From contig NZ_CP107902.1 in NCBI RefSeq assembly GCF_036013935.1, positions 8,217,001-8,281,000 on the forward strand: a stretch of DNA of 64,000 nt, written 5' to 3'. Positions within the stretch are counted from its first letter, which is position 1; each line of letters begins with the position of its first letter. The notes under the pieces were generated by a model, which did no database searches, was not told the origin of the DNA, and worked only from the letters and a program-made list of their open reading frames with translations. The stretch is from Streptomyces sp. NBC_00461. Its GTDB lineage: Bacteria > Actinomycetota > Actinomycetes > Streptomycetales > Streptomycetaceae. Position numbers and translations under genes: made by a program. Positions 1 to 64,000 of the stretch are shown piece by piece.

Positions 1-116
1 GAGCGTGCTGAGTACGGCGATGAGTGCGCGTCGCCGTCTGGGTATGCCGGAAGTTGCACTCATAGGGGGGTGCCTCTCGGGTACGGAGTGATGGGCTGCG
101 GGGGTGCCTGCGCATT

Positions 117-130
117 TGAGAGCGCTCTCA
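117..130. promoter_or_regulatory. LacI-family operator palindrome
   Basis: The sequence TGAGAGCGCTCTCA is a perfect 14-bp palindrome with a central CG. That is the usual form of LacI/GalR-family operators, and it is close to the CebR boxes that control cellulase and cello-oligosaccharide genes in Streptomyces. Its natural target is either a gene left of the window or the degraded gene at 236-440. No LacI-family regulator is encoded in this window. Confidence 0.6.
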
Positions 131-235
131 ACGTGGGCCCAATGTGCTCCCGGCCACTCCGGCCGTCAAGAGTTAAAGCAAGGAAAGTCCTTCCCGCGCA
201 GGTGGGTTCACCCCATGAACGACGTTTGTGCCGCC

Positions 236-440
236 TTATGAGCTGCCCCATGAGCCGACCGCACTCCCCGCCCGCCACTCCGCCCACGACAGGTTCCAGC
301 CGTTGAGGCCGTTGGCCGGATCGACGGTCTTCTCGCCCGAGTTCCTGACCTTGACCACATCACCGAGCATCGAGCTGTCGTAGAACGTGTAGCCGTCCAC
401 CGAGGTGTCGTTCGCGCCAGGGCCGGTTCCTGAGATTCCT
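236..440 (-). pseudogene. Truncated relic of an unidentified protein
   Basis: On the minus strand, about 65 codons ending in TAA at 236-238 show strong Streptomyces codon bias, with nearly every third base G or C. They read as plausible protein, for example the stretches TSVDGYTFYDSSMLGDVV and DPANGLNGWNLSWAEW. There is no start codon or ribosome site, and upstream of about 440 the frame becomes an antisense shadow of the next gene, so the 5' part is lost. The aromatic, Gly/Asn-rich text suggests an extracellular beta-structured protein such as a secreted carbohydrate-active enzyme. I do not recognise the family. Confidence 0.35.
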
Positions 441-626
441 GTGAGGACTCGCGCTGAGAAGGCCCGAAACCACGGTTGTCCCGGCCCCAGGGTTTGTGAA
501 CAGAGTATGAGCGGCCCGACCGGGGCCCTGAGTATCCGCTGAGATCCCCGCCACGGCATGGCTTCCCCACCTCCCGGTCGGAACAGTTCGAAAACTGCGA
601 ACGACCGACCATCGCCGGAGGTATAC

Positions 627-3305
627 GTGACCGAAGTCCGCGAGCCGCACACCGTGGCCGTCGTCGGAGCGGGCGCGGCGGGCACTCTGACCGCCGTCCA
701 GCTCTGCGAGACGGCGACGCGCCGCCGGACACCGCTCGACCTGGTCCTGCTCGACCCGTCACCGGAAGCGGGCCGCGGCACCGCGTACACGACACGCGAC
801 CCACGCCACCGCCTCAACGTGCCTGCGGGCGGCATGAGTTGCTACCCCGACGACCCCGGCCACTTCACCCGCTGGCTGTGCCAGCACGGCGAACCGACCG
901 TCACCGCGGCCGACTTCGCCACCCGCTACCGCTACGGCGCCTACCTCGCCGACACCCTCGCGCAGGCCATCGTCCGGGCCCAGGGGACGGTCTCCGTACG
1001 ACGGCTGCGCACCCGCGCCGAGAGCTGTACCGACACCCCCGACGGCCGGGTGGACCTCCACCTCGCCGACGGGGGACACCTGACCGCCCACAGCGCCGTC
1101 CTGGCCACCGGCCCCGCGGCTCCCTCCGCCGGCTGGGCCCCGCCCGCCCTGCGCACCTCGACCCGCTTCGTCGCCGCGCCCTGGAGCACGGGTGCCCTCG
1201 ACGGCCCGCGTTCCGACACCGCCGACGTACTCCTCGTCGGCACCGGTCTGACCGCCGTCGACCTCGCCCTCACCCTGGACCGCCCCGGCCGCACCGTCCA
1301 CGCCCTCTCCCGCAGCGGCCTGCTGCCCCAGCCGCACGCCCTCACCCCGGCCGGCCCGATGAGCCCGCCCGAGGACCTCGACGACACCTCGCTGGACCGA
1401 CTGCGCAGGGCCGTCTACCGCCACATCAGCCGCTCCGTACGCACCCACGGCGACTGGCGCCCCGCCCTCGACAGCCTGCGCCCGCACACCACCCGCCTGT
1501 GGCACAGCCTCACCCCCGAGGACCGCGCCGAGTTCGTCGCCCGCGAGGGCGCCCTGTGGAACACCCACCGCCATCGCATGGCCCCCGCCACCGCCGAGTC
1601 CGTCTCCCGGGCCCGTACGGCACGCCGGCTCAGCGTCCACAGGGGCACGGTGACGGACGCGGTGGAACACGACGGCTCGCTCGCGGTCACGCTCTCCAAC
1701 GGCCGGACCCTGCACGTCGGCTGGGTGATCGACTGTACGGGGCCGGGGCGTCGCTTCGACGATCCCCTGTGGCGCTCACTGCTCACCTCCGGTGCCGCCG
1801 CGCCCGGCCCGCTCGGCATGGGAGTGGCCACCCGTGACGGGCGGCTGCTGGACGCCGAAGGGCGCGCCGGTCGCCCGCTGTTCACGCTGGGCGCCCCGCG
1901 CCGAGGCGAACTGTGGGAGACGACCGCGATCCCCGAGATCCGCGTCCAAGCGGCCGCCCTGGCACGGCAGTTGCTCGCCCCGCTGAGGCCCGCACCCCGC
2001 CCCTCCCGTCGTCCCGTCGACGGACACGGCCTTCCTCTGAGCACCCACGCCGAGGCGGCCGCCGCCTACCGCAGCGGCCTCGACCGGGTCCTCAAGGTCC
2101 GGGCCGGCGCCGACGACGCCTTCGCCCGCGCGGTCGCCCTCGACCCCGGGTTCGCCCTCGGCCATGCCGCCCTCGCCCTGCTCGGCCACGAGTGCGGCGC
2201 CGACGTCGACGTACCGCGTGCTCTCGCCGAGGCCCAGCGGTCCGCCCTCGAACGGGCCGACGAGCGGGAGCGGTCCTTCGTGGACGTGGTCACGCGCCGG
2301 GTGCACGGCGACTGTGCCGACGGGGGTGGCGGGGCCCTCGTACGACACCTCGACGCGCACCCGGGCGATGCGCTCGCGCTCGCCGCCGCCGTACCGACCA
2401 TCGCCTTCTCCGGAGTCTCCGACCTCGACGGCGACCAGGCCCTGCGGCTGGTCGAGCGGACGTCCGCGGCCCACGACGGCCACTGGTTCCACACCTCGCT
2501 GCTGGCCTTCCTCCGGCAGGAGCAGGGCCGGCTGCACGAGGCCGGCGAACTCGCCCACCGCGCCCTCGCGGTCGAGCCCGCCTCCGGGCATGCCGTGCAC
2601 GCGCTCGCCCACGTCCACTACGAGTCCGGCGCGCACCAGGCGGGCCGGGACTGGCTGGATGGCTGGGTGGCCGGGCAGGGCCGGGGCGCGGTGCACCGAG
2701 CCCACTTCTCCTGGCACATCGCCCTGCACGAACTCGCCCTGGACGACCCGGCGGCGGTGCGCAGGCGGTGGTTCGCCCAGCTCGCGCCGGGGCGGGTGGT
2801 GACCGGCGTGCGGGCGCTGGTCGACTCGGGGTCGCTGCTGTGGCGGGCCCGGCTGAGCGACAGCTGGCGGGGCGAACTGCCCGCCGCGGACGTCCTGGAC
2901 ACCGTCGCGCGCGACGTACTGGAACGGCCGGCGACCGCCTTCACCGCCCTGCACGCCGCCGTCGCCCTGGCCGCCGCGGGGGATCTGCCGGCCCTGCACC
3001 GGCTGCGCGACCACGCCTCCGGTGCCGACGAGGTGCAGCGGGAGGTCATCGTGCCCTTGTGTGAGGCGTTCGTCGCGCTGGTCGAGGAGCGTTTCCACGA
3101 GGCGGCGCGTGGGCTCGACGCGCTGCTGCCGGTGCTGTGCCGGGTGGGCGGCAGTGCGGCCCAGCGGGAGGTGGTCGAGGAGACGCTGCTGTACGCCCTG
3201 GTGTCGGGGGGCCGATGCGACGCGGCTCGTCGGCTGCTGGACACTCGCCTGGACCGCAAGGAGGCGCCGCGGGATCGCCGGATGCGGGCCGGCCTGTCGG
3301 CCTGA
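627..3305 (+). CDS. FAD/NAD(P)-binding oxidoreductase fused to a TPR (TTC38-like) domain
   Basis: An 892-residue cytoplasmic protein. The N-terminal half is a flavoprotein of the FAD-NAD(P)-binding (NAD_binding_9) type. It has a Rossmann motif VAVVGAGAAG near residue 10, a second dinucleotide motif VLLVGTGLTAVD near residue 200 and a conserved VIDCTGPG segment near residue 370. From about residue 475 the text changes to alpha-helical repeats, with FARAVALDPGFALGHAALAL followed by AHRALAVEPASGHAVHALAH. These resemble tetratricopeptide proteins of the TTC38 type. The two parts are in one uninterrupted frame. I chose GTG at 627 because GGAGG lies five bases upstream; an upstream ATG at 558 is possible. 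The substrate is unknown. Other genomes may carry the halves as separate genes, which I could not check. Confidence 0.8.
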   Translation: MTEVREPHTVAVVGAGAAGTLTAVQLCETATRRRTPLDLVLLDPSPEAGRGTAYTTRDPRHRLNVPAGGMSCYPDDPGHFTRWLCQHGEPTVTAADFATRYRYGAYLADTLAQAIVRAQGTVSVRRLRTRAESCTDTPDGRVDLHLADGGHLTAHSAVLATGPAAPSAGWAPPALRTSTRFVAAPWSTGALDGPRSDTADVLLVGTGLTAVDLALTLDRPGRTVHALSRSGLLPQPHALTPAGPMSPPEDLDDTSLDRLRRAVYRHISRSVRTHGDWRPALDSLRPHTTRLWHSLTPEDRAEFVAREGALWNTHRHRMAPATAESVSRARTARRLSVHRGTVTDAVEHDGSLAVTLSNGRTLHVGWVIDCTGPGRRFDDPLWRSLLTSGAAAPGPLGMGVATRDGRLLDAEGRAGRPLFTLGAPRRGELWETTAIPEIRVQAAALARQLLAPLRPAPRPSRRPVDGHGLPLSTHAEAAAAYRSGLDRVLKVRAGADDAFARAVALDPGFALGHAALALLGHECGADVDVPRALAEAQRSALERADERERSFVDVVTRRVHGDCADGGGGALVRHLDAHPGDALALAAAVPTIAFSGVSDLDGDQALRLVERTSAAHDGHWFHTSLLAFLRQEQGRLHEAGELAHRALAVEPASGHAVHALAHVHYESGAHQAGRDWLDGWVAGQGRGAVHRAHFSWHIALHELALDDPAAVRRRWFAQLAPGRVVTGVRALVDSGSLLWRARLSDSWRGELPAADVLDTVARDVLERPATAFTALHAAVALAAAGDLPALHRLRDHASGADEVQREVIVPLCEAFVALVEERFHEAARGLDALLPVLCRVGGSAAQREVVEETLLYALVSGGRCDAARRLLDTRLDRKEAPRDRRMRAGLSA

Positions 3306-3333
3306 GCGCTTGGTGGGTTGCGTTGTCGCTTGC

Positions 3334-3384
3334 CTGCGGGTCCGTTGTGGCTGGTCGCGCAGTTCCCCGCGCCCCTTGAGGGGG
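3334..3384 (+). repeat. Dispersed intergenic repeat, copy A
   Basis: This copy contains GTTGTGGCTGGTCGCGCAG followed by TTCCCCGCGCCCC. Nearly the same text recurs in reverse orientation at 12733-12766 and 33195-33227, always between genes. It lies 30 bases after the end of the flavoprotein gene. A weak CCCCTTGAGGGG hairpin at its end could help terminate transcription. Confidence 0.75.
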
Positions 3385-3450
3385 CACCGCCGGATGCGGG
3401 TCGGGCTGTGGGTCTTGCCGCGGGGGCGGGATGTGTGTCGTGTCGTTCGT

Positions 3451-3474
3451 CTGCGGGTCCGTTGTGGCTGGTCG
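3451..3474 (+). repeat. Dispersed intergenic repeat, partial copy B
   Basis: These 24 bases (CTGCGGGTCCG then TTGTGGCTGGTCG) are identical to 3334-3357, 117 bases upstream in the same orientation. The copy stops where copy A continues into the CGCAGTTCCCCGCG hairpin half, so it is truncated. Confidence 0.75.
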
Positions 3475-3695
3475 GGAGAGACGGTGGTGTGAACGAGTGG
3501 TCGGTCGACCTCGTCCTTCAGGCTCGCGGCGCGGGGGGTGTGGGCGGATCGCCGGAGGGAGCGGTTTCCGGTCCTCAGCCGTACGGGGGAGAGAAGAGGG
3601 CGGCTCACTCCCGCGGGGGAGGCGGCGGCGACGGGAATCCTCCCGCCGGTGCGGAGGTTGGGATAGACAGGTATCCGCGATCTCCGGGGAGCGCC

Positions 3696-4100
3696 ATGTC
3701 CGAGGAACCAGCCGTCCGTGAGCTACGCCTCGTCGTCACGGCGCCCGACTACGACGCGGCACTGCGCTTCTACCGCGATGTCCTCGGCCTGCCCGAGCGG
3801 GCCGCCTTCTCCTCACCCGACGGCCGGGTCACCATCCTGGAGGCGGGCAGGGCCACCCTGGAGCTCACCGACCCGAACCACGCCGACTTCATCGACGAGG
3901 TCGAGGTGGGGCACCGGGTCGCCGGCCACATCCGGGTCGCCTTCCAGGTCGACGACTCCACCGCCGCCACGGCACGGCTGGCCGCCGCCGGCGCCGAGGT
4001 GCTCGCCCAGCCGACCCGCACGCCGTGGAACTCCCTCAACTCCCGCCTGGAGGCGCCGGGCGCACTCCAGCTGACACTCTTCGAGGAACTCGGCGACTGA
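3696..4100 (+). CDS. VOC (glyoxalase/bleomycin-resistance fold) family protein
   Basis: A 134-residue protein with the vicinal-oxygen-chelate fold. It has an opening beta strand (RELRLVVTAPDYDAALRFYR), the typical DVLGLPER turn, a central segment on glyoxalase-like strands (VTILEAGRATLELTDPNHAD) and a second half with HIRVAFQVDD and the helix TAARLAAAGAEVL. The length equals a single-domain VOC protein. I chose ATG at 3696 because GGGGA lies at 3686-3690 and the fold begins at once. Members act as lyases, dioxygenases or drug-binding proteins, and the substrate cannot be inferred here. It stands alone and faces the degraded kinase gene on the opposite strand, 13 bases away. Confidence 0.85.
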   Translation: MSEEPAVRELRLVVTAPDYDAALRFYRDVLGLPERAAFSSPDGRVTILEAGRATLELTDPNHADFIDEVEVGHRVAGHIRVAFQVDDSTAATARLAAAGAEVLAQPTRTPWNSLNSRLEAPGALQLTLFEELGD

Positions 4101-4113
4101 ATCGCGACAGACC

Positions 4114-4973
4114 CTAGGCGGGTCCGGGCGTCACCAGTCCCGTCTCGTAGGCGCAGATCACCGCCTGGACGCGGTCCCGCAGACCCAGCTTGCTCAGCAC
4201 GTTGCTGACGTGGGTCTTCACCGTGTGCTCGCTGACATCGCGTCCCGCCCGGCCCCGGCGATCGCGTCGAAGGAGGCCTCCGCGCGCTCCGGATCGCTGC
4301 GCAGCACGACGGGTCCGGCCTCCGCCTGGACGACCATGAGGCTCACCGCGTGGGCGAGGATGTCGTGCATGTCCCGGGCGATCCGGGCGCGTTCCTGGGC
4401 GATGGCGCGCGCGGTGTCCGCGGCGCGCTCCCGCTCCAGGCGCCGGGCCCGGTCCTCCAACTCCGCGGTGTAGGCGCGCTGGACGCGGGCGACCCGGCCG
4501 AGCGCGTAGGCGCAGGCGATGCACAGCAGATGGAAGGCGTACTCGAAGGGCCGGGCGTCCTCCTTGTGGTGCATGGTGACGGTGACCCCGACCGCCCAGC
4601 CCGCCAGCATCACGTGGCGCTGCCAGGGCAGGCCCCGGGCGGCCATGGTGTAGAGGACGACGAGGCCGCCGTACATCACGTCGGGCGGGGGCGCGTGGTA
4701 GACGGCCATCGCGGGCGTGGCCGCCGACACGGCCCAGGCGGTCGCGAACGGCGCCCGCCGCCGCCACACCAGCGGCACCGCCGTGGCGGCCCCGAGGAGC
4801 CAGCCCTGCCAGGTGAGCGGGTCGTCCCCCTCGTCGGGGAAGATCCACTGCAGCGAGACCGCGAACAGCACGAGCGCGGCGAGGGCGGTGTCGACGGCGT
4901 ACGGATTCGCCGTACGCAGGCGGGCGGCGGCCTGCGCGTACCAGGACGGCGTGTACCAGGACTGCGGGGACAT
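4114..4973 (-). pseudogene. Two-component pseudogene: sensor kinase fused out of frame to its response regulator
   Basis: From 4973 leftwards the minus strand encodes a NarL-type sensor kinase: an N-terminal membrane domain (LFAVSLQWIFPDEGDD, then several hydrophobic segments) and a HisKA_3 helix with the phosphoacceptor (ERARIARDMHDILAHAVSLM). It ends after DAIAGAGRDAMS at about 4218-4245, so the ATPase domain is missing. At that point a different frame takes over and encodes only the last 40 residues of a LuxR-type response regulator (SEHTVKTHVSNVLSKLGLRD), ending at 4114. A single deletion from the kinase dimerisation domain into the regulator's HTH, leaving the halves out of frame, explains this. 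The product would be inactive. Confidence 0.85.
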
Positions 4974-5140
4974 GGGCGGCTCCTCGGGGCAGGGGCCGTT
5001 CCAGTATCACGACGGGTGTGCGGGCGGGGCCTCGCCGGTGAGAGGGATATCCGGGGCCGGTCGGCGGGGCGCAGCCGAGCCGGTTCGGGCCGGCGGCAAC
5101 GGGTGACGGGAGCGGGGGAGCCCGTGCCGCGGACCGGTTC

Positions 5141-5899
5141 CTACGGTTCCTTGGCCGGTCGCCAGCCCAGTGCCCGCGAGATGCCGAGTGCCGCGAGCCG
5201 GACCGCCGGTATCAACGCCGGTACCTGCGCGTCGGCCTGCGGTACGACCACCGACACCGCGGCGAGGACCGCGCCGCCCGGCCCGCGCACCGGTGCGGCC
5301 ACCGACAGGGCGTCGTCGGTGACTTGGCGGCTGCTCACCGCGACTCCCGTGCGCCGTACCTCGGCCAGCACCCGGCGCAGCCGCACCGGTTCGGTGACGG
5401 TGTACGGGGTGAAGGAGGTGAGGGGGCCGCCCAGGCAGTACTCCTCCTGGAACTCCGGACCGCAGTGCGCCAGCAGCGCGAGCCCGACCCCGGTGGCGTG
5501 CAGCGGCCAGCGCGCGCCGACGCGGATGTGCACGCCGACGGCGCTGCGACCGGAGAGCCACTCGATGTAGACGACCTCGTCGCCGTCCCGCACCGCCAAC
5601 TGCACGTTCTCGTGGGTCGCCTCGTACAGGTCCTCCAGATACGGCAGGGCGATCTGCCGCAGCGCGAGCCCGCGCGGGGCGAGCGCCGCCACCTCCCACA
5701 GCCTGAGCCCGACGTGGTAGACGCCGGACTCGTCCCGCTCCAGGGCGCCCCAGTCGGTCAGGGCGGCCACGAGCCGGTGCGCGGTGGTGAGGGTCAGCCC
5801 GGCCCGTCGGCTGATGTCCGTCAAGGACAGTGCCGGGTGCTCGTGGTCGAAAGCGGCGAGCACGGACAGCAGCCGTTCGGGCGCGGAGCGCAGGCTCAT
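5141..5899 (-). CDS. IclR-family transcriptional regulator
   Basis: A 252-residue regulator. Residues about 5-65 form the winged HTH (RLLSVLAAFDHEHPALSLTD, then ISRRAGLTLTTAHRLVAAL). The rest is the IclR effector domain, including ENVQLAVRDGDEVVYIEWL, the GARWPLHATGVGLALLAH segment and a C-terminal VAAPVRGPGGAVLAAVSVV strand pair. The ATG at 5899 overlaps the TGA of the upstream secreted hydrolase gene (ATGA), so the two are translationally coupled and share the promoter at 7310-7338. It probably controls that hydrolase, and thus itself, in response to a hydrolysis product. The ligand is unknown. Confidence 0.9.
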   Translation of the reverse strand: MSLRSAPERLLSVLAAFDHEHPALSLTDISRRAGLTLTTAHRLVAALTDWGALERDESGVYHVGLRLWEVAALAPRGLALRQIALPYLEDLYEATHENVQLAVRDGDEVVYIEWLSGRSAVGVHIRVGARWPLHATGVGLALLAHCGPEFQEEYCLGGPLTSFTPYTVTEPVRLRRVLAEVRRTGVAVSSRQVTDDALSVAAPVRGPGGAVLAAVSVVVPQADAQVPALIPAVRLAALGISRALGWRPAKEP

Positions 5900-7266
5900 G
5901 GCCGGGTGTCTCCCGGGTGGGCGAGGTCGTACGGGCGGGGGTAGTCGGCCGGCTGGTAGGTCACGTAGCGCGGCTCGGTCGTCGCGTCCTCCCGCGCGGC
6001 ACGGGAGTTGAGGGTCTCGGGTGAGGTGTCCCAGCGGCCCGTGTCCAGCCGGTGCTCCAGGGTGTGCAGGGCGCCGAGTATCTCGCCGGCGGTGAAGGCG
6101 CAGTGCCCGGGCCCGTCGACGTACGCCTGGCTGAGCAGCCGCCCCGCGCCGGCCGCGGTGGCGGCCCGGCGGTAGGCGCTCTCGGCCTGGACGGGGATCA
6201 GGGCGTCGCCGGTGGTGTGGATGTCGAGCTGGGGGTCGGTGAGCCGGCCGGTGAGGACGCTGGTGTGCCGCATCCACCGCACGGCCGCGGGGTCGGCCTT
6301 GATCCGAGGTGCACGGTTCAGTGCCGTGAGGTCGGTGCGCAAGGACAGTCCCGCCTCCTTGTAGAGCTCGCTCACCTCTTTGTACAGCGGGGACCGGCGC
6401 AGCATCGCGGTGTAGTCGACGCCGGTGTTCCAGGCCGTGTTGCCGCCCGCCCGGCTCTCCGCCTCCTGCCGCCAGCTGAACGCGGGCAGCTGCACCAGCC
6501 CGGTGACGGCCGTGTACTGGTTTGCCTCCTGGCCGTCCCAGTCGGTCGGGCCCGGCTTCGTCTGGGTGGCGTCGTTGTAGCCGGGGATGTTGTGCAGGGC
6601 GGCGGCGAGCGCGATACGGGCGCGGCCCTCGGGGGACTTCTGGGCGGCGGTGGTCTTCGAGCCGAGCGTGTTCGCGGCGGCGACGGCGGCCGACTGGTCG
6701 GCGAATCCGGTGAGCGGGATCTTCTCGCCGGGCGCGAGCAGGGTCTTCAGGGCGAACACCGGGTCGAGGGTGCTGTTCCAGTTGGCGACGCCGCCCTGCA
6801 CCAGCCCGCACATCGACAGCGATCCGTCGAAGCGGTCGGGGTGCCGCTCGGCGAGGGTCGTCGTGACGAGCCCGCCGTACGACGTGCCCCAGGCGAGCGT
6901 CCGCCGGGCCGTGCCGAACTTCTCCGTGAACAGATCCAGGGTGGCGAGCTGGTCGGGGACCGCGTCCGTCACCGCCCAGCCGTTGGTGGCGTAGGACGAG
7001 CCGATGAGGGCGTAGCCCTCGGCCAGCAGCTTGTCGCGGGCGGTGGAGCTGGGGGAGTCCTGCGCCGGGTTGGGCCAGCCGACGGCACTGTAGCCGTGGC
7101 TGTAGAGCAGCACGGTGCCGTTCCAGCCTGCGGGTACGTCCATCAAGTATGCGGCGCCCGAGGGGAGTTGGCCCTCGATGTGGGTGTCGCCGGCCGCTTG
7201 CGCGGGCACGGCGGCGGCCGCGCTCAGGGTGAGGGTGAGCGCGGTGAGGCAGATGCGGATTTTCAA
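5896..7266 (-). CDS. Secreted alpha/beta hydrolase
   Basis: A 456-residue exported hydrolase. It begins with a Sec signal peptide (ICLTALTLTLSAAAAVPAQA, cleavage near residue 27). An alpha/beta-hydrolase core follows, with GTVLLYSHGY as the oxyanion strand, the nucleophile elbow GTSYGG with its serine, and DGPGHCAFTAGE carrying the likely catalytic histidine. Family members are lipases, esterases or peptidases of the tripeptidyl type. I chose the TTG at 7266 because GGAAGGGA precedes it and it opens directly on the signal peptide; an upstream ATG at 7320 would lie within the promoter. It is the first gene of a two-gene unit with the IclR regulator. Confidence 0.85.
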   Translation of the reverse strand: MKIRICLTALTLTLSAAAAVPAQAAGDTHIEGQLPSGAAYLMDVPAGWNGTVLLYSHGYSAVGWPNPAQDSPSSTARDKLLAEGYALIGSSYATNGWAVTDAVPDQLATLDLFTEKFGTARRTLAWGTSYGGLVTTTLAERHPDRFDGSLSMCGLVQGGVANWNSTLDPVFALKTLLAPGEKIPLTGFADQSAAVAAANTLGSKTTAAQKSPEGRARIALAAALHNIPGYNDATQTKPGPTDWDGQEANQYTAVTGLVQLPAFSWRQEAESRAGGNTAWNTGVDYTAMLRRSPLYKEVSELYKEAGLSLRTDLTALNRAPRIKADPAAVRWMRHTSVLTGRLTDPQLDIHTTGDALIPVQAESAYRRAATAAGAGRLLSQAYVDGPGHCAFTAGEILGALHTLEHRLDTGRWDTSPETLNSRAAREDATTEPRYVTYQPADYPRPYDLAHPGDTRP

Positions 7267-7309
7267 CGGGGGTCCCTTCCGGTGGGGGGTGCGGGACGAA
7301 ACCACGGTG

Positions 7310-7338
7310 AAGTTAGGCACTTATCCATCGGGCGTCAA
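7310..7338 (-). promoter_or_regulatory. Sigma-70-like promoter for the hydrolase/IclR unit
   Basis: Read on the minus strand, TTGACG (7338-7333) and TAACTT (7315-7310) are separated by 17 bases, close to the vegetative HrdB-type consensus. Transcription would start near 7303 and give a leader of about 37 bases before the TTG start at 7266. Confidence 0.6.
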
Positions 7339-7369
7339 TGAATCGCACAACACTGGTCCTGTCGGGGTA

Positions 7370-7795
7370 CTAGCCGGGTCCGTCTTCCGTGATCCGCAGC
7401 AACAGGGCGTGCAGCGTCTCCCGCTCGGCCGGGTCCAGCGGGGCCAGGAGGTCGTTCGTCACGCGCAGCCCCGCCTCGTCGCTGCCCTGAAGGAAGGCGC
7501 GGCCGTCCGCGGTCAGGGCGACGATGCGGCTGCGGCGGTCGTCGGGGGAGAGGCGGCGCTCGGCGAAGCCGAGCTTCTCCAGGTCGTCGACCAGGCCGAC
7601 GATCGCGCTCGGGTCATAGCCGAGCCGGGCGCTGAGCTCGCGCTGCAGGGCGCCCTCGGAGGTGGCGAGGAAGCGCAGGACCGCGTAGTGGCGCAGGCGC
7701 AGTCCCGACTCCTGCAGGGAGGCGTTGAACAGTTGTCCGGAGCGGATGCCGAGGCGGTAGAGCAGATAGCCCGTGTCCGCGTGCAGGCCGCGCAT
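7370..7795 (-). CDS. MarR-family transcriptional regulator
   Basis: A 141-residue winged-helix repressor: an N-terminal dimer helix (HADTGYLLYRLGIRSGQLFN), the HTH (REL-SARLGYDPSAIVGLVDDLE) and the wing with the MarR hallmark DDRRSRIVALTADG. It lies divergently from the SDR operon, and a palindrome at 7934-7945 between them is a good operator. The start is uncertain. The ATG at 7795 gives a complete MarR domain but has no clear ribosome site, and no in-frame ATG, GTG or TTG follows the operator sooner. A leaderless or non-canonical start up to about 40 codons upstream is possible. Probable role: ligand-relieved repression of the acyl-activation operon. Confidence 0.8.
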   Translation of the reverse strand: MRGLHADTGYLLYRLGIRSGQLFNASLQESGLRLRHYAVLRFLATSEGALQRELSARLGYDPSAIVGLVDDLEKLGFAERRLSPDDRRSRIVALTADGRAFLQGSDEAGLRVTNDLLAPLDPAERETLHALLLRITEDGPG

Positions 7796-7933
7796 CCATG
7801 GCTCGTCCGCGTCGATCGAGGCTGCGTTCTCGGCGTGCTGGCGGGTGATGGCGGGCTCCCTGGTCTCGGCCCCGCAGGGGGCGTTCTCTCGGTACGCATT
7901 CCAGCATGTCGCACCCTGAGGTCTCCAACAACT

Positions 7934-7963
7934 ATTGACGTCAACAATTATTGCTCTTAGCTT
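7934..7963 (+). promoter_or_regulatory. Promoter with overlapping MarR-type operator
   Basis: TTGACG (7935-7940) and TAGCTT (7958-7963) form a promoter with a 17-base spacer reading towards the SDR operon. The -35 is embedded in the perfect palindrome TTGACGTCAA (7935-7944), flanked by AT-rich CAACTA and CAATTA. A MarR dimer bound there would block RNA polymerase. Confidence 0.55.
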
Positions 7964-8067
7964 CGATCTCGTAGCCGCACCCAGGTGCTCGTCACGACAC
8001 CTCGTGTGACCGCACCTCGTGCCGGCGCACCCTGCGTGACCGCACCCCATGTGAAGGGACTCCACCC

Positions 8068-8985
8068 GTGTCCAGCATCGATCTCACCGGCAAGGTCGCC
8101 GTCGTCACCGGCAGTGGCCGGGGCCTCGGCCTCGCCTACGCGCACGCCCTGGCCGCCCGCGGCGCCTCCGTGGTCGTCAACGACGTCGACGAGGCCGTGG
8201 CCGAGGCGGCCGTGAAGTCCATCACCGAGGCCGGCGGCACCGCCGTCGCCGAGGTGGTACCGGTCGGGACGACCGAGGCCGCCGAGCGGCTGGTCGGCCG
8301 CGCGGTCGAGGAGTTCGGACGCCTGGACATCCTCGTCACCAACGCCGGCATCCTGCGCGACAAGGTGCTGTGGAAGATGACCGACGACGATTTCGACGCG
8401 GTGATCACCACCCACCTCAAGGGCACCTTCACCTGCGCCCGCGCCGCCGCCGTCCGGATGCGCGAGCAGGGCGAGGGCGGCACCCTGATCCTGGTCGGCT
8501 CGCCGGCCGGCCAGCGCGGCAACTTCGGTCAGACGAACTACGCCGCCGCCAAGGCCGGCATCGCCGCGTTCGCCCGCACCTGGTCGATGGAGCTGGGCCG
8601 CGCGAACATCACCGTCAACGCGATCGTGCCGGTCGCGGCGACCGCGATGACCGAGACCATCCCCGCCTTCGCCCCGTACGTGGAGGCGCTGAAGAACGGA
8701 CAGCCCTTCCCGGACTTCCTGCGCAAGGGCGAGGGCTTCGGCACCCCCGAGGACTGCGCCGCCCTCGTTCCCTTCCTCGCCTCGGAGGCCGCCCGCGGCA
8801 TCACCGGCCAGGCCATCGGCATCGGCGGCGACAAGGTGGCACTCTGGTCGCATCCGCAGGAGATCAAGGCTGCGTACGCGGACGGCGGCTGGACCCCCGA
8901 CTCCCTGGCCGACGTCTTCCCGACGTCCGTGGGGGCAGAGCTCCAGTCGGTCGGCATCCCGGCGCCCAACTTCCCGGAGGCGTGA
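8068..8985 (+). CDS. Short-chain dehydrogenase/reductase
   Basis: A 305-residue classical SDR oxidoreductase using NAD(P). It has the cofactor motif VTGSGRGLGLAYA near residue 14, the NAG motif (ILVTNAGI), a serine in LVGSPAGQRG and the catalytic pair in TNYAAAKAG. The family YxxxK is represented here by Y and K separated by three alanines. The C-terminal 60 residues extend past a normal 250-residue SDR (GGDKVALWSHPQEI onwards). This resembles the 3-hydroxyacyl-CoA dehydrogenase-like SDRs of side-chain degradation. GTG start. It is the first gene of a four-gene operon with an amidohydrolase, acyl-CoA ligase and hydratase, and overlaps the next gene by one base. Confidence 0.88.
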   Translation: MSSIDLTGKVAVVTGSGRGLGLAYAHALAARGASVVVNDVDEAVAEAAVKSITEAGGTAVAEVVPVGTTEAAERLVGRAVEEFGRLDILVTNAGILRDKVLWKMTDDDFDAVITTHLKGTFTCARAAAVRMREQGEGGTLILVGSPAGQRGNFGQTNYAAAKAGIAAFARTWSMELGRANITVNAIVPVAATAMTETIPAFAPYVEALKNGQPFPDFLRKGEGFGTPEDCAALVPFLASEAARGITGQAIGIGGDKVALWSHPQEIKAAYADGGWTPDSLADVFPTSVGAELQSVGIPAPNFPEA

Positions 8986-9872
8986 TGGCTCCCTCCATGA
9001 ACGTCGACGACCTCGTCGCGATCGACGTCCACACCCACGCGGAGGTCTCCTCCAAGGGGCACTCCTCCCTGGACGACGACCTGCACGACGCCTCCTCGGC
9101 CTACTTCAAGGTCGAGGGCAAGCGGAAGCCCACCCTGGAGGAGACGGCCGCGTACTACCGGGAGCGGAAGATGGCCGCCGTGATCTTCACGGTCGACGCC
9201 GAGTCCGCGACCGGCACCGCGCCCGTCCCGAACGAGGAGGTCGCCGAGGCCGCGGCCGCCAACTCCGACGTCCTCATCCCCTTCGCCTCCATCGACCCCT
9301 TCCGGGGGAAGGCGGGCGTGAAGCAGGCCCGCCGCCTGGTCGAGGAGTACGGCGTGAAGGGCTTCAAGTTCCACCCGAGCATCCAGGGCTTCTTCCCCAA
9401 CGACCGCTCGGTGGCCTACGACCTCTACGAGGTGATCGAGGAGACCGGCACGATCGCTCTCTTCCACACCGGCCAGACCGGCATCGGCGCCGGAGTCCCG
9501 GGCGGGGGCGGCATCCGCCTGAAGTACTCCAACCCCCTCCACGTGGACGACGTGGCCGCCGACTTCCCGCACCTCAAGATCATCCTGGCGCACCCGTCCT
9601 TCCCCTGGCAGGACGAGGCCCTCGCCGTCGCCACGCACAAGCCGGGCGTGCACATCGACCTGTCCGGCTGGTCACCGAAGTACTTCCCGCCGCAGCTCGT
9701 GCAGTACGCCAACACTCTGCTGAAGGACAAGGTCCTCTTCGGCTCCGACTTCCCCGTTCTCACCCCGGACCGCTGGCTGGCCGACTTCGAGAAGTTGTCG
9801 ATCAAGGACGAGGTCAAGCCGAAGATCCTCAAGGAGAACGCCGCCCGTCTGCTCGGGCTGACCAAGCCTTAA
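8985..9872 (+). CDS. Amidohydrolase-2 family hydrolase or decarboxylase
   Basis: A 295-residue TIM-barrel metal enzyme. It has the metal-binding opening IDVHTHAEV, a KGFKFHPSIQGF strand (His ligand), ALFHTGQTG, IILAHPSFPW and the C-terminal VLFGSDFPVLTPDRW aspartate ligand. This is the pattern of the amidohydrolase-2 (ACMSD/gamma-resorcylate decarboxylase) group, which acts on aromatic or unsaturated acids. ATG at 8985 overlaps the SDR stop (TGATG) with GGAGG at 8976-8980. In this operon it probably decarboxylates or hydrolyses a ring-derived intermediate next to CoA-ester chemistry. The exact substrate is unknown. Confidence 0.85.
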   Translation: MAPSMNVDDLVAIDVHTHAEVSSKGHSSLDDDLHDASSAYFKVEGKRKPTLEETAAYYRERKMAAVIFTVDAESATGTAPVPNEEVAEAAAANSDVLIPFASIDPFRGKAGVKQARRLVEEYGVKGFKFHPSIQGFFPNDRSVAYDLYEVIEETGTIALFHTGQTGIGAGVPGGGGIRLKYSNPLHVDDVAADFPHLKIILAHPSFPWQDEALAVATHKPGVHIDLSGWSPKYFPPQLVQYANTLLKDKVLFGSDFPVLTPDRWLADFEKLSIKDEVKPKILKENAARLLGLTKP

Positions 9873-9882
9873 GGGGCCGTAG

Positions 9883-11388
9883 ATGCGCAATGAGGGACTG
9901 GGGTCGTGGCCCGCACGCCGGGCCCGCAAGACTCCGCACCGCTCCGCCCTGATCCACGGCGGCACCTCGCTCACGTACGCGCAGCTGTACGACCGCACCA
10001 CCCGCCTCGCCCACGCCCTGCGCGCCCGGGGCGTGCGGCGCGGCGACCGCATCGCCTACCTCGGCCCCAACCACCCCTCCTACCTGGAGACCCTGTTCGC
10101 GGCGGGCACGCTCGGTGCGGTCTTCGTCCCCCTCAACACCCGCCTCGCGGGCCCGGAGATCGCCTTCCAGCTCGCCGACTCCGGGGCGAAGGCGCTCGTC
10201 TACGGCTCCTCGCACGCCGGGCTCGTCGCCGGGCTGCCGGGCAGTACCGACGTGCGGGCGTACGTCGAGGTGGGCGCCGAGTACGAGGAGGCGCTGGCCT
10301 CGGCCTCCGCCGAGCCCGTCGACGAGCCGGTCGTCCCCGACGACACCTGCATCATCATGTACACCTCGGGAACGACCGGCCGCCCCAAGGGCGCGATGCT
10401 CACCCACGGCAACCTGACCTGGAACGCGATCAACGTCCTCGTCGACACCGACCTGATCGCCGACGAACGCGCCCTGGTCTCCGCGCCGTTGTTCCACACG
10501 GCCGGCCTGAACATGCTGACGCTGCCGGTCCTGCTCAAGGGCGGCACCTGCGTCCTGGTCGAGGCCTTCGACCCGAACGCCACCTTCGACCTGATCGAAC
10601 AGCACCGGATCACCTTCATGTTCGGGGTGCCGACGATGTTCGAGCAGGTGGCCCGGCACCCCCGCTGGGCGGGCGCGGATCTGTCCTCCCTGCGGATCCT
10701 GACCTGCGGCGGCTCCCCGGTGTCGACGCCGCTGATCGCCGCCTACCAGGAGCGCGGGCTCACCTTCCTCCAGGGCTACGGCATGACGGAGGCGTCCCCC
10801 GGCACCCTGTTCCTGGACGCCGAACACGCGATCAGCAAGGCGGGTTCGGCGGGCGTGCAGCACTTCTTCAGCGATGTACGCGTCGTACGGCCGGACTTCA
10901 CCGCCGTCGACCTCGACGAGACCGGCGAGGTCGTCGTCCGAGGGCCGCACGTCATGCCCGGCTACTGGGGGCTGCCCGAGGAGACGGCCGCCGCCTTCGC
11001 CGACGGCTGGTTCCGCAGCGGGGACGCGGCGCGCGTCGACGAGGACGGGTACGTCCACATCGTCGACCGCATCAAGGACATGATCATCTCCGGGGGAGAG
11101 AACATCTACCCCGCCGAGATCGAGGACCTGCTCCTCTCCCATCCGGACATCGTCGAGGTCGCGGTCATCGGCGTGCCGGACGACAAGTGGGGCGAGGTGC
11201 CGCGCGCGGTCGTCGTCCCGCGCGAGGGCGCCTCCGTGGATCCCGACGAGGTGCTGGCCTCGCTGTCGGGCCGCCTCGCCAAGTACAAGATCCCGAAGTC
11301 GCTGGTGCTCGCGGACGACCTCCCGCGCACCGCCTCCGGGAAGCTCCTCAAGTCCCGCGTGCGCAAGCGCTACGGCACCGACTCCTGA
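9883..11388 (+). CDS. Acyl-CoA synthetase (AMP-binding)
   Basis: A 501-residue ANL-superfamily ligase that activates a carboxylic acid through an acyl-adenylate to its CoA thioester. The P-loop MYTSGTTGRPKGAMLTH (near residue 160), the LQGYGMTEASP motif, the hinge aspartate region GDAARVDEDGYVHIVDR and the C-terminal catalytic lysine in LPRTASGKLLK are all present. Length fits medium/long-chain or aromatic acyl-CoA ligases. It lies ten bases after the amidohydrolase and sixteen bases before the downstream ORF frame. With MaoC and SDR it supplies a beta-oxidation-like sequence. Confidence 0.92.
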   Translation: MRNEGLGSWPARRARKTPHRSALIHGGTSLTYAQLYDRTTRLAHALRARGVRRGDRIAYLGPNHPSYLETLFAAGTLGAVFVPLNTRLAGPEIAFQLADSGAKALVYGSSHAGLVAGLPGSTDVRAYVEVGAEYEEALASASAEPVDEPVVPDDTCIIMYTSGTTGRPKGAMLTHGNLTWNAINVLVDTDLIADERALVSAPLFHTAGLNMLTLPVLLKGGTCVLVEAFDPNATFDLIEQHRITFMFGVPTMFEQVARHPRWAGADLSSLRILTCGGSPVSTPLIAAYQERGLTFLQGYGMTEASPGTLFLDAEHAISKAGSAGVQHFFSDVRVVRPDFTAVDLDETGEVVVRGPHVMPGYWGLPEETAAAFADGWFRSGDAARVDEDGYVHIVDRIKDMIISGGENIYPAEIEDLLLSHPDIVEVAVIGVPDDKWGEVPRAVVVPREGASVDPDEVLASLSGRLAKYKIPKSLVLADDLPRTASGKLLKSRVRKRYGTDS

Positions 11389-11418
11389 CCATTTCCTGAC
11401 TACTTGAAGGACAGTTTC

Positions 11419-11874
11419 ATGAGCGTCACCGTCAACGGCATCGACGAACTGAAGAAGCTCGCGGGCAGCGATCTGGGCACCAGCGAATGGATCGAGGTCA
11501 CCCAGGAGCGCATCAACACCTTCGCCGACGCCACCGGCGACCACCAGTGGATCCACGTGGACCCTGAGAAGGCCGCAGCGGGCCCCTTCGGCGCCCCGAT
11601 CGCCCACGGCTACCTCACCCTCTCCCTCTTCATCCCGCTGTTCACCGAACTCCTGGACGTCCAGGGCGTCACCACGAAGGTCAACTACGGCCTGAACAAG
11701 GTCCGTTTCCCGTCGCCGGTGAAGGTCGGCTCCCGCATCCGCCTGGTCGGGAAGCTCGCGGAGGTCGAGGAGGTGCCGGGCGGAGTGCAGATCACCGTGG
11801 ACGGCACGATCGAGATCGAGGGCGGCGCGAAGCCCGCGGCCGTGCTGCAGAGCCTGTCGCGCTTCTACGCCTGA
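11419..11874 (+). CDS. MaoC-family (R)-specific enoyl-CoA hydratase
   Basis: A 151-residue hot-dog-fold protein that adds water to enoyl-CoA. The hydratase signature is clear: FADATGDHQWIHVDPEKAA with the catalytic Asp and His, then GPFGAPIAHGYLTLSL. I chose ATG at 11419 over an in-frame ATG at 11404 because GAAGGACA sits at the right distance. It is the last gene of the operon and overlaps the convergent paaX-like gene by ten bases at the stops. Confidence 0.9.
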   Translation: MSVTVNGIDELKKLAGSDLGTSEWIEVTQERINTFADATGDHQWIHVDPEKAAAGPFGAPIAHGYLTLSLFIPLFTELLDVQGVTTKVNYGLNKVRFPSPVKVGSRIRLVGKLAEVEEVPGGVQITVDGTIEIEGGAKPAAVLQSLSRFYA

Positions 11875-12695
11875 TCCGGGCGTACCGGCACCAGGTCGAG
11901 AAGGCGCTCCGAGGCTTCCCGCGCGAGTGGCGTGAGCCGCTCGTGCACCGCCCGGAACGTCTTCTCGGCCCGTTCCGCCGGCCAGTCGTCCGGCAGATGC
12001 TTGACCGGGAGGCGCGGGTCGCGGCGGATGATCCGCAGCCACTCGGCCTGCAGCCGCAGCCGCAGGGCCAGGGCGTCGTCGGCGTCCGGCAGCCGGCTCT
12101 CCCAGGTCTCCCAGCGGCGCACGAACTCCTCGTAACCCGCGGCCAGTTCGGACAGATCCCAGGTGTCCTCGATCATGGCGCCGATGTCCATGCCGGCGTC
12201 GGCGTGCGCCCGGAAGACCTTCACATGGGCGGCGAGGCCCAGCTCGGACACCAGCTCCGAGACGTCGATCTCGCCCGGCGCGATCCACAGACCGCTGAAC
12301 AGCGGGCCGAAGCCGCTCCACGTCAGTTTGGAGCGCAGATCGTGGCGCTGACGCTGCCAGGACTCGGGGAGGGAGAAGCCGAGCAGGGTCCAGGTGCCGT
12401 CCCAGTGCCGGTTGACGGCGCCGGTCTGCCAGACGCGGTGCTCGCCGTCCCGCAGCACCGCGATCGAGTGCTCGGTCAGGCCGAAGTACATCCTGCGGCC
12501 CTCGCGCTGGCGGCGCAGCAGTCCCCGGTTGGCCATCCGGGTCAGGGTCGATCGGGTCGCCTGCTCGCCGACTCCGGCGCGCTCGAAGACGTCGATCACG
12601 CTGCCCGAGTACACGCAGACGTCCCGCCCGAGCACCTGGTCGCCCAGGAACGTCAGCAGCAGGGACTGGGGCCGCAATGACTCTTCACCGGTCAT
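11865..12695 (-). CDS. PaaX-family transcriptional repressor
   Basis: A 276-residue regulator of the PaaX type, which represses phenylacetate or related aromatic degradation genes until the CoA-ester ligand is formed. The N-terminal winged helix (SVIDVFERAGVGEQATRSTL), the central HWDGTWTLLGFSLPES segment and the C-terminal helical domain (EWLRIIRRDPRLPVKHLPDD) follow the family order and length. It converges on the ligase/MaoC operon, and the CoA thioester made by that ligase is a plausible ligand. Its start lies just beside the hairpin repeat at 12711-12750. Confidence 0.9.
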   Translation of the reverse strand: MTGEESLRPQSLLLTFLGDQVLGRDVCVYSGSVIDVFERAGVGEQATRSTLTRMANRGLLRRQREGRRMYFGLTEHSIAVLRDGEHRVWQTGAVNRHWDGTWTLLGFSLPESWQRQRHDLRSKLTWSGFGPLFSGLWIAPGEIDVSELVSELGLAAHVKVFRAHADAGMDIGAMIEDTWDLSELAAGYEEFVRRWETWESRLPDADDALALRLRLQAEWLRIIRRDPRLPVKHLPDDWPAERAEKTFRAVHERLTPLAREASERLLDLVPVRPDQA

Positions 12696-12710
12696 GCGGC
12701 CACGGTACGA

Positions 12711-12750
12711 CGCAGTTCCCCGCGCCCCCAAAGGGGCGCGGGGAACTGCG
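12711..12750. terminator. Perfect 18-bp hairpin (dispersed repeat, copy C)
   Basis: CGCAGTTCCCCGCGCCCC (12711-12728) and its exact complement (12733-12750) enclose a four-base loop. The right arm continues into GCGACCAGCCACGACG, the dispersed repeat also found at 3334 and 33195. The hairpin lies between the paaX start and the end of the long minus-strand glycan operon, so it probably terminates that operon. There is no long T-run. Confidence 0.75.
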
Positions 12751-12795
12751 CGACCAGCCACGACGCTGCCGCAGACGATCGACGGCCCAATGAGG

Positions 12796-14466
12796 CTAGG
12801 CGCCTGCCACGTCGACGAACACGGGGTTCGAATAGAACCAGGTGTCCGCCCACGGGTCACCGTTGCCGGGCTCGTGCGGAATCGGCCCGTTCGGGTCGAT
12901 CGAGGCGCCGAGGTAACCCGCGCCGTGACGGTTGCCGTCGCTGCCGCGCAGCCGGAGGTAGAAGGACTCGTGCCCCACCGTCAGCGGGATGCGCAGGGTG
13001 TACGTCCCCTTCCGGCCGGACACGTCCTTCGTCTGTACGACCTTGGTGTCGGGCGCCTTCCAGGTGTCGCGGTCGGCCACCCGTCCGCGCACCGTGCCCT
13101 GGATCACGTCGACGTGCGCCAGCTCGGGGAGGATTCCCTGCGGGTTGGGGCGGGACGCGGTCGTCACCGTCACGTGCAGCGTGACCTTCTCGCCCTTGCG
13201 GACACGCAGCCGCCCGCCGAGGGTGACGCCCCGGCCCGCGTCGCAGTCCCGCTTCACCCGGACGTCGAGCCCGTCCAGCAGATGCCCGTGGTCGAGCCAG
13301 ACGCGGCCCGCACGCAGGCCCGCCATCACCGCGCGGTAGCCGTAGCGGGTCACGCCGACGTGGGTGCGGCTGAACTCGCCCGGCCAGAAGTCGCTGCCCG
13401 GCTGCGGGGTGTCGGTGTTCACCGGGTCCGGCAGCTTGCCGGTGTTGTCGAAGTTCTGCCCGGCCGGCCAGTCGCCGTTCTTCCAGGTGTCGAAGACGGT
13501 GCGGTGGTTGTCGGAGTTGGTGGTGATCGAGAACAGCCGGCCCTCGGCCAGCATCGAGTCCCACAGCCCGCCGACGGTCGCGGTCGCCCAGTCGAAACCG
13601 CCGTAGGTGAGGTAGGCGTCCGCCGGGTAGCCCGCCCAGGACTGCGGCGACGGCTTGTTCTCGTACTCACCGCGGATGGAGGTGCTGCCGCGCCAGCCGG
13701 GAATGGCCGCGCCCTGGGCGCCGGGCGCACCCTCCATGCCGATCATGATCTCGGGGGCGGCGTCCCGCCAGTTGCGCATCTCGTGCGGGGAGTCGATGCC
13801 GAGGCGCAGTGGGTGGTTGGCGAGGACGAGGACGTCATCGACGTATCCCGAACGGCGTTGCTCCGCAAGCCACTTGATCGCCTTGACGGCGTGCGCCTCG
13901 TTGCGGGCGGTGTCGGTGTCGGCGGCACCGCCCTTGTCGTAGCCGAGCAGCTTGCCGTCGTAGGCCAGCTCGAACTGCGTGAGCAGGTCGACCTCGTTCG
14001 GGCCGGGTGCGGCGAACACCGTGCAGTGCTCGGCGGCCGGGATGTACCACTCCAGGCCCTGGAAGATCAGCTGACGCGGGTTGTCCGCGCGGGCCTTGAG
14101 GATCTCCTTGTGCTCCAGCGCGGCGCCGTAGTGGGCGTGCCCGAAGTTGGAGTGCTCGTTGAACACCATCCAGTCCAGGCCGTACCTGGCGGCCGCCTGG
14201 GCCTGCTGGGAGAAGGTGTACTTCGCGTCGTGGCTGTAGACGGAGTGCACGTGGTGGTCGCCGACGAGATAGGCCAGGCGCGGGTCGTGGCCGCCGAAGC
14301 CGTGGCTGGTGGCGGCGACGGCCGGGGTGGCGGCCCCGCCCAGGGCGAACGCGGCGCCGAACAGGCCCGCGCGGCGCATGAGCTGGCGTCTGGACACGCC
14401 CTGTGCGTCGAGGTCGGAGGGGGAGACAGAGGGATCGGCCCAGGCGGGCAGCTGCTGCTCGGTCAT
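12796..14466 (-). CDS. Tat-exported PHP-domain phosphoesterase-like protein
   Basis: A 556-residue exported protein. A twin-arginine signal (SRRQLMRRAGLFGAAFALGG) is followed by a PHP metal site: LVGDHHVHSVYSHDAKYT near residue 68, NEHSNFGHAHY and a later TTNSDNHR. The C-terminal 120 residues form beta strands (KVTLHVTVTTASRPNPQG). PHP proteins of this CehA type hydrolyse phosphate or carboxylate esters with a multinuclear metal centre. It is the last gene of the minus-strand operon, 24 bases after the metallophosphoesterase. Its position suggests removal of phosphate or similar groups from a glycan outside the cell. Confidence 0.8.
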   Translation of the reverse strand: MTEQQLPAWADPSVSPSDLDAQGVSRRQLMRRAGLFGAAFALGGAATPAVAATSHGFGGHDPRLAYLVGDHHVHSVYSHDAKYTFSQQAQAAARYGLDWMVFNEHSNFGHAHYGAALEHKEILKARADNPRQLIFQGLEWYIPAAEHCTVFAAPGPNEVDLLTQFELAYDGKLLGYDKGGAADTDTARNEAHAVKAIKWLAEQRRSGYVDDVLVLANHPLRLGIDSPHEMRNWRDAAPEIMIGMEGAPGAQGAAIPGWRGSTSIRGEYENKPSPQSWAGYPADAYLTYGGFDWATATVGGLWDSMLAEGRLFSITTNSDNHRTVFDTWKNGDWPAGQNFDNTGKLPDPVNTDTPQPGSDFWPGEFSRTHVGVTRYGYRAVMAGLRAGRVWLDHGHLLDGLDVRVKRDCDAGRGVTLGGRLRVRKGEKVTLHVTVTTASRPNPQGILPELAHVDVIQGTVRGRVADRDTWKAPDTKVVQTKDVSGRKGTYTLRIPLTVGHESFYLRLRGSDGNRHGAGYLGASIDPNGPIPHEPGNGDPWADTWFYSNPVFVDVAGA

Positions 14467-14490
14467 GGTCGCGCGTCCTGTTCTGGGGCG

Positions 14491-16344
14491 TCAGTGGGTC
14501 ATGAAGGAGGTGACGGGCAGTGCCCGGGAGACGATCCGCACGTCGCCGAGGCGCCCGTGCAGGATCTGGTCGATCTTGTCGGCGTACGTGTAGCCGCCGA
14601 GCAGCCAGGGCAGGCCGACGGAGGTGATGCCCACCGAGGTGGCCTTCGGGTTGCGGACGACCGGGCAGCCCTCGACATACAGGGTGGTGTGCCGGCCGTC
14701 GTTGACGACAGCGAGGTGCCACCAGGTCTCCAGCGGTGTCTCCTGGCCCCAGTTGGTGGCGATGCCCTGCTGGTTGAGCGGGCGCATCGCCCACTGCGGC
14801 TCACGGTCGTTGGACAGCGAGAGGGTGGCGAGGGGCTCGTCCGGGTCGTCGGCGGTCTTGCCGGCGGCGCCGCCCGTGCCGGTGCGGCTGACGATGCCGG
14901 ACCATGCGTTGTGGTCGGGATCCCAGTCGGCGGGCAGCCGGTAGAACGCCTCGATGGTGTAACCGTCCTTGAACGTCGCCGAGTTCAGCGGGGCGCCGTC
15001 GACGGTCTTCAGATACGCGCCCTTCAGCGGGGACTTGAATCCCGTGAACTCCAGGCTGCCGTGGCCCGGCTGGTCGGGGTGGTGGTCGGCGGACCAGCCG
15101 AGCGAGCCGCCGCCCACGGAGACCACCGTGAGGTCGTTGCCGTGACCGGACAGGTCTCGGACGGTGCCGGAGGCGGCCGACTCGAAGCGCCAGTACGCGG
15201 CCGTGCCCCGGACCAGCATCTTCGACGCGGGCCGCGCCGGACGAGCCGGCACCGGGGCGAAGCCGGCGAAGCGGTCCGCGAAGTCGATGTCGACGGAGAA
15301 GCGGTCGGCGTCGCCGCTCAGCTCGATCTCCTGCCGCTCCAGCTCGTTGAGGCCCTTCGCCGCCCGGCCGAGGATCCACGGGGAGACCGTCTCCACGTCG
15401 ATGACGTTCCGGTCCAGGTCGAAGCGGTAGAGGCGGATCATCGCCGCGCCGCCGAAGTAGCGGTTCTGATAGTTGGTGAGGTGCAGGTGCACGTCGTTGC
15501 CCGCCGCGTTCTTGCGGGTCGCGCGGCCCGCGGGCCAGTAGTGGCCGTTCAGCGTCAGGAAGATCTGGTCGTGGTCCTTGATCAGCTGGTCCCACAGCTG
15601 CTGCCCGTAGTCCGACAGCGTGTCGTCCTCGACGACCAGTTCGTGCGTGGTCAGGATGACCGGCGTTTTCGGGTGCCGGGCGAGCACGTCCTTCGCCCAG
15701 GCGTACCCCTGCGCCGACAGCCGCCAGTCAAGCGCCAGGACCAGCCACTCGCGCCCGGCCGCCTTGAACACGTGGTAGGTGTTGTAGCCGTCCGAAGAGG
15801 CGCCCCCGAACGTCTTCTTGCCCTTGAAGCGCTCGGGTCCGAACGCGTCCAGGTACGGCGTCGAGCCGCGCTGGTCGTCCGTCGACGACTTCACGTCGTG
15901 GTTGCCGGCCAGGACGCTGTAGCCGACGCCCCGCCGGTCCAGCAGCTTGAACGCGTCGCTGATCCCCGCGAATTCGGCCTCGGCCCCGTTCTGGGTGAGG
16001 TCGCCGAGATGGGACAGGAAGACGATGTTGTCGGCGGTCCCGCCGTCCTTGTCGCCCTGCTCCAGCAGATAACGCAGCGACGCCTCGACCGGAGCCCTGT
16101 CGATGCTCGGTCCGTCGAAGAGGTACTGGGTGTCGGGCATGACGGCGATCGTGAAGCGGCGGCTGTGGGAGTCCGGACGCCAGCCACTCCTCTCGGCCGC
16201 CTCGGCGACGGCCGGCAGTGCGACCCCGGCCCCGATCCCGGCCGTGGCGGCGGCGCCGAGCAGCGCCGTGGCCCTGAGGAAACTGCGTCTTCCGGCACCG
16301 GCCTGCGCGGCTTCGCCCTGGTTGTGGTCATGGGAAGTACACAC
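14491..16344 (-). CDS. Exported metallophosphoesterase with C-terminal LamG/concanavalin-like domain
   Basis: A 617-residue protein with a Tat-type leader (GRRSFLRATALLGAAATAG) and a calcineurin-like phosphoesterase domain. The metal-site motifs are MPDTQYL, LSHLGDLTQNG, AGNHDVKSS, TTHELV and LNGHYW. After about residue 385 comes a LamG-like domain (AAYWRFESAASGTVRDLSGH ... TIEAFYRLPADWDP ... GRLGDVRIVSRAL) that usually binds carbohydrate. I chose GTG at 16344, which has GGAG five bases upstream; an ATG at 16374 is the alternative. It sits 62 bases after the beta-galactosidase gene. Likely role: dephosphorylation of an extracellular glycan. Confidence 0.82.
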   Translation of the reverse strand: MCTSHDHNQGEAAQAGAGRRSFLRATALLGAAATAGIGAGVALPAVAEAAERSGWRPDSHSRRFTIAVMPDTQYLFDGPSIDRAPVEASLRYLLEQGDKDGGTADNIVFLSHLGDLTQNGAEAEFAGISDAFKLLDRRGVGYSVLAGNHDVKSSTDDQRGSTPYLDAFGPERFKGKKTFGGASSDGYNTYHVFKAAGREWLVLALDWRLSAQGYAWAKDVLARHPKTPVILTTHELVVEDDTLSDYGQQLWDQLIKDHDQIFLTLNGHYWPAGRATRKNAAGNDVHLHLTNYQNRYFGGAAMIRLYRFDLDRNVIDVETVSPWILGRAAKGLNELERQEIELSGDADRFSVDIDFADRFAGFAPVPARPARPASKMLVRGTAAYWRFESAASGTVRDLSGHGNDLTVVSVGGGSLGWSADHHPDQPGHGSLEFTGFKSPLKGAYLKTVDGAPLNSATFKDGYTIEAFYRLPADWDPDHNAWSGIVSRTGTGGAAGKTADDPDEPLATLSLSNDREPQWAMRPLNQQGIATNWGQETPLETWWHLAVVNDGRHTTLYVEGCPVVRNPKATSVGITSVGLPWLLGGYTYADKIDQILHGRLGDVRIVSRALPVTSFMTH

Positions 16345-16406
16345 GTGTGCTCCGTGGAATGTGACATGTCGCATGAGGCATGGACATGAGAGAGGAAGGC
16401 GAGGGT

Positions 16407-20309
<3,903 letters not shown>

Positions 20310-21179
20310 TCAACTGCCCTGTACCGCCCCTTCCGTGGCGCCCGCTATGAATCCGCGGGCGAAGATGGCGAAGACCACGACCAGCGGCAGGGCCGCCATG
20401 AGGACACCGGCCATGACCATGCTGTAGTCGGTGTTGTGACCGAGGTTGAGCTGGGCGAGTTCGACCTGGAGGGTCACGTGGTCGGGGTTGGTGAGCACGA
20501 TCAGCGGCCAGACGTAGTCGTTCCACGCGTTGACGAAGGCGTAGATGGCGAGGAAGGACAGCGCGGGCCTGATCATCGGCAGGACGATGTTCCAGTACTG
20601 ACGGAAGAACCCGGCGCCGTCGATGCGCGCGGCGTCGAGCAGTTCGTCGGGCACGCCGTTCTCTATGTACTGGCGCAGCCAGAAGATGCCGAAGGCGTTG
20701 GCGAGGGAGGGCAGGGCCAGCGCCTTGAGCATGCCCACCCAGCCGATCTTCGACATGAGGATGAACTGCGGAAGGATGGCCAGCTGGAGCGGCAGCATCA
20801 TGAACAACAGCAGCGTGCCGAAGAGCACCCGGCGTCCGGGGAAGTCGAACTTGGCGAAGGTGAAGGCCGCCAGGGAGTCGACGAACAGCACCAGAACCGT
20901 GGTGGCACAGGCGACGAGGACCGTGTTGAGCATCGAACCGAAGAAATCGATGGTGTTCAGCACATGCCGGATGTTCTCCAGCAGGTGGGAGCCGAACGTC
21001 AGCTTCGGCGGGCTCTTGTAGATGTCCTGGGTGGTGTTGGTCGCCATGACGATCGTCCACAGGAACGGGAAGACCGAGACCAGGACGGCCAGGACGAGGA
21101 GGATGTGCGCGGTCAGGCCCTTGGGGCGGCGCAGCCGCCTCACGCCCTTGGCCGGCCGCGTCGTGCCGGCTGTGGTCAT
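20310..21179 (-). CDS. Carbohydrate ABC transporter permease (MalG type)
   Basis: A 289-residue inner-membrane permease with six predicted transmembrane segments (first: HILLVLAVLVSVFPFLWTIV). The EAA cytoplasmic loop for the ATPase is seen as ELLDAARIDGAGFFRQYWNI, and the C-terminal membrane segments are complete. It forms the importer with the MalF-type permease, whose stop it overlaps by four bases, and with the binding protein. No ATPase gene is present, so the importer probably uses a shared MsiK-type ATPase, as other Streptomyces sugar importers do. Confidence 0.92.
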   Translation of the reverse strand: MTTAGTTRPAKGVRRLRRPKGLTAHILLVLAVLVSVFPFLWTIVMATNTTQDIYKSPPKLTFGSHLLENIRHVLNTIDFFGSMLNTVLVACATTVLVLFVDSLAAFTFAKFDFPGRRVLFGTLLLFMMLPLQLAILPQFILMSKIGWVGMLKALALPSLANAFGIFWLRQYIENGVPDELLDAARIDGAGFFRQYWNIVLPMIRPALSFLAIYAFVNAWNDYVWPLIVLTNPDHVTLQVELAQLNLGHNTDYSMVMAGVLMAALPLVVVFAIFARGFIAGATEGAVQGS

Positions 21180-22183
21180 GGCTTCCTCCCTCGCTGCACG
21201 ATGCGCCAGTTGATGGCGACGAGCACGATGATCAGTACGAAGAAGGCCCACACGATGGCCGCGCCGTAGCCGTAGTCGTTGTTGAGGAAGGCCGACTGGT
21301 AGAAGTACAGCAACGTGGTCAGACCCGACTGGCCCGGGCCGCCGAGGTTCTGGTTGGCGGCGTTGCTGGCGAACAGGACCTGGGGCTCGCTGAAGCTCTG
21401 CAGGCCGTTGATGGTCGAGACGATCACGGTGAACAGGATGATCGGCCGCATGATCGGGATGGTGATCTGGAAGAACGTGCGGATGGGACCGGCGCCGTCC
21501 ATCTTGGCCGCCTCGTAGACCGATGTCGGGATGGCCTGGAGCCCGGCTAGGTAGATGATCATGTTGTAGCCGGTCCACATCCAGGTCATCAGCAGCGCGA
21601 TGACCACCTTGATCAGCCACGGGTTGCTCAGCCACGGGACCGGCGAGATGCCGACCGCGCCCAGGATCGCGTTGACCAGGCCGAAGTTGTTGCTGAACAC
21701 CGCGCCGAAGAAGATCGCCACAGCGACGATCGACGTGACGTTCGGGACGTAGAGGGCGATGCGGTAGAAGCCCTTGAAGCGGCGCACCGAATGCAGCAAC
21801 GTGGCCAGGACCAGGGCGCCGAAGAGCGTGGGAACGGTGGACAGGACCCAGATCGCCAGGGTGTTGCGGATCGACAGCCAGAAGATCGGGTCGTCCCACA
21901 GGAACCGGAACTGCTGCAGGCCCACGAAGTGCATGGTGCCCACGCCGTCCCAGCGCTGGAACGCCAGATACAGCGAGTAGAAGACCGGGAAGAACGAGAA
22001 GGCGATGAAGATCAGGTAGAAGGGCGAGATCGCGAGGTACTGCCGCCAGTACGACAGCAGGCCGCGCCGCCTGGGCCGAACGGTGCCCGCGGGCGGGGTG
22101 CGCCGCGGGCGGAACCGGGCCGGGCCTGGCCCGCCGAGGTGCTGGGGCGCCTCGGCGGAGCCGGTGACCGGAGGTGACGACAC
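21176..22183 (-). CDS. Carbohydrate ABC transporter permease (MalF type)
   Basis: A 335-residue permease. An Arg/Pro-rich N-terminal tail precedes the first membrane segment (AISPFYLIFIAFSFFPVFYS). The EAA loop appears as SVYEAAKMDGAGPIRTFFQI and the last segment is AAIVWAFFVLIIVLVAINW. GTG start one base after the binding-protein stop, and a four-base overlap with the MalG gene. Partner subunit of the imported-sugar channel. Confidence 0.92.
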   Translation of the reverse strand: MSSPPVTGSAEAPQHLGGPGPARFRPRRTPPAGTVRPRRRGLLSYWRQYLAISPFYLIFIAFSFFPVFYSLYLAFQRWDGVGTMHFVGLQQFRFLWDDPIFWLSIRNTLAIWVLSTVPTLFGALVLATLLHSVRRFKGFYRIALYVPNVTSIVAVAIFFGAVFSNNFGLVNAILGAVGISPVPWLSNPWLIKVVIALLMTWMWTGYNMIIYLAGLQAIPTSVYEAAKMDGAGPIRTFFQITIPIMRPIILFTVIVSTINGLQSFSEPQVLFASNAANQNLGGPGQSGLTTLLYFYQSAFLNNDYGYGAAIVWAFFVLIIVLVAINWRIVQRGRKP

Positions 22184-22184
22184 C

Positions 22185-23462
22185 TCAGTTCACCCCCTGT
22201 CGCCGGGCGATCTGCTTGGCCTGGCTGACCGCGTCCTTCCAGGCGTCGTCGGGCTTCTTGCCCTTGGCCTCGATACTCGTCAGTTCGGCGAGGTAGGGCG
22301 CCATGACGGCCGCGTCGGCGGGTGCCTCGTAGCTGTCCGGGATGGTCTTGGCGGCAGGGCCGAAGACGTCGATGATCTTCTGCCCGCCGAAGAAGGCGTC
22401 GGGGCCCGTCATGGCCGGCATGGCGTACGCGGCCGGGGCGGCGGGGAAGATGGCGGCGTCGGTGAAGCCGCGGGCGTCGTTCGTCGGGCTGAGGATCCAG
22501 CTGATGATCTTGAATGCTTCTTCGGGGTTGCGGCACTGCTTGGGCAGGGCCAGGTAGGAGCCGCCCTGGTTGGACGGTCCGACGGGATTCGCACAGACCC
22601 GCCACTTGCCCTTGGTGTGCGGGGCGGCCTGTTCGATGTCCAGCGCGTGCCAGGCCGCGCCGAGTTCGGTGGCCAGGCTCTTGCCGATGGCGGCGTTCCA
22701 GGAGTTGTCGTTGATCTTGGCGTCGATGCCGAGCGTGTACGGGCGCACCGCGGTGGTCCACGCGGCGCGGATGTGGTCCTGGTCGCCGATGAAGTGGTTG
22801 TTCTTGTCGATGAACCGCTTGGTGCCCTGGCCGACCGCGATGTTGAACACCGAGCTGATGTTGTTGACCAGGAAGACGCCCGGGAGAGCCTTCGTCAGCT
22901 CGCTGCCGAGCGCGAAGTAGTCGTCCCAGGTCTTGACCGCGGCGGCGACCTTGTCGGGGTCGGTGGGCAGCCCGGCCTTGCCGAACAGGTCCTCGCGGTA
23001 GAAGAGCGCGGTGGGACCGATGTCGATGGGGAAACCGATCTGCCTGCCGTCCTCGGTCTGGGCGAGCTTGGTCTTCCAGTCCAGGTACTGGGACGAGATC
23101 TTCTTGAAGCCGAGGTCGTTCAGGTCGAGGAAACGGCTGGCGTTGGGCAGGAAGGACGCCATGTCCTCGCCCTTGATGCCGGTGATGTCGGGCACGGAGG
23201 CGCCCGCCGCGATGGTGGTGGTGAGCTTCTGCTTGAAGTCGCCGCCGATGGAGGCGGTGGTCAGCTTGATCTGGCTGCCGAAGTGGGTCTTGGCCTCTGC
23301 GACCACCTTGTCGCTGAGCGCGCCGCCCCAGTACCACAAGGTGAGGTTCTTGCCGTTCTTGGTGCCGCCCGATCCCGAGCTGCCGCCGCATGCGACGGTC
23401 AGGCCGGACGCGGCCGCGGTGAGTGCGGCGGCCTGCAGGAAGCCTCTACGAGAAAGGTCCAC
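22185..23462 (-). CDS. Sugar ABC transporter substrate-binding lipoprotein
   Basis: A 425-residue family-1 extracellular solute-binding protein. The leader combines a twin-arginine motif (SRRGFLQAAALTAAASG) with a lipobox LTVAC, so the mature protein is a Tat-exported lipoprotein starting at Cys-25 or so. The body shows the periplasmic-binding fold (LWYWGG, GFPIDIGPTALFYREDLFGK, SYLALPKQCRNPEEAFKI, SYEAPADAAVMAPYLAEL). GTG start, 47 bases after the PfkB stop. It captures the sugar feeding this operon. The ligand is not deducible but is expected to be a galactose-, mannose- or fucose-containing oligosaccharide. Confidence 0.92.
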   Translation of the reverse strand: MDLSRRGFLQAAALTAAASGLTVACGGSSGSGGTKNGKNLTLWYWGGALSDKVVAEAKTHFGSQIKLTTASIGGDFKQKLTTTIAAGASVPDITGIKGEDMASFLPNASRFLDLNDLGFKKISSQYLDWKTKLAQTEDGRQIGFPIDIGPTALFYREDLFGKAGLPTDPDKVAAAVKTWDDYFALGSELTKALPGVFLVNNISSVFNIAVGQGTKRFIDKNNHFIGDQDHIRAAWTTAVRPYTLGIDAKINDNSWNAAIGKSLATELGAAWHALDIEQAAPHTKGKWRVCANPVGPSNQGGSYLALPKQCRNPEEAFKIISWILSPTNDARGFTDAAIFPAAPAAYAMPAMTGPDAFFGGQKIIDVFGPAAKTIPDSYEAPADAAVMAPYLAELTSIEAKGKKPDDAWKDAVSQAKQIARRQGVN

Positions 23463-23509
23463 GGGTCACTCCTGTTGTTCCTGTTCGAGGTGCTTGAAGG
23501 ACTTGAGGG

Positions 23510-24562
23510 TCAGCGCAGCCGTTCGGAGGCGCGTGGGCCGACGGACGCCTGATGGGCGGGTGGGGTCACCGGCGCGTACCGCACCGGCGGGCCGACGTCC
23601 GCCGGTATGCGGTCGGAGAGGAAGCCGTACGCCTGCTTCAGCTCCGGGTCGGTCAGGGAGCGCCACCAGCGGTCGACGCCGTACCAGCCGGGGGCGGCGA
23701 GCGCCCCGCCGTGCTGCTTGACCGACAGACCGGCCGAGAGAACGGCGAACCGCAGCCGCTCCGCGAGCGGCCAGCCGCCGAGGGAGGCCGCGGCGAAGCT
23801 CGCGCCGAAGACGTCACCGGCGCCCGTCGCGTCCAGGACGTCGACGTCGAGCGCCGGGACCTCCGCGTACTCGCCGGTCGTCTGGTCGACGGCCACCGCG
23901 CCGTCGCCGCCCCGTGTGACCACGGCCACCGGCACCAGCTCGGAGAGCGTGCCGAGCGCCGCGAGCGCGCTGTCGGTACGGGTGTAGGCCATCGCCTCGG
24001 TCTCGTTCGGGAGGAAGGCGTGGCAGATCCTCAGTTGGTCGAGGAGGTCGGTGGACCACTGCTGGGTGGGGTCCCAGCCGACGTCGGCGTAGATCTGCGT
24101 GCCGTTCGCGGCGGCCTTGGCGAGCCACTCGCGGGGCTCGGCCTCGATGTGCACGAGTGCGACGCGCGCCTCGGGCGGGTCGCCCACCAGCGCGTCCTGC
24201 GAGTACGGGGGTTCCTGGCCGTGGGTGACGAGGGCACGGTCGTGACCGTGCGCGAGGGAGACGGTGACGGGGGTGGGCCAGCCGTCCGCGGTGCGGGAGA
24301 GCGAGAGGTCGATGTCCTCCTGGTCGCACAGGATGTCCCGGCAGTACTCGCCGTAGAAGTCGTCGCCGAAGACCGTGGCCAGTGAGGTGCGCAGGCCGAG
24401 GCGGGACGCGGCCACCGCGAGGTTCGCGATGCCGCCGGGGCCGCAGCCCATGCCGGCCGTCCAGATCTCCTCGCCCGGCGTCGGCGCCTTCCCGAGCCCG
24501 GTGAGGACGAGGTCGTAGAAGAGCAGCCCGGTCAGCAGCACATCGGGCCTGTCGTCGTCCAC
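23510..24562 (-). CDS. PfkB-family carbohydrate kinase
   Basis: A 350-residue ribokinase-type sugar kinase: GIANLAVAASRLGLRTSLATV (N-terminal signature with GG), FLPNETEAMAYT, VVTRGGDGAVAVD and the C-terminal catalytic signature DVLDATGAGDVFGASFA with the base Asp. It is the first gene of the eight-gene minus-strand operon, divergent from the DeoR gene over a 104-base operator region. It phosphorylates a monosaccharide released from the imported glycan, and its product or substrate may be the DeoR effector. Confidence 0.9.
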   Translation of the reverse strand: MDDDRPDVLLTGLLFYDLVLTGLGKAPTPGEEIWTAGMGCGPGGIANLAVAASRLGLRTSLATVFGDDFYGEYCRDILCDQEDIDLSLSRTADGWPTPVTVSLAHGHDRALVTHGQEPPYSQDALVGDPPEARVALVHIEAEPREWLAKAAANGTQIYADVGWDPTQQWSTDLLDQLRICHAFLPNETEAMAYTRTDSALAALGTLSELVPVAVVTRGGDGAVAVDQTTGEYAEVPALDVDVLDATGAGDVFGASFAAASLGGWPLAERLRFAVLSAGLSVKQHGGALAAPGWYGVDRWWRSLTDPELKQAYGFLSDRIPADVGPPVRYAPVTPPAHQASVGPRASERLR

Positions 24563-24573
24563 GCGCGCAGCCT

Positions 24574-24677
24574 CTCGTCAAAACTCGTCAATTTCGATGA
24601 CCGGAATCGTGCGCCGCTCCGCGAGATTGGTCAATACCCGAGCAGAAGTGAGCATGGAAATGATTGATGATGACGAG
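24574..24677. promoter_or_regulatory. Divergent promoter region with DeoR-type operators
   Basis: The heptamer CTCGTCA occurs at 24574-24580 and 24584-24590 in tandem with a 10-bp period, and inverted at 24671-24677. Tandem short repeats on one helix face are how DeoR-family repressors usually bind. The first pair lies upstream of the pfkB-led operon. The inverted copy overlaps the start of the deoR-like gene, which suggests coordinate control and autoregulation. Confidence 0.55.
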
Positions 24678-25455
24678 TAGTGTTCACGTCGTGCTGGCAG
24701 AACGACGACATCAACTCATCCTGCGGGCCCTGCGCTCCGGCGGTCCCGCGGCTGTGACCGACCTCTCCGAGCAGCTGGGTGTGAGCCCCGCCACGGTCAG
24801 GCGCGACCTGGTCAAGCTGGAGGACGACGGACTGCTCACGCGTGTGCACGGCGGTGCCGTCGTCGACGAGGGCGACCAGCCCTTCGCCGAGGTCGCCGAG
24901 ATGCGCGTGGCGGAGAAGGACGCCATAGCGGCGCGCGCCGCGGCGATGGTCCGGGACGGCCAGTCGGTACTCCTCGACATCGGCACCACCGCCTTCCGGC
25001 TGGCCCGCCAGCTGCACGGCCGCCGCCTCACCGTGATCACCAGCAACCTGGTGGTCTACGAGGAGCTCGCCGACGACGAGGGCATAGAGCTGGTGCTGCT
25101 GGGCGGGATGGTCCGCCGGGAGTACCGCTCCCTGGTCGGCTTCCTGACCGAGGACAATCTCCGCCAGCTGCATGCCGACTGGCTCTTCCTCGGCACCAGT
25201 GGAGTGCGTCCCGGTGGGCAGGTGATGGACACGACCGTCGTCGAGGTGCCGGTCAAGCGCGCCATGATCAAGGCGAGCGAGCGGGTCGTCCTGCTGGCCG
25301 ACTCGGCCAAGTTCCCGGGTACGGGCATGGCGAAGGTCTGCGGTCCCGAGGCCCTGGACGTGGTGGTGACGAACACGCCGGCCGACCCGGCGACCAGCGC
25401 CTCCCTTCAGGAGGCGGGTGTCGAGGTGGTCGTGGCAGGAAAGGTGCAAGCGTGA
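24667..25455 (+). CDS. DeoR-family transcriptional regulator
   Basis: A 262-residue sugar-phosphate-responsive repressor. The DeoR HTH is visible (RRHQLILRALRSGG ... TDLSEQLGVSPATVRRDLVK), followed by LEDDGLLTRVHGGAV. The DeoRC effector domain has VLLDIGTTAFRLARQL, ITSNLVVYEEL, LVLLGGMVRREYRSLVG and VVLLADSAKFPG. Several starts are possible. I prefer ATG at 24667, which has GGAAA six bases upstream; GTG at 24691, opening directly on LAERRHQL, is the main alternative. It overlaps the GH4 gene by GTGA and probably controls both arms of the locus. Confidence 0.88.
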   Translation: MMTSSVHVVLAERRHQLILRALRSGGPAAVTDLSEQLGVSPATVRRDLVKLEDDGLLTRVHGGAVVDEGDQPFAEVAEMRVAEKDAIAARAAAMVRDGQSVLLDIGTTAFRLARQLHGRRLTVITSNLVVYEELADDEGIELVLLGGMVRREYRSLVGFLTEDNLRQLHADWLFLGTSGVRPGGQVMDTTVVEVPVKRAMIKASERVVLLADSAKFPGTGMAKVCGPEALDVVVTNTPADPATSASLQEAGVEVVVAGKVQA

Positions 25456-26789
25456 GGCTGACGATTCTGGGCGGCGGCGGGTTCCGGGTGCCGCTCGTGT
25501 ACGGGGCGCTCCTGGGGGACCGGGGCGAGGGGCGGGTCACGGAGGTCGTGCTGCACGATCTGGACGCCGGCCGGCTGTCCGCGGTGTCCCGCGTGCTCGC
25601 CGAACAGGCGGCCGGTGTCGCCGACGCCCCCTCGGTGACGGCGACCACCGACCTCGACGAGGCACTGCGCGGCGCCGACTTCGTCTTCTCCGCGATCCGC
25701 GTCGGCGGCCTGGAGGGCAGGGCGAACGACGAGCGGGTGGCCCTGGCGGAGGGCGTCCTCGGCCAGGAGACGGTCGGCGCGGGCGGCATCGCCTTCGGCC
25801 TCAGGACCGTCCCGGTCGCCGTCGACATCGCCCGGCGCGTGGCCCGTCTCGCCCCCGACGCCTGGGTCATCAACTTCACCAACCCGGCCGGCCTGGTCAC
25901 CGAGGCCATGTCCCGCCACCTCGGCGACCGTGTCATCGGCATCTGCGACTCACCGGTCGGCCTCGGCCGCCGTATCGCCCGGGTGCTCGGCGGGAACCCG
26001 AAGGAGGCCTGGATCGACTACGTCGGCCTCAACCACCTCGGCTGGGTCCGCGGCCTGCACATCGCGGGGCGTGACGAACTCCCGCGGCTGCTCGCTGACC
26101 CCGACCTGCTCGGCTCCTTCGAGGAGGGCAAGCTCTTCGGCGTCGACTGGCTGCAGTCCCTCGGCGCGATCCCCAACGAATACCTGCACTACTACTACTT
26201 CAACCGCGAGGCCGTCCGCGCCTACCAGCAGGCCGAGAAGACCCGCGGCGCCTTCCTGCGCGACCAGCAGGCCCACTTCTACGAGGAGATGCGCGACCCC
26301 GACGCGCACGCCCTGACCGCCTGGGACCGCACCCGCGCCGAGCGCGAGGCGACCTACATGGCCGAGAACCGGGAGAGCGCCGGCGCCGGCGAACGCGACG
26401 CCGACGACCTCTCCGGCGGCTACGAGAAGGTCGCCCTCGCCCTGATGCGGGCCATCGCCCGGGACGAGCGCACCACCCTGATCCTCAATGTCCGAAACCG
26501 CGGCACCCTCTCGGTGCTCGACGCCGAAGCCGTCATCGAGGTCCCGTGCCTGGTCGACGCCAACGGCGCGCACCCGGTCACCGTCGCCCCGCTGCCCGAG
26601 CACGCCACCGGCCTGGTCTGCGCGGTGAAGGCGGTCGAGCGCGAGGTGCTGGCCGCCGCGGAGTCCGGCTCCCGTACGACGGCCGTGAAGGCGTTCGCGC
26701 TGCACCCGCTGGTCGACTCGGTGAACGTGGCCCGACGGCTGGTCGAGGGATACACCGACGTGCACCCCGGACTGGCGTACCTTAGGTAG
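25452..26789 (+). CDS. Glycoside hydrolase family 4 (6-phospho-beta-glucosidase-like)
   Basis: A 445-residue NAD- and metal-dependent glycosidase. The Rossmann opening TILGGGGFRVPLVYGAL, the family motifs FVFSAIRVGGLEGRANDERV, QETVGAGGIAFGLRTVPV, VINFTNPAGLVTEA and GICDSPVGL, the metal region YVGLNHLGWVRGL and a YYYFNREAV segment fit the 6-phospho-beta-glucosidase branch. The enzyme cleaves by oxidation-elimination rather than by acid catalysis. It is coupled to the DeoR gene by overlap. Many GH4 enzymes in actinobacteria act on unphosphorylated glycosides, so the phosphate specificity is not certain. Confidence 0.88.
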   Translation: MRLTILGGGGFRVPLVYGALLGDRGEGRVTEVVLHDLDAGRLSAVSRVLAEQAAGVADAPSVTATTDLDEALRGADFVFSAIRVGGLEGRANDERVALAEGVLGQETVGAGGIAFGLRTVPVAVDIARRVARLAPDAWVINFTNPAGLVTEAMSRHLGDRVIGICDSPVGLGRRIARVLGGNPKEAWIDYVGLNHLGWVRGLHIAGRDELPRLLADPDLLGSFEEGKLFGVDWLQSLGAIPNEYLHYYYFNREAVRAYQQAEKTRGAFLRDQQAHFYEEMRDPDAHALTAWDRTRAEREATYMAENRESAGAGERDADDLSGGYEKVALALMRAIARDERTTLILNVRNRGTLSVLDAEAVIEVPCLVDANGAHPVTVAPLPEHATGLVCAVKAVEREVLAAAESGSRTTAVKAFALHPLVDSVNVARRLVEGYTDVHPGLAYLR

Positions 26790-26799
26790 GCGCCCCACC

Positions 26800-26813
26800 G
26801 GAAAGCGCTTTCC
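26800..26813. promoter_or_regulatory. LacI-family operator before the alpha-mannosidase gene
   Basis: GGAAAGCGCTTTCC is a perfect 14-bp palindrome with a central CG, typical of LacI/GalR regulators. It lies 10 bases after the GH4 stop and 85 bases before the GH38 start. So the mannosidase-fucosidase pair may have its own promoter and a second, LacI-type layer of control. No LacI-type gene is in the window. Confidence 0.65.
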
Positions 26814-26831
26814 CCCGCCTTCTCCCGTTCC

Positions 26832-26859
26832 CCTGCTTCCGTCCTCCTGCTTCCGTCCT
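26832..26859 (+). repeat. Perfect 14-bp tandem repeat in a pyrimidine-rich leader
   Basis: CCTGCTTCCGTCCT occurs twice back to back (26832-26845, 26846-26859) inside a C/T-rich run of about 60 bases that ends shortly before the GH38 start. It may be a slippage product or a leader element. I know of no function. Confidence 0.8.
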
Positions 26860-26897
26860 CCTTCTTCTCTCGGCTCCCTGGTTTCTGGAGACTTCCC

Positions 26898-29939
<3,042 letters not shown>

Positions 29940-29942
29940 CGC

Positions 29943-31193
29943 GTGCCCATCCAACCGTGGTTCACCGACGCCAAGTTGGGGATCTTCGTCCACTGGGGCA
30001 TCTACGCGGTCGACGGCGTACAGGAATCCTGGTCGTTCTACGACGACATCGTGCCGCACGACCAGTACATGTCCCAGCTCGACCGCTTCACCGGCGCCAG
30101 GTACGACCCGAAGGCCTGGGCGGACCTGTTCGCCCGGGCGGGCGCCAAGTACGCCGTCCTGACGAGCCGTCACCACGACGGCGTGGCCCTGTGGGACACG
30201 CAGTACGGCGACCTCAACCTCGGCCGGGACTACCTCACCGGCTACGCGGAGGCACTGCGCGAGAGGGGCCTCAAGGTCGGCTTCTACTACTCCCACTCCG
30301 ACTGGAGCCACCCCGACTACGCCTCCACCCGCAAGCCGGGCCGCCCCCCGGAGCAGGAGGACAACCGCTACTCCGAGGTGGCGGCCGAGCACGAGGACCT
30401 GGACGCCTGGGAGCGGTTCATCGCCTACCGGGACGGCCAGATCACGGAGTTGGCCTCCCGCTACCACCCCGACCTGATGTGGTTCGACGGTGAGTGGGAC
30501 CGCAGCGAGGAACAGTGGCGCATCCCCGAACTCGCCGCGCTCATCCGCTCGTACTCCCCGGATGTCGTCTTCAACGCCCGCATGCTCAGCGAGGGCGACT
30601 ACGCCACCCCCGAGCAGGGCGCCCCCATCGTGCCGCCGGACGGCCCCTGGGAACTGTGCCTGACGATCAACGACTCATGGGGCTACCAGCACCACGACCA
30701 CAACCACAAGCCGCTCGCCCAGCTGATCCGCTACTTCACCGAGACCATCGGCGCGGGCGGCAACCTGCTCCTCGATGTCGGCCCGATGGAGGACGGCACC
30801 ATCCCGCAGCCGCAGGTCGAGCGTCTGGAAGGCCTGGGGGAGTGGATTCGCAAGCACGAGGAGGCGGTGTACGGGACGCAGCGCGGGCTGCCGCCCGGGC
30901 ACCACTACGGTCCCAGCACCCTGTCCGCCGACCGCCGCACGGTGTACCTCACCCTGTTCGACATCCCGCGCGCCGAGATCGGCGTCCGGGGGCTGGCGAC
31001 GGCGGTCCGCAAGGTCACCGTGCTCGGCACGGGTACCGAACTCGGCCACCGGGTGGTCGGCGGCCTGCACGACGCGGTCGGCGTGCTGTGGATCGACCCG
31101 CCGACGGAGGCGGACCTGGACCCGTACGCCACCGTACTGGCCGTCGAGTTGGAAGGGGATCTGGAGCTGTACCGGGGGTCGGGCCGGTTCTGA
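29943..31193 (+). CDS. Alpha-L-fucosidase, glycoside hydrolase family 29
   Basis: A 416-residue GH29 enzyme with the typical opening FTDAKLGIFVHWGIYAV, the AKYAVLTSRHHDGVALWD strand, GFYYSHSDWSHPDY and the nucleophile aspartate in PDLMWFDGEWDRSEEQW. The second half has LTINDSWGYQHHDHN and GAGGNLLLDVGPMEDGTI. No signal peptide, so it is cytoplasmic. GTG start three bases after the mannosidase stop, hence co-translated with it. The C-terminal beta-sandwich is short, and a hairpin terminator follows. Confidence 0.93.
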   Translation: MPIQPWFTDAKLGIFVHWGIYAVDGVQESWSFYDDIVPHDQYMSQLDRFTGARYDPKAWADLFARAGAKYAVLTSRHHDGVALWDTQYGDLNLGRDYLTGYAEALRERGLKVGFYYSHSDWSHPDYASTRKPGRPPEQEDNRYSEVAAEHEDLDAWERFIAYRDGQITELASRYHPDLMWFDGEWDRSEEQWRIPELAALIRSYSPDVVFNARMLSEGDYATPEQGAPIVPPDGPWELCLTINDSWGYQHHDHNHKPLAQLIRYFTETIGAGGNLLLDVGPMEDGTIPQPQVERLEGLGEWIRKHEEAVYGTQRGLPPGHHYGPSTLSADRRTVYLTLFDIPRAEIGVRGLATAVRKVTVLGTGTELGHRVVGGLHDAVGVLWIDPPTEADLDPYATVLAVELEGDLELYRGSGRF

Positions 31194-31274
31194 CGACCAC
31201 TCACATACAGCCGTCCCGGCTCTGGTTGCGCTGAGCCGCCCCCGGATCCCGTGCCGTCGTGCCACGGGAGTGCC

Positions 31275-31312
31275 CCCGCGGCGGGTCGGTTCAAGATTCT
31301 TCCCGCCGCGGG
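31275..31312. terminator. Bidirectional hairpin terminator
   Basis: CCCGCGGCGGG (31275-31285) pairs perfectly with CCCGCCGCGGG (31302-31312) around a 16-base loop. It lies between the stops of the convergent fucosidase and chitinase genes, where a shared terminator is expected. Confidence 0.65.
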
Positions 31313-31354
31313 AGCCCGGGCGCCAGCCCTTCTTCCAGCCTCCTCGAATACTCC

Positions 31355-33040
31355 TCAGCCGGTGAAGCCGGCCGTGATCGAGGTGAACTGCCAGTTGTTC
31401 TGGCTGATGCCGGAGCAGTTGCTCACCACGCCCCCGCCCGGGCACGGCCGGTCGCGGTTGACCGACCAGAAGGCGAGCCGCGCGATGTGGTGGGAGTTCG
31501 ACCAGTCCTTGATCTGGGTCCAGATCGCCGGAGTGGTCGTCTCCTGCTGGTCGGACAGGCCGTTCATGCCCGAGATGCCGATGTGGGAGTAGGCGGTGGC
31601 GTCGTCCCAGCCGAAGGTCGACTTCAGCTTGGCCTTCAGACCCTCGGCCGCGTTCACGGTGTTGCCGTACATGTCGGAGCCGCCGCCGAAGTCGAACGGC
31701 ATGATCGTGAAGACGTCGATGCCCGCGCCGAGCGACTGCGCCTGCTCGATGAGCCGGTTGCCGTAGTACGTCGGGCCGGTGGTCGACGTACCGAAGGTGA
31801 CGATGGTCTTCAGGCCAGGGTTGTTCGCCTTGACCGTCTTGAGGGCGGTCAGGATCTTCGCCTGGACGGCCTCGTTCTCGAACTCGTCCGAGTTCTCGAT
31901 GTCCATGTCGATCGCCTTGAGCGAGTAGGCGTCGATCACCTTCTGCAGGGCCCCGGCGAGTGCGCTCGCGGAGGAGCAGTTGGCGCCGAGCTTGCTGCCC
32001 TGCCAGCCGCCGAACGACGGCACGATGTCACCGCCGGCGGACCGGATCTGGTTGATGGCGGTCTGGTCGACGCCACCGGTCAGTGCCCGGCTGCCGTCCC
32101 AGGCCGGGGTGCAGCCGCCCGAGTCCAGCACGAAGGCCATCGTGAACCACTTGACGCCGGTCGCGCTCATCACCGTGCTCGGGCTCGGCGGATCGCCCCA
32201 GCCCTCGTACAGATACGGCGCCGCCTGCTTGAATCCGGTCCCGCCACCGCCGCCCGCGTCCGTCGTCACGCTCACGGCATTGGAGGCCCCGGAGGTGTTC
32301 CCGGCCGCGTCCCGCGCCTTGACGGTGAAGCTGTATCCGGTGCTGGGCGACAGCCCGCCGACCGTGGCGGACGTGCCGGAGACGGTGAGGACGTTGTTCG
32401 AACCGCTGTAGATGTCATACGCCGTGACGCCCACGTTGTCCGTCGAGGCGTTCCACTTCAGTGACACGCTCGATGACGTCTTGCCGGTGGAGGTCAGCCC
32501 GGTCGGCGTGCTGGGCGCCTGGTTGTCCGAGCCGCCACCGCCGCCGGGCCCGTCCAGGCTGATGTCGTCGGCGTAGTAGCTGCCCTGGGCGTACCAGCCG
32601 TGGACGTAGATCGTCGCGCTGGTCTGCGAGGCGCCGGTCGTGAAGGAGACGGACAGCTGGCTGTACGCCGACGGGGACGTCGTCCAGGTGGAGGCGCCGC
32701 CGTTCACGCCGAGGTAGACGTACGAGCCGCGCACCCAGCCGCTGAGCGAGTACGTGGTGTTCGGCCGGACCGCGACCGTCTGGCTGCACTGCGCGTTGTC
32801 GCTCGAACTCACCGCGCCCTGCAGGGCTTTGGCGCCCCCGTGCACGGGGGAGGAGACGACTGAGCCGAGGTTGCCGGTGCAGCTCCACGGGGAGAGGCCG
32901 CCCGACTCGAAGCCGGAGTTGGTCAGGATGTTGGCCGCTTGGGCCGTACCGGGAAGAGCGATGGCCCCGGCGAGCGCGAGTGCGGCGGAGCCGAGCAGTG
33001 CGAGGAGCCGACGTCTGTGACGTCCGAGTGAGTTGCGCAC
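31355..33040 (-). CDS. Secreted chitinase, GH18, with carbohydrate-binding and fibronectin III domains
   Basis: A 561-residue exported enzyme. A Sec signal (LLALLGSAALALAGAIALPG, cleavage after TAQA) is followed by a carbohydrate-binding module of about 130 residues (NILTNSGFESGGLSPW ... SYYADDISLDG) and a Gly-rich linker. A fibronectin type III domain comes next (APSTPTGLTSTGKTSSSVSL), then a second linker and the GH18 barrel. The catalytic DxDxE motif is LKAIDMDIENS. GTG at 33040 has a GGGAG site upstream. The upstream region carries DasR-like direct repeats, as known for Streptomyces chitinase genes. It degrades chitin or chitin-like N-acetylglucosamine polymers outside the cell. Confidence 0.9.
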   Translation of the reverse strand: MRNSLGRHRRRLLALLGSAALALAGAIALPGTAQAANILTNSGFESGGLSPWSCTGNLGSVVSSPVHGGAKALQGAVSSSDNAQCSQTVAVRPNTTYSLSGWVRGSYVYLGVNGGASTWTTSPSAYSQLSVSFTTGASQTSATIYVHGWYAQGSYYADDISLDGPGGGGGSDNQAPSTPTGLTSTGKTSSSVSLKWNASTDNVGVTAYDIYSGSNNVLTVSGTSATVGGLSPSTGYSFTVKARDAAGNTSGASNAVSVTTDAGGGGGTGFKQAAPYLYEGWGDPPSPSTVMSATGVKWFTMAFVLDSGGCTPAWDGSRALTGGVDQTAINQIRSAGGDIVPSFGGWQGSKLGANCSSASALAGALQKVIDAYSLKAIDMDIENSDEFENEAVQAKILTALKTVKANNPGLKTIVTFGTSTTGPTYYGNRLIEQAQSLGAGIDVFTIMPFDFGGGSDMYGNTVNAAEGLKAKLKSTFGWDDATAYSHIGISGMNGLSDQQETTTPAIWTQIKDWSNSHHIARLAFWSVNRDRPCPGGGVVSNCSGISQNNWQFTSITAGFTG

Positions 33041-33094
33041 GCGATCTCCCTGAAGGAATGGGGTGTCCGGGAGTGCAGAGGTGCGCAACACAAG

Positions 33095-33148
33095 TTGGTA
33101 TGGACCAATCCCGGTGTCAAGGCCTGACGCCGAATTGGTCCATACCGG
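33095..33148 (-). promoter_or_regulatory. DasR-like (dre) sites in the chitinase promoter
   Basis: TTGGTATGGACCAA (33095-33108) matches the Streptomyces dre core TGGTCTAGACCA at 10 of 12 positions. TTGGTCCATACCGG (33135-33148) matches at about 9 and is the inverted counterpart of the first copy, 40 bp away. DasR, the GlcNAc-responsive GntR repressor, controls chitinase genes through such repeats, and the location upstream of the GH18 start agrees. Confidence 0.55.
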
Positions 33149-33194
33149 TGAACAAGCCGCCCCTTCCAAGGTGCCCGGGAAACCACACGCTTTC

Positions 33195-33237
33195 AGGGGC
33201 GCGGGGAACTGCGCGATCAACCACGACGAACCCGCAC
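33195..33237 (-). repeat. Dispersed intergenic repeat, copy D
   Basis: AGGGGCGCGGGGAACTGCG followed by CGATCAACCACGACGAACCC is the reverse complement of the element at 3334, with two substitutions in the GACCAGCCACG part. Here only one arm of the hairpin is present. It lies just past the 3' end of the ATP-grasp gene. Confidence 0.7.
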
Positions 33238-33249
33238 CCGGCCGCAAAC

Positions 33250-34377
33250 CTAAAGCGGCAGTACCTCACCCGCGACCTCGACGGAGTCGACCGGCGCAGG
33301 AACGGCCGGCAGCAACGCCTCGCTCGGCGCCTCGGCCCGCTGCTGCGGCAAGGTCACCGGCCGCAACTGCCGCGGCGCGGAAACCACCGTGTAGTCCTGC
33401 CCCAGGAACGGCGGAGCCATCTCGCCCGGATCCTCCCCGAGAGCCAACTGCACCGCCGCCCAAGGTGCGTTGACCCCGCACAGCGACAGCTGGTGAAGGC
33501 CGCCGGCCGGCCGCGTGTTCACATCCATCAGCACCGGCCGGTCGCCGTACATCCGGAACTGGATGTTGGACAGGTAGTGCAGCCCGAAGCTCTCCGCGAT
33601 CAGCCGCGCCGGCTCCAGCCACTGCTCGTGCAGCGTGAACCCGCGCCGCCGGCCGTTCTTGGTGCGTCCGATCGCCAGCCGCACCCGGTCGTCGGGCCCG
33701 GTGAGACAGTCCACCGACACCTCCGGCTGCTCCAGACGCGGCATCACCAGCCAGTCGACAGACTCCTCGGCCTGCCGCAGCGCCTCCACGACGAGGTCCA
33801 TCGGCACATACGGGCTCGGGAAGCCGTTCAGCTGCGCCATCGAGAACGGAGCGCGCGTGATCACACGGAAGCCCACCCCGCCCGCACCGGACGCCGGCTT
33901 GAAGCACGCCTTGTGCCCGCCCGCCTCCAACTCCTCGACGGCCGCGACGAGTTCATCCGCCGACCGCACCCGCCACCACGGCGGCACCGGTGCCCCGATC
34001 GCCTCCATGGCCTCGTAGGCGATCACCTTGTCCTCGAAGACGGCCACGGCCTCCGGCGGCGGCGCGAGCAGCGCCGTACCGGCCGCCTCGAAATCGGCGC
34101 GGTGCGCCACGATCGCCGACTGGTGCAGCCGTGGCACGAACACGTCGATCCCGCGACGCCGGCACTGGGCCAGCGCGAACTCCACGTACCCGGCGGGAGA
34201 CAGGCCTTCCGGCTCCAGGTCGGCGGTGTCGGCGGCGGCCAGCACGGGAGAGTCCGCGTCCCCGTGCGTCGCATGGATCTCGACCGCCCGATCGCTGGGA
34301 TTTCGTCGCAGCTGATCCATGAAGAACACGTTCTCCGCGTACGTGCGGTTGAGCCAGACGCGTACGCGAGAGACCAT
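33250..34377 (-). CDS. ATP-grasp family ligase-like protein
   Basis: A 375-residue protein with ATP-grasp layout. The N-terminal domain has EIHATHGDADSPVLAAAD. A central lobe has VFEDKVIAYEAMEAIGAPVP and HKACFKPASGAGGVGFRVI (ATP-binding Lys and Gly-rich loop). A C-terminal metal-binding segment follows (IQFRMYGDRPVLMDVNTRPA, with the conserved Asn-Arg). This resembles carbamoyl-phosphate-synthetase/biotin-carboxylase-type ligases that join a carboxylate to an amine or thiol. ATG at 34377 has AAAGGACG upstream. It is divergent from the metallophosphoesterase/PPTase pair. Substrates are unknown. Confidence 0.82.
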   Translation of the reverse strand: MVSRVRVWLNRTYAENVFFMDQLRRNPSDRAVEIHATHGDADSPVLAAADTADLEPEGLSPAGYVEFALAQCRRRGIDVFVPRLHQSAIVAHRADFEAAGTALLAPPPEAVAVFEDKVIAYEAMEAIGAPVPPWWRVRSADELVAAVEELEAGGHKACFKPASGAGGVGFRVITRAPFSMAQLNGFPSPYVPMDLVVEALRQAEESVDWLVMPRLEQPEVSVDCLTGPDDRVRLAIGRTKNGRRRGFTLHEQWLEPARLIAESFGLHYLSNIQFRMYGDRPVLMDVNTRPAGGLHQLSLCGVNAPWAAVQLALGEDPGEMAPPFLGQDYTVVSAPRQLRPVTLPQQRAEAPSEALLPAVPAPVDSVEVAGEVLPL

Positions 34378-34664
34378 GCAGGGCCGTCCTTTCACGGTTC
34401 GCGGGCACGGCGGAGCAGCCCGTGCCCGGGCAGGGGAGCTGGAGGGTCACCAAACCGCCCCTGTCCGAGGGGTTTTGTGGTGGTGGTGTCGGGGCGATCA
34501 TACGGCTTCGCGGAGGCCGCACGTGCAACGTACGTGTTACGGATTCCCCTCGCGGATCCTCCGATCGTGCCGCCTTGTCCCGCACCGGCGACATGTGTTC
34601 TCGTGGTCCCGTTCATGCGTGCGCCGGGTGGGCGTGCGCGGGGGGTGTACGGAGGGGGAGGGAC

Positions 34665-35525
34665 GTGACGTCGACGGCCGGTGGTGCCGGACAACTGCTG
34701 GCCATCAGCGACCTGCACATCGGATACGCCGAGAACCGCGCCCTGGTCGAGGCCATGCGCCCCGAGTCGGACGAGGACTGGCTGCTCGTGGCCGGCGACG
34801 TCTCCGAGACCGTGTCCGACATCCGCTGGACCCTGGAAACCCTCGCGGGCCGCTTCCGCAAGGTCATCTGGGCGCCGGGCAACCACGAACTCTGGACCCA
34901 CCCGAAGGACCCCGTCACCCTGCGCGGCGTCGCCCGCTACGAACACCTCGTCGCCATGTGCCGCGAGCTGGGCGTCACGACACCCGAGGACCCCTATCCC
35001 GTGTGGCAGAGCCCCGACGGCCCCGTGGCCGTGGCACCGCTCTTCCTCCTCTACGACTACTCGTTCCTGCCCGACGGCTGCGTCACCAAGGAACAGGGAC
35101 TGGAGTACGCGCACGGGACCGGCATCGTGTGCAACGACGAGTACCTGCTCCACCCCGACCCCTACCCCAGCCGCGAGGCCTGGTGCCGGGCCCGCGTCGC
35201 CGAGACCGAACGCAGGCTCACCGCGCTCCCCGCCGACCTGCCCACCGTCCTCGTCAACCACTACCCACTGGACCGGCACCCCTGTGACGTCCTGTGGTAC
35301 CCCGAATTCGCCATGTGGTGCGGCACGGACCTGACCGCGGACTGGCACCGGCGCTTCAGGGTCGAGACGATGGTCTACGGACACCTCCACATCCCGCGGA
35401 CCACCTGGCACGAGGGAGTCCGCTTCGAGGAGGTCTCCGTCGGCTACCCCCGGGAGTGGCGCAAGCGGGCGGAGCCACCGGGGAGACTGCGCCGCGTACT
35501 GCCGAAGGAGGTCGGGGTCGGGTGA
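34665..35525 (+). CDS. Cytoplasmic metallophosphoesterase
   Basis: A 286-residue calcineurin-like phosphoesterase with metal motifs LLAISDLHIGYAENR, LLVAGDVSETV, IWAPGNHELWTHPKD, TVLVNHYPLDRHP and METMVYGHLHIPRT-like text (VETMVYGHLHIPRTTWHE). There is no signal peptide. GTG at 34665 follows a GGAGGGGGAGGGA ribosome site. Its stop overlaps the PPTase start by four bases (GTGA), a strong sign of functional coupling. In S. coelicolor a similar gene precedes the PPTase gene SCO6673, as I recall. It might hydrolyse a CoA-related or carrier-protein phosphoester, which is inference only. Confidence 0.88.
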   Translation: MTSTAGGAGQLLAISDLHIGYAENRALVEAMRPESDEDWLLVAGDVSETVSDIRWTLETLAGRFRKVIWAPGNHELWTHPKDPVTLRGVARYEHLVAMCRELGVTTPEDPYPVWQSPDGPVAVAPLFLLYDYSFLPDGCVTKEQGLEYAHGTGIVCNDEYLLHPDPYPSREAWCRARVAETERRLTALPADLPTVLVNHYPLDRHPCDVLWYPEFAMWCGTDLTADWHRRFRVETMVYGHLHIPRTTWHEGVRFEEVSVGYPREWRKRAEPPGRLRRVLPKEVGVG

Positions 35526-36205
35526 TCGAGGAGCTGCTGCCGGACGAGGTGGTGGCCGTGGAGGTGCACGGCGACGACGGGAGCGAGCCCGCGCCGCTGT
35601 ACCCCGAGGAGGCCGAGGTCGTCGCGCAGGCGGTCGACAAACGCCGCCGCGAGTTCGCCCTCGTACGTGCCTGCGCACGCCGCGCCATGGACAAGCTCGG
35701 CGTGCCGCCGCAGCCCGTCCTGCCCGGCGAACGCGGGGCGCCGCACTGGCCGCACGGCCTGGCCGGCAGCATGACCCACTGCGACGGCTACGCCGCCGCC
35801 GCCCTGGTCCGCGCCACCGACGTCGCCTCCCTCGGCATCGACGCCGAACCCCACCAGCCGCTCCCGGAGGGCGTCCTGGAGGCCGTCTCCCTGCCCGCCG
35901 AAGGCGCCAGGCTGCGCCGGCTGGCCGCGCAGCATCCCGGGATCCACTGGGACCGGCTGCTGTTCAGCGCCAAGGAATCCGTCTACAAGGCGTGGTTCCC
36001 CCTCACCCGACAGTGGCTGGAGTTCACGGAAGCCGACATCGAGATGTCCGTCGGCCCCGGCGAGCCGTTGCACGGCCGCTTCCGCGCCCAACTCCTCGTC
36101 CCCGGCCCGCTGGTCGGCGGCCGGCGCCTCGGTCACTTCGAGGGCCGGTGGACCGTCCAGCGGGGGCTGGTGGCAACGGCGATCACGGTGCCGCACACGC
36201 CCTGA
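35522..36205 (+). CDS. 4'-phosphopantetheinyl transferase, Sfp type
   Basis: A 227-residue enzyme that moves the phosphopantetheine arm of CoA onto carrier proteins of polyketide, peptide or fatty-acid synthases. Sequence marks: SMTHCDGYAAAALVRATDVA, the Mg-binding ASLGIDAEPHQPLPEG and the signature WDRLLFSAKESVYKAWFPLT. This is the EntD-like branch of Sfp enzymes and the full normal length. GTG start inside the metallophosphoesterase stop. No biosynthetic cluster is next to it, so it likely serves carriers elsewhere in the genome. Confidence 0.93.
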   Translation: MIEELLPDEVVAVEVHGDDGSEPAPLYPEEAEVVAQAVDKRRREFALVRACARRAMDKLGVPPQPVLPGERGAPHWPHGLAGSMTHCDGYAAAALVRATDVASLGIDAEPHQPLPEGVLEAVSLPAEGARLRRLAAQHPGIHWDRLLFSAKESVYKAWFPLTRQWLEFTEADIEMSVGPGEPLHGRFRAQLLVPGPLVGGRRLGHFEGRWTVQRGLVATAITVPHTP

Positions 36206-36222
36206 GCCCCCGCCGGCACACG

Positions 36223-36450
36223 TCACGGCTCGGGGCACCAGCTCTGCAGCAGCCGGAAGAACTCCTCCTCGTTCCCCCTCAACCCCGCGGCCGCCAGCGC
36301 CTGCTCCGCCTCGGCGAGCACGCCGGGCGGCACGACGGGTGGTCGGCCGGAGCCAGGGGGACCGTCGAAGGCGGCTCGAACGGTGTGCAGCAGCCGGACA
36401 TAAGCCTGTACGGCGGTGCGCTCCTGGTCGGTCAGTACGGCTGTGGGCAT
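36223..36450 (-). CDS. Small conserved hypothetical protein
   Basis: A 75-residue mainly helical protein (VLTDQERTAVQAYVRLLHTV ... LAEAEQALAAAGLRGNEEEF, ending WCPEP). I do not recognise a family. ATG at 36450 has GGGGAGAG seven bases upstream, and codon usage is typical, so I think it is real. It converges on the PPTase gene with a 17-base gap. Confidence 0.6.
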   Translation of the reverse strand: MPTAVLTDQERTAVQAYVRLLHTVRAAFDGPPGSGRPPVVPPGVLAEAEQALAAAGLRGNEEEFFRLLQSWCPEP

Positions 36451-36691
36451 GTGTCGGCTCTCCCCGTGTCGGCGTCGTCGTCCCGCGCGCCCGTCGGCGC
36501 GCACGCCCCGCACAGGGGGGCGCAACTCCAGCTTGCCGCCCGCCACTGACAATCGGGTTCCCGAACGCGTCCCTTCGCCCGCTTAGCGGAGGCGAAACCT
36601 TCCCGAAACCCCACGTGGGACAGCCGCTCTACATTGGATGGCAAGGGCTTCCGGCCGCTTGTGCGGCCGCCACGGAACGGGAGGCGAGTGC

Positions 36692-37735
36692 GTGGTCGAC
36701 GTCCCGCCCCGGCGCCCGGTGCGCGCCGTACGGCTGCGACCGGTGGGCGACGGGGAACTCGAGTTGCAGTACCGCGTGGTGCACGGCTACCGGCGAGCCT
36801 TCCGCATGGCCGGCGAGGGCCCGGCGCTCGTCCTCGTCCACGGCATCGGGGACTCCTCGGAGACCTGGGCCGAGTTGATCCCCGACCTCGCCCGGACGCA
36901 CACCGTGATCGCCCCCGACCTGCTCGGTCACGGCGCCTCGGACAAACCGCGCGCGGACTACTCGGTGGCCGCCTACGCGAACGGCGTACGGGATCTGCTC
37001 ACCACCCTCGGTATCGAGTCGGCGACCCTGGTCGGGCACTCGCTGGGCGGAGGCGTGGCCATGCAGTTCGCCTACCAGTTCCCCGAGCGCACCGAGCGGC
37101 TCGTCCTGGTCAGCGCGGGCGGCGTCGGCCGCGAGGTCAACCCCGTTCTGCGGCTGGTCTCCCTGCCCGGAGCCCACCTGATGCTGTCCACGCTGCGGTT
37201 GCCCGGGATGCGACTCCAAGTGGGGCTCGTGGCACGTCTGATGAGGCTCCTGGACACCGACCTCGGCCAGGACGCCCCCGAACTCCTCACCCTCGTCGAC
37301 GCGTTGCCCGACGAGACCTCCCGCAACGCCTTCATCCGCACCCTGCGCGCGGTCGTCGACTGGCGCGGCCAGGTCGTCACCATGCTCGACCGGTGCTATC
37401 TCACCGAGGGCATGCCGACCATGCTGATGTGGGGCGACCGCGACAGCGTGGTGCCGGTGCGACACGCGTTCGGGGCACACGAGGCGATGCCGGGCAGCCG
37501 CCTGGAGATATTCGAGGACGCCGGGCACTTCCCGTTCCACAGCGACCCCATGCGCTTCGTCTCGCTGATCGAGGACTTCACGGCGAGCACGACACCCGCC
37601 CACTGGAGCCGAGAACACTGGCGGAAGCTGCTCGTCGAGGGCCGGCCCGCCACCGGCGCCGGGCGGCCGGACACGGCCCGCAACCGGGAGGTGGAACGCG
37701 AACTGAGGGAGGCGAGTGAACGCAGCGCCACCTGA
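36692..37735 (+). CDS. Alpha/beta hydrolase
   Basis: A 347-residue hydrolase of the classical fold: ALVLVHGIGDSSETW (oxyanion hole), DLLGHGASDKPRADYS, the nucleophile elbow LVGHSLGGGVAMQFA, PTMLMWGDRDSVVPVRH (acid) and DAGHFPFHSDP (histidine). No leader peptide. GTG at 36692 has GGGAGG at the right distance, while an earlier ATG at 36638 would add an Arg-rich tail without a ribosome site. Likely an esterase, haloperoxidase-like or C-C hydrolase. Specificity is unknown. Confidence 0.88.
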   Translation: MVDVPPRRPVRAVRLRPVGDGELELQYRVVHGYRRAFRMAGEGPALVLVHGIGDSSETWAELIPDLARTHTVIAPDLLGHGASDKPRADYSVAAYANGVRDLLTTLGIESATLVGHSLGGGVAMQFAYQFPERTERLVLVSAGGVGREVNPVLRLVSLPGAHLMLSTLRLPGMRLQVGLVARLMRLLDTDLGQDAPELLTLVDALPDETSRNAFIRTLRAVVDWRGQVVTMLDRCYLTEGMPTMLMWGDRDSVVPVRHAFGAHEAMPGSRLEIFEDAGHFPFHSDPMRFVSLIEDFTASTTPAHWSREHWRKLLVEGRPATGAGRPDTARNREVERELREASERSAT

Positions 37736-37813
37736 CCCGGCACTCGTGGTCGCGCGTCACGTACCCCTCTCAGCGGCATGCGACATTCCACTGCGCGCCC
37801 GACCCGCGACCGC

Positions 37814-38380
37814 TCAGCCCTGCGGCCCGACATACCCCAACGACGCCTCGATCCGCCCCGCCAGATGATCGCGCTGCACCGGCCCGCGCAACCCCGAACC
37901 CGGAAGCCGCGTACGGCACTTGCTGGCGAGGAGCAGGCCGAAGGTCTCGGCCTCCTGCTCGTCGGCCAGGTCGAAGCGACTGCGGGCGGCCACGGTGCGG
38001 ACGGCGGCACTCAGGTCGGCGCCGTCGCTGAGCAGCCGGGCCGCGACCTTGGCGCCCTCGACGTGATGGCCGCCGTGCCCGGCCTTGATGTGCCACAGCT
38101 CGTGCCCGAGGATCACCAACTGGTGGTCCGGCGCGGTCCGTTCCTCGATCACGACGAGGTCCTGGTCGGCCATGTCGAGCCACAGCCCGCTCGCGGTGCC
38201 GGTCGGGAAGGCGGCCGTACGGAAGTGGACGGGCCGGCCGCGGCGCCTGCTCATCGCGTCGCACAGTGCGCCGTACAGGTCCGCGGGCCGGGCCGGTGCG
38301 GCAAGGGTGAGCTCCGCGACCAGCTCCGCGCACAGGCGGCGCATGTCCTTGCCGATGCCCCCACCTCTCCCCAGGCTCAC
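37814..38380 (-). CDS. ImmA/IrrE-type metallopeptidase domain protein
   Basis: A 188-residue protein with a zinc-peptidase motif LVILGHELWHIKAGHGG and downstream DEQEAETFGLLLASK, the usual third ligand. Such proteins cleave or otherwise relieve partner HTH repressors. Its GTG overlaps the stop of the HTH gene (GTGA), so the pair is translated together, as in many Streptomyces regulator/peptidase modules. The target and inducing signal are unknown. Confidence 0.85.
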   Translation of the reverse strand: MSLGRGGGIGKDMRRLCAELVAELTLAAPARPADLYGALCDAMSRRRGRPVHFRTAAFPTGTASGLWLDMADQDLVVIEERTAPDHQLVILGHELWHIKAGHGGHHVEGAKVAARLLSDGADLSAAVRTVAARSRFDLADEQEAETFGLLLASKCRTRLPGSGLRGPVQRDHLAGRIEASLGYVGPQG

Positions 38381-39030
38381 GACTCGGGCCGCTTGACGCT
38401 CTCCAGGAGCATGTCCAGCCATTCCGCCACCTTGTCGCGGTGCTGGTCGGTGGGCAGCTGCGCGGCCCGCCAGGCGATCCCGCGGACGCCGTGGTCCTGC
38501 AGCAGCCGCTCCAGCGGGTCGTCGACGGCCGCGGCCGCCTCCCGCTCGGCGAGCTTGTGCAGGAGTTCCTGCTCGGTGCTCTGCAGGGCGCCCGTGAGGG
38601 CCTCGGGATCCTCGGCCGTGAGGAATCCGGCGTGCACCCGGAAGAACCGCTGGATGGCGTCGCAGTGCTCCATGGTGGGACGCCGGTCGCCGTTGATGAG
38701 TGCGCCCGCCTGCTGGCGGGACATGCCCGCGCCGTCGGCGATCTCCTGCTGGGTGTACTTGCGCCCGTTGGGCTTGAGCCGGGTGCGGCGCAGCAGGTCC
38801 AGTCGCTGCAGGAAGCGTGCCTGCACATCGGGCTCGCCCGCCGGTCGTCCGCTCAGCAGGGCCCGGACCACCGGTTCGGGGACGCCGGAGGCAGCGGACA
38901 GCCGGCCGGTGTCGAAGACCTCCGCATGCGGCACGGCGAGCCGGTCGGCGAGCGCGGTGACGCGAGCGACGACGGCCGGCAGCGCTGCGGTCGTCGCCGT
39001 GGTGCCCGGCCCCTCGAAGCCATCCGTCAC
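38377..39030 (-). CDS. HTH (XRE-type) regulator paired with the ImmA/IrrE peptidase
   Basis: A 217-residue DNA-binding protein. The XRE helix-turn-helix lies near residues 85-140 (KYTQQEIADGAGMSRQQAGA, then LINGDRRPTMEHCDAIQRFF). The C-terminal half is helical and acidic (LLHKLAEREAAAAVDD). I chose GTG at 39030, which has GTAGGAGAT eight bases upstream. Longer in-frame starts exist up to 39132. Upstream lie a TTCTCACA direct repeat (39048-39072) and the palindrome GCCACAACTGTGGC (39126-39139), both possible binding sites. Confidence 0.85.
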   Translation of the reverse strand: MTDGFEGPGTTATTAALPAVVARVTALADRLAVPHAEVFDTGRLSAASGVPEPVVRALLSGRPAGEPDVQARFLQRLDLLRRTRLKPNGRKYTQQEIADGAGMSRQQAGALINGDRRPTMEHCDAIQRFFRVHAGFLTAEDPEALTGALQSTEQELLHKLAEREAAAAVDDPLERLLQDHGVRGIAWRAAQLPTDQHRDKVAEWLDMLLESVKRPES

Positions 39031-39125
39031 CGACAGATCTCCTACGTTTCTCACAGGCTTCTCACAAGCGGTTGCCGTGAACTCGACGGAGATTACCGGG
39101 TAGTTCGAACTCGCATCCAGGTGTC

Positions 39126-39207
39126 GCCACAACTGTGGCCAATTTCAGCCGTCAACCAGCATGAAATGCCACGATAGTTGACACGACTCAGGTCGGGGCC
39201 GCAGGAT
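39126..39207 (+). promoter_or_regulatory. Operator palindrome and promoter before the MmyB-like gene
   Basis: GCCACA-AC-TGTGGC (39126-39139) is a clean inverted repeat. Downstream, TTGACA (39178-39183) and CAGGAT (39202-39207) with an 18-base spacer make a fair sigma-70 promoter pointing to the gene at 39254, with a leader of about 40 bases. Confidence 0.45.
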
Positions 39208-39253
39208 CAAGGCGCCGCGTGAAGGCCGCAGAGGCAAGAGGGGTGACCTCCCG

Positions 39254-39916
39254 ATGGCGCATCAGGCAGGAGGGCAGCGGTCGGTACCGCGGCCCGTCCC
39301 CGAGAGTCTCGACGCCCAGGCGTATCTGCAGGACTACGCCACCCTCCTGGAGGCCGTCCCTTTTCCGTCCGTCGTCCTCGACCACCGCTGGGACGTTGTT
39401 CTCTCCAACAATGCTTTCGCGTCACTTTTCCGCGAGGTGGGCCCGCACCCGACTGCCATGCCGGGTGAGAACTTCCTCAGATTCGTCCTCTTCCACCCGG
39501 ACGCGGCCACGGTCCTCGGCGAGCACGAGTCGAGCTGGTTCCTGCCGATGCTGGCGCACTTCGCCGCCGCCGTCGAGCAGTACGGCCACGACCACGGACT
39601 GCAGTCCATCCGCCGCGACATCGCCCAGGACCCGATCATGGAGGCCGCCTACCGGCAGGGGCTGCCGCACTGGATCCGCGCGGTCGGTGAACAGGCCGTG
39701 GCGCACGACGGCGCCGTACGCCCCCTGATGCACCCCGATCCTCGCTGGGGCGCCACCGACTGCCGGGTGGTGGACGAGACGCCGAGGACGCTGCAGGGCA
39801 TGGGGTACACGCGGATGACGCTGGTCCTGCGGGAGACCCGCCGCGACCGGGCCAAGGCTCGTAGGCCGCGCCCTGTGGCGGCACACCTGAGGGTCGTGCC
39901 GGCCCCCGGGTCCTGA
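39254..39916 (+). CDS. Stand-alone MmyB-like ligand-binding domain protein
   Basis: A 220-residue protein that looks like the PAS-like sensory half of MmyB-type regulators (FPSVVLDHRWDVVLSNNAFA ... GENFLRFVLFHPDAATVL ... YGHDHGLQSIRRDIAQDP ... GMGYTRMTLVLRE). Normally this domain follows an N-terminal XRE helix-turn-helix, and here no HTH is encoded. The first 25 residues are short and disordered. It is divergent from the HTH/ImmA pair and could sense a fatty-acid-like ligand and act through a partner, possibly that HTH protein (inference). Confidence 0.75.
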   Translation: MAHQAGGQRSVPRPVPESLDAQAYLQDYATLLEAVPFPSVVLDHRWDVVLSNNAFASLFREVGPHPTAMPGENFLRFVLFHPDAATVLGEHESSWFLPMLAHFAAAVEQYGHDHGLQSIRRDIAQDPIMEAAYRQGLPHWIRAVGEQAVAHDGAVRPLMHPDPRWGATDCRVVDETPRTLQGMGYTRMTLVLRETRRDRAKARRPRPVAAHLRVVPAPGS

Positions 39917-40110
39917 CCGCCACCAGGGCCATCAGTGCGGGGCGATCATCAGGACGAGCGGGATGGTCCCGGCAGGGGACCAGCCGTGCGCCGCGGAACC
40001 GTGCGGGCCGCCCCCGCTCCAGCACGGCGGCGAAGTCCGGGCCCCTGGTGAGGGATCCGGCGAGATTGCGCGGGGTCGGCGGAGGCGGTCACCCGGCCGC
40101 GCGCGTTCAC

Positions 40111-40347
40111 CAGGTGGGCCGGCCCCGGCGGCTCCTGCTCGTTCTCGTCAACTCCCTCAGCCCCGACCGCAGTGCCGGCTGGCCGCCGCCCGGATTCACG
40201 CTCCGCTGGTGGTCCGTCAACATGACCCGCCCGCAGCAGGCACCGGTGGTGAACGTGGTCGCGGCCGTGCTCGTGCTGCTGTCCGTCGTCCCGATCTACG
40301 TGGCTCAGCGGCTCTCGGCGGACACGGCCACGGGGAGCCGGGTGTGA
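40111..40347 (+). pseudogene. Internally deleted relic of a PotC-type ABC permease
   Basis: The translated text joins an N-terminal piece typical of spermidine/putrescine-type permeases (LVNSLSPDRSAGWPPPGFTL then RWW) directly to a C-terminal piece (APVVNVVAAVLVLLSVVPIY, ending VAQRLSAD). All of the central membrane segments and the EAA loop are missing, so at least 200 residues were deleted. There is no ribosome site. The first membrane helix is also shortened. The 130 bases before it (39917-40047) contain no gene I can defend and may be further debris. Presumably the importer once belonged to the hydroxyproline operon downstream. Confidence 0.7.
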
Positions 40348-40402
40348 GCGCTGGTCTGGGCTGCTGTTGCGGGCCGTTCCAGGCCATTCTCAGGGCAGGC
40401 GG

Positions 40403-40457
40403 TATGTGACATAGTACTGATGTGAAGTCAGCGCTATGTGACATGGTACTGACGTGG
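40403..40457 (+). promoter_or_regulatory. Direct-repeat operator at the hydroxyproline operon start
   Basis: TATGTGACATAGTACTGATG (40403 on) is repeated at 40435 as TATGTGACATGGTACTGACG, 32 bp apart with 20 of 23 positions equal. Each copy starts with the palindrome TATGT-G-ACAT(A/G), the size of a GntR/FCD half-operator pair. The second copy runs into the GTG start at 40454, where no ribosome site is seen, so the mRNA is probably leaderless. The likely ligand is the GntR protein encoded at 45287. Confidence 0.65.
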
Positions 40458-41605
40458 GTCGGCCTCTGACCTGCGATGTCGTGGTCGTCGGCGCCGGTAT
40501 GGTGGGCGCTGCCTGTGCCCTGTACGCCTCCCGCGCGGGCCTGGACGTAGTCGTCGTGGACCGTGGCCCGGTGGCCGGCGGCACCACCGGTGCGGGGGAG
40601 GGCAACCTCCTCGTGTCCGACAAGGGGCCCGGCCCGGAACTCGACCTCGCGCTCCTCTCGAACCGCCTGTGGGCCGAGCTGGCGCAGGAGTTCGGCGAGG
40701 CCGTCGAGTACGAGCCCAAGGGTGGCGTCGTGGTCGCCACCTCACCCGGCGGCCTCACCGCGCTGGAGCGTTTCGCCGCCGGGCAGCGCGCGGCCGGAGT
40801 CGTCGCCGAAACCGTCGCGGGCGACACCCTGTACGGCCTCGAACCCCGGCTCGCCCCGGGCCTTCCCGGCGCGGTGCACTACCCGCAGGACGCCCAGGTG
40901 ATGCCCGCCCTGGCCGCAGCCCACCTCCTCAGGGCCTCGGGCGCCCGCCTGCTCACCGGCCGGACGGTGACCGGCTTCCTGCGCACAACGGACCGTACGG
41001 TGCTCGGAGTTCGTACCGACATGGGCGACATCCACGCCCCGGCGGTGGTCAACGCGGCCGGCACCTGGGGCGCCGAACTCGCCGCGCTCGCGGGCACCTT
41101 CCTGCCCGTTCTGCCGCGGCGCGGCTTCGTCCTCGTCACCGAGCCGCTCCCGCGCCTGATCCACCACAAGGTGTACGCCGCCGACTACGTGGCCGACGTG
41201 GCCAGCGACTCGGCCGCGCTGCAGACCTCGCCGGTCGTGGAGGGCACGGCAGCGGGACCGATCCTGATCGGCGCGAGCCGCGAACGGGTCGGCTTCGACC
41301 GGACGTTCTCGCTGCCCGCCGTGCGTGCCCTCGCGGCGGGCGCCACCCGGCTGTTCCCCTTCCTGTCCGACGTCCGCGTCATCCGCTCCTACGCCGGCTT
41401 CCGCCCGTACATGCCCGACCACCTGCCCGCCATCGGCGCCGACCCACGAGTCCCCGGCCTCTTCCACGCCTGCGGGCACGAGGGCGCGGGCATCGGGCTC
41501 GCCACCGGCACCGGCCACCTGATCACGCAGGTGCTGGCCGCGAAGACGCCCGACCTCGACCTGACACCGTTGCGCCCCGACCGTTTCCCCGAGGAGGCCG
41601 TGTGA
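40454..41605 (+). CDS. D-hydroxyproline dehydrogenase beta subunit-like FAD oxidoreductase (HcnC/DadA type)
   Basis: A 383-residue DAAO-fold flavoenzyme: CDVVVVGAGMVGAACALYAS (FAD motif), GGTTGAGEGNLLVSDKGPGP, VVNAAGTWGAELAALAG and the C-terminal HACGHEGAGIGLATGTGHLI. It resembles the beta subunit of the three-part cis-4-hydroxy-D-proline dehydrogenases (and HcnC). It oxidises the C-N bond of the D-imino acid made by the epimerase at 44244 to a pyrroline carboxylate. It overlaps the next gene by GTGA. It is first in an operon with the iron-sulfur and alpha subunits. Confidence 0.87.
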   Translation: MGRPLTCDVVVVGAGMVGAACALYASRAGLDVVVVDRGPVAGGTTGAGEGNLLVSDKGPGPELDLALLSNRLWAELAQEFGEAVEYEPKGGVVVATSPGGLTALERFAAGQRAAGVVAETVAGDTLYGLEPRLAPGLPGAVHYPQDAQVMPALAAAHLLRASGARLLTGRTVTGFLRTTDRTVLGVRTDMGDIHAPAVVNAAGTWGAELAALAGTFLPVLPRRGFVLVTEPLPRLIHHKVYAADYVADVASDSAALQTSPVVEGTAAGPILIGASRERVGFDRTFSLPAVRALAAGATRLFPFLSDVRVIRSYAGFRPYMPDHLPAIGADPRVPGLFHACGHEGAGIGLATGTGHLITQVLAAKTPDLDLTPLRPDRFPEEAV

Positions 41606-41904
41606 ACTCCCCACTGGAGCTGGCCGGGGCCCACCCTCGCCCGTCGTTCACGGTCACGCTGGACGGCCGTGAGATCGAGGCGGTGCCCGGCCAGACGGTC
41701 GCCGCCACGCTCTGGGCGGCGGGGATCACATCCTGGCGCACCACCCGCGGTGCCGGACGTCCGCGTGGCGTCTTCTGCGGGATCGGCGTCTGCTTCGACT
41801 GCCTGGTGACCGTCAACGACCGTCCGGGCCAACGGGCTTGCCTGGTCTCCGTGCAGCCGGGCGACGCGATCCGTACGCAGGAAGGGACCGGTCACGATGG
41901 CTGA
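41602..41904 (+). CDS. Small (2Fe-2S) subunit of the D-hydroxyproline dehydrogenase (HcnA type)
   Basis: A 100-residue ferredoxin-like subunit. After FTVTLDGREIEAVPGQTVAA comes the cluster-binding loop RGVFCGIGVCFDCLVTVND, with a further Cys in GQRACLVS, the standard four cysteines. GTG start inside the beta subunit stop, and an 8-base overlap with the alpha gene. It carries electrons between the two flavin subunits. Confidence 0.9.
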   Translation: MNSPLELAGAHPRPSFTVTLDGREIEAVPGQTVAATLWAAGITSWRTTRGAGRPRGVFCGIGVCFDCLVTVNDRPGQRACLVSVQPGDAIRTQEGTGHDG

Positions 41905-43343
41905 GCGACCGCACCTCGCCGTGATCGGCGCGGGCCCGGCGGGGCTGGCCGCGACCGTGGCCGCCGCGGCGCACGGCGTCGCGGTCACCCTGCTCGACTC
42001 GGCCGGGCAGGCGGGCGGCCAGTTCTACCGGCAGCCCGCCACCGAACTGCGCGCCGGCCGGCCACAGGCGCTGCACCACGACTGGCGGACGTGGGAGCGC
42101 CTGCGCGACGGGCTGGACTCGCACGTAAAAGCCGACAGAGTACGGCACTTGACGGGCCATCATGTCTGGTTCGTCGAACGGCACTCCGGCCGGTTCATCG
42201 TGCACGCCCTGCTCGGCCCCGAGCAGGAGACCCCGGTGACCGTGCGCGCCGACGCCGTGCTCCTGGCCACCGGAGGGTACGAGAAGGTGCTGCCCTTTCC
42301 CGGCTGGACCCTCCCCGGCGTCGTCACCGCGGGCGGGGCCCAGGCCATGCTCAAGGGCACCCTCGCGGTGTCCGGACGTACCGCAGTGGTCGCCGGGACA
42401 GGACCGCTGCTGCTGCCCGTCGCGGTGGGCCTCGCCGCGGCCGGAGTGGAGGTCGCGGCCCTCGTCGAATCCGCCGCTGCCGGGGCGTTCGTACGGCGGA
42501 CCCGGGCGCTGGCGGCACAGCCGGGCAAGGTCGCCGAAGGGGCCGGATACGCCGCCCGGTTGCTGCGGCACCGGGTGCGCACCCTCGCCCGGCACACCGT
42601 CGTCGAGGCGCACGGCACCGACCGGCTGGAGGCGGTCACCGTCGCCGCGCTCGACGGCGAGGGGAGGGTGAGGCCCGGCACCGAGCGCCGCATCCCCTGC
42701 GACACCCTGGCCGTCGGTCACGGCATGCTCCCGCACACCGACCTCGCCGAGGCCCTCGGCTGCCGCCTCGACGGCATGGCCGTGCACGTCGACGACGAAC
42801 AGTGCACCGACGTACCCGGCGTGTGGGCCGCGGGGGAGGCCACCGGCATCGGCGGCTCGGCCCTCGCGCTGGCCGAGGGCCACATCGCCGGATGCTCCGT
42901 TGCCGCACACCTCGGCGGGGCCGCGCCCGACCGGCGCGCATGGTCAGCGGCCGTGAAGTCCCGTACACGACTGCGGCAGTTCTCCGCCACGCTCGACTCC
43001 GTGTACGCCCCGCCCGCCCACTGGGCCGCGCAGGTCACCGACGACACCGTCGTGTGCCGCTGCGAGGAGGTCACCGGCGGCACGATCCGGGCGGCCGTGG
43101 CGGAGCTCGGCGCCGGCGATCCGCGCACGGTGAAGCTGCTGACCCGGGCCGGGCATGGGCTGGTGCCAGGGCCGGATGTGCGCACCCGCGGTCGCCGGGC
43201 TCGCCGGATGCGAACTCACCCCGTCCCGGCGGCCGTTCGCGTGCCCCGTACCGCTCGGAGTCCTCGCCCGCGAGGACGAACACCCCATGGCCGCAGTCCT
43301 CGCCGGTGAGGACGAACACCCCATCGATGGAGGACCCTCATGA
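41897..43343 (+). pseudogene. Dehydrogenase alpha subunit (HcnB type) with a C-terminal frameshift
   Basis: A FAD/NAD(P)-type subunit: LAVIGAGPAGLAATVAAAAH, GQAGGQFYRQPA, LLATGGYEKVLPFPGW, AVVAGTGPLLLPVAVGL, VWAAGEATGIGGSALALAEG. The C-terminal BFD-like (2Fe-2S) domain begins with VVCRCEEVTGGTIRAAV. At about 43150-43156 (GCCGGGCATGG) one base too many shifts the frame. The +1 frame then gives the expected MGWCQGRMCAPAVAGLAGCE and ends at 43343, overlapping the next gene by ATGA. The uncorrected frame ends at 43309 with an Arg/Pro-rich tail and lacks two cluster cysteines. It is either a sequencing error or a true inactivation. Confidence 0.8.
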
Positions 43344-44230
43344 CCGACCACCGCCCCTGGCGCGGCATCCTCGTCGCCACCGCGCTGCCCCTGAACGACG
43401 ACCTCTCCGTGAACTACGACAGGTATGCCGAGCACTGCGCCTGGCTCGTCGAGAACGGCTGCGACGGGGTCGTCCCCAACGGCTCGCTGGGGGAGTACCA
43501 GGTGCTCACCCCCGAGGAGCGGGCCAAGGTCGTCGAGACGGCCGTCGGCGCGATCGGCGGACAGCGGGTCATGCCCGGCGTCGCCGCGTACGGGTCCGCC
43601 GAGGCCCGCCGCTGGGCCGAGCAGGCCCGCGACGCCGGCTGTCCCGCCGTGATGCTGCTGCCGCCCAACGCCTATCGCGCGGACGAGCGTTCGGTCCTCG
43701 CCCACTACGCCGAGGTCGCGAAGGCGGGGGTGCCGGTCGTGGCGTACAACAACCCGATCGACACCAAGGTCGACCTCGTACCGGAACTCCTCGCGAAGCT
43801 GCACGGAGAGGGGCACATCCGCGCCGTCAAGGAGTTCTCCGGGGATGTCCGCCGCGCCTACCGGATCGCCGAACTCGCCCCGGAACTGGACCTGTTGATC
43901 GGGGCCGACGACGTCCTGCTGGAGCTCGCGATCGCGGGTGCGAAGGGCTGGGTGGCCGGATACCCGAACGCCCTGCCCACCGCGTGCGCAGAGCTGTACC
44001 ACGCGGCCGTCGACGGCGATCTGGCCACCGCGAAGAAGCTGTACGAGCAGCTGCATCCGCTGCTGCGCTGGGACTCCCAGGTGGAGTTCGTACAGGCGAT
44101 CAAGCTGTCGATGGACGTGGTGCGGCGGTACGGCGGCCCGGTACGACCGCCCCGCGTGCCGCTGCTGCCCGAACAGGAGGCGGCCGTCCGCGCCGCCACC
44201 GAGAAGGCCGTCGCGGCCGGACTCGTGTGA
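43340..44230 (+). CDS. Dihydrodipicolinate-synthase-family deaminase (pyrroline-4-hydroxy-2-carboxylate deaminase)
   Basis: A 296-residue TIM-barrel lyase. Family marks: GCDGVVPNGSLGEYQVLTPE, VMLLPPNAYRADERSVLAHY, VVAYNNPIDTKVDLVPELL and the Schiff-base lysine in IRAVKEFSGDVRRAYR. In hydroxyproline degradation this family converts 1-pyrroline-4-hydroxy-2-carboxylate to alpha-ketoglutarate semialdehyde and ammonia. Its place between the dehydrogenase and epimerase genes strongly supports that role. The dehydrogenase for the semialdehyde is not in this window. Confidence 0.87.
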   Translation: MTDHRPWRGILVATALPLNDDLSVNYDRYAEHCAWLVENGCDGVVPNGSLGEYQVLTPEERAKVVETAVGAIGGQRVMPGVAAYGSAEARRWAEQARDAGCPAVMLLPPNAYRADERSVLAHYAEVAKAGVPVVAYNNPIDTKVDLVPELLAKLHGEGHIRAVKEFSGDVRRAYRIAELAPELDLLIGADDVLLELAIAGAKGWVAGYPNALPTACAELYHAAVDGDLATAKKLYEQLHPLLRWDSQVEFVQAIKLSMDVVRRYGGPVRPPRVPLLPEQEAAVRAATEKAVAAGLV

Positions 44231-44243
44231 CGGAGGGCCGGAC

Positions 44244-45245
44244 ATGCGCAGCACCCTCGTCCTGCACGCCGTCGACTCGCACACCGAGGGCATGCCCACC
44301 CGCGTGATCACCGGCGGGATCGGGACCATCCCCGGCGCGACGATGAACGAGCGGCGGCTGTACTTCCGCGAACACCGCGACGACATCAAGCAGTTGCTGA
44401 TGAACGAGCCGCGCGGACACTCCGCGATGAGCGGCGCCGTCCTGCAGCCGCCGACCCGCGCCGACTGCGACTGGGGCGTCGTGTACATCGAGGTGTCCGG
44501 CTATCTGCCGATGTGCGGGCACGGCACGATCGGCGTCGCGACCGTGCTCGTCGAGACCGGCATGGTGGAGGTCGTCGAACCGGTCACCACGATCCGCCTC
44601 GACACCCCGGCCGGACCGGTGGTCGCCGAGGTGGCTGTGGAGGGCGGCGCGGCCAAGGCGGTGACGCTGAGGAACGTGCCGTCGTTCGCGGTGGCACTCG
44701 ACCGCAAGGCCACGCTTCCTGACGGGCGGTCAGTGACGTATGACATGGCATACGGCGGAAACTTCTACGCCATCCTCCCGCTGGACCAGTTCGGCCTCCC
44801 CTTCGACCGCACCCGCAAGGACGACATCCTCGCCGCCGGCCTCGCCCTGATGGACGTCATCAACGCCCAGGAGGAGCCCGTCCACCCGGAGGACCCCTCC
44901 ATCCGCGGCTGCCACCACGTCCACCTGCTCGCCCCCGGCTCCACCGCCCGTCACTCCCGGCACGCGATGGCGATCCACCCCGGCTGGTTCGACCGCTCGC
45001 CCTGCGGTACGGGCACCAGCGCGCGCATGGCCCAGCTGCATGCGCGCGGCGAACTCCCCCTGAACACCGAGTTCGTGAACGAGTCCTTCATCGGGACACA
45101 GTTCACCGGCCGCCTCCTCGGCACCACCGAGGTCGCCGGCCGTCCCGCCGTCCTGCCCAGCTTCACCGGCCGGGCGTGGATCACCGGCACCGCCCAGTAC
45201 CTGCTGGACCCGGAGGACCCGTTCCCCGCGGGATTCGTGCTGTAG
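44244..45245 (+). CDS. 4-hydroxyproline 2-epimerase (proline racemase family)
   Basis: A 333-residue epimerase that converts trans-4-hydroxy-L-proline into cis-4-hydroxy-D-proline. Both catalytic cysteines are present: YLPMCGHGTIGVATVLVE and FDRSPCGTGTSARMAQL. The N-terminal AVDSHTEGMPTRVI and MNEPRGHSAMSGA motifs fit. Two catalytic cysteines mark racemases and epimerases rather than the dehydratase branch. GGAGG at 44232-44236 sets the ATG at 44244. Last enzyme gene of the operon, 41 bases before the regulator. Confidence 0.9.
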   Translation: MRSTLVLHAVDSHTEGMPTRVITGGIGTIPGATMNERRLYFREHRDDIKQLLMNEPRGHSAMSGAVLQPPTRADCDWGVVYIEVSGYLPMCGHGTIGVATVLVETGMVEVVEPVTTIRLDTPAGPVVAEVAVEGGAAKAVTLRNVPSFAVALDRKATLPDGRSVTYDMAYGGNFYAILPLDQFGLPFDRTRKDDILAAGLALMDVINAQEEPVHPEDPSIRGCHHVHLLAPGSTARHSRHAMAIHPGWFDRSPCGTGTSARMAQLHARGELPLNTEFVNESFIGTQFTGRLLGTTEVAGRPAVLPSFTGRAWITGTAQYLLDPEDPFPAGFVL

Positions 45246-45286
45246 GCGACCCGATAATGTCCGGTGACCCAAGGAGGACGATCACC

Positions 45287-45958
45287 ATGGCCGAGCAGCA
45301 CCGCCCTGCCCTCCCCTCGCTCGGCGGCAGGAAGCCCAACTTCCGGGAAAAGGTCGTGGACGTGCTGCGGGCCGCGCTGGTCGCGGGTGAACTGCGCCCC
45401 GGCCAGGTGTACTCGGCGCCGGCCCTCGCACCCCGTCTCGGCGTCTCCGCGACGCCCGTGCGCGAGGCCATGCTGGAACTGGTGAAGGAGGGCATGGTCG
45501 AGATCGTTCCGAACAAGGGCTTCCGGGTCACCGCCGTCTCCGACAGGCAGCTCGACGAGTACACCCACGTACGGTCCCTGATCGAGATCCCGACGGTCGT
45601 CGGCCTCGCGACCACCGCCGACCCCGACGACCTCAGGGCGCTGCGCCCGGCCGCGATGGAGATCGTCACCTCGGCGGCGAAGGGCGACCTCATCGAGTAC
45701 GTCGAGGCCGACGTGAGCTTCCATCTGGGGCTGCTGGCCCTCGCGGGCAACGACCATCTCGTGGAGGTCGTACGGGACTTGCGGCGCCGTTCGCGGTTGT
45801 ACGGGCTGACCGCGCTGGTCGAGGCGGGGCGGCTGAGGGCCTCGGCCGAGGAGCACCTCGAACTCCTCGACGCTCTGCTTGCCCAGGACACCGAGGCCGT
45901 GCGCGAGGTGATGACCCGGCACCTCGGGCATGTCCGGGGCCTGTGGGCCGCCCACTGA
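45287..45958 (+). CDS. GntR-family (FCD) regulator of the hydroxyproline operon
   Basis: A 223-residue regulator with an N-terminal winged helix (FREKVVDVLRAALVAGELRP ... LGVSATPVREAMLELVKEGM) and a C-terminal all-helical FCD domain (THVRSLIEIPTVVGLATTAD ... HLELLDALLAQDTEAVREVM). A strong AAGGAGGA site precedes ATG 45287. Its operators are probably the direct repeats at 40403-40457, with an imino acid or pathway intermediate as ligand. Confidence 0.9.
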   Translation: MAEQHRPALPSLGGRKPNFREKVVDVLRAALVAGELRPGQVYSAPALAPRLGVSATPVREAMLELVKEGMVEIVPNKGFRVTAVSDRQLDEYTHVRSLIEIPTVVGLATTADPDDLRALRPAAMEIVTSAAKGDLIEYVEADVSFHLGLLALAGNDHLVEVVRDLRRRSRLYGLTALVEAGRLRASAEEHLELLDALLAQDTEAVREVMTRHLGHVRGLWAAH

Positions 45959-46092
45959 GATACGGCGGCGAGTTGCCCTCTCCGTGACCGCCTCCCGCGA
46001 AACCCCGCGCTTCGCCGACTGGATCCGCTCGTACACGGGGGTCCGCAGTCCGGCGAGGCGCAGCCCGGGTGCTCGGGCGCCGAACCCCGGGA

Positions 46093-47028
46093 TCACAGGT
46101 CCAGTACGAGCCGCTTCCCACGGCAGCGGGACACACAGACCATCATCGTCTCGCCGCTCTCCCGTTCGGCGTCGGTGAGCACCGAGTCCCGGTGGTCCGG
46201 CGTGCCTTCGAGTACGTCGGTCTCGCAGGTGCCGCAGGTGCCCTCGGTGCAGGAGAACAGCACCTCGACACCGGCGGCACGGACGGCGTCCAGCACGGAG
46301 ACGTCCGCAGCGACCGTGACGGTACGCCCGCTCTGTGCCAGCTCCACCTCGAACTCGCTGTTCTCGACGCCCACTTGGGCCTTCGGCGAGAACCGCTCGA
46401 CGCGCAGCCGCTCCGTCGGGCACCGCTCCTCGACCGCGTCGAGCAGCGGCCCGGGGCCGCAGCAGTAGACGAGGGTGCCCTCGGGCAGGTCGTCCAGCGC
46501 GGAGCCGAGGTCCAGCAGTCCGGTCTCGTCCTGCGGGGAGACGGTCACCCGGTCCCCATAACGCCCCAACTCCTCGGTGAAGGCGATGGAGTTGCGCGTA
46601 CGACCGCCGTACAGCAGCGTCCACTCCGCTCCCGCAGCCTCCGCCGCGGCCAGCATCGGGAGGATCGGGGTGATGCCGATGCCGCCCGCGACGAACCGGT
46701 ACCGAGGAGCCGGCTCCAGCCGGAAGTGATTGCGCGGACCGCGCACCCGTACCTTGTCGCCCTGCCCCAACTGCTCGTGCACATGGGCGGATCCACCGCG
46801 CCCGTCCGGCTCCCGCAGCACGGCGATCCGCCACACCGAACGGTCCGCGGGATCGCCGCACAGCGAGTACTGCCGTTCCAGCTCCGGCCCGAGTACGACG
46901 TCGACATGGGCACCCGGCTCCCAGGCCGGCAGGTCCTCGCCGAGAGGGTGGCGGAGGGTGAGGGCGAGCACGCCGTCGGCGGCCGACTCCCGGCCGTCGA
47001 CGACGAGTTCGGCTTCGTACGCGCTCAT
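46093..47028 (-). CDS. Rieske oxygenase reductase (PDR/VanB-type ferredoxin reductase)
   Basis: A 311-residue reductase with FMN- and NAD-binding domains and a C-terminal plant-type ferredoxin. Marks: AWEPGAHVDVVLGPELERQY then SLCGD (flavin), RFVAGGIGITPILPMLAAAE and VYCCGPGPLLDAVEERC (NAD), and the 2Fe-2S loop VLFSCTEGTCGTCETDVLEG with CVSRC later. It passes electrons from NAD(P)H to the Rieske oxygenase at 47210. ATG at 47028 overlaps the stop of the small middle gene (ATGA). Confidence 0.92.
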   Translation of the reverse strand: MSAYEAELVVDGRESAADGVLALTLRHPLGEDLPAWEPGAHVDVVLGPELERQYSLCGDPADRSVWRIAVLREPDGRGGSAHVHEQLGQGDKVRVRGPRNHFRLEPAPRYRFVAGGIGITPILPMLAAAEAAGAEWTLLYGGRTRNSIAFTEELGRYGDRVTVSPQDETGLLDLGSALDDLPEGTLVYCCGPGPLLDAVEERCPTERLRVERFSPKAQVGVENSEFEVELAQSGRTVTVAADVSVLDAVRAAGVEVLFSCTEGTCGTCETDVLEGTPDHRDSVLTDAERESGETMMVCVSRCRGKRLVLDL

Positions 47029-47213
47029 GAGCTGCTTCCTTGCGGCCGGGGCCCTTCGGGCTGGTCGTGTCCTTCGGGATGCCCGAGCATCCACTCCCAC
47101 ATCTCGATGGGGTCCTGGGCGGTGTGCTGGGCGCCGCAGTGACAGGTGCCGTGCAGGGTGTCGGTGCCCGGCAGCCAGTCGATGCGGTAGATCTCGCCGG
47201 TGGGCGTGCTCAC
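47025..47213 (-). CDS. Small CxC-containing protein between oxygenase and reductase
   Basis: A 62-residue protein starting at a GTG that overlaps the oxygenase stop (GTGA) and ending in an ATGA overlap with the reductase. It is therefore coupled on both sides and is very likely real. It contains YRIDWLPGTDTLHGTCHCGA, a compact CHC motif that could bind a metal, then DPIEMWEWMLGHPEGHDQPE. The CHCG pattern recalls small zinc or iron proteins. I do not know a named family. It may assist assembly or electron transfer of the Rieske system. Confidence 0.7.
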   Translation of the reverse strand: MSTPTGEIYRIDWLPGTDTLHGTCHCGAQHTAQDPIEMWEWMLGHPEGHDQPEGPRPQGSSS

Positions 47214-48283
47214 AGGACCTTCTCCACAGGCTTGTCGCCCTCCTCGACCAGGCGGGCGAGGATACGGCGGGCGGCCAGGCCGCCGGTGTCGATGTTGATG
47301 CTCAGCTCCTGGTACCCGGTGCGCTCCGTACCGAGCGTCCTCTGCAGCAGGTTGAGCGCGTCGACGTCCTGCATGACCACGGTGTGGTTGTTGCCCCGCA
47401 GGAACTCGGTGACCTCGGTGTCGTCGATCGCCCAGTCGCGCGAGACCATCCAGAAGTCGTACACATGGCCGTCGGTGGAGGGCGTGATGGCATACGTGAT
47501 CTCGGTGTGGAAGCCGTTCGGGTCGCTGCCGTCCGCCTCCGGCACCACACCTACCGGCGCGATGCGGCTGTGCAGCAGATACAGGCACGGCGCGTGGTAC
47601 TCGATGTCCTGCCAGCGCGTGATCCGGCCATCGATACCGGTGGACTTGGCGTAGAACGGCGGGCATTCGGCGTCGGCCATGTGCCGGCTGACCCGCACGA
47701 TGCCCGCGCCCTCGTCGACCTCGGTGGTGATCGGCGTCTCGGCAACCTCGGGGGTGCCGATGTAGCCGCCGTGCAGATAGGTCTCGTGCGACAGGTCGAG
47801 GAGGTTGTCGACGAGCAGCCCGTAGTCGGCGGCTATGGGCTCCATTCCGCGGACGGTCGTCCAGCCGGGGGAGTCGAGGTGCCGCGCCCGCGGGATGGTC
47901 TGCGCATCCGCGAGCGCCGGGTCGCCGATCCACACCCACACCAGCGAGTCCTGCTCGACCACCGGATAGGAGGCGACACGGGCGGTGCGCGGCACGCGCT
48001 TCTGACCGGGCACGTACACGCAGGTACCGGTCGTGTCGTAGGTGAACCCGTGATACCCGCACACGATGCGGTCGCCGTCGAGCCTGCTGGGCTTCTCGTG
48101 CAGCGGGAACCGGCGGTGCACACAGCGGTCGGCGAGCGCGACGGGCGTCCCGTCCTCCTCGGTCCGGTAGAAGACGAGGGGCTCGTCGAGAACCGTGCGG
48201 CCCAGCAGTTCCTCGCGCCCGACCTCGTGGCTGTAGGCGGCGACGTACCACTGGTTCCTGGCAAAAGCAGTCATGTGCGGCAT
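47210..48283 (-). CDS. Rieske non-heme iron oxygenase, large subunit (VanA-like)
   Basis: A 357-residue terminal oxygenase. The Rieske cluster motif is CVHRRFPLHEKPSRLDGDRI ... VCGYHGFTYDTTG (CxH...CxxH). The mononuclear iron site is in LLVDNLLDLSHETYLHGGYI (Asp/His/His region). Such enzymes O- or N-demethylate small aromatic or betaine substrates. It is first in a three-gene operon with the small protein and the reductase. ATG at 48283 or 48274 are both possible, and the ribosome site is weak. The substrate is unknown. The convergent hydroxyproline operon raises the option of N-methylated proline derivatives. Confidence 0.9.
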   Translation of the reverse strand: MPHMTAFARNQWYVAAYSHEVGREELLGRTVLDEPLVFYRTEEDGTPVALADRCVHRRFPLHEKPSRLDGDRIVCGYHGFTYDTTGTCVYVPGQKRVPRTARVASYPVVEQDSLVWVWIGDPALADAQTIPRARHLDSPGWTTVRGMEPIAADYGLLVDNLLDLSHETYLHGGYIGTPEVAETPITTEVDEGAGIVRVSRHMADAECPPFYAKSTGIDGRITRWQDIEYHAPCLYLLHSRIAPVGVVPEADGSDPNGFHTEITYAITPSTDGHVYDFWMVSRDWAIDDTEVTEFLRGNNHTVVMQDVDALNLLQRTLGTERTGYQELSINIDTGGLAARRILARLVEEGDKPVEKVL

Positions 48284-48503
48284 GAGCGGGTCCCGTCATC
48301 CTCGACGTCGTGTCGGAAACACCATGACGATGTCGCCTTCACTCCGGCAATAGGGCTTCCGTCGGACGGAAAGTTCCTGGTCAGCCGCTTGCTGCCTGCC
48401 ACGTGGTATTCAGTTCGCTCCACCGCTCCGGCTGAAACCGGAACAAGTGCCTTTCTGGGCCCACGCTTGCGGGGCCGAATCGGGGTCGAATCGAGCATGC
48501 TGA

Positions 48504-48797
<294 letters not shown>

Positions 48798-48799
48798 CC

Positions 48800-49027
48800 A
48801 TGGCTCACATCGCAGCGATCGGGGAACGGTTGCGCATCCTCGCACTGGAGTCCGCGGGCGTGCTCCTGCGCCCCGCTGAGGAGCCGGAGGCCGTGCATGC
48901 GGCCTGGCAGGGACTCCCGCCGGACGTGGAACTGGTCATCGTCACACCGGCCGCGGCCGCGGCCGAGGCACTCGGCGAAGGGCCGGTGGACGGGCAGAGC
49001 CCGCTCATCGCGGTGATGCCGCCATGA
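48800..49027 (+). CDS. V-type ATP synthase subunit F-like protein
   Basis: A 75-residue protein (AAIGERLRILALESAGVLLR ... LPPDVELVIVTPAAAAAEAL, ending PLIAVMPP) with the alternating fold of V/A-ATPase subunit F, which sits on the central stalk. It is at the short end of the family. It starts two bases after the K stop and overlaps the E gene by ATGA. Without catalytic subunits nearby it is probably a relic that is still open. Confidence 0.7.
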   Translation: MAHIAAIGERLRILALESAGVLLRPAEEPEAVHAAWQGLPPDVELVIVTPAAAAAEALGEGPVDGQSPLIAVMPP

Positions 49028-49524
49028 GGACCCCGCCCCCGGCCGGAGCCGGCACCGCGCTCGACCCGGTGCGGGCACAGCTCCTGCGGGCCGCCAGGGC
49101 CGAGGCCGATGCCCTGCTGGCCGCGGCCGACGACGAGGCCCAGGCCGCGGCGATTCTCGCCGAGGCTCGCAGGCTCGGCGAGGCCGACGCCGCGGCCGCC
49201 CGCGACGCCGCGCGCGCCCGCAGCCGCAGGGCCGCCCGTGCCCGCGAGCTCGTCACCCGCCGCGAGTGCTGGGAGGAGCTGGGCCGACGGGTCGAACGCG
49301 GCGTCGGGGACCTGCGCAGGACGGATTCCTATCCGGGCCTTCGTGTCCGGCTCACCGCGTACGTCCGCGACGCGCTGGGCCCCGACGCCCGGATCACCGA
49401 GGCCCTCGGCGGAGGCGTGGTCGGCGAGGCGGCGGGTCGCAGGCTCGACTGCAGTCTGGCTGCGTTCGCGCGCCGGGCACTGGAGCGGACCGGCACGGAG
49501 GCGGAGGAGCTGTGGGCGCCATGA
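49024..49524 (+). CDS. V-type ATP synthase subunit E-like protein
   Basis: A 166-residue protein with a long Ala/Arg/Glu-rich coiled coil (RAQLLRAARAEADALLAAAD ... AAARDAARARSRRAARAREL) and a globular C-terminal part (ALGGGVVGEAAGRRLDCSLA). This is the peripheral-stalk subunit E arrangement. The ATGA overlaps on both ends match an intact operon layout. Function is doubtful because subunits A, B and D are not intact. Confidence 0.7.
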   Translation: MRTPPPAGAGTALDPVRAQLLRAARAEADALLAAADDEAQAAAILAEARRLGEADAAAARDAARARSRRAARARELVTRRECWEELGRRVERGVGDLRRTDSYPGLRVRLTAYVRDALGPDARITEALGGGVVGEAAGRRLDCSLAAFARRALERTGTEAEELWAP

Positions 49525-49931
49525 CCTTCGAACCGCACGGCCGCGGCCGCATTCTGCGGGTCACCGGGCCGCTCGTCGAGGCCGAGTACATCGGCGGCAC
49601 CGCGATGAGCGACCTGGTCGCGCTCGGCGACGCCGGGCCGCCCGGGGAGGTCGTCGCGATCCGCGACAGGGTCGTCACCGTCCAGGCCTACGAATACACG
49701 GGTGGCCTGGCCCCCGGTGCACCGGTGCGCCCGCTCGGCAGGCCGCTGTCGGCGCCGCTCGGACCGGGGCTCCTGGGCGGCATCTTCGACGGGCTGCTGC
49801 GCCCGCCGGCGGCAGCGGGCGCGTGGCTGGAGCAGGCGCTGGCCCGCGTCGATCTCGCCCTGGAACAGAGCGAGCACGAGGACGCGGTGCGCCGGCGCTG
49901 GGCCGCCCGTGCCCTGGCGGACGACACCTGA
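49521..49931 (+). pseudogene. V-type ATP synthase subunit A N-terminus fused in frame to subunit D C-terminus
   Basis: Residues 1 to about 95 are the N-terminal barrel of catalytic subunit A (GRILRVTGPLVEAEYIGGTA, EVVAIRDRVVTVQAYEYTGG, LGPGLLGGIFDGLLRP). The text then changes to WLEQALARVDLALEQSEHED and AVRRRWAAR, like the C-terminal helix of subunit D. The Walker motif and nearly all of A, all of B and most of D are absent, so an in-frame deletion of several kilobases is the simplest explanation. The product cannot hydrolyse ATP. Confidence 0.75.
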
Positions 49932-50106
49932 CGCCAGTGGGCGGCAGGGCGAACCCATGGCCCGGACGCCGGACAGGAAGTGCGCCCCGGCCGGTCGCCT
50001 GCGCAAGCGCGCGGCTGCGCCGCAGGGGGATATGGAGTCATCCTCGAAGGAGAGGCCGTTCACGCTCACCGTCCTCCCAGCTTCTTACGAGACGGAGGAA
50101 GTCGAC

Positions 50107-50982
50107 ATGGAGCCAGTTGTCACCGTGGGCCTCGACGGCTCACCCGAGAGTCTTTCCGCGGCCCGCTGGGCCGCCCAGGAGGCGGAGCGGCGGGGGCTCA
50201 CGCTGCGCCTGCTGCATGCGTGGCCCCTGCTGGTGCCGGAACCTACCGACGTACCCGCGGAGGTGGATCAGAACTACTGGGCGAGGCGGATCGTGCACAA
50301 CGCGCGGGCGGAGCTCCAGGCGCGCCACCCGGGCCTCGTCATCGACGAGCGCCTGGTCGCCGACGACGCCCAGGACGCACTGCTGCACGCGGCGTCGGAG
50401 TCGGAGATGCTCGTGCTCGGCTCGCGTGGGCTGGAATCCGTCGAGAGCTATTTCCTGGGCGACATCAGCTTGTCCGTCGTGGCGCGGGTCGAGCGGCCGG
50501 TGGTTCTGGTGCGTGCCACGACCGGCGAGGACGAGCCATCGCCCACTGCGCGTACATCAGACGGCGTAGTGGTGGCGCTGAAACTGCAGGGGCCCTGCGA
50601 TGACCTGCTCGCATTCGCCTTCGGCACCGCCGTGGCGCGGGGCGTGCCCCTTCGAGCCGTCCACGGCCGAAGGGTGCCGGTGCATGCGCACGTTCCCTGG
50701 GGTGTGGACCACGATGTCAGCGAAGAGATCACGCGGGACGCGCAGAAGAGCCTGAGCCAGGTTCTCCGCCCCTGGCGCGAGAAGTTTCCGGGCGTGGCGG
50801 TGGACGACAGCATCGGTCTCGAAAGCCCCGCCAAGGTCGTCGTACGGTCCGCCGTGGGCGCCGGGCTGCTGGTCGTCGGCCGACGCAAGCACCGTCCCGC
50901 CCTGGGAACCCGCATGGGCTCGGTGGCCCACGCCGCCGTCCACCACGCGCGCTGCCCCGTCGCTGTCGTCCCCCACGAGTGA
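50107..50982 (+). CDS. Universal stress protein with two Usp domains
   Basis: A 291-residue tandem Usp protein. Domain 1 runs from VTVGLDGSPESLSAARWAAQ to MLVLGSRGLESVESYFLGDI, a form of the G2xG9GS ATP-binding loop. Domain 2 ends with LLVVGRRKHRPALGTRMGSV AHAAV and the strand CPVAVVPH. GGAGGAA at 50094-50100 fixes ATG 50107. Mycobacterial relatives belong to the DosR dormancy regulon. I found no clear tandem GGG(A/C)C box pair upstream of this copy. Confidence 0.9.
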   Translation: MEPVVTVGLDGSPESLSAARWAAQEAERRGLTLRLLHAWPLLVPEPTDVPAEVDQNYWARRIVHNARAELQARHPGLVIDERLVADDAQDALLHAASESEMLVLGSRGLESVESYFLGDISLSVVARVERPVVLVRATTGEDEPSPTARTSDGVVVALKLQGPCDDLLAFAFGTAVARGVPLRAVHGRRVPVHAHVPWGVDHDVSEEITRDAQKSLSQVLRPWREKFPGVAVDDSIGLESPAKVVVRSAVGAGLLVVGRRKHRPALGTRMGSVAHAAVHHARCPVAVVPHE

Positions 50983-51029
50983 GACGAGCGGCCACAGCAA
51001 GCCGACGGCGCCCGTGCTCCGGCCCGGCA

Positions 51030-51748
51030 CCGACGCTCGGCTTGCATCCGGGTGTGGGTGGCGCGGAGGAGGAAGTCGCGCCCGGCCAGGCCGGTGCCGT
51101 CCGGGTCGCACGCGCAGGCATCCAGGGGGACGCCGTCCTGACGGCCGTCCCGGGAGGCCCGGGTCCAGTGCACCAGTTCGGCGACGTGCCCGGGGTCGTC
51201 GCGGTTGATGGCTTCGGCGGTGCGCACCAGCTCCGCGAGGTGACGCTGCGCGCAGCGGGACTCCACCGTGCGCAGCTCGGCGCCCTCGGCCCGCGCACGG
51301 CGATCCGGTCGAACTCCTCCAGCGGAGCCGGACGGTCCACCGGCAGATGCGGCCGGGCTCCCGGTGCCAGGGCGAGATAGCGGCGCAGGACGGGCGCACG
51401 AGCGCCGACCTCGACCTCTTCGAGACGTACGGCCTCGCGGCGGCCGTGCCGCAGCACCACGCGCCCGTCGGCCGCACGGACGTTGCGCACCCAGTTCACG
51501 TCCTCGCCGAGCATCGCCACCAGATAGTGGTCGCCCTCATGGTCCGCGACCACCAGGGGCAGCGAGATACGGCGGCCCGTACGGCGCCCGCGCACCTCCA
51601 TCGTGACCAGGCGCCGCGGCGTCAGCCCCGCCGAAGCGGCGAGCACCGACCGCCGGTTCATCACACGTGCCAGGCGGCCCGGGCGGCCACCGCGGTACAT
51701 CCACCGGTCGAACCGGTGCAGTCGGCGGGTGGAATCATCGCGTCCCAT
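51030..51748 (-). pseudogene. Chimeric relic: deazaflavin nitroreductase (DUF385) joined to an Acg-type nitroreductase fragment
   Basis: From 51748 the minus strand encodes a DUF385 (F420/deazaflavin-type) protein (PRRLVTMEVRGRRTGRRISL, HYLVAMLGEDVNWVRNVRAA, RYLALAPGARPHLPVDRPAP). It breaks off near 51290, just before its expected C-terminal strand. There a shifted frame continues with RAEGAELRTVESRCAQRHLA, ELVRTAEAINRDDPGHVAEL and DGVPLDACACDPDG. This is the middle of an Acg/Rv3131-type nitroreductase like the intact gene at 60559. Both parents lack most of their length. Confidence 0.7.
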
Positions 51749-52098
51749 GTCTCACACCCACCCCGGAACGTCACCGTACTCCCGCGTGGCGCCACGCCTT
51801 CGGGCGCCGAACTCGGATGCGGCTGGTCTGGTCGTGAGCATGCTTGTCCCCTCTCTGCGCCGGGCGGGAGCCGGACGGTTCACCCCCCGTCCGCCAAACC
51901 TCCGCCCGTTCACGGCCCGTCGGCCAGGGCCGGTCAGTCCCCGGACGGCGGCATCCGGCCCGGTGCCCGTCGGTCCGCGTGCGGCTGCGCCGGACCCGCG
52001 CCCAGGCGGGGACTGCTGTCGCCCGCAGGGGCCGAACGGCCCTGCGTCGGGGCCGTACGGCCCGCGCCCGTGAGGTCTGGAACCCGGATTCTTGGGGG
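51749..52098. other. Intergenic region between divergent genes
   Basis: No gene is evident. The region contains the tandem palindromes at 52029-52063. Weaker GGGCC/GGCCC-type half-sites lie around 51910-51962 and may belong to the leftward DUF385 promoter. The rest shows nothing I recognise. Confidence 0.5.
52029..52063 (+). promoter_or_regulatory. Tandem DosR-like boxes, 21-bp spacing
   Basis: GGGCC-GAAC-GGCCC (52029-52042) and GGGCC-GTAC-GGCCC (52050-52063) are perfect 5-4-5 palindromes starting 21 bp apart, two helical turns. The architecture equals the mycobacterial DosR box core GGGAC-N4-GTCCC. They lie 35 bases before the small gene at 52099 that leads the P-type ATPase operon. Confidence 0.7.
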
Positions 52099-52281
52099 AT
52101 GAACGCCGCGCATGCGCTGCAGCGGGCACCGTACGTGATACCGGGTGCCGGGATTGCGGCCCGGAATGACCGACCGCACGATGAGGACATGGCCGCCCGC
52201 CACGCCGACCGCTTCGACGTCCTTGGGGCCCGCCGGGCCGTGACGTCCGAGCCCACGGCCAAGCGTGTGGTCGCGCGGTGA
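52099..52281 (+). CDS. Small protein upstream of the P-type ATPase
   Basis: A 60-residue reading frame (ATG 52099) of unknown family, with the text QRAPYVIPGAGIAARNDRPH and an Arg-rich end. It overlaps the ATPase GTG by GTGA and lies directly downstream of the tandem boxes, which argues that it is the first translated unit of the operon. There is no strong ribosome site, so it could instead be leader sequence. Confidence 0.45.
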   Translation: MNAAHALQRAPYVIPGAGIAARNDRPHDEDMAARHADRFDVLGARRAVTSEPTAKRVVAR

Positions 52282-55037
52282 CGGTCAGCGGCCCGGCGGT
52301 GCAGACCCTGGAAGCTCGGGACGTCTTCGCCGCCCTGGACACCTCACCACGGGGACTGGCGCCGGCGGACGTGGCCGTACGGCGGGAGCGTTTCGGCCCC
52401 AACGAGCTGCCGCGGCCCCGGCGCAGGGGCTGGTGGCGGGACCTCGCCGGCCAGTTCACGGACCTGTTCGCGGTGGTGCTGGTCATCGCGTCCGCGATCA
52501 CCTTCCTGGCGTACGTGCTTCAGGAACCCCGGGACACGGGCACCCTGCAGCTGGCCGTGGCGATCCTCTGCGTGGTGCTGCTGAACGCGGCCATCGGCTT
52601 CGTCCAGGAGTACTCCGCCGAGCGGACCGCCGAGTCGCTCCAGGCGATGGTGCCCCACACCTGCCGGGTGCTGCGCGGCGGGGAGCGGCTGGAGCTGCCC
52701 GCCCGCGACCTGGTCCCCGGGGACGTCGTGGTCCTGGAGGCCGGGGACGCGGTACCGGCGGACTGCCGCCTCGTGGAGGCGCATGAGGTCTCGGTGAACA
52801 ACGCGGCGCTGACGGGGGAGAGCGACGCCGTCGGCCGTACCCGCCAGCCGGTGGCGGACGGGCCGGCGCTGGAGGCCCGCAACTGCGTGTTCATGGGCAC
52901 CGACGTTGTGGCGGGCGCCGCGAAGGCCGTGGTGTTCGCCGCGGGCGCCGAGACCGAGTTCGGCCGGATCTTCCGGCTCGCGGCCACGGCGCCCCGCCAG
53001 AAGACCCCCCTGCAGCGCCAGGTCGCCTCGATGGCCCGCCGGGTGGCGGGCGCGGCGCTGGCGATCGGGGCGCTGCTGTTCGCCGTGCGGCTGCCCGCCG
53101 GCGAGCAGCTCGTCGACACCTTCGTCTTCGCGCTCGGTGTGATGGTCGCCATGGTGCCCGAGGGCCTGCCCGCGACGCTGTCGGTGTCACTGGCGATCGG
53201 CGTACGGCGCATGGCCCGCCGGCACGCGCTGGTCAAGAAGCTGCTGGCGGTGGAGGCACTCGGCTCCACCACCGTCGTGTGCACGGACAAGACCGGCACC
53301 CTCACCCAGGCCGAGATGACCGTCGTCCAGGTGTGGGCGGGAGGCGTCCTGCACCCCGTCACCGGAGTGGGGTACGCGCCCGTCGGCGAGGTGACCGACC
53401 CGAAGCCGGCGCGCGAGCTGCTCCGGGCGGCGGCACTGTGCTGCGACGCCCGGATGGTCCCGCCGTCGGACCACGAGGGCTGGCGAGTCCTCGGCGACAC
53501 CACCGAGGGAGCCATACTCGTCGCCGCCACCAAGGCCGGTCTCGATCCGGCAGCCGAAGAGGCGTCCACGCCACGCGTGACGGAGTTCCCCTTCGACTCG
53601 ACCCGCAAGCTGATGAGCACGGTGCACGGCGACCCGCACGGCGGCCACCAGGCGTACGTCAAGGGCGCACCGCAGGAGCTGCTCGCCCGCTGCACAGCCG
53701 TCTTCTGGAAGGGGGAGCGGCAGCCGCTGACCGAGGAACTGCGCGCGGCGGTGATCGGCGGCAACGACGAACTGGCCGCCCAGGGACTGCGGGTGCTGGC
53801 GGCGGCGTCTCGACCTCTCCCCGACGGCCGTCCCACCCAGGACGAGGCCGAATCGGACCTCACCCTCCTGGGCCTGGTCGGCATGCTCGATCCGCCCCGG
53901 CCGGAGGTCAGCGCCGCTGTCGACGCCTGCCGGCACGCCGGCATCCGCATCGTCATGGTCACCGGCGATCACCCGCTGACCGCCGAAGCCGTCGCCCGCC
54001 GGGTGGGCATCGTCCGGGAGCCGGACCCCACCGTCGTGACCGGCATCCAGCTGGACACGCTCGACGACGATGCCGTGGACACTCTGCTCGCCGAGTCGGG
54101 CGAGCTGCTGCTGTGCCGGGTCAGCCCCGAACACAAGATGCGGGTGGTCACCGCCCTGCAGCGGCGCGGCGAGGTCGTCGCCGTCACCGGCGACGGCGCC
54201 AATGACGCCCCGGCCCTCAAGCACGCGGACATCGGCGTCGCCATGGGCGCCTCCGGCACTGACGTCGCCCGGGAGGCCGCCGTCATGGTGCTGCTGGACG
54301 ACTCGTTCGCCTCCATCACCACCGCGGTGCGCCTGGGCCGGTCGGTCTACGAGAACATCCGCAAGTTCCTGATCTACCTCTTCAGCCACAACATCGCCGA
54401 GCTCGTTCCGATTCTCGCGGCCACCTTCGCCGGGTTCCCGCTGGTCCCGATCACCGCCGTGCAGATCCTCGCGATCGACCTCGGCTCCGATGTCCTTCCC
54501 GCCCTGGCGCTCGGCGCCGAGCCGCCGGAGCCCGACGTCATGGACCGGCCGCCGCGCGCGAAGCGTGAACGGCTCTTCTCGACCGCAGTGATGGGCCGGA
54601 TCCTGTTTCTCGGCGGCATCCAGGCCCTCGGCGTGTGCGCCGTGTTCTTCTGGCACATCAACGCCTCCGGCATCCCGTACGCCGACTTCACCGAGGACGA
54701 CACCGTCTACCGGGAGGCGATCACCATGGTCCAGGCCGGGATCGTGGTCAGCCAGTTCTTCAACGCGCTCGCGGTGCGCACCGACCGGCAGAGCGTGTTC
54801 CGGATCGGCCTGCTGTCCAACCCCTGGCTGCTGGCCGCCGGCTGCTTCGGCATCGCGTTGATGGCCGCCATCAGTTACCTGCCGCCCCTGCAGGCGGTCT
54901 TCCACACTGCCCCGCTGGCCGCCGCCGACTGGGCGGTCCTCGCCGGATTCGGCGCACTGCTGCTGGCTGCCGAGGAAACCCGCAAGTGGTGGCTGCGTCG
55001 CCGTCGGCCCGCAGACCGGAGGGAAGGAGTGCAATGA
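52278..55037 (+). CDS. Cation-translocating P-type ATPase (CtpF/PacL-like)
   Basis: A 919-residue membrane pump of P2A type. The N-terminal cation-ATPase domain (APADVAVRRERFGPNELPRP) is followed by helices M1/M2, the actuator motif ALTGESDAVG, the PEGLP helix (MVAMVPEGLPATLSVSLAIG) and the phosphorylation site VVCTDKTGTLTQAEM. The nucleotide domain contains AYVKGAPQELL, and the hinge is VTGDGANDAPALKHADIGVA. Six C-terminal membrane segments complete it. CtpF of M. tuberculosis, a Ca2+ pump in the DosR regulon, has this layout. GTG 52278 overlaps the small upstream gene, and two TrkA genes follow by ATGA overlaps. Confidence 0.93.
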   Translation: MTVSGPAVQTLEARDVFAALDTSPRGLAPADVAVRRERFGPNELPRPRRRGWWRDLAGQFTDLFAVVLVIASAITFLAYVLQEPRDTGTLQLAVAILCVVLLNAAIGFVQEYSAERTAESLQAMVPHTCRVLRGGERLELPARDLVPGDVVVLEAGDAVPADCRLVEAHEVSVNNAALTGESDAVGRTRQPVADGPALEARNCVFMGTDVVAGAAKAVVFAAGAETEFGRIFRLAATAPRQKTPLQRQVASMARRVAGAALAIGALLFAVRLPAGEQLVDTFVFALGVMVAMVPEGLPATLSVSLAIGVRRMARRHALVKKLLAVEALGSTTVVCTDKTGTLTQAEMTVVQVWAGGVLHPVTGVGYAPVGEVTDPKPARELLRAAALCCDARMVPPSDHEGWRVLGDTTEGAILVAATKAGLDPAAEEASTPRVTEFPFDSTRKLMSTVHGDPHGGHQAYVKGAPQELLARCTAVFWKGERQPLTEELRAAVIGGNDELAAQGLRVLAAASRPLPDGRPTQDEAESDLTLLGLVGMLDPPRPEVSAAVDACRHAGIRIVMVTGDHPLTAEAVARRVGIVREPDPTVVTGIQLDTLDDDAVDTLLAESGELLLCRVSPEHKMRVVTALQRRGEVVAVTGDGANDAPALKHADIGVAMGASGTDVAREAAVMVLLDDSFASITTAVRLGRSVYENIRKFLIYLFSHNIAELVPILAATFAGFPLVPITAVQILAIDLGSDVLPALALGAEPPEPDVMDRPPRAKRERLFSTAVMGRILFLGGIQALGVCAVFFWHINASGIPYADFTEDDTVYREAITMVQAGIVVSQFFNALAVRTDRQSVFRIGLLSNPWLLAAGCFGIALMAAISYLPPLQAVFHTAPLAAADWAVLAGFGALLLAAEETRKWWLRRRRPADRREGVQ

Positions 55038-55693
55038 GGGTGATCATCGCGGGCTGCGGGCGGGTGGGATCGGCGCTCGCCATCCAGCTCGTCGCCGAAG
55101 GCCACGACGTACAGCTCATCGACCGCCGGCCCAGGACCCGCAGGCTGCTGCCCACCGGCTTCCCCGGCGGCTTCCACGAGGGCAACGCGTACAGCCGTAC
55201 GGTGCTGGAGGCAGCCGGGATCGAACACGCCGACGCGTTCGTCGCCGCCACCTCGGGCGACAACAGCAACATCGTCAGCGCCCGCACGGCCAAGGAGACC
55301 TACCGGGTCCCCGTCGTCCTCGCGCGCATCTACGACCCGCGCCGCGCCGACATCTACCGCGAGCTCGGCATCCCCACCATCGCCAGCGTCCGCTGGACCG
55401 TGCACCAGATCCACCAGATGCTCCTGCACCGCCACCTCACACCGGAACTCACCTTCGGCAACGGCGAGAGCCTGCTGGTCCGCTCCGAGCTGCCGCCCTA
55501 CCTCAGCGGGCGGCGGCTGGCCGAGTTCGACGTGGACGGAGAGATCCGGGTCGTCGAGGTCACCCGCGGGGGACGGTCGCTCGTGCCCGCCCACAGCACC
55601 CGTGTCGAGCCAGGGGACGTGGTCACCTTCGCCGTCGCGGCCACCGCGCTCGGCCGCCTGCGCGGCTTTCTGGACAAGGAACTGGGGACATGA
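55034..55693 (+). CDS. TrkA-type potassium-channel regulatory protein (first copy)
   Basis: A 219-residue cytoplasmic protein with a TrkA-N NAD-binding domain (VIIAGCGRVGSALAIQLVAE, DAFVAATSGDNSNIVSARTA) and a TrkA-C domain (PPYLSGRRLAEFDVDGEIRV, VEPGDVVTFAVAATALGRL). It gates a K+ channel or transporter in response to nucleotide state. It overlaps both the ATPase and the second TrkA gene by ATGA. Confidence 0.92.
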   Translation: MRVIIAGCGRVGSALAIQLVAEGHDVQLIDRRPRTRRLLPTGFPGGFHEGNAYSRTVLEAAGIEHADAFVAATSGDNSNIVSARTAKETYRVPVVLARIYDPRRADIYRELGIPTIASVRWTVHQIHQMLLHRHLTPELTFGNGESLLVRSELPPYLSGRRLAEFDVDGEIRVVEVTRGGRSLVPAHSTRVEPGDVVTFAVAATALGRLRGFLDKELGT

Positions 55694-56346
55694 AGACTCT
55701 CATCGCCGGAGCGGGCCGCCTGGGCACCCAGATCGCCCAGGTCCTCGCCGCGGCCCGCAACGACGTCACCCTCGTCGACATCGACGACGACCGCGTCGCC
55801 GAGCTCGAAGGCCACCTTCCCGTACACCTGGTGGTCGGGGACGCCTGTGAGCCCGGCGTTCTCGAGCACGCCGGCGTGCTCGCCGCCGATCTCGTCGTCG
55901 CGGCGACCGGTGACGACGAGGACAACCTCGTCATCAGCCTGCTCGCCAAGCGGCAGTTCGATGTGCCCCGTGTCGCGGCACGCGTCAACGACGCGGAGAA
56001 CTCCTGGCTGTTCGACCAGAAATGGGGCGTCGACACAGCGGTCCCCGCGGCCACGCCGCTGATCTCCCTCATCGAGGAGGCCACCGGTGCCACGGACACC
56101 GTCGCCCTGCTGCGCCTGAGCAAGGCCGGCGTCGACGTCATCGAAACCGCCATCACAGCGCAGTCGCGCGCCGTAGGACGCACGCTGGCCGAGGTCACCC
56201 TTCCCGCGGGCGCTGTCATCGTCACCGTCATCCGTGACGGCCAACCCACCGTCCCCGCACCCGAGGTGCGACTCCAGCCCGGCGACGAACTCCTCGTCGT
56301 CTCGCACGCCGCCACCGAACAGGAGATCCACGCCGCCTTCCAGTGA
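55690..56346 (+). CDS. TrkA-type potassium-channel regulatory protein (second copy)
   Basis: A 218-residue paralogue of the preceding gene: TLIAGAGRLGTQIAQVLAAA, then VHLVVGDACEPGVLEHAGVL, AADLVVAATGDDEDNLVISL and TrkA-C (GRTLAEVTLPAGAVIVTVIR, LQPGDELLVVSHAA). Two tandem TrkA genes resemble the CeoB/CeoC pair of actinobacteria, which together regulate K+ uptake. No Trk membrane subunit is in the operon. Confidence 0.92.
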   Translation: MKTLIAGAGRLGTQIAQVLAAARNDVTLVDIDDDRVAELEGHLPVHLVVGDACEPGVLEHAGVLAADLVVAATGDDEDNLVISLLAKRQFDVPRVAARVNDAENSWLFDQKWGVDTAVPAATPLISLIEEATGATDTVALLRLSKAGVDVIETAITAQSRAVGRTLAEVTLPAGAVIVTVIRDGQPTVPAPEVRLQPGDELLVVSHAATEQEIHAAFQ

Positions 56347-56464
56347 CGGCCCGACCCCCGGCTCCCGTACTGTGGCGATTGCCGTTTCCATCAGAGAGCT
56401 CGTTGCCGACCTCGAAGGCCGCCTTCCCCTACGCCTCTTGCCGGGTGCGGAAGTCCGCGGCGAC

Positions 56465-57361
56465 TCACTGATCGGCCGGACTGATGCGCCGCCCCGTCAG
56501 GCGCCTGGGCCGGATCGACACCCACATCTCGCGCTCGCCCCCCGCCCACGGCTCCGTATGGGCCCGATCGGTCAGCCTTCGCACCTCGTCGGGGTCCGTG
56601 ACAACCCGGGCAGGACCGACGGCGAGCACACTCCAGCCCTGGCTCATGACCTGGTTCACATGGTCGACCTCGAAGGCGACATCCGCTCCCACGGCCGCCG
56701 CCGGCGCCGAGCCCGGCGCGGTCCGGAAGACGATGGCGTCGTCGACGACCTCGTAGTTCACGGGGACCACGGCCGGGCCATCGGGTGTCGACACCGCGAC
56801 GCGCCCCACGCCGTGGGTGGAAAGCCTGGCACGGCATTCGTCGGGCCCGAGATCCTGCAGTTGCGGGCGCAGGAGCGCAATGCCCTGTCCCGGTGGCAGA
56901 TCGATGCCGCCCCCGCGCAGGGCCGCGGCGCTCGTGCCGAGCGCGTCGGCCAGCCTGATGAGGCTCGCCAGGCTCGGGTCGGCCGGGTGTTCTTCCAGGT
57001 ACGCCAGGTAATCGGGCGCCATTCTGGCGCGCCGGGCAGTTTCTGCCCGCGTCATTCCCTGCCGCCTGCGCTCGGCGGCAACGCGTCGCCCGATGTCACC
57101 CGGGTTGGGCGCTGGGCCCGGCGGTGTCCTGCCGGACAGAGCACCGGCCTGCTCACCCGTTCTCCCGGGCTGGGGCTCGAGGTGACGGATGTGCGCGTCC
57201 GGGCCGGGGAACACGAGCGTCACCTCGTCCGTGTCCGACCAGCGCACGTCGTAGGGAGGGGTCCCGTCCTCGTGGTGCAGTCCGACAATCTCGCCGTCGC
57301 GCTTGGTTGCGCCGGTGGCCGGGCTTTCGACAACGAGTTGATCGCCGAGTTGAGCTTGCAT
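56465..57361 (-). CDS. DUF1918-HTH-PPOX three-domain protein
   Basis: A 298-residue fusion. Residues 1-65 are a DUF1918 barrel (MQAQLGDQLVVESPATGATK, DGTPPYDVRWSDTDEVTLVF). Residues about 85-150 are an XRE-type HTH (DIGRRVAAERRRQGMTRAET, then ARRARMAPDYLAYLEEH). The rest is a pyridoxamine-5'-phosphate-oxidase-like flavin fold (CRARLSTHGVGRVAVSTPDG, VVPVNYEVVDDAIVFRTAPG, AFEVDHVNQVMSQGWSVLAV). The gene at 59147 has the HTH-PPOX part only. It may be a flavin- or redox-sensing DNA-binding protein. ATG 57361 opens DUF1918 exactly; an upstream GTG at 57439 is possible. Confidence 0.85.
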   Translation of the reverse strand: MQAQLGDQLVVESPATGATKRDGEIVGLHHEDGTPPYDVRWSDTDEVTLVFPGPDAHIRHLEPQPGRTGEQAGALSGRTPPGPAPNPGDIGRRVAAERRRQGMTRAETARRARMAPDYLAYLEEHPADPSLASLIRLADALGTSAAALRGGGIDLPPGQGIALLRPQLQDLGPDECRARLSTHGVGRVAVSTPDGPAVVPVNYEVVDDAIVFRTAPGSAPAAAVGADVAFEVDHVNQVMSQGWSVLAVGPARVVTDPDEVRRLTDRAHTEPWAGGEREMWVSIRPRRLTGRRISPADQ

Positions 57362-57454
57362 GATCGCCACCGCTTCCTCGGAATGGTGCTCTACCCAACG
57401 TGCCACGCGCGGCGTGTCGCCGCACGGTATGAGAAGCACGCGTCCCGGGGACCA

Positions 57455-57468
57455 GGACCGGCCGGTCC
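57455..57468 (-). promoter_or_regulatory. Palindrome upstream of the DUF1918-HTH-PPOX gene
   Basis: GGACC-GGCC-GGTCC is a perfect 14-bp palindrome about 95 bases before the start, next to GTCCCGGGGAC (57442-57452). It resembles, but is not identical to, the GGG(A/C)C-N4 boxes of neighbouring promoters, and may be a variant site. Confidence 0.4.
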
Positions 57469-57500
57469 AGGTCCGAGCGGCCCCCGGCGGGGGCGCGCCG

Positions 57501-57915
57501 TCAGCTCGTCTTGTGCCCCCACCGCGGACCGACCAGATCCCACTGCCTGCCCCACTGGTCAATGCGCCGCCGGTCGAGCCACCAGCGTGCGGCACCGCCG
57601 GCGCCGAAGGCCACGCCGGTCACGGCGAGGGCTGACGCGGCTCCCAGGAATCCCGCTTCGACTGCCGCATCCGTGCGGCTCGGCGGTTGGGTGGTGGGGT
57701 CGCCCTGCGTGTCTGTCCACAGCACGATCCTGGATCCGGCCTTTCGTCCGCCGTCCACCAGGGTCTTGCCGGTGTGGGTGGAGCCGTCCGAGAGGGTCCA
57801 GCGGACCTTCGCGAGGGCCCGGTAGCTCGTCGCCGCCGCGCGGGGTGCGTCCGTGAGGAGTACGGCCTGTACGGGGGTGCGCTCGGCGCGCTGCTGCGCG
57901 AACACGTCGGCGCTC
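57501..57915 (-). pseudogene. Rv1733c-family membrane protein, 5'-truncated
   Basis: The last 135 residues of an Rv1733c-like integral membrane protein are readable: VFAQQRAERTPVQAVLLTDA, KVRWTLSDGSTHTGKTLVDG, RIVLWTDTQGDPTTQPPSRT, the second membrane helix FLGAASALAVTGVAFGAGGA and the tail. The N-terminal cytoplasmic part and first membrane helix are gone. Beyond about 57915 the sequence belongs to a headless Usp gene on the other strand. Rv1733c is a DosR-regulon gene in M. tuberculosis. Confidence 0.7.
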
Positions 57916-57929
57916 GCGAGGCAGCGGTA

Positions 57930-58134
57930 TCCCGCTTCACCATGGCCGAGTTGCGGGAGAAACACCCCGAAGTCGGCGTCGAGACCAGCACAGTTCGTAC
58001 GGGGCCGGCGCACGCCCTGCTGGGTCATCGGCGCCCAGCGCCGCCCCGACCGGCTCGGCCCGCGCCTGGGCCCGGTCGCCCACACCTTGCTGCACCGTTC
58101 CCACTGCCCCGTGGTCGTCGTGCCGGCCCGATGA
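57930..58134 (+). pseudogene. Universal stress protein relic, 5'-truncated and frameshifted
   Basis: The plus strand reads MAELREKHPEVGVETSTVRT, the end of a Usp beta-alpha unit. After a frameshift near 58020-58030 it reads VIGAQRRPDRLGPRLGPVAH and HCPVVVVPAR, the Usp C-terminal ATP-loop and last strand, up to TGA at 58134. The first three quarters of the protein are missing. It lies head to head with the truncated Rv1733c-like gene. Confidence 0.7.
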
Positions 58135-58152
58135 CCTGTCGGCGGCTGAACA

Positions 58153-58201
58153 GGCCCGCACTGCAGGGACGTTCGGCCCTGCAGTGCGGGCCGCGCAGCC
58201 C
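58153..58201 (+). promoter_or_regulatory. DosR-like box pair inside a perfect 16-bp inverted repeat
   Basis: GGGAC-GTTC-GGCCC (58166-58179) and GGGCC-GCGC-AGCCC (58188-58201) start 22 bp apart, about 90-120 bases before the DoxX-like gene. The first box sits at the centre of a 16-bp perfect inverted repeat (58153-58168 with 58177-58192, 8-base loop). That repeat could also fold into a terminator for the Usp relic. Confidence 0.6.
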
Positions 58202-58288
58202 CTGCGAGGCCGGTTGACGAAGCGGGACATTAAAAGCGCCACGAGCGATCAATATCCAGCGCGTCACCCCTTGAAAGGGATGAACATC

Positions 58289-58915
58289 ATGGCAGTTCAC
58301 GAACAGCCCCACCGTCACGTGCGGTTCCACATGCCGTCCGTGCGCAAGGCCGGTGCGGCCCAGCGGCCCGCCGACGGGACCGCCGCCGTCGTCATGGCGG
58401 CGACCAGCGCACACGTCCTCGCCGGGCTCCGGGTCCTGACCGGGTTCGTCTTCCTTTGGGCCTTCCTCGACAAGACCTTCGGCTTCGGCTACGCCACCCC
58501 GTCCGGCAAGGGCTGGACCGACGGCGGCTCGCCGACCAAGGGCTTCCTCGGCTCGGTCGCCGCAGGGCCGATGGAGTCCACCTTCCACGACTGGGCCGGG
58601 GCCGGCTGGGCGGACTGGCTGTTCATGCTCGGACTGCTCGGCATCGGCGTCGCCCTGGTCGCGGGCATCGGTCTGCGGCTCGCGGCCGTGGCCGGCACCG
58701 CGATGATGGCGCTGATGTGGGTGGCCGAGTGGCCGCCCGCCAAGCACCTGTCCGACGGGTCGCCGAGCATGTCGACCAACCCGTTCGCCGACTACCACCT
58801 CATCTACGCCGTCGTCCTCATCGCCCTCGCGGCCGCGGGCGCCGGCGCCGTCTGGGGGCTGGGCAGGATCTGGGCACGCCTGCCCTTCGTCAGCCGCAAC
58901 CGCTGGCTGCTCTGA
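58289..58915 (+). CDS. DoxX-like membrane protein
   Basis: A 208-residue membrane protein with four hydrophobic segments (LAGLRVLTGFVFLWAFLDKT, WLFMLGLLGIGVALVAGIGL, LAAVAGTAMMALMWVAEW, LIYAVVLIALAAAGAGAVWG). A periplasmic-type loop has GYATPSGKGWTDGGSPTKGF, and the signature is STNPFADYHL. It is related to the DoxX/thiosulfate:quinone oxidoreductase small-subunit family of redox proteins. GAAAGGGA at 58273-58280 favours ATG 58289 over 58280. A terminator with a T-rich tail follows. Confidence 0.85.
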   Translation: MAVHEQPHRHVRFHMPSVRKAGAAQRPADGTAAVVMAATSAHVLAGLRVLTGFVFLWAFLDKTFGFGYATPSGKGWTDGGSPTKGFLGSVAAGPMESTFHDWAGAGWADWLFMLGLLGIGVALVAGIGLRLAAVAGTAMMALMWVAEWPPAKHLSDGSPSMSTNPFADYHLIYAVVLIALAAAGAGAVWGLGRIWARLPFVSRNRWLL

Positions 58916-58939
58916 CCTCACAGTGCCGACCGTCCCGGA

Positions 58940-58980
58940 CCGGGGCACTGCCGCAGCGCTGCCACAGTGCCCCGGCCTTC
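58940..58980 (+). terminator. Rho-independent-like terminator after the DoxX-like gene
   Basis: CCGGGGCACTG (58940-58950) pairs with CAGTGCCCCGG (58965-58975). The loop itself contains GCAGCGCTGC, which can extend the hairpin. CCTTCTTCCTGT follows as a T-rich tail, 25 bases after the stop codon. Confidence 0.7.
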
Positions 58981-59008
58981 TTCCTGTGTCGGAGCAGGGC
59001 GGAGTCCC

Positions 59009-59055
59009 GGACCCGTTGGTCCCGTCCGGCTGTGCTCCGGGGGGCCGACCGGCCC
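59009..59055 (+). promoter_or_regulatory. DosR-like box before the HTH-PPOX gene
   Basis: GGGCC-GACC-GGCCC (59042-59055) is a perfect 5-4-5 box 91 bases before ATG 59147. A related palindrome GGACC-CGTT-GGTCC lies at 59009-59022. The spacing of this pair (33 bp) differs from the 21-22 bp seen elsewhere. Confidence 0.5.
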
Positions 59056-59146
59056 AAGCGCACCCAGCCCAAGCCGGACAGCTGGATCCGAGGTGCAATC
59101 CGGGCGCCGAGTCGGCGACCGACCGGACGAGAGGAAGTGACGGGTC

Positions 59147-59821
59147 ATGAGGGAACAGGCACGGTCCCAGGCAGTGGAGGGACCTCCGCTCGGCGATCTC
59201 GGGCGCCGCATCGCCGCCCGCCGCACGGAACTCGGCCTGACCCGGAGGGAGACGGCCACCCGGGCCGGCATGGCACCGGGCTACCTCCAGTACCTCGAGG
59301 AGCGCCCCGGTGCCGCACCGGGGCGAGGCGTCCTCCTCAGACTCACCGCGGTTCTGGGCACCACCGTGCGGGACCTCACCGGCGGCGACACCGAGCTGCC
59401 GCGCGGGCTGGGACAGGCCGCCCGCAGCCCCGGCTTCGGAGAACTGAGCGTCCCGGAGTGCCGGGCCCTGCTCTCGACGCACGGCGTGGGGCGGATCGCG
59501 GTGCCCACCGCCTCCGGGCCCGTCGTCGTGCCCGTCAACTACAGCGTCGTCGACGGCGCGATCGTCTTCCGGACCGAGTCCCGCTCCACCCCTGCGCAGT
59601 CGTCCGGCTGCCAGGTCGCCTTCGAGGTCGACCGCATCGACGACGCGTTCAGCCGGGGCTGGAGCGTGCTGGTGCGGGGCCACGCCCGGACCGTGACGGA
59701 CCCCGACGACATACGCCGCCTCGCCGATCGGGCGCGCAGCGCACCGTGGGCGGGCGGGGACCGCGACCAGTGGGTGCGCATCGATCCCCTCGTCATCACC
59801 GGACGCTGCATCACGGTGTGA
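59147..59821 (+). CDS. HTH-PPOX flavin-fold protein
   Basis: A 224-residue protein with an XRE helix-turn-helix (DLGRRIAARRTELGLTRRET, ATRAGMAPGYLQYLEERPG) and a PPOX-like beta barrel (CRALLSTHGVGRIAVPTASG, VVPVNYSVVDGAIVFRTESR, VAFEVDRIDDAFSRGWSVLV, WVRIDPLVITGRCI). It is the paralogue of the gene at 56465 without DUF1918. It may couple flavin or redox state to DNA binding. ATG 59147 follows GAGGAAGTGACGGGTC. Confidence 0.87.
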   Translation: MREQARSQAVEGPPLGDLGRRIAARRTELGLTRRETATRAGMAPGYLQYLEERPGAAPGRGVLLRLTAVLGTTVRDLTGGDTELPRGLGQAARSPGFGELSVPECRALLSTHGVGRIAVPTASGPVVVPVNYSVVDGAIVFRTESRSTPAQSSGCQVAFEVDRIDDAFSRGWSVLVRGHARTVTDPDDIRRLADRARSAPWAGGDRDQWVRIDPLVITGRCITV

Positions 59822-59824
59822 CCC

Positions 59825-59859
59825 GGGACGTTCTCCGGCCCGTCCGGGACCCTTGGCCC
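59825..59859 (+). promoter_or_regulatory. DosR-like box pair, 21-bp spacing
   Basis: GGGAC-CCTT-GGCCC (59846-59859) is a good box. GGGAC-GTTC-TCCGG (59825-59838), exactly 21 bp upstream, keeps the left half only. They begin just after the stop of the preceding gene and lie 78-112 bases before ATG 59937. Confidence 0.6.
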
Positions 59860-59936
59860 CTCATCACAGGCCCTGGCCCGGCGGAGGATGGAGACAACGC
59901 TCCAACGCTGTACCCAGGTGAGAGACGGGCCGGCCC

Positions 59937-60377
59937 ATGTACCCGAACGACGGTTTCCGCGAACTCGAACGGCAGGAGTGCCTGCGTCTGCTGGCGAAGG
60001 CGCCCGTCGGCCGTATCGTGCACACCCGTCACGCACTGCCCGCGGTGCTGCCCGTCAACTTCTGCGTGGACGCCGACGGCGCCGTCGTGTTGCGCACCTC
60101 GGCGGCCTCGGAGCTGGTCCGCGCGGTCGACGGCGTGGTGGTCGCCTTCGAGGTCGACGAGGTCGATGCGGTCGCCCACTCCGGCTGGAGCGTAGTCGTC
60201 ACCGGATCGGCGACAGTCGTGACCGATCCGGACGAGCACCAGCGCCTGCTCCGGACCGGCCCGCGCTCCTGGGCACCCTCGCCCGAGGAGGTCTTCGTCA
60301 GCATCGAGCCCGAACTGGTCACCGGCCGCGAACTCGTGGGCGGACACAGTCTCTACGGGGTGGACCTGTCGTCCTGA
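59937..60377 (+). CDS. PPOX-family flavin-binding protein
   Basis: A 146-residue single-domain pyridoxamine-5'-phosphate-oxidase-like protein: ECLRLLAKAPVGRIVHTRHA, LPAVLPVNFCVDADGAVVLR, GVVVAFEVDEVDAVAHSGWS, VVTGSATVVTDPDEHQRLL. Such proteins bind FMN, F420 or haem and are abundant in DosR-type regulons. It has its own box pair upstream. Confidence 0.88.
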   Translation: MYPNDGFRELERQECLRLLAKAPVGRIVHTRHALPAVLPVNFCVDADGAVVLRTSAASELVRAVDGVVVAFEVDEVDAVAHSGWSVVVTGSATVVTDPDEHQRLLRTGPRSWAPSPEEVFVSIEPELVTGRELVGGHSLYGVDLSS

Positions 60378-60464
60378 CATCATCACCGGTCCGGCAGGCC
60401 GCTCACGCGCGGGGCGGGCGTGAAGCCGAGCGTCTCCGATCACGCGTCGGGACGGACCGGGAGA

Positions 60465-60499
60465 GGGGCGACCGGCCCCGACCCGGGGCCGGTCGGCGC
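60465..60499 (+). promoter_or_regulatory. DosR-like box pair, 21-bp spacing, before the Acg-type nitroreductase
   Basis: GGGGC-GACC-GGCCC (60465-60478) and GGGCC-GGTC-GGCGC (60486-60499) start 21 bp apart, 60-94 bases before ATG 60559. Each differs from a perfect box at one or two positions. Confidence 0.6.
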
Positions 60500-60558
60500 C
60501 TTGCACCGAGGGCGCCGGCATGTTGAGCTCGGCAGGTGTCCGGAGTGAGGAGGACGCG

Positions 60559-61554
60559 ATGCAACAGACACAGCTCGACGAGAGCACAGTGATCGCGCTG
60601 GTCGCCGAGGCCACGGCAGCCCCGTCCATGCACAACGCGCAGCCCTGGCGCTTCCGCTTCGAAACCGCTGAGCGCCTCCTTCTGCTGCGCGCCGACCCGG
60701 AGCGGGCCATGCCCGCCTCCGACCCCGACAACCGGGCGCTGCACATCGGCTGCGGTGCGGCCCTCTTCAATCTGCGCGTGGCCGCCGCCCACGCGGGTCT
60801 GGGCGCGCAGACGCGGCTGCTGCCCGAGCCGGGGGACCCGTTGCTGATGGCCGCCGTCCAGCTGGTCGGCCCCGCCGGAAAACCGGACCTGGAGGACGAT
60901 CTCGTTCGGCTGCACCCCGCGATCAGGGAGCGGCACACCAGCCGTCACCCCTTCGCGGAGAAGGACGTCCCGGAAGATGTACAGGCCGGGCTGCAGCAGG
61001 CCGCGGCCGCGGAGGGCGGCGTGCTGCTCTTCGCCCGCCCCTGGCACGTCGAGACGTTGCTCGACCTCGCCCACGACGCGGAGAGCCGTGACGCGCTGGA
61101 CGCCGATATGCGGAAGGACCTCGAGCGCTGGACGCGGCTGGGACCGGAGGCGGACACCGCCGTCGACGGCGTCCCCGAGTACGCGTTCGGGCCGCGCAAA
61201 CGGGACGGCAAGGCTCCCCTGCGGGACTTCGCGGCCCGCCGGGCGGTGGCCGACCGCGGCAGCACCGTCTTCGAGCACACGCCTCACCTGGCCCTGCTGA
61301 GCACCTCCGGCGACGGGCCCGCCGACTGGCTGCGCGCCGGTCAGGCTCTGGAGCGCGTCCTGCTCGAAGCCACCCGGGCCGACCTGGCCACCTCCCTGAC
61401 CTCCCATCCGCTGGAAAGCATCGACCTGCGCCGACTGGCCCGCGACCCGGTGCAGGGCACCGGCCAGGTGCAGATGGTGCTGCGCCTCGGCTACGGTCCT
61501 CACGGTCCGGACACACCCCGTCGGCCCGTGGCCGACGTCCTCGACATCGTGTGA
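60559..61554 (+). CDS. Acg-type nitroreductase family protein
   Basis: A 331-residue flavin-type nitroreductase of the Acg/Rv3131 group: APSMHNAQPWRFRFETAERL (FMN-binding start), DPDNRALHIGCGAALFNLRV, RHTSRHPFAEKDVPEDVQAG, RGSTVFEHTPHLALLSTSGD, VQMVLRLGYGPHGPDTPRRP. The tandem half-nitroreductase layout is complete. In M. tuberculosis these are strongly DosR-induced, and Acg itself may store flavin. GAGGAGGA at 60547-60554 fixes ATG 60559. A perfect hairpin ends the gene. Confidence 0.9.
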   Translation: MQQTQLDESTVIALVAEATAAPSMHNAQPWRFRFETAERLLLLRADPERAMPASDPDNRALHIGCGAALFNLRVAAAHAGLGAQTRLLPEPGDPLLMAAVQLVGPAGKPDLEDDLVRLHPAIRERHTSRHPFAEKDVPEDVQAGLQQAAAAEGGVLLFARPWHVETLLDLAHDAESRDALDADMRKDLERWTRLGPEADTAVDGVPEYAFGPRKRDGKAPLRDFAARRAVADRGSTVFEHTPHLALLSTSGDGPADWLRAGQALERVLLEATRADLATSLTSHPLESIDLRRLARDPVQGTGQVQMVLRLGYGPHGPDTPRRPVADVLDIV

Positions 61555-61584
61555 CCGCGCCGCGGTGGATCCCGCGGCGCGGTC
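61553..61584. terminator. Bidirectional hairpin terminator
   Basis: GACCGCGCCGCGG (61553-61565) pairs perfectly with CCGCGGCGCGGTC (61572-61584) around a six-base loop. It overlaps the nitroreductase stop and sits 18 bases before the end of the convergent SHOCT gene, so it can serve both. Confidence 0.75.
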
Positions 61585-61601
61585 GGTGTTCGGTGATGCC
61601 C

Positions 61602-61889
61602 TCAGTGTTTGGTGAGGTCGGCGCCCTCGGCGCGGAGCACCTGCAGACGGCGCCGGTACTCCTCCTCGTCGATCTCGCCGCGCGCGAAGCGTTCCGCGAG
61701 CAACTGCTCGGGCGAGGCCTGCGTGGGCGGTGCCCATGGCGGGCGGTGCGGCCCTGTCGGCTGCGGGCGGTCGAAGGCGCGCAGGAGCAGCACGAAGGCG
61801 GCGATGATCAGCCCCCAGAAGACGATCATGCCGAGGGATGCTCCGAACCACCCCCAGCCGCTCATGTGGTGGTCGTACCAGAACATCAT
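61602..61889 (-). CDS. SHOCT-domain small membrane protein
   Basis: A 95-residue protein with one membrane segment (FGASLGMIVFWGLIIAAFVLLL), a Pro-rich linker and a C-terminal SHOCT motif (SPEQLLAERFARGEIDEEEY, RRRLQVL). SHOCT domains are short oligomerisation units. Minus-strand start ATG 61889 follows AGGAAGTG. The box pair at 61998-62032 lies 109-143 bases upstream, so it probably belongs to the same regulon. Confidence 0.85.
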   Translation of the reverse strand: MMFWYDHHMSGWGWFGASLGMIVFWGLIIAAFVLLLRAFDRPQPTGPHRPPWAPPTQASPEQLLAERFARGEIDEEEYRRRLQVLRAEGADLTKH

Positions 61890-61997
61890 GGTGATCACTT
61901 CCTGACGGCGAGGACCATTGAGGACCGGAGTCGGGACACGGCTGCACCGGGGTGCCCGGTCACCACCACGCTCCCGCTGCCCGGCAGGCATGTGCAG

Positions 61998-62032
61998 GGG
62001 CCGGGTTGCCCATGGCGACGGACAGTGGTCCC
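61998..62032 (-). promoter_or_regulatory. DosR-like box pair, 21-bp spacing, before the SHOCT gene
   Basis: GGGCC-GGGT-TGCCC (61998-62011) and CGGAC-AGTG-GTCCC (62019-62032) start 21 bp apart, each one mismatch from a box. A separate perfect 11-bp inverted repeat, GTGGTCCCGGT with ACCGGGACCAC (62025-62035, 62042-62052), overlaps the second box. Confidence 0.55.
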
Positions 62033-62099
62033 GGTCGTGTCACCGGGACCACGGTTGTGGCCGTCGCAGCCGTTCGGGGCAGGGGCCGCCGGGGTCACC

Positions 62100-62560
62100 T
62101 CATGGGCCGGGTGGGCCGTTTCTCGGCCCACTGCCGAGGACCGGCAGTTCGACGCACTCCGCCGTGCGGACCACGTACTTGAGCGCGACACCGAACAACC
62201 ACGGCATCCCGCGAACGCCCTCCTCGATCGGAACGATCCTCGGGCACCCAGTTCCAGCCGTTCATCCCCCAGCCTCATCCGGCACCTCCCGGCAGCCCGG
62301 ATGTTCTTCAACCAGTCGGACTCCCGCCCGAGTTGACGCCGATCACGGCCGTGTCGCCTGTGCGGAAGGCACGCAGCGGCGTGTGGCGCACCTTGCCGGA
62401 GCTGCGGCCGGGGTGTTCGAGATCGGCGAAGGCGAGCCGACCGGCGAGCCGGAGGGTCGTCCGGTTGATGCGGCCGCGTGTGCGGTGAGCGAGGACTCGG
62501 GGGAAGGGCACGTGGACCGGGCCTCCCAGGAACAGGGGAATGCGGATGCTCCCATGACGC
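62100..62560 (-). pseudogene. Deazaflavin nitroreductase (DUF385) with two frameshifts
   Basis: The minus strand carries a DUF385-type protein in three successive frames. NRTTLRLAGRLAFADLEHPG and HTPLRAFRTGDTAVIGVNSG lead to a shift near 62325. Then SDWLKNIRAAGRCRMRLGDE RLELGA leads to a shift near 62245. Then PRIVPIEEGVRGMPWLFGVA and YVVRTAECVELPVLGSG end at TGA 62102-62100. The order and content match one intact ancestral gene, so two indels have killed it. The 5' end is unclear. Confidence 0.75.
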
Positions 62561-62801
62561 GCTCCCGTGCATGCCTTCCGACAGATGCCGAGGGCCCAGT
62601 CGGGTCCCGCGCTCGACCTGACCGGGGCGACACACCGGCGCCGAGGGTCCCTGTTCCACGTACTGGCCCTGGTGGGCAACCGGCTCCGGGACCAATGGGC
62701 CCGCACCGGGGACTTGTGGCCGCTCACCGCCGCCGGGGCTGCGCCAGAAGGATCGATCCCGGATCGACCGATCCCCAGCCACCCGCACAAGGAGCGCAGC
62801 C
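62561..62801 (+). promoter_or_regulatory. Leader of the permease relic, with DosR-like box pair at 62688-62722
   Basis: No gene is seen here. GGGAC-CAAT-GGGCC (62688-62701) and GGGAC-TTGT-GGCCG (62709-62722) start exactly 21 bp apart, 80-114 bases before ATG 62802. Both keep the left half-site and have imperfect right halves. AAGGAGCG before 62802 is the ribosome site. Confidence 0.55.
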
Positions 62802-63402
62802 ATGTCGAGAACCACACGGAGCGGAGCGGGACCCGCTCCCCCGGCACTGGGGCTGCCTGCCGCATCCGCCCTCGTGATCGGCAGCATCATCGGCACCGGC
62901 GTGTTCGCCCTGCCATCGGCGCTCGCGCCGTACGGGCCGATCTCGCTGGTGGCGTTCGTCGCCGTCACGGTGGGCGCGCTGGCGCTGGCCGTGACCTTCG
63001 GGGCGCTGTCGAAGCGGGTACCGGCGAGCGGCGGGCCCTACGCCCATGCGCGCGAGGCCTTCCGGGAGTTCGCGGGATTCCTGAACGCCTGGTCGTACTG
63101 GATCACCGCGTGGGCCGGGAACGCCGCGATCGTGGTGGCCTGGGTCGGGTATGTCGAGGTGTTCGTCAACACCGGTCACAGGACAGGGATTTCGGTACTC
63201 ATCGCGCTGGTCGGGCTCTGGATCCCGGCCGCGATCAACCTCACCGGAGTGCGGAACATCGGCGTCTTCCAGGTGATCACCACCGTGCTATCTGCGCAAG
63301 CAGGGCATCGAGATCGTCACCATCGCCGGGGCCGAGCTCGGCCGCGGCCGGGGCGGCCCGCGCTGCATGAGCTGCCCGATCGAACGCGACCCGGTCGCCT
63401 GA
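62802..63402 (+). pseudogene. arcA: Amino-acid permease N-terminus joined to arginine deiminase C-terminus
   Basis: From ATG 62802 about 165 residues of an APC-family permease are intact ([59 protein letters not shown]). At about 63292 the text switches, in another frame, to the end of arginine deiminase: [36 protein letters not shown], including the catalytic cysteine, ending at TGA 63400-63402. A permease-deiminase gene pair has been reduced by one deletion. Neither protein can be functional. The gene symbol refers to the deiminase part. Confidence 0.8.
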
Positions 63403-63424
63403 TCCCACACCACGAGGACCCGTC

Positions 63425-63538
63425 ATGGCCATCGCCCCGACCGTCGACCTGCGAGGCCGCTCCTACCTGAGCGGACCGGTGACGCACGCGGCACTGCAGC
63501 ACGCCTCCGCGCCGGTTGCGGTGGTCCCGCACGATTGA
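63425..63538 (+). pseudogene. Universal stress protein C-terminal relic
   Basis: A 37-codon frame (ATG 63425 to TGA) reads GRSYLSGPVTHAALQHASAP then VAVVPHD, the C-terminal helix and last strand of a Usp domain. Everything before is missing apart from a short stretch (MAIAPTVDLR). It lies 22 bases after the deiminase remnant. Confidence 0.65.
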
Positions 63539-63557
63539 CGCGCGCGCTCAGCAGACG

Positions 63558-63812
63558 TCAGTACACGGAGGCCGGCCAGGTGCAGGCCACCGCGACGACA
63601 ACGCCCACGTCCAGCAGCACGCCGACACTGAGCCACGGGTCGAACCAGACAGCCTTCAGCAGAAGCCCGGTCGAGGCGGCGACCAGAGCTGCGGTGGGCC
63701 ACCATCCGGTGCCCGCCAGCACTCCGGCACCGGCGATCGCGTACACGACCGCCGTGGTCCAGGCGGCTGCAAGCGCCATGGCCGTGGGCGTCCCCGGGGG
63801 CACGCGGGCCAC
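63558..63812 (-). CDS. Small membrane protein, possibly 5'-truncated
   Basis: At least 84 residues with two to three hydrophobic segments (MALAAAWTTAVVYAIAGAGV, WWPTAALVAASTGLLLKAVW, LLDVGVVVAVACTWP). I do not recognise the family. GTG 63812 is the first usable start, but coding-like text (VPGYSWALTVARVPPG) continues upstream to about 63885, where a GAPDH fragment begins on the other strand. The true N-terminus is probably lost. Convergent with the Usp relic. Confidence 0.5.
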   Translation of the reverse strand: MARVPPGTPTAMALAAAWTTAVVYAIAGAGVLAGTGWWPTAALVAASTGLLLKAVWFDPWLSVGVLLDVGVVVAVACTWPASVY

Positions 63813-63885
63813 CGTGAGCGCCCACGAGTACCCGGGGACGAACGCGGCCGGCGTGCCGGGCTGCTGCGGAGCCGTCCAGACGCCC

Positions 63886-64000
63886 GGGTACTGACCGACC
63901 TGTGCGTGGTTCTCGAACGGGACGTGACCGCGGACGAGGTCAACGCCGCCTTCCGGGAGGCCGCGGACGGTCCACTGAAGGGAGTCCTGCGGGTCTCCGA
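63886..64000 (+). pseudogene. gap: Glyceraldehyde-3-phosphate dehydrogenase C-terminal fragment (runs off the window)
   Basis: The last 110 bases read LTDLCVVLERDVTADEVNAA, then FREAADGPLKGVLRVS, the conserved C-terminal catalytic-domain segment of GAPDH. The preceding 250 residues of the enzyme (NAD domain, active-site Cys) are absent, because the adjacent sequence belongs to the membrane protein on the other strand. The 3' end lies outside the window. Confidence 0.65.

Follow-up and report, generated by a model that had tools for sequence, protein, structure and literature searches.

What could place the same 14-bp palindrome, mostly in pairs whose starts are 21 or 22 bp apart, in front of one gene after another in a single stretch of a Streptomyces chromosome? 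The window (the whole stretch of DNA analysed, 64,000 nucleotides) holds the left part of a gene island that runs from window coordinate 48001 to about 104000 (~56 kb), beyond the window end. The answer argued here is that the boxes are, very probably, operators of an OsdR/DosR-type regulator encoded in the island itself, to which paired dimers would bind cooperatively to activate low-oxygen and stress genes. A first-pass annotation had listed 13 boxes, and all 13 lie at its coordinates, with pair spacings of 21 or 22 bp. The predicted operators and the genes around them are as follows; scores in bits come from the matrix described below the list.

50032..50982, plus strand: two-domain universal stress protein (Pfam) at the left island edge; the 300 bp before it lack a good pair
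52029..52063: tandem operator, boxes 52029 and 52050, 21 bp apart, 15.8 and 15.3 bits
52278..55037, plus strand: P-type cation (Ca2+-type) ATPase (Pfam)
55034..56346, plus strand: two TrkA-type genes (Pfam), overlapping the end of the ATPase gene
58166..58201: tandem operator, 22 bp, 14.0 and 9.4 bits, before a membrane-protein-like gene
58280..58915, plus strand: the gene behind the 58166 pair, a putative membrane protein by sequence reading; codon bias, no Pfam match
59042..59055: single operator, 14.8 bits, before the HTH-PNPOx gene
59147..59821, plus strand: HTH plus pyridoxamine-phosphate-oxidase-like (PNPOx) protein (Pfam)
59825..59859: operator pair, half-site 59825 (-4.3 bits) and good site 59846 (9.5 bits), before the PNPOx-like gene
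59937..60377, plus strand: pyridoxamine-phosphate-oxidase-like protein (Pfam PF12900, E 1.9e-29)
60465..60499: tandem operator, 21 bp, 9.5 and 11.3 bits, before the nitroreductase gene
60559..61554 (longer form 60520-61551), plus strand: nitroreductase-family protein (Pfam)
61602..61898, minus strand: SHOCT-domain small protein (Pfam)
61998..62032: weak tandem operator, 21 bp, 6.5 and 4.4 bits, upstream of the minus-strand SHOCT gene
62083..62117: weak tandem operator candidate, boxes 62083 and 62104, 21 bp, 5.6 and 9.2 bits, absent from the first-pass annotation
62688..62722: tandem operator, boxes 62688 or 62689 and 62709, 8.2 or 10.9 and 6.1 bits, before the truncated amino acid permease gene
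62802..63470, plus strand: amino acid permease cut short, then an arginine deiminase tail in another frame (profile matches)

The matrix is symmetric, was built from 131 sites in 21-22 bp pairs of nine other stretches (maximum 16.2 bits), and has the core GGGCCGNNCGGCCC. Twelve of the 13 window boxes score 4.4 to 15.8 bits with it. The remaining one, 59825, had been taken for a full box: it is a half-site (6/10 core matches), although its partner is good; genome G092 retains the same half-site at 21 bp from the partner box, and related boxes occur in S. ureilyticus and G073. The consensus first proposed, GGG(A/C)C-N4-GGCCC, is exact in five of the 13 boxes and inexact in the other eight. Likewise, the proposed distance of 35-145 bases from the gene start fits five plus-strand genes (59-91 bp) but not the 52029/52050 pair, which lies 214 bp before the ATPase gene start; 61998/62019 is 99 or 6 bp upstream of the SHOCT gene, depending on the start chosen.

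For counting, each site was scored as matches out of 10 to GGG(A/C)C-N4-G(G/T)CCC, and a pair was one site of at least 9 with another of at least 8. Perfect (10/10) sites number 17 in the 56-kb island, whose borders were set after a first look at the signal, while three control regions, 280 kb together, have 4; there are none in window positions 1-48000 and none in the 40 kb on either outer side of the island. Pairs within the island at 20, 21 and 22 bp number 4, 9 and 4, a total of 17 where the other spacings predict 1.9 and where 200 first-order shuffles average 2.0 and reach 6 at most. The spacing had been said to have predictive value, and on unseen data it does: in 80 kb around a DosR-type regulator at nine places (eight other genomes and this genome's own second copy), there are 39 pairs at 21 bp and 28 at 22 bp, or 67 with about 14 expected. 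At 20 bp the pooled count is 14; the other spacings from 14 to 90 bp average 7.2 pairs and never exceed 13. Contributions are uneven: pairs at 20-22 bp number 19 in G092, 21 in G073, 14 in G007 and 7 in G012, and 3 to 5 in each of the other five stretches; perfect sites in the 80 kb number 0 for G088 and 2 for G120. The stretch around a 57% identical core paralogue (G031), left out of the pool as a contrast, has 2, 2 and 2 pairs at 20-22 bp.

The first island also shows a weak excess of pairs (3, 1 and 4) at spacings around 50-52 bp, some five turns of the helix; in the unseen stretches this peak is again weak (2, 8 and 12 pairs against the mean of 7.2). One locus, L096 of genome G171, has two perfect GGGAC-N4-GTCCC sites 50 bp apart.

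The excess is local. The whole genome (10.37 Mb, a single contig) was scanned for pairs of GGGVC-N4-GBCCC with at most two mismatches, with 26 bp as control spacing. Such pairs occur at 13, 7 and 6 places for spacings of 21, 22 and 26 bp; the corresponding reversed-pattern controls are 10, 13 and 15. A genome scan with a pair constraint, as the first-pass annotation had suggested, thus bears out an excess in the islands, while its totals are not clearly above reversed controls. Nine of the 20 places at 21-22 bp are inside two DosR islands (seven in this one, two near 808 kb), and none of the six at 26 bp. Pairs with 0 or 1 mismatch number three at 21-22 bp, all in this island, and one at 26 bp, elsewhere; 52029/52050 is the only pair in the genome at 20-22 bp with both boxes matching at zero mismatch. 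The pair code therefore belongs to the islands. Scatter of the regulon across the whole chromosome was considered and rejected: outside the islands, 11 places at two spacings face 6 at one control spacing. Nor is there genome-wide enrichment of GGGAC-N4-GTCCC, with 19 sites against 16 in the reversed control. Mere coincidence in 71% GC DNA, where GGGCC and GGCCC words are frequent, could draw on these whole-genome totals for loose pairs and on the single word GGGVC-N4-GGCCC, which at 254 and 213 on the two strands stays below its reversed control (450 and 446), but it has next to no chance of being right, as the island-specific excess and sharp spacing peak are absent from the 280-kb control and the shuffles, and the same 21-22 bp peak recurs in nine unseen stretches.

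Promoters tell a similar story. A good pair was defined by a spacing of 20-22 bp, a summed score of at least 14 (each site counting for at most 12) and a position no more than 300 bp upstream. In this genome, 14 of 22 hand-chosen genes have one; seven sets of control spacings give 0 to 4 of 22. Among orthologous promoters, 43 of 92 have a good pair against 5 to 16 for controls, a partly in-sample comparison, as the same stretches trained the matrix; matches below 45% identity or with an unaligned start were dropped, and one promoter was skipped for its length. The best pair before the membrane-protein gene is at 22 bp in six of six species, 78-97 bp from the start; that of the Usp91 promoter has a sum of at least 19 in six of six places and ends 114-118 bp before the start; that of the Hsp20 promoter is at 21 bp in three of three. 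Because the orthologue scan admitted 20, 21 and 22 bp only, the evidence of conservation lies in score and position. Good pairs are lacking before the nitroreductase gene in S. ureilyticus, before the Usp78 and phosphoketolase genes, and before the kinase gene in six of eight stretches; in this genome, the kinase, phosphoketolase, Usp50 and Usp78 genes have low upstream pair scores.

The genes themselves are of low-oxygen and dormancy types. Pfam matches in the island include universal stress proteins, the Ca2+-type ATPase and two TrkA proteins (these three genes likely form one operon), PNPOx-like proteins, a nitroreductase, Hsp20, CBS-BON proteins, a P-ATPase with hemerythrin, a flavodoxin, a phosphoketolase, an acyl-CoA-ligase-type protein, a cyclic-nucleotide-binding protein and zinc dehydrogenases; no nitrate reductase is found among the island proteins scanned. 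A search for the nitroreductase among the named genomes found two loci only, both in Streptomyces; with genome size and GC content, they point to that genus for the present genome.

Some of the genes are fragments. Within 62802-63402, the permease match breaks off roughly 150 positions into a profile of 427; behind it, in another frame, comes a match to the final 32 positions of the arginine deiminase profile. Judged by these profiles, this is what remains of an arginine deiminase unit under a predicted OsdR-type operator. At 57853-58134, shortly before the 58166 operator, a universal stress protein is represented by its tail alone (Usp profile 108-141, just below the curated cut-off). A short ORF at 49512-49931 matches only the beta-barrel N-domain of the ATP synthase alpha/beta subunit, and is possibly a remnant.

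A regulator of the DosR/OsdR type, as predicted from the boxes, is indeed encoded in the same island. Beyond the window end, at window coordinate 88292-89059 on the minus strand, lies a LuxR response regulator. Among solved structures its best relative is DevR/DosR (3c3w, E 4e-74; next VraR, 2.5e-42), with which it shares the recognition-helix segment EKTVKN. A GAF-GAF histidine kinase gene lies at 64303-66030, also beyond the window end and 22 kb from the regulator gene; its best solved relatives are the DosT GAF (2vzw, E 1.8e-48) and DevS, and the HPPM histidine segment is kept. The kinase is inferred to be of the heme-GAF type and presumed to sense low oxygen or NO. A second DosR-type regulator, 91% identical and with the same recognition helix, is at contig 808025-808738, in a smaller island (region 788001-828000 of the contig) that has pairs at 806593 and 808752 and 6 perfect sites in 80 kb.

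Two known systems invite comparison. The OsdK/OsdR (SCO0203/SCO0204) regulon of S. coelicolor has the consensus 5'-AGGGCCGATCGGCCCT, tested by EMSA; its core equals that of the matrix, an osdR mutant shows little or no expression from three promoters of this kind, binding is known for the phosphorylated regulator, and OsdR binds M. tuberculosis DevR target promoters in vitro (PMC5069765). The targets around that regulator are also alike: usp, nitroreductase, PNPOx, hemerythrin, zinc dehydrogenase and Crp-like genes (PMC5069765). Kinase and regulator form an operon there (PMC5069765) but stand 22 kb apart here, and the present genome has two regulator copies and two islands. The regulon of DevR/DosR, the dormancy switch of M. 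tuberculosis, has a homologous regulator and kinase, close-packed boxes, and strong sites with weak ones; full induction requires DevR on a high-affinity and an adjacent low-affinity site, filled cooperatively (PMC3029386). Since the core is that published for OsdR, the island is, on the evidence of its sequence, an OsdR regulon of the known kind in another streptomycete, with regulon and consensus already published. A DosR-type regulator nearby, a GAF kinase, palindromes of the OsdR consensus upstream of stress genes and close-packed boxes are all found, and this island gene set, together with the matrix core, supports the OsdR/DosR-type hypoxia or dormancy regulon that the first-pass annotation had proposed. 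What the pairing adds to a list of OsdR-like sites is a rule for the operator: a 14-bp palindrome is accompanied by a second one at 21-22 bp, and often one of the two is strong, the other weak. Neither "tandem" nor "spacing" is used in the main text of PMC5069765; the literature search covered open-licence papers.

Given the published consensus, EMSA and mutant and the strong-plus-weak arrangement like that of DevR, the following scheme can be read from the island. One regulator dimer would occupy each 14-bp palindrome; at 21-22 bp, or two helical turns, a pair of dimers would face the same side of the DNA, as a rule on one strong and one weaker site. Low oxygen or NO, sensed by the heme-GAF kinase at 64303-66030, would be the trigger, and the phosphorylated regulator would then fill both boxes cooperatively and activate the stress and low-oxygen genes. 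Several points count against this reading: the regulator and kinase genes are not adjacent, 61998/62019 is weak, 59825 is a half-site, eight of the 22 promoters fail, and the strength of the signal varies between genomes.

The operators are not of the M. tuberculosis type. The core of the M. tuberculosis DevR/DosR operator is of the GGGAC-N4-GTCCC type; the island has one such site and 12 of GGGCC-N4-GGCCC. The regulators differ as well: after the shared KN, DevR has Tyr-Val and the island regulator His-Ile. HI follows KN in 13 of 14 Streptomyces island rows and II in one; YV follows in DevR, in five regulators from outside the genus and in the G031 core paralogue. Both site types were counted within 10 kb of each regulator, against expectation from composition, at 78 loci: 18 initial ones and 60 more picked from hit lists by identity class and contig position, blind to helix and sites. 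Around the 30 Streptomyces KNHI loci, GGGCC-N4-GGCCC occurs 83 times (expected 21.1; in 28 of the 30) and GGGAC-N4-GTCCC not at all (3.2); the two KNNI loci have 4 (1.2) and 0 (0.2). Streptomyces KNYV loci, 21 in number, have 2 of GGGCC-N4-GGCCC (14.3) and 16 of GGGAC-N4-GTCCC (2.2; in 15 of 21); the 25 KNYV loci outside the genus have 1 (12.5) and 16 (2.1; in 11 of 25). KN(H/N)I regulators thus total 87 and 0 sites of the two types, KNYV regulators 3 and 32. Sites that mix the two types (A with G, or C with T) total 27 for KNHI (expected 16.5), 7 for KNNI (1.0), 4 for Streptomyces KNYV (11.3) and 12 for KNYV outside the genus (10.2). In the four genomes where both paralogues were sampled, each has its own site type in G012, G075 and G098; the KNYV locus of G071 has neither. 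A weaker partner at 22-23 bp is frequent, though not general, beside the Tyr-class sites.

At the 78 loci, then, operator class goes with the recognition helix; the correlation is strong but falls short of demonstrating a switch. The columns that separate the classes (46 Tyr rows against 35 His/Asn/Ile rows) are query 221, 222, 224, 231 and 235, all of which fall within the DNA-binding domain; at column 224 the residue of DevR itself is Arg. By alignment, column 221 is DevR residue 184, adjoining Asn183, which in DevR is a base contact. GC content is rejected as the cause of the operator shift, because GGGAC is retained at Streptomyces KNYV loci of similar GC. Nor can a strict one-residue switch be accepted. 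Three KNYV order-mates, 67-68% identical, depart from the rule: G047 has three mixed sites, G044 neither pure type, and G040 one GGGCC-N4-GGCCC beside other types. A Streptomyces KNRI regulator (G282, locus L173) has no typical site within 7 kb and is a candidate for a third specificity. The non-Tyr class is one clade (support 100/99), and so a single evolutionary event, which Fisher values for the association leave out of account; with only one switch in the tree, and with OsdR binding DevR targets in vitro, causality is unproven.

The same correlation bears on who reads the boxes. The island also encodes a Crp-like protein (90543-90983) and an OmpR-type protein (77107-77772), either of which might be served in place of the DosR homologue. 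The Crp and OmpR families bind motifs of other kinds, and the shift of operator class with the DosR-type helix across the 78 loci makes such a user very improbable; the motif core is, besides, the published OsdR consensus (PMC5069765). Closer to home is the second DosR-type copy, which might share the sites or even be their main user. Its own smaller island with pairs and its identical recognition helix speak for this, while the first copy sits inside the larger island; a role for the second copy is rather unlikely, and would be compatible with the reading preferred here, in which the boxes are operators of the regulator encoded among them.

The core Streptomyces KNYV paralogue may, to judge by synteny, be SCO3818. 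Each of its two annotated loci contains a PNPOx gene together with a PASTA kinase gene, and G242 also a transketolase-type gene; these surroundings presumably match the SCO3818 neighborhood. Wherever the paralogue locus has a GGGAC-N4-GTCCC site (15 loci), this lies 3' of the paralogue gene, and in G106 it directly precedes the PNPOx gene. On the two-alphabet reading given below, the predicted target of the Tyr-Val paralogue is the adjoining PNPOx gene on its 3' side. The present genome has no close relative of this paralogue: the best matches are the two OsdR-type copies (62% and 61%), then 42%. The paralogue, presumed to be SCO3818, combines KNYV with GGGAC-N4-GTCCC, in contrast to the His-Ile and GGGCC-N4-GGCCC of the island regulator. 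SCO3818 is likewise a DosR-like, NarL-family orphan regulator, and in S. coelicolor OsdK phosphorylates both it and OsdR (PMC9739842, PMC3881020, PMC5069765).

Beyond the known regulon, then, the informative parts are the pairing rule and the match of site type with regulator type. One may venture, at somewhat less than even confidence, that the two residues after Asn183 set two operator alphabets (Tyr-Val for GGGAC-N4-GTCCC, His(Asn)-Ile for GGGCC-N4-GGCCC), and that in many Streptomyces OsdK would feed one regulator of each, OsdR and SCO3818: two outputs from one sensor. This could explain how two regulators under one kinase come to have separate targets, an open point in the OsdK/OsdR/SCO3818 literature as far as the parts consulted go. 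The comparison suggests that a one- or two-residue change in the recognition helix went with an A:T to C:G step in the site of a widespread dormancy regulator.
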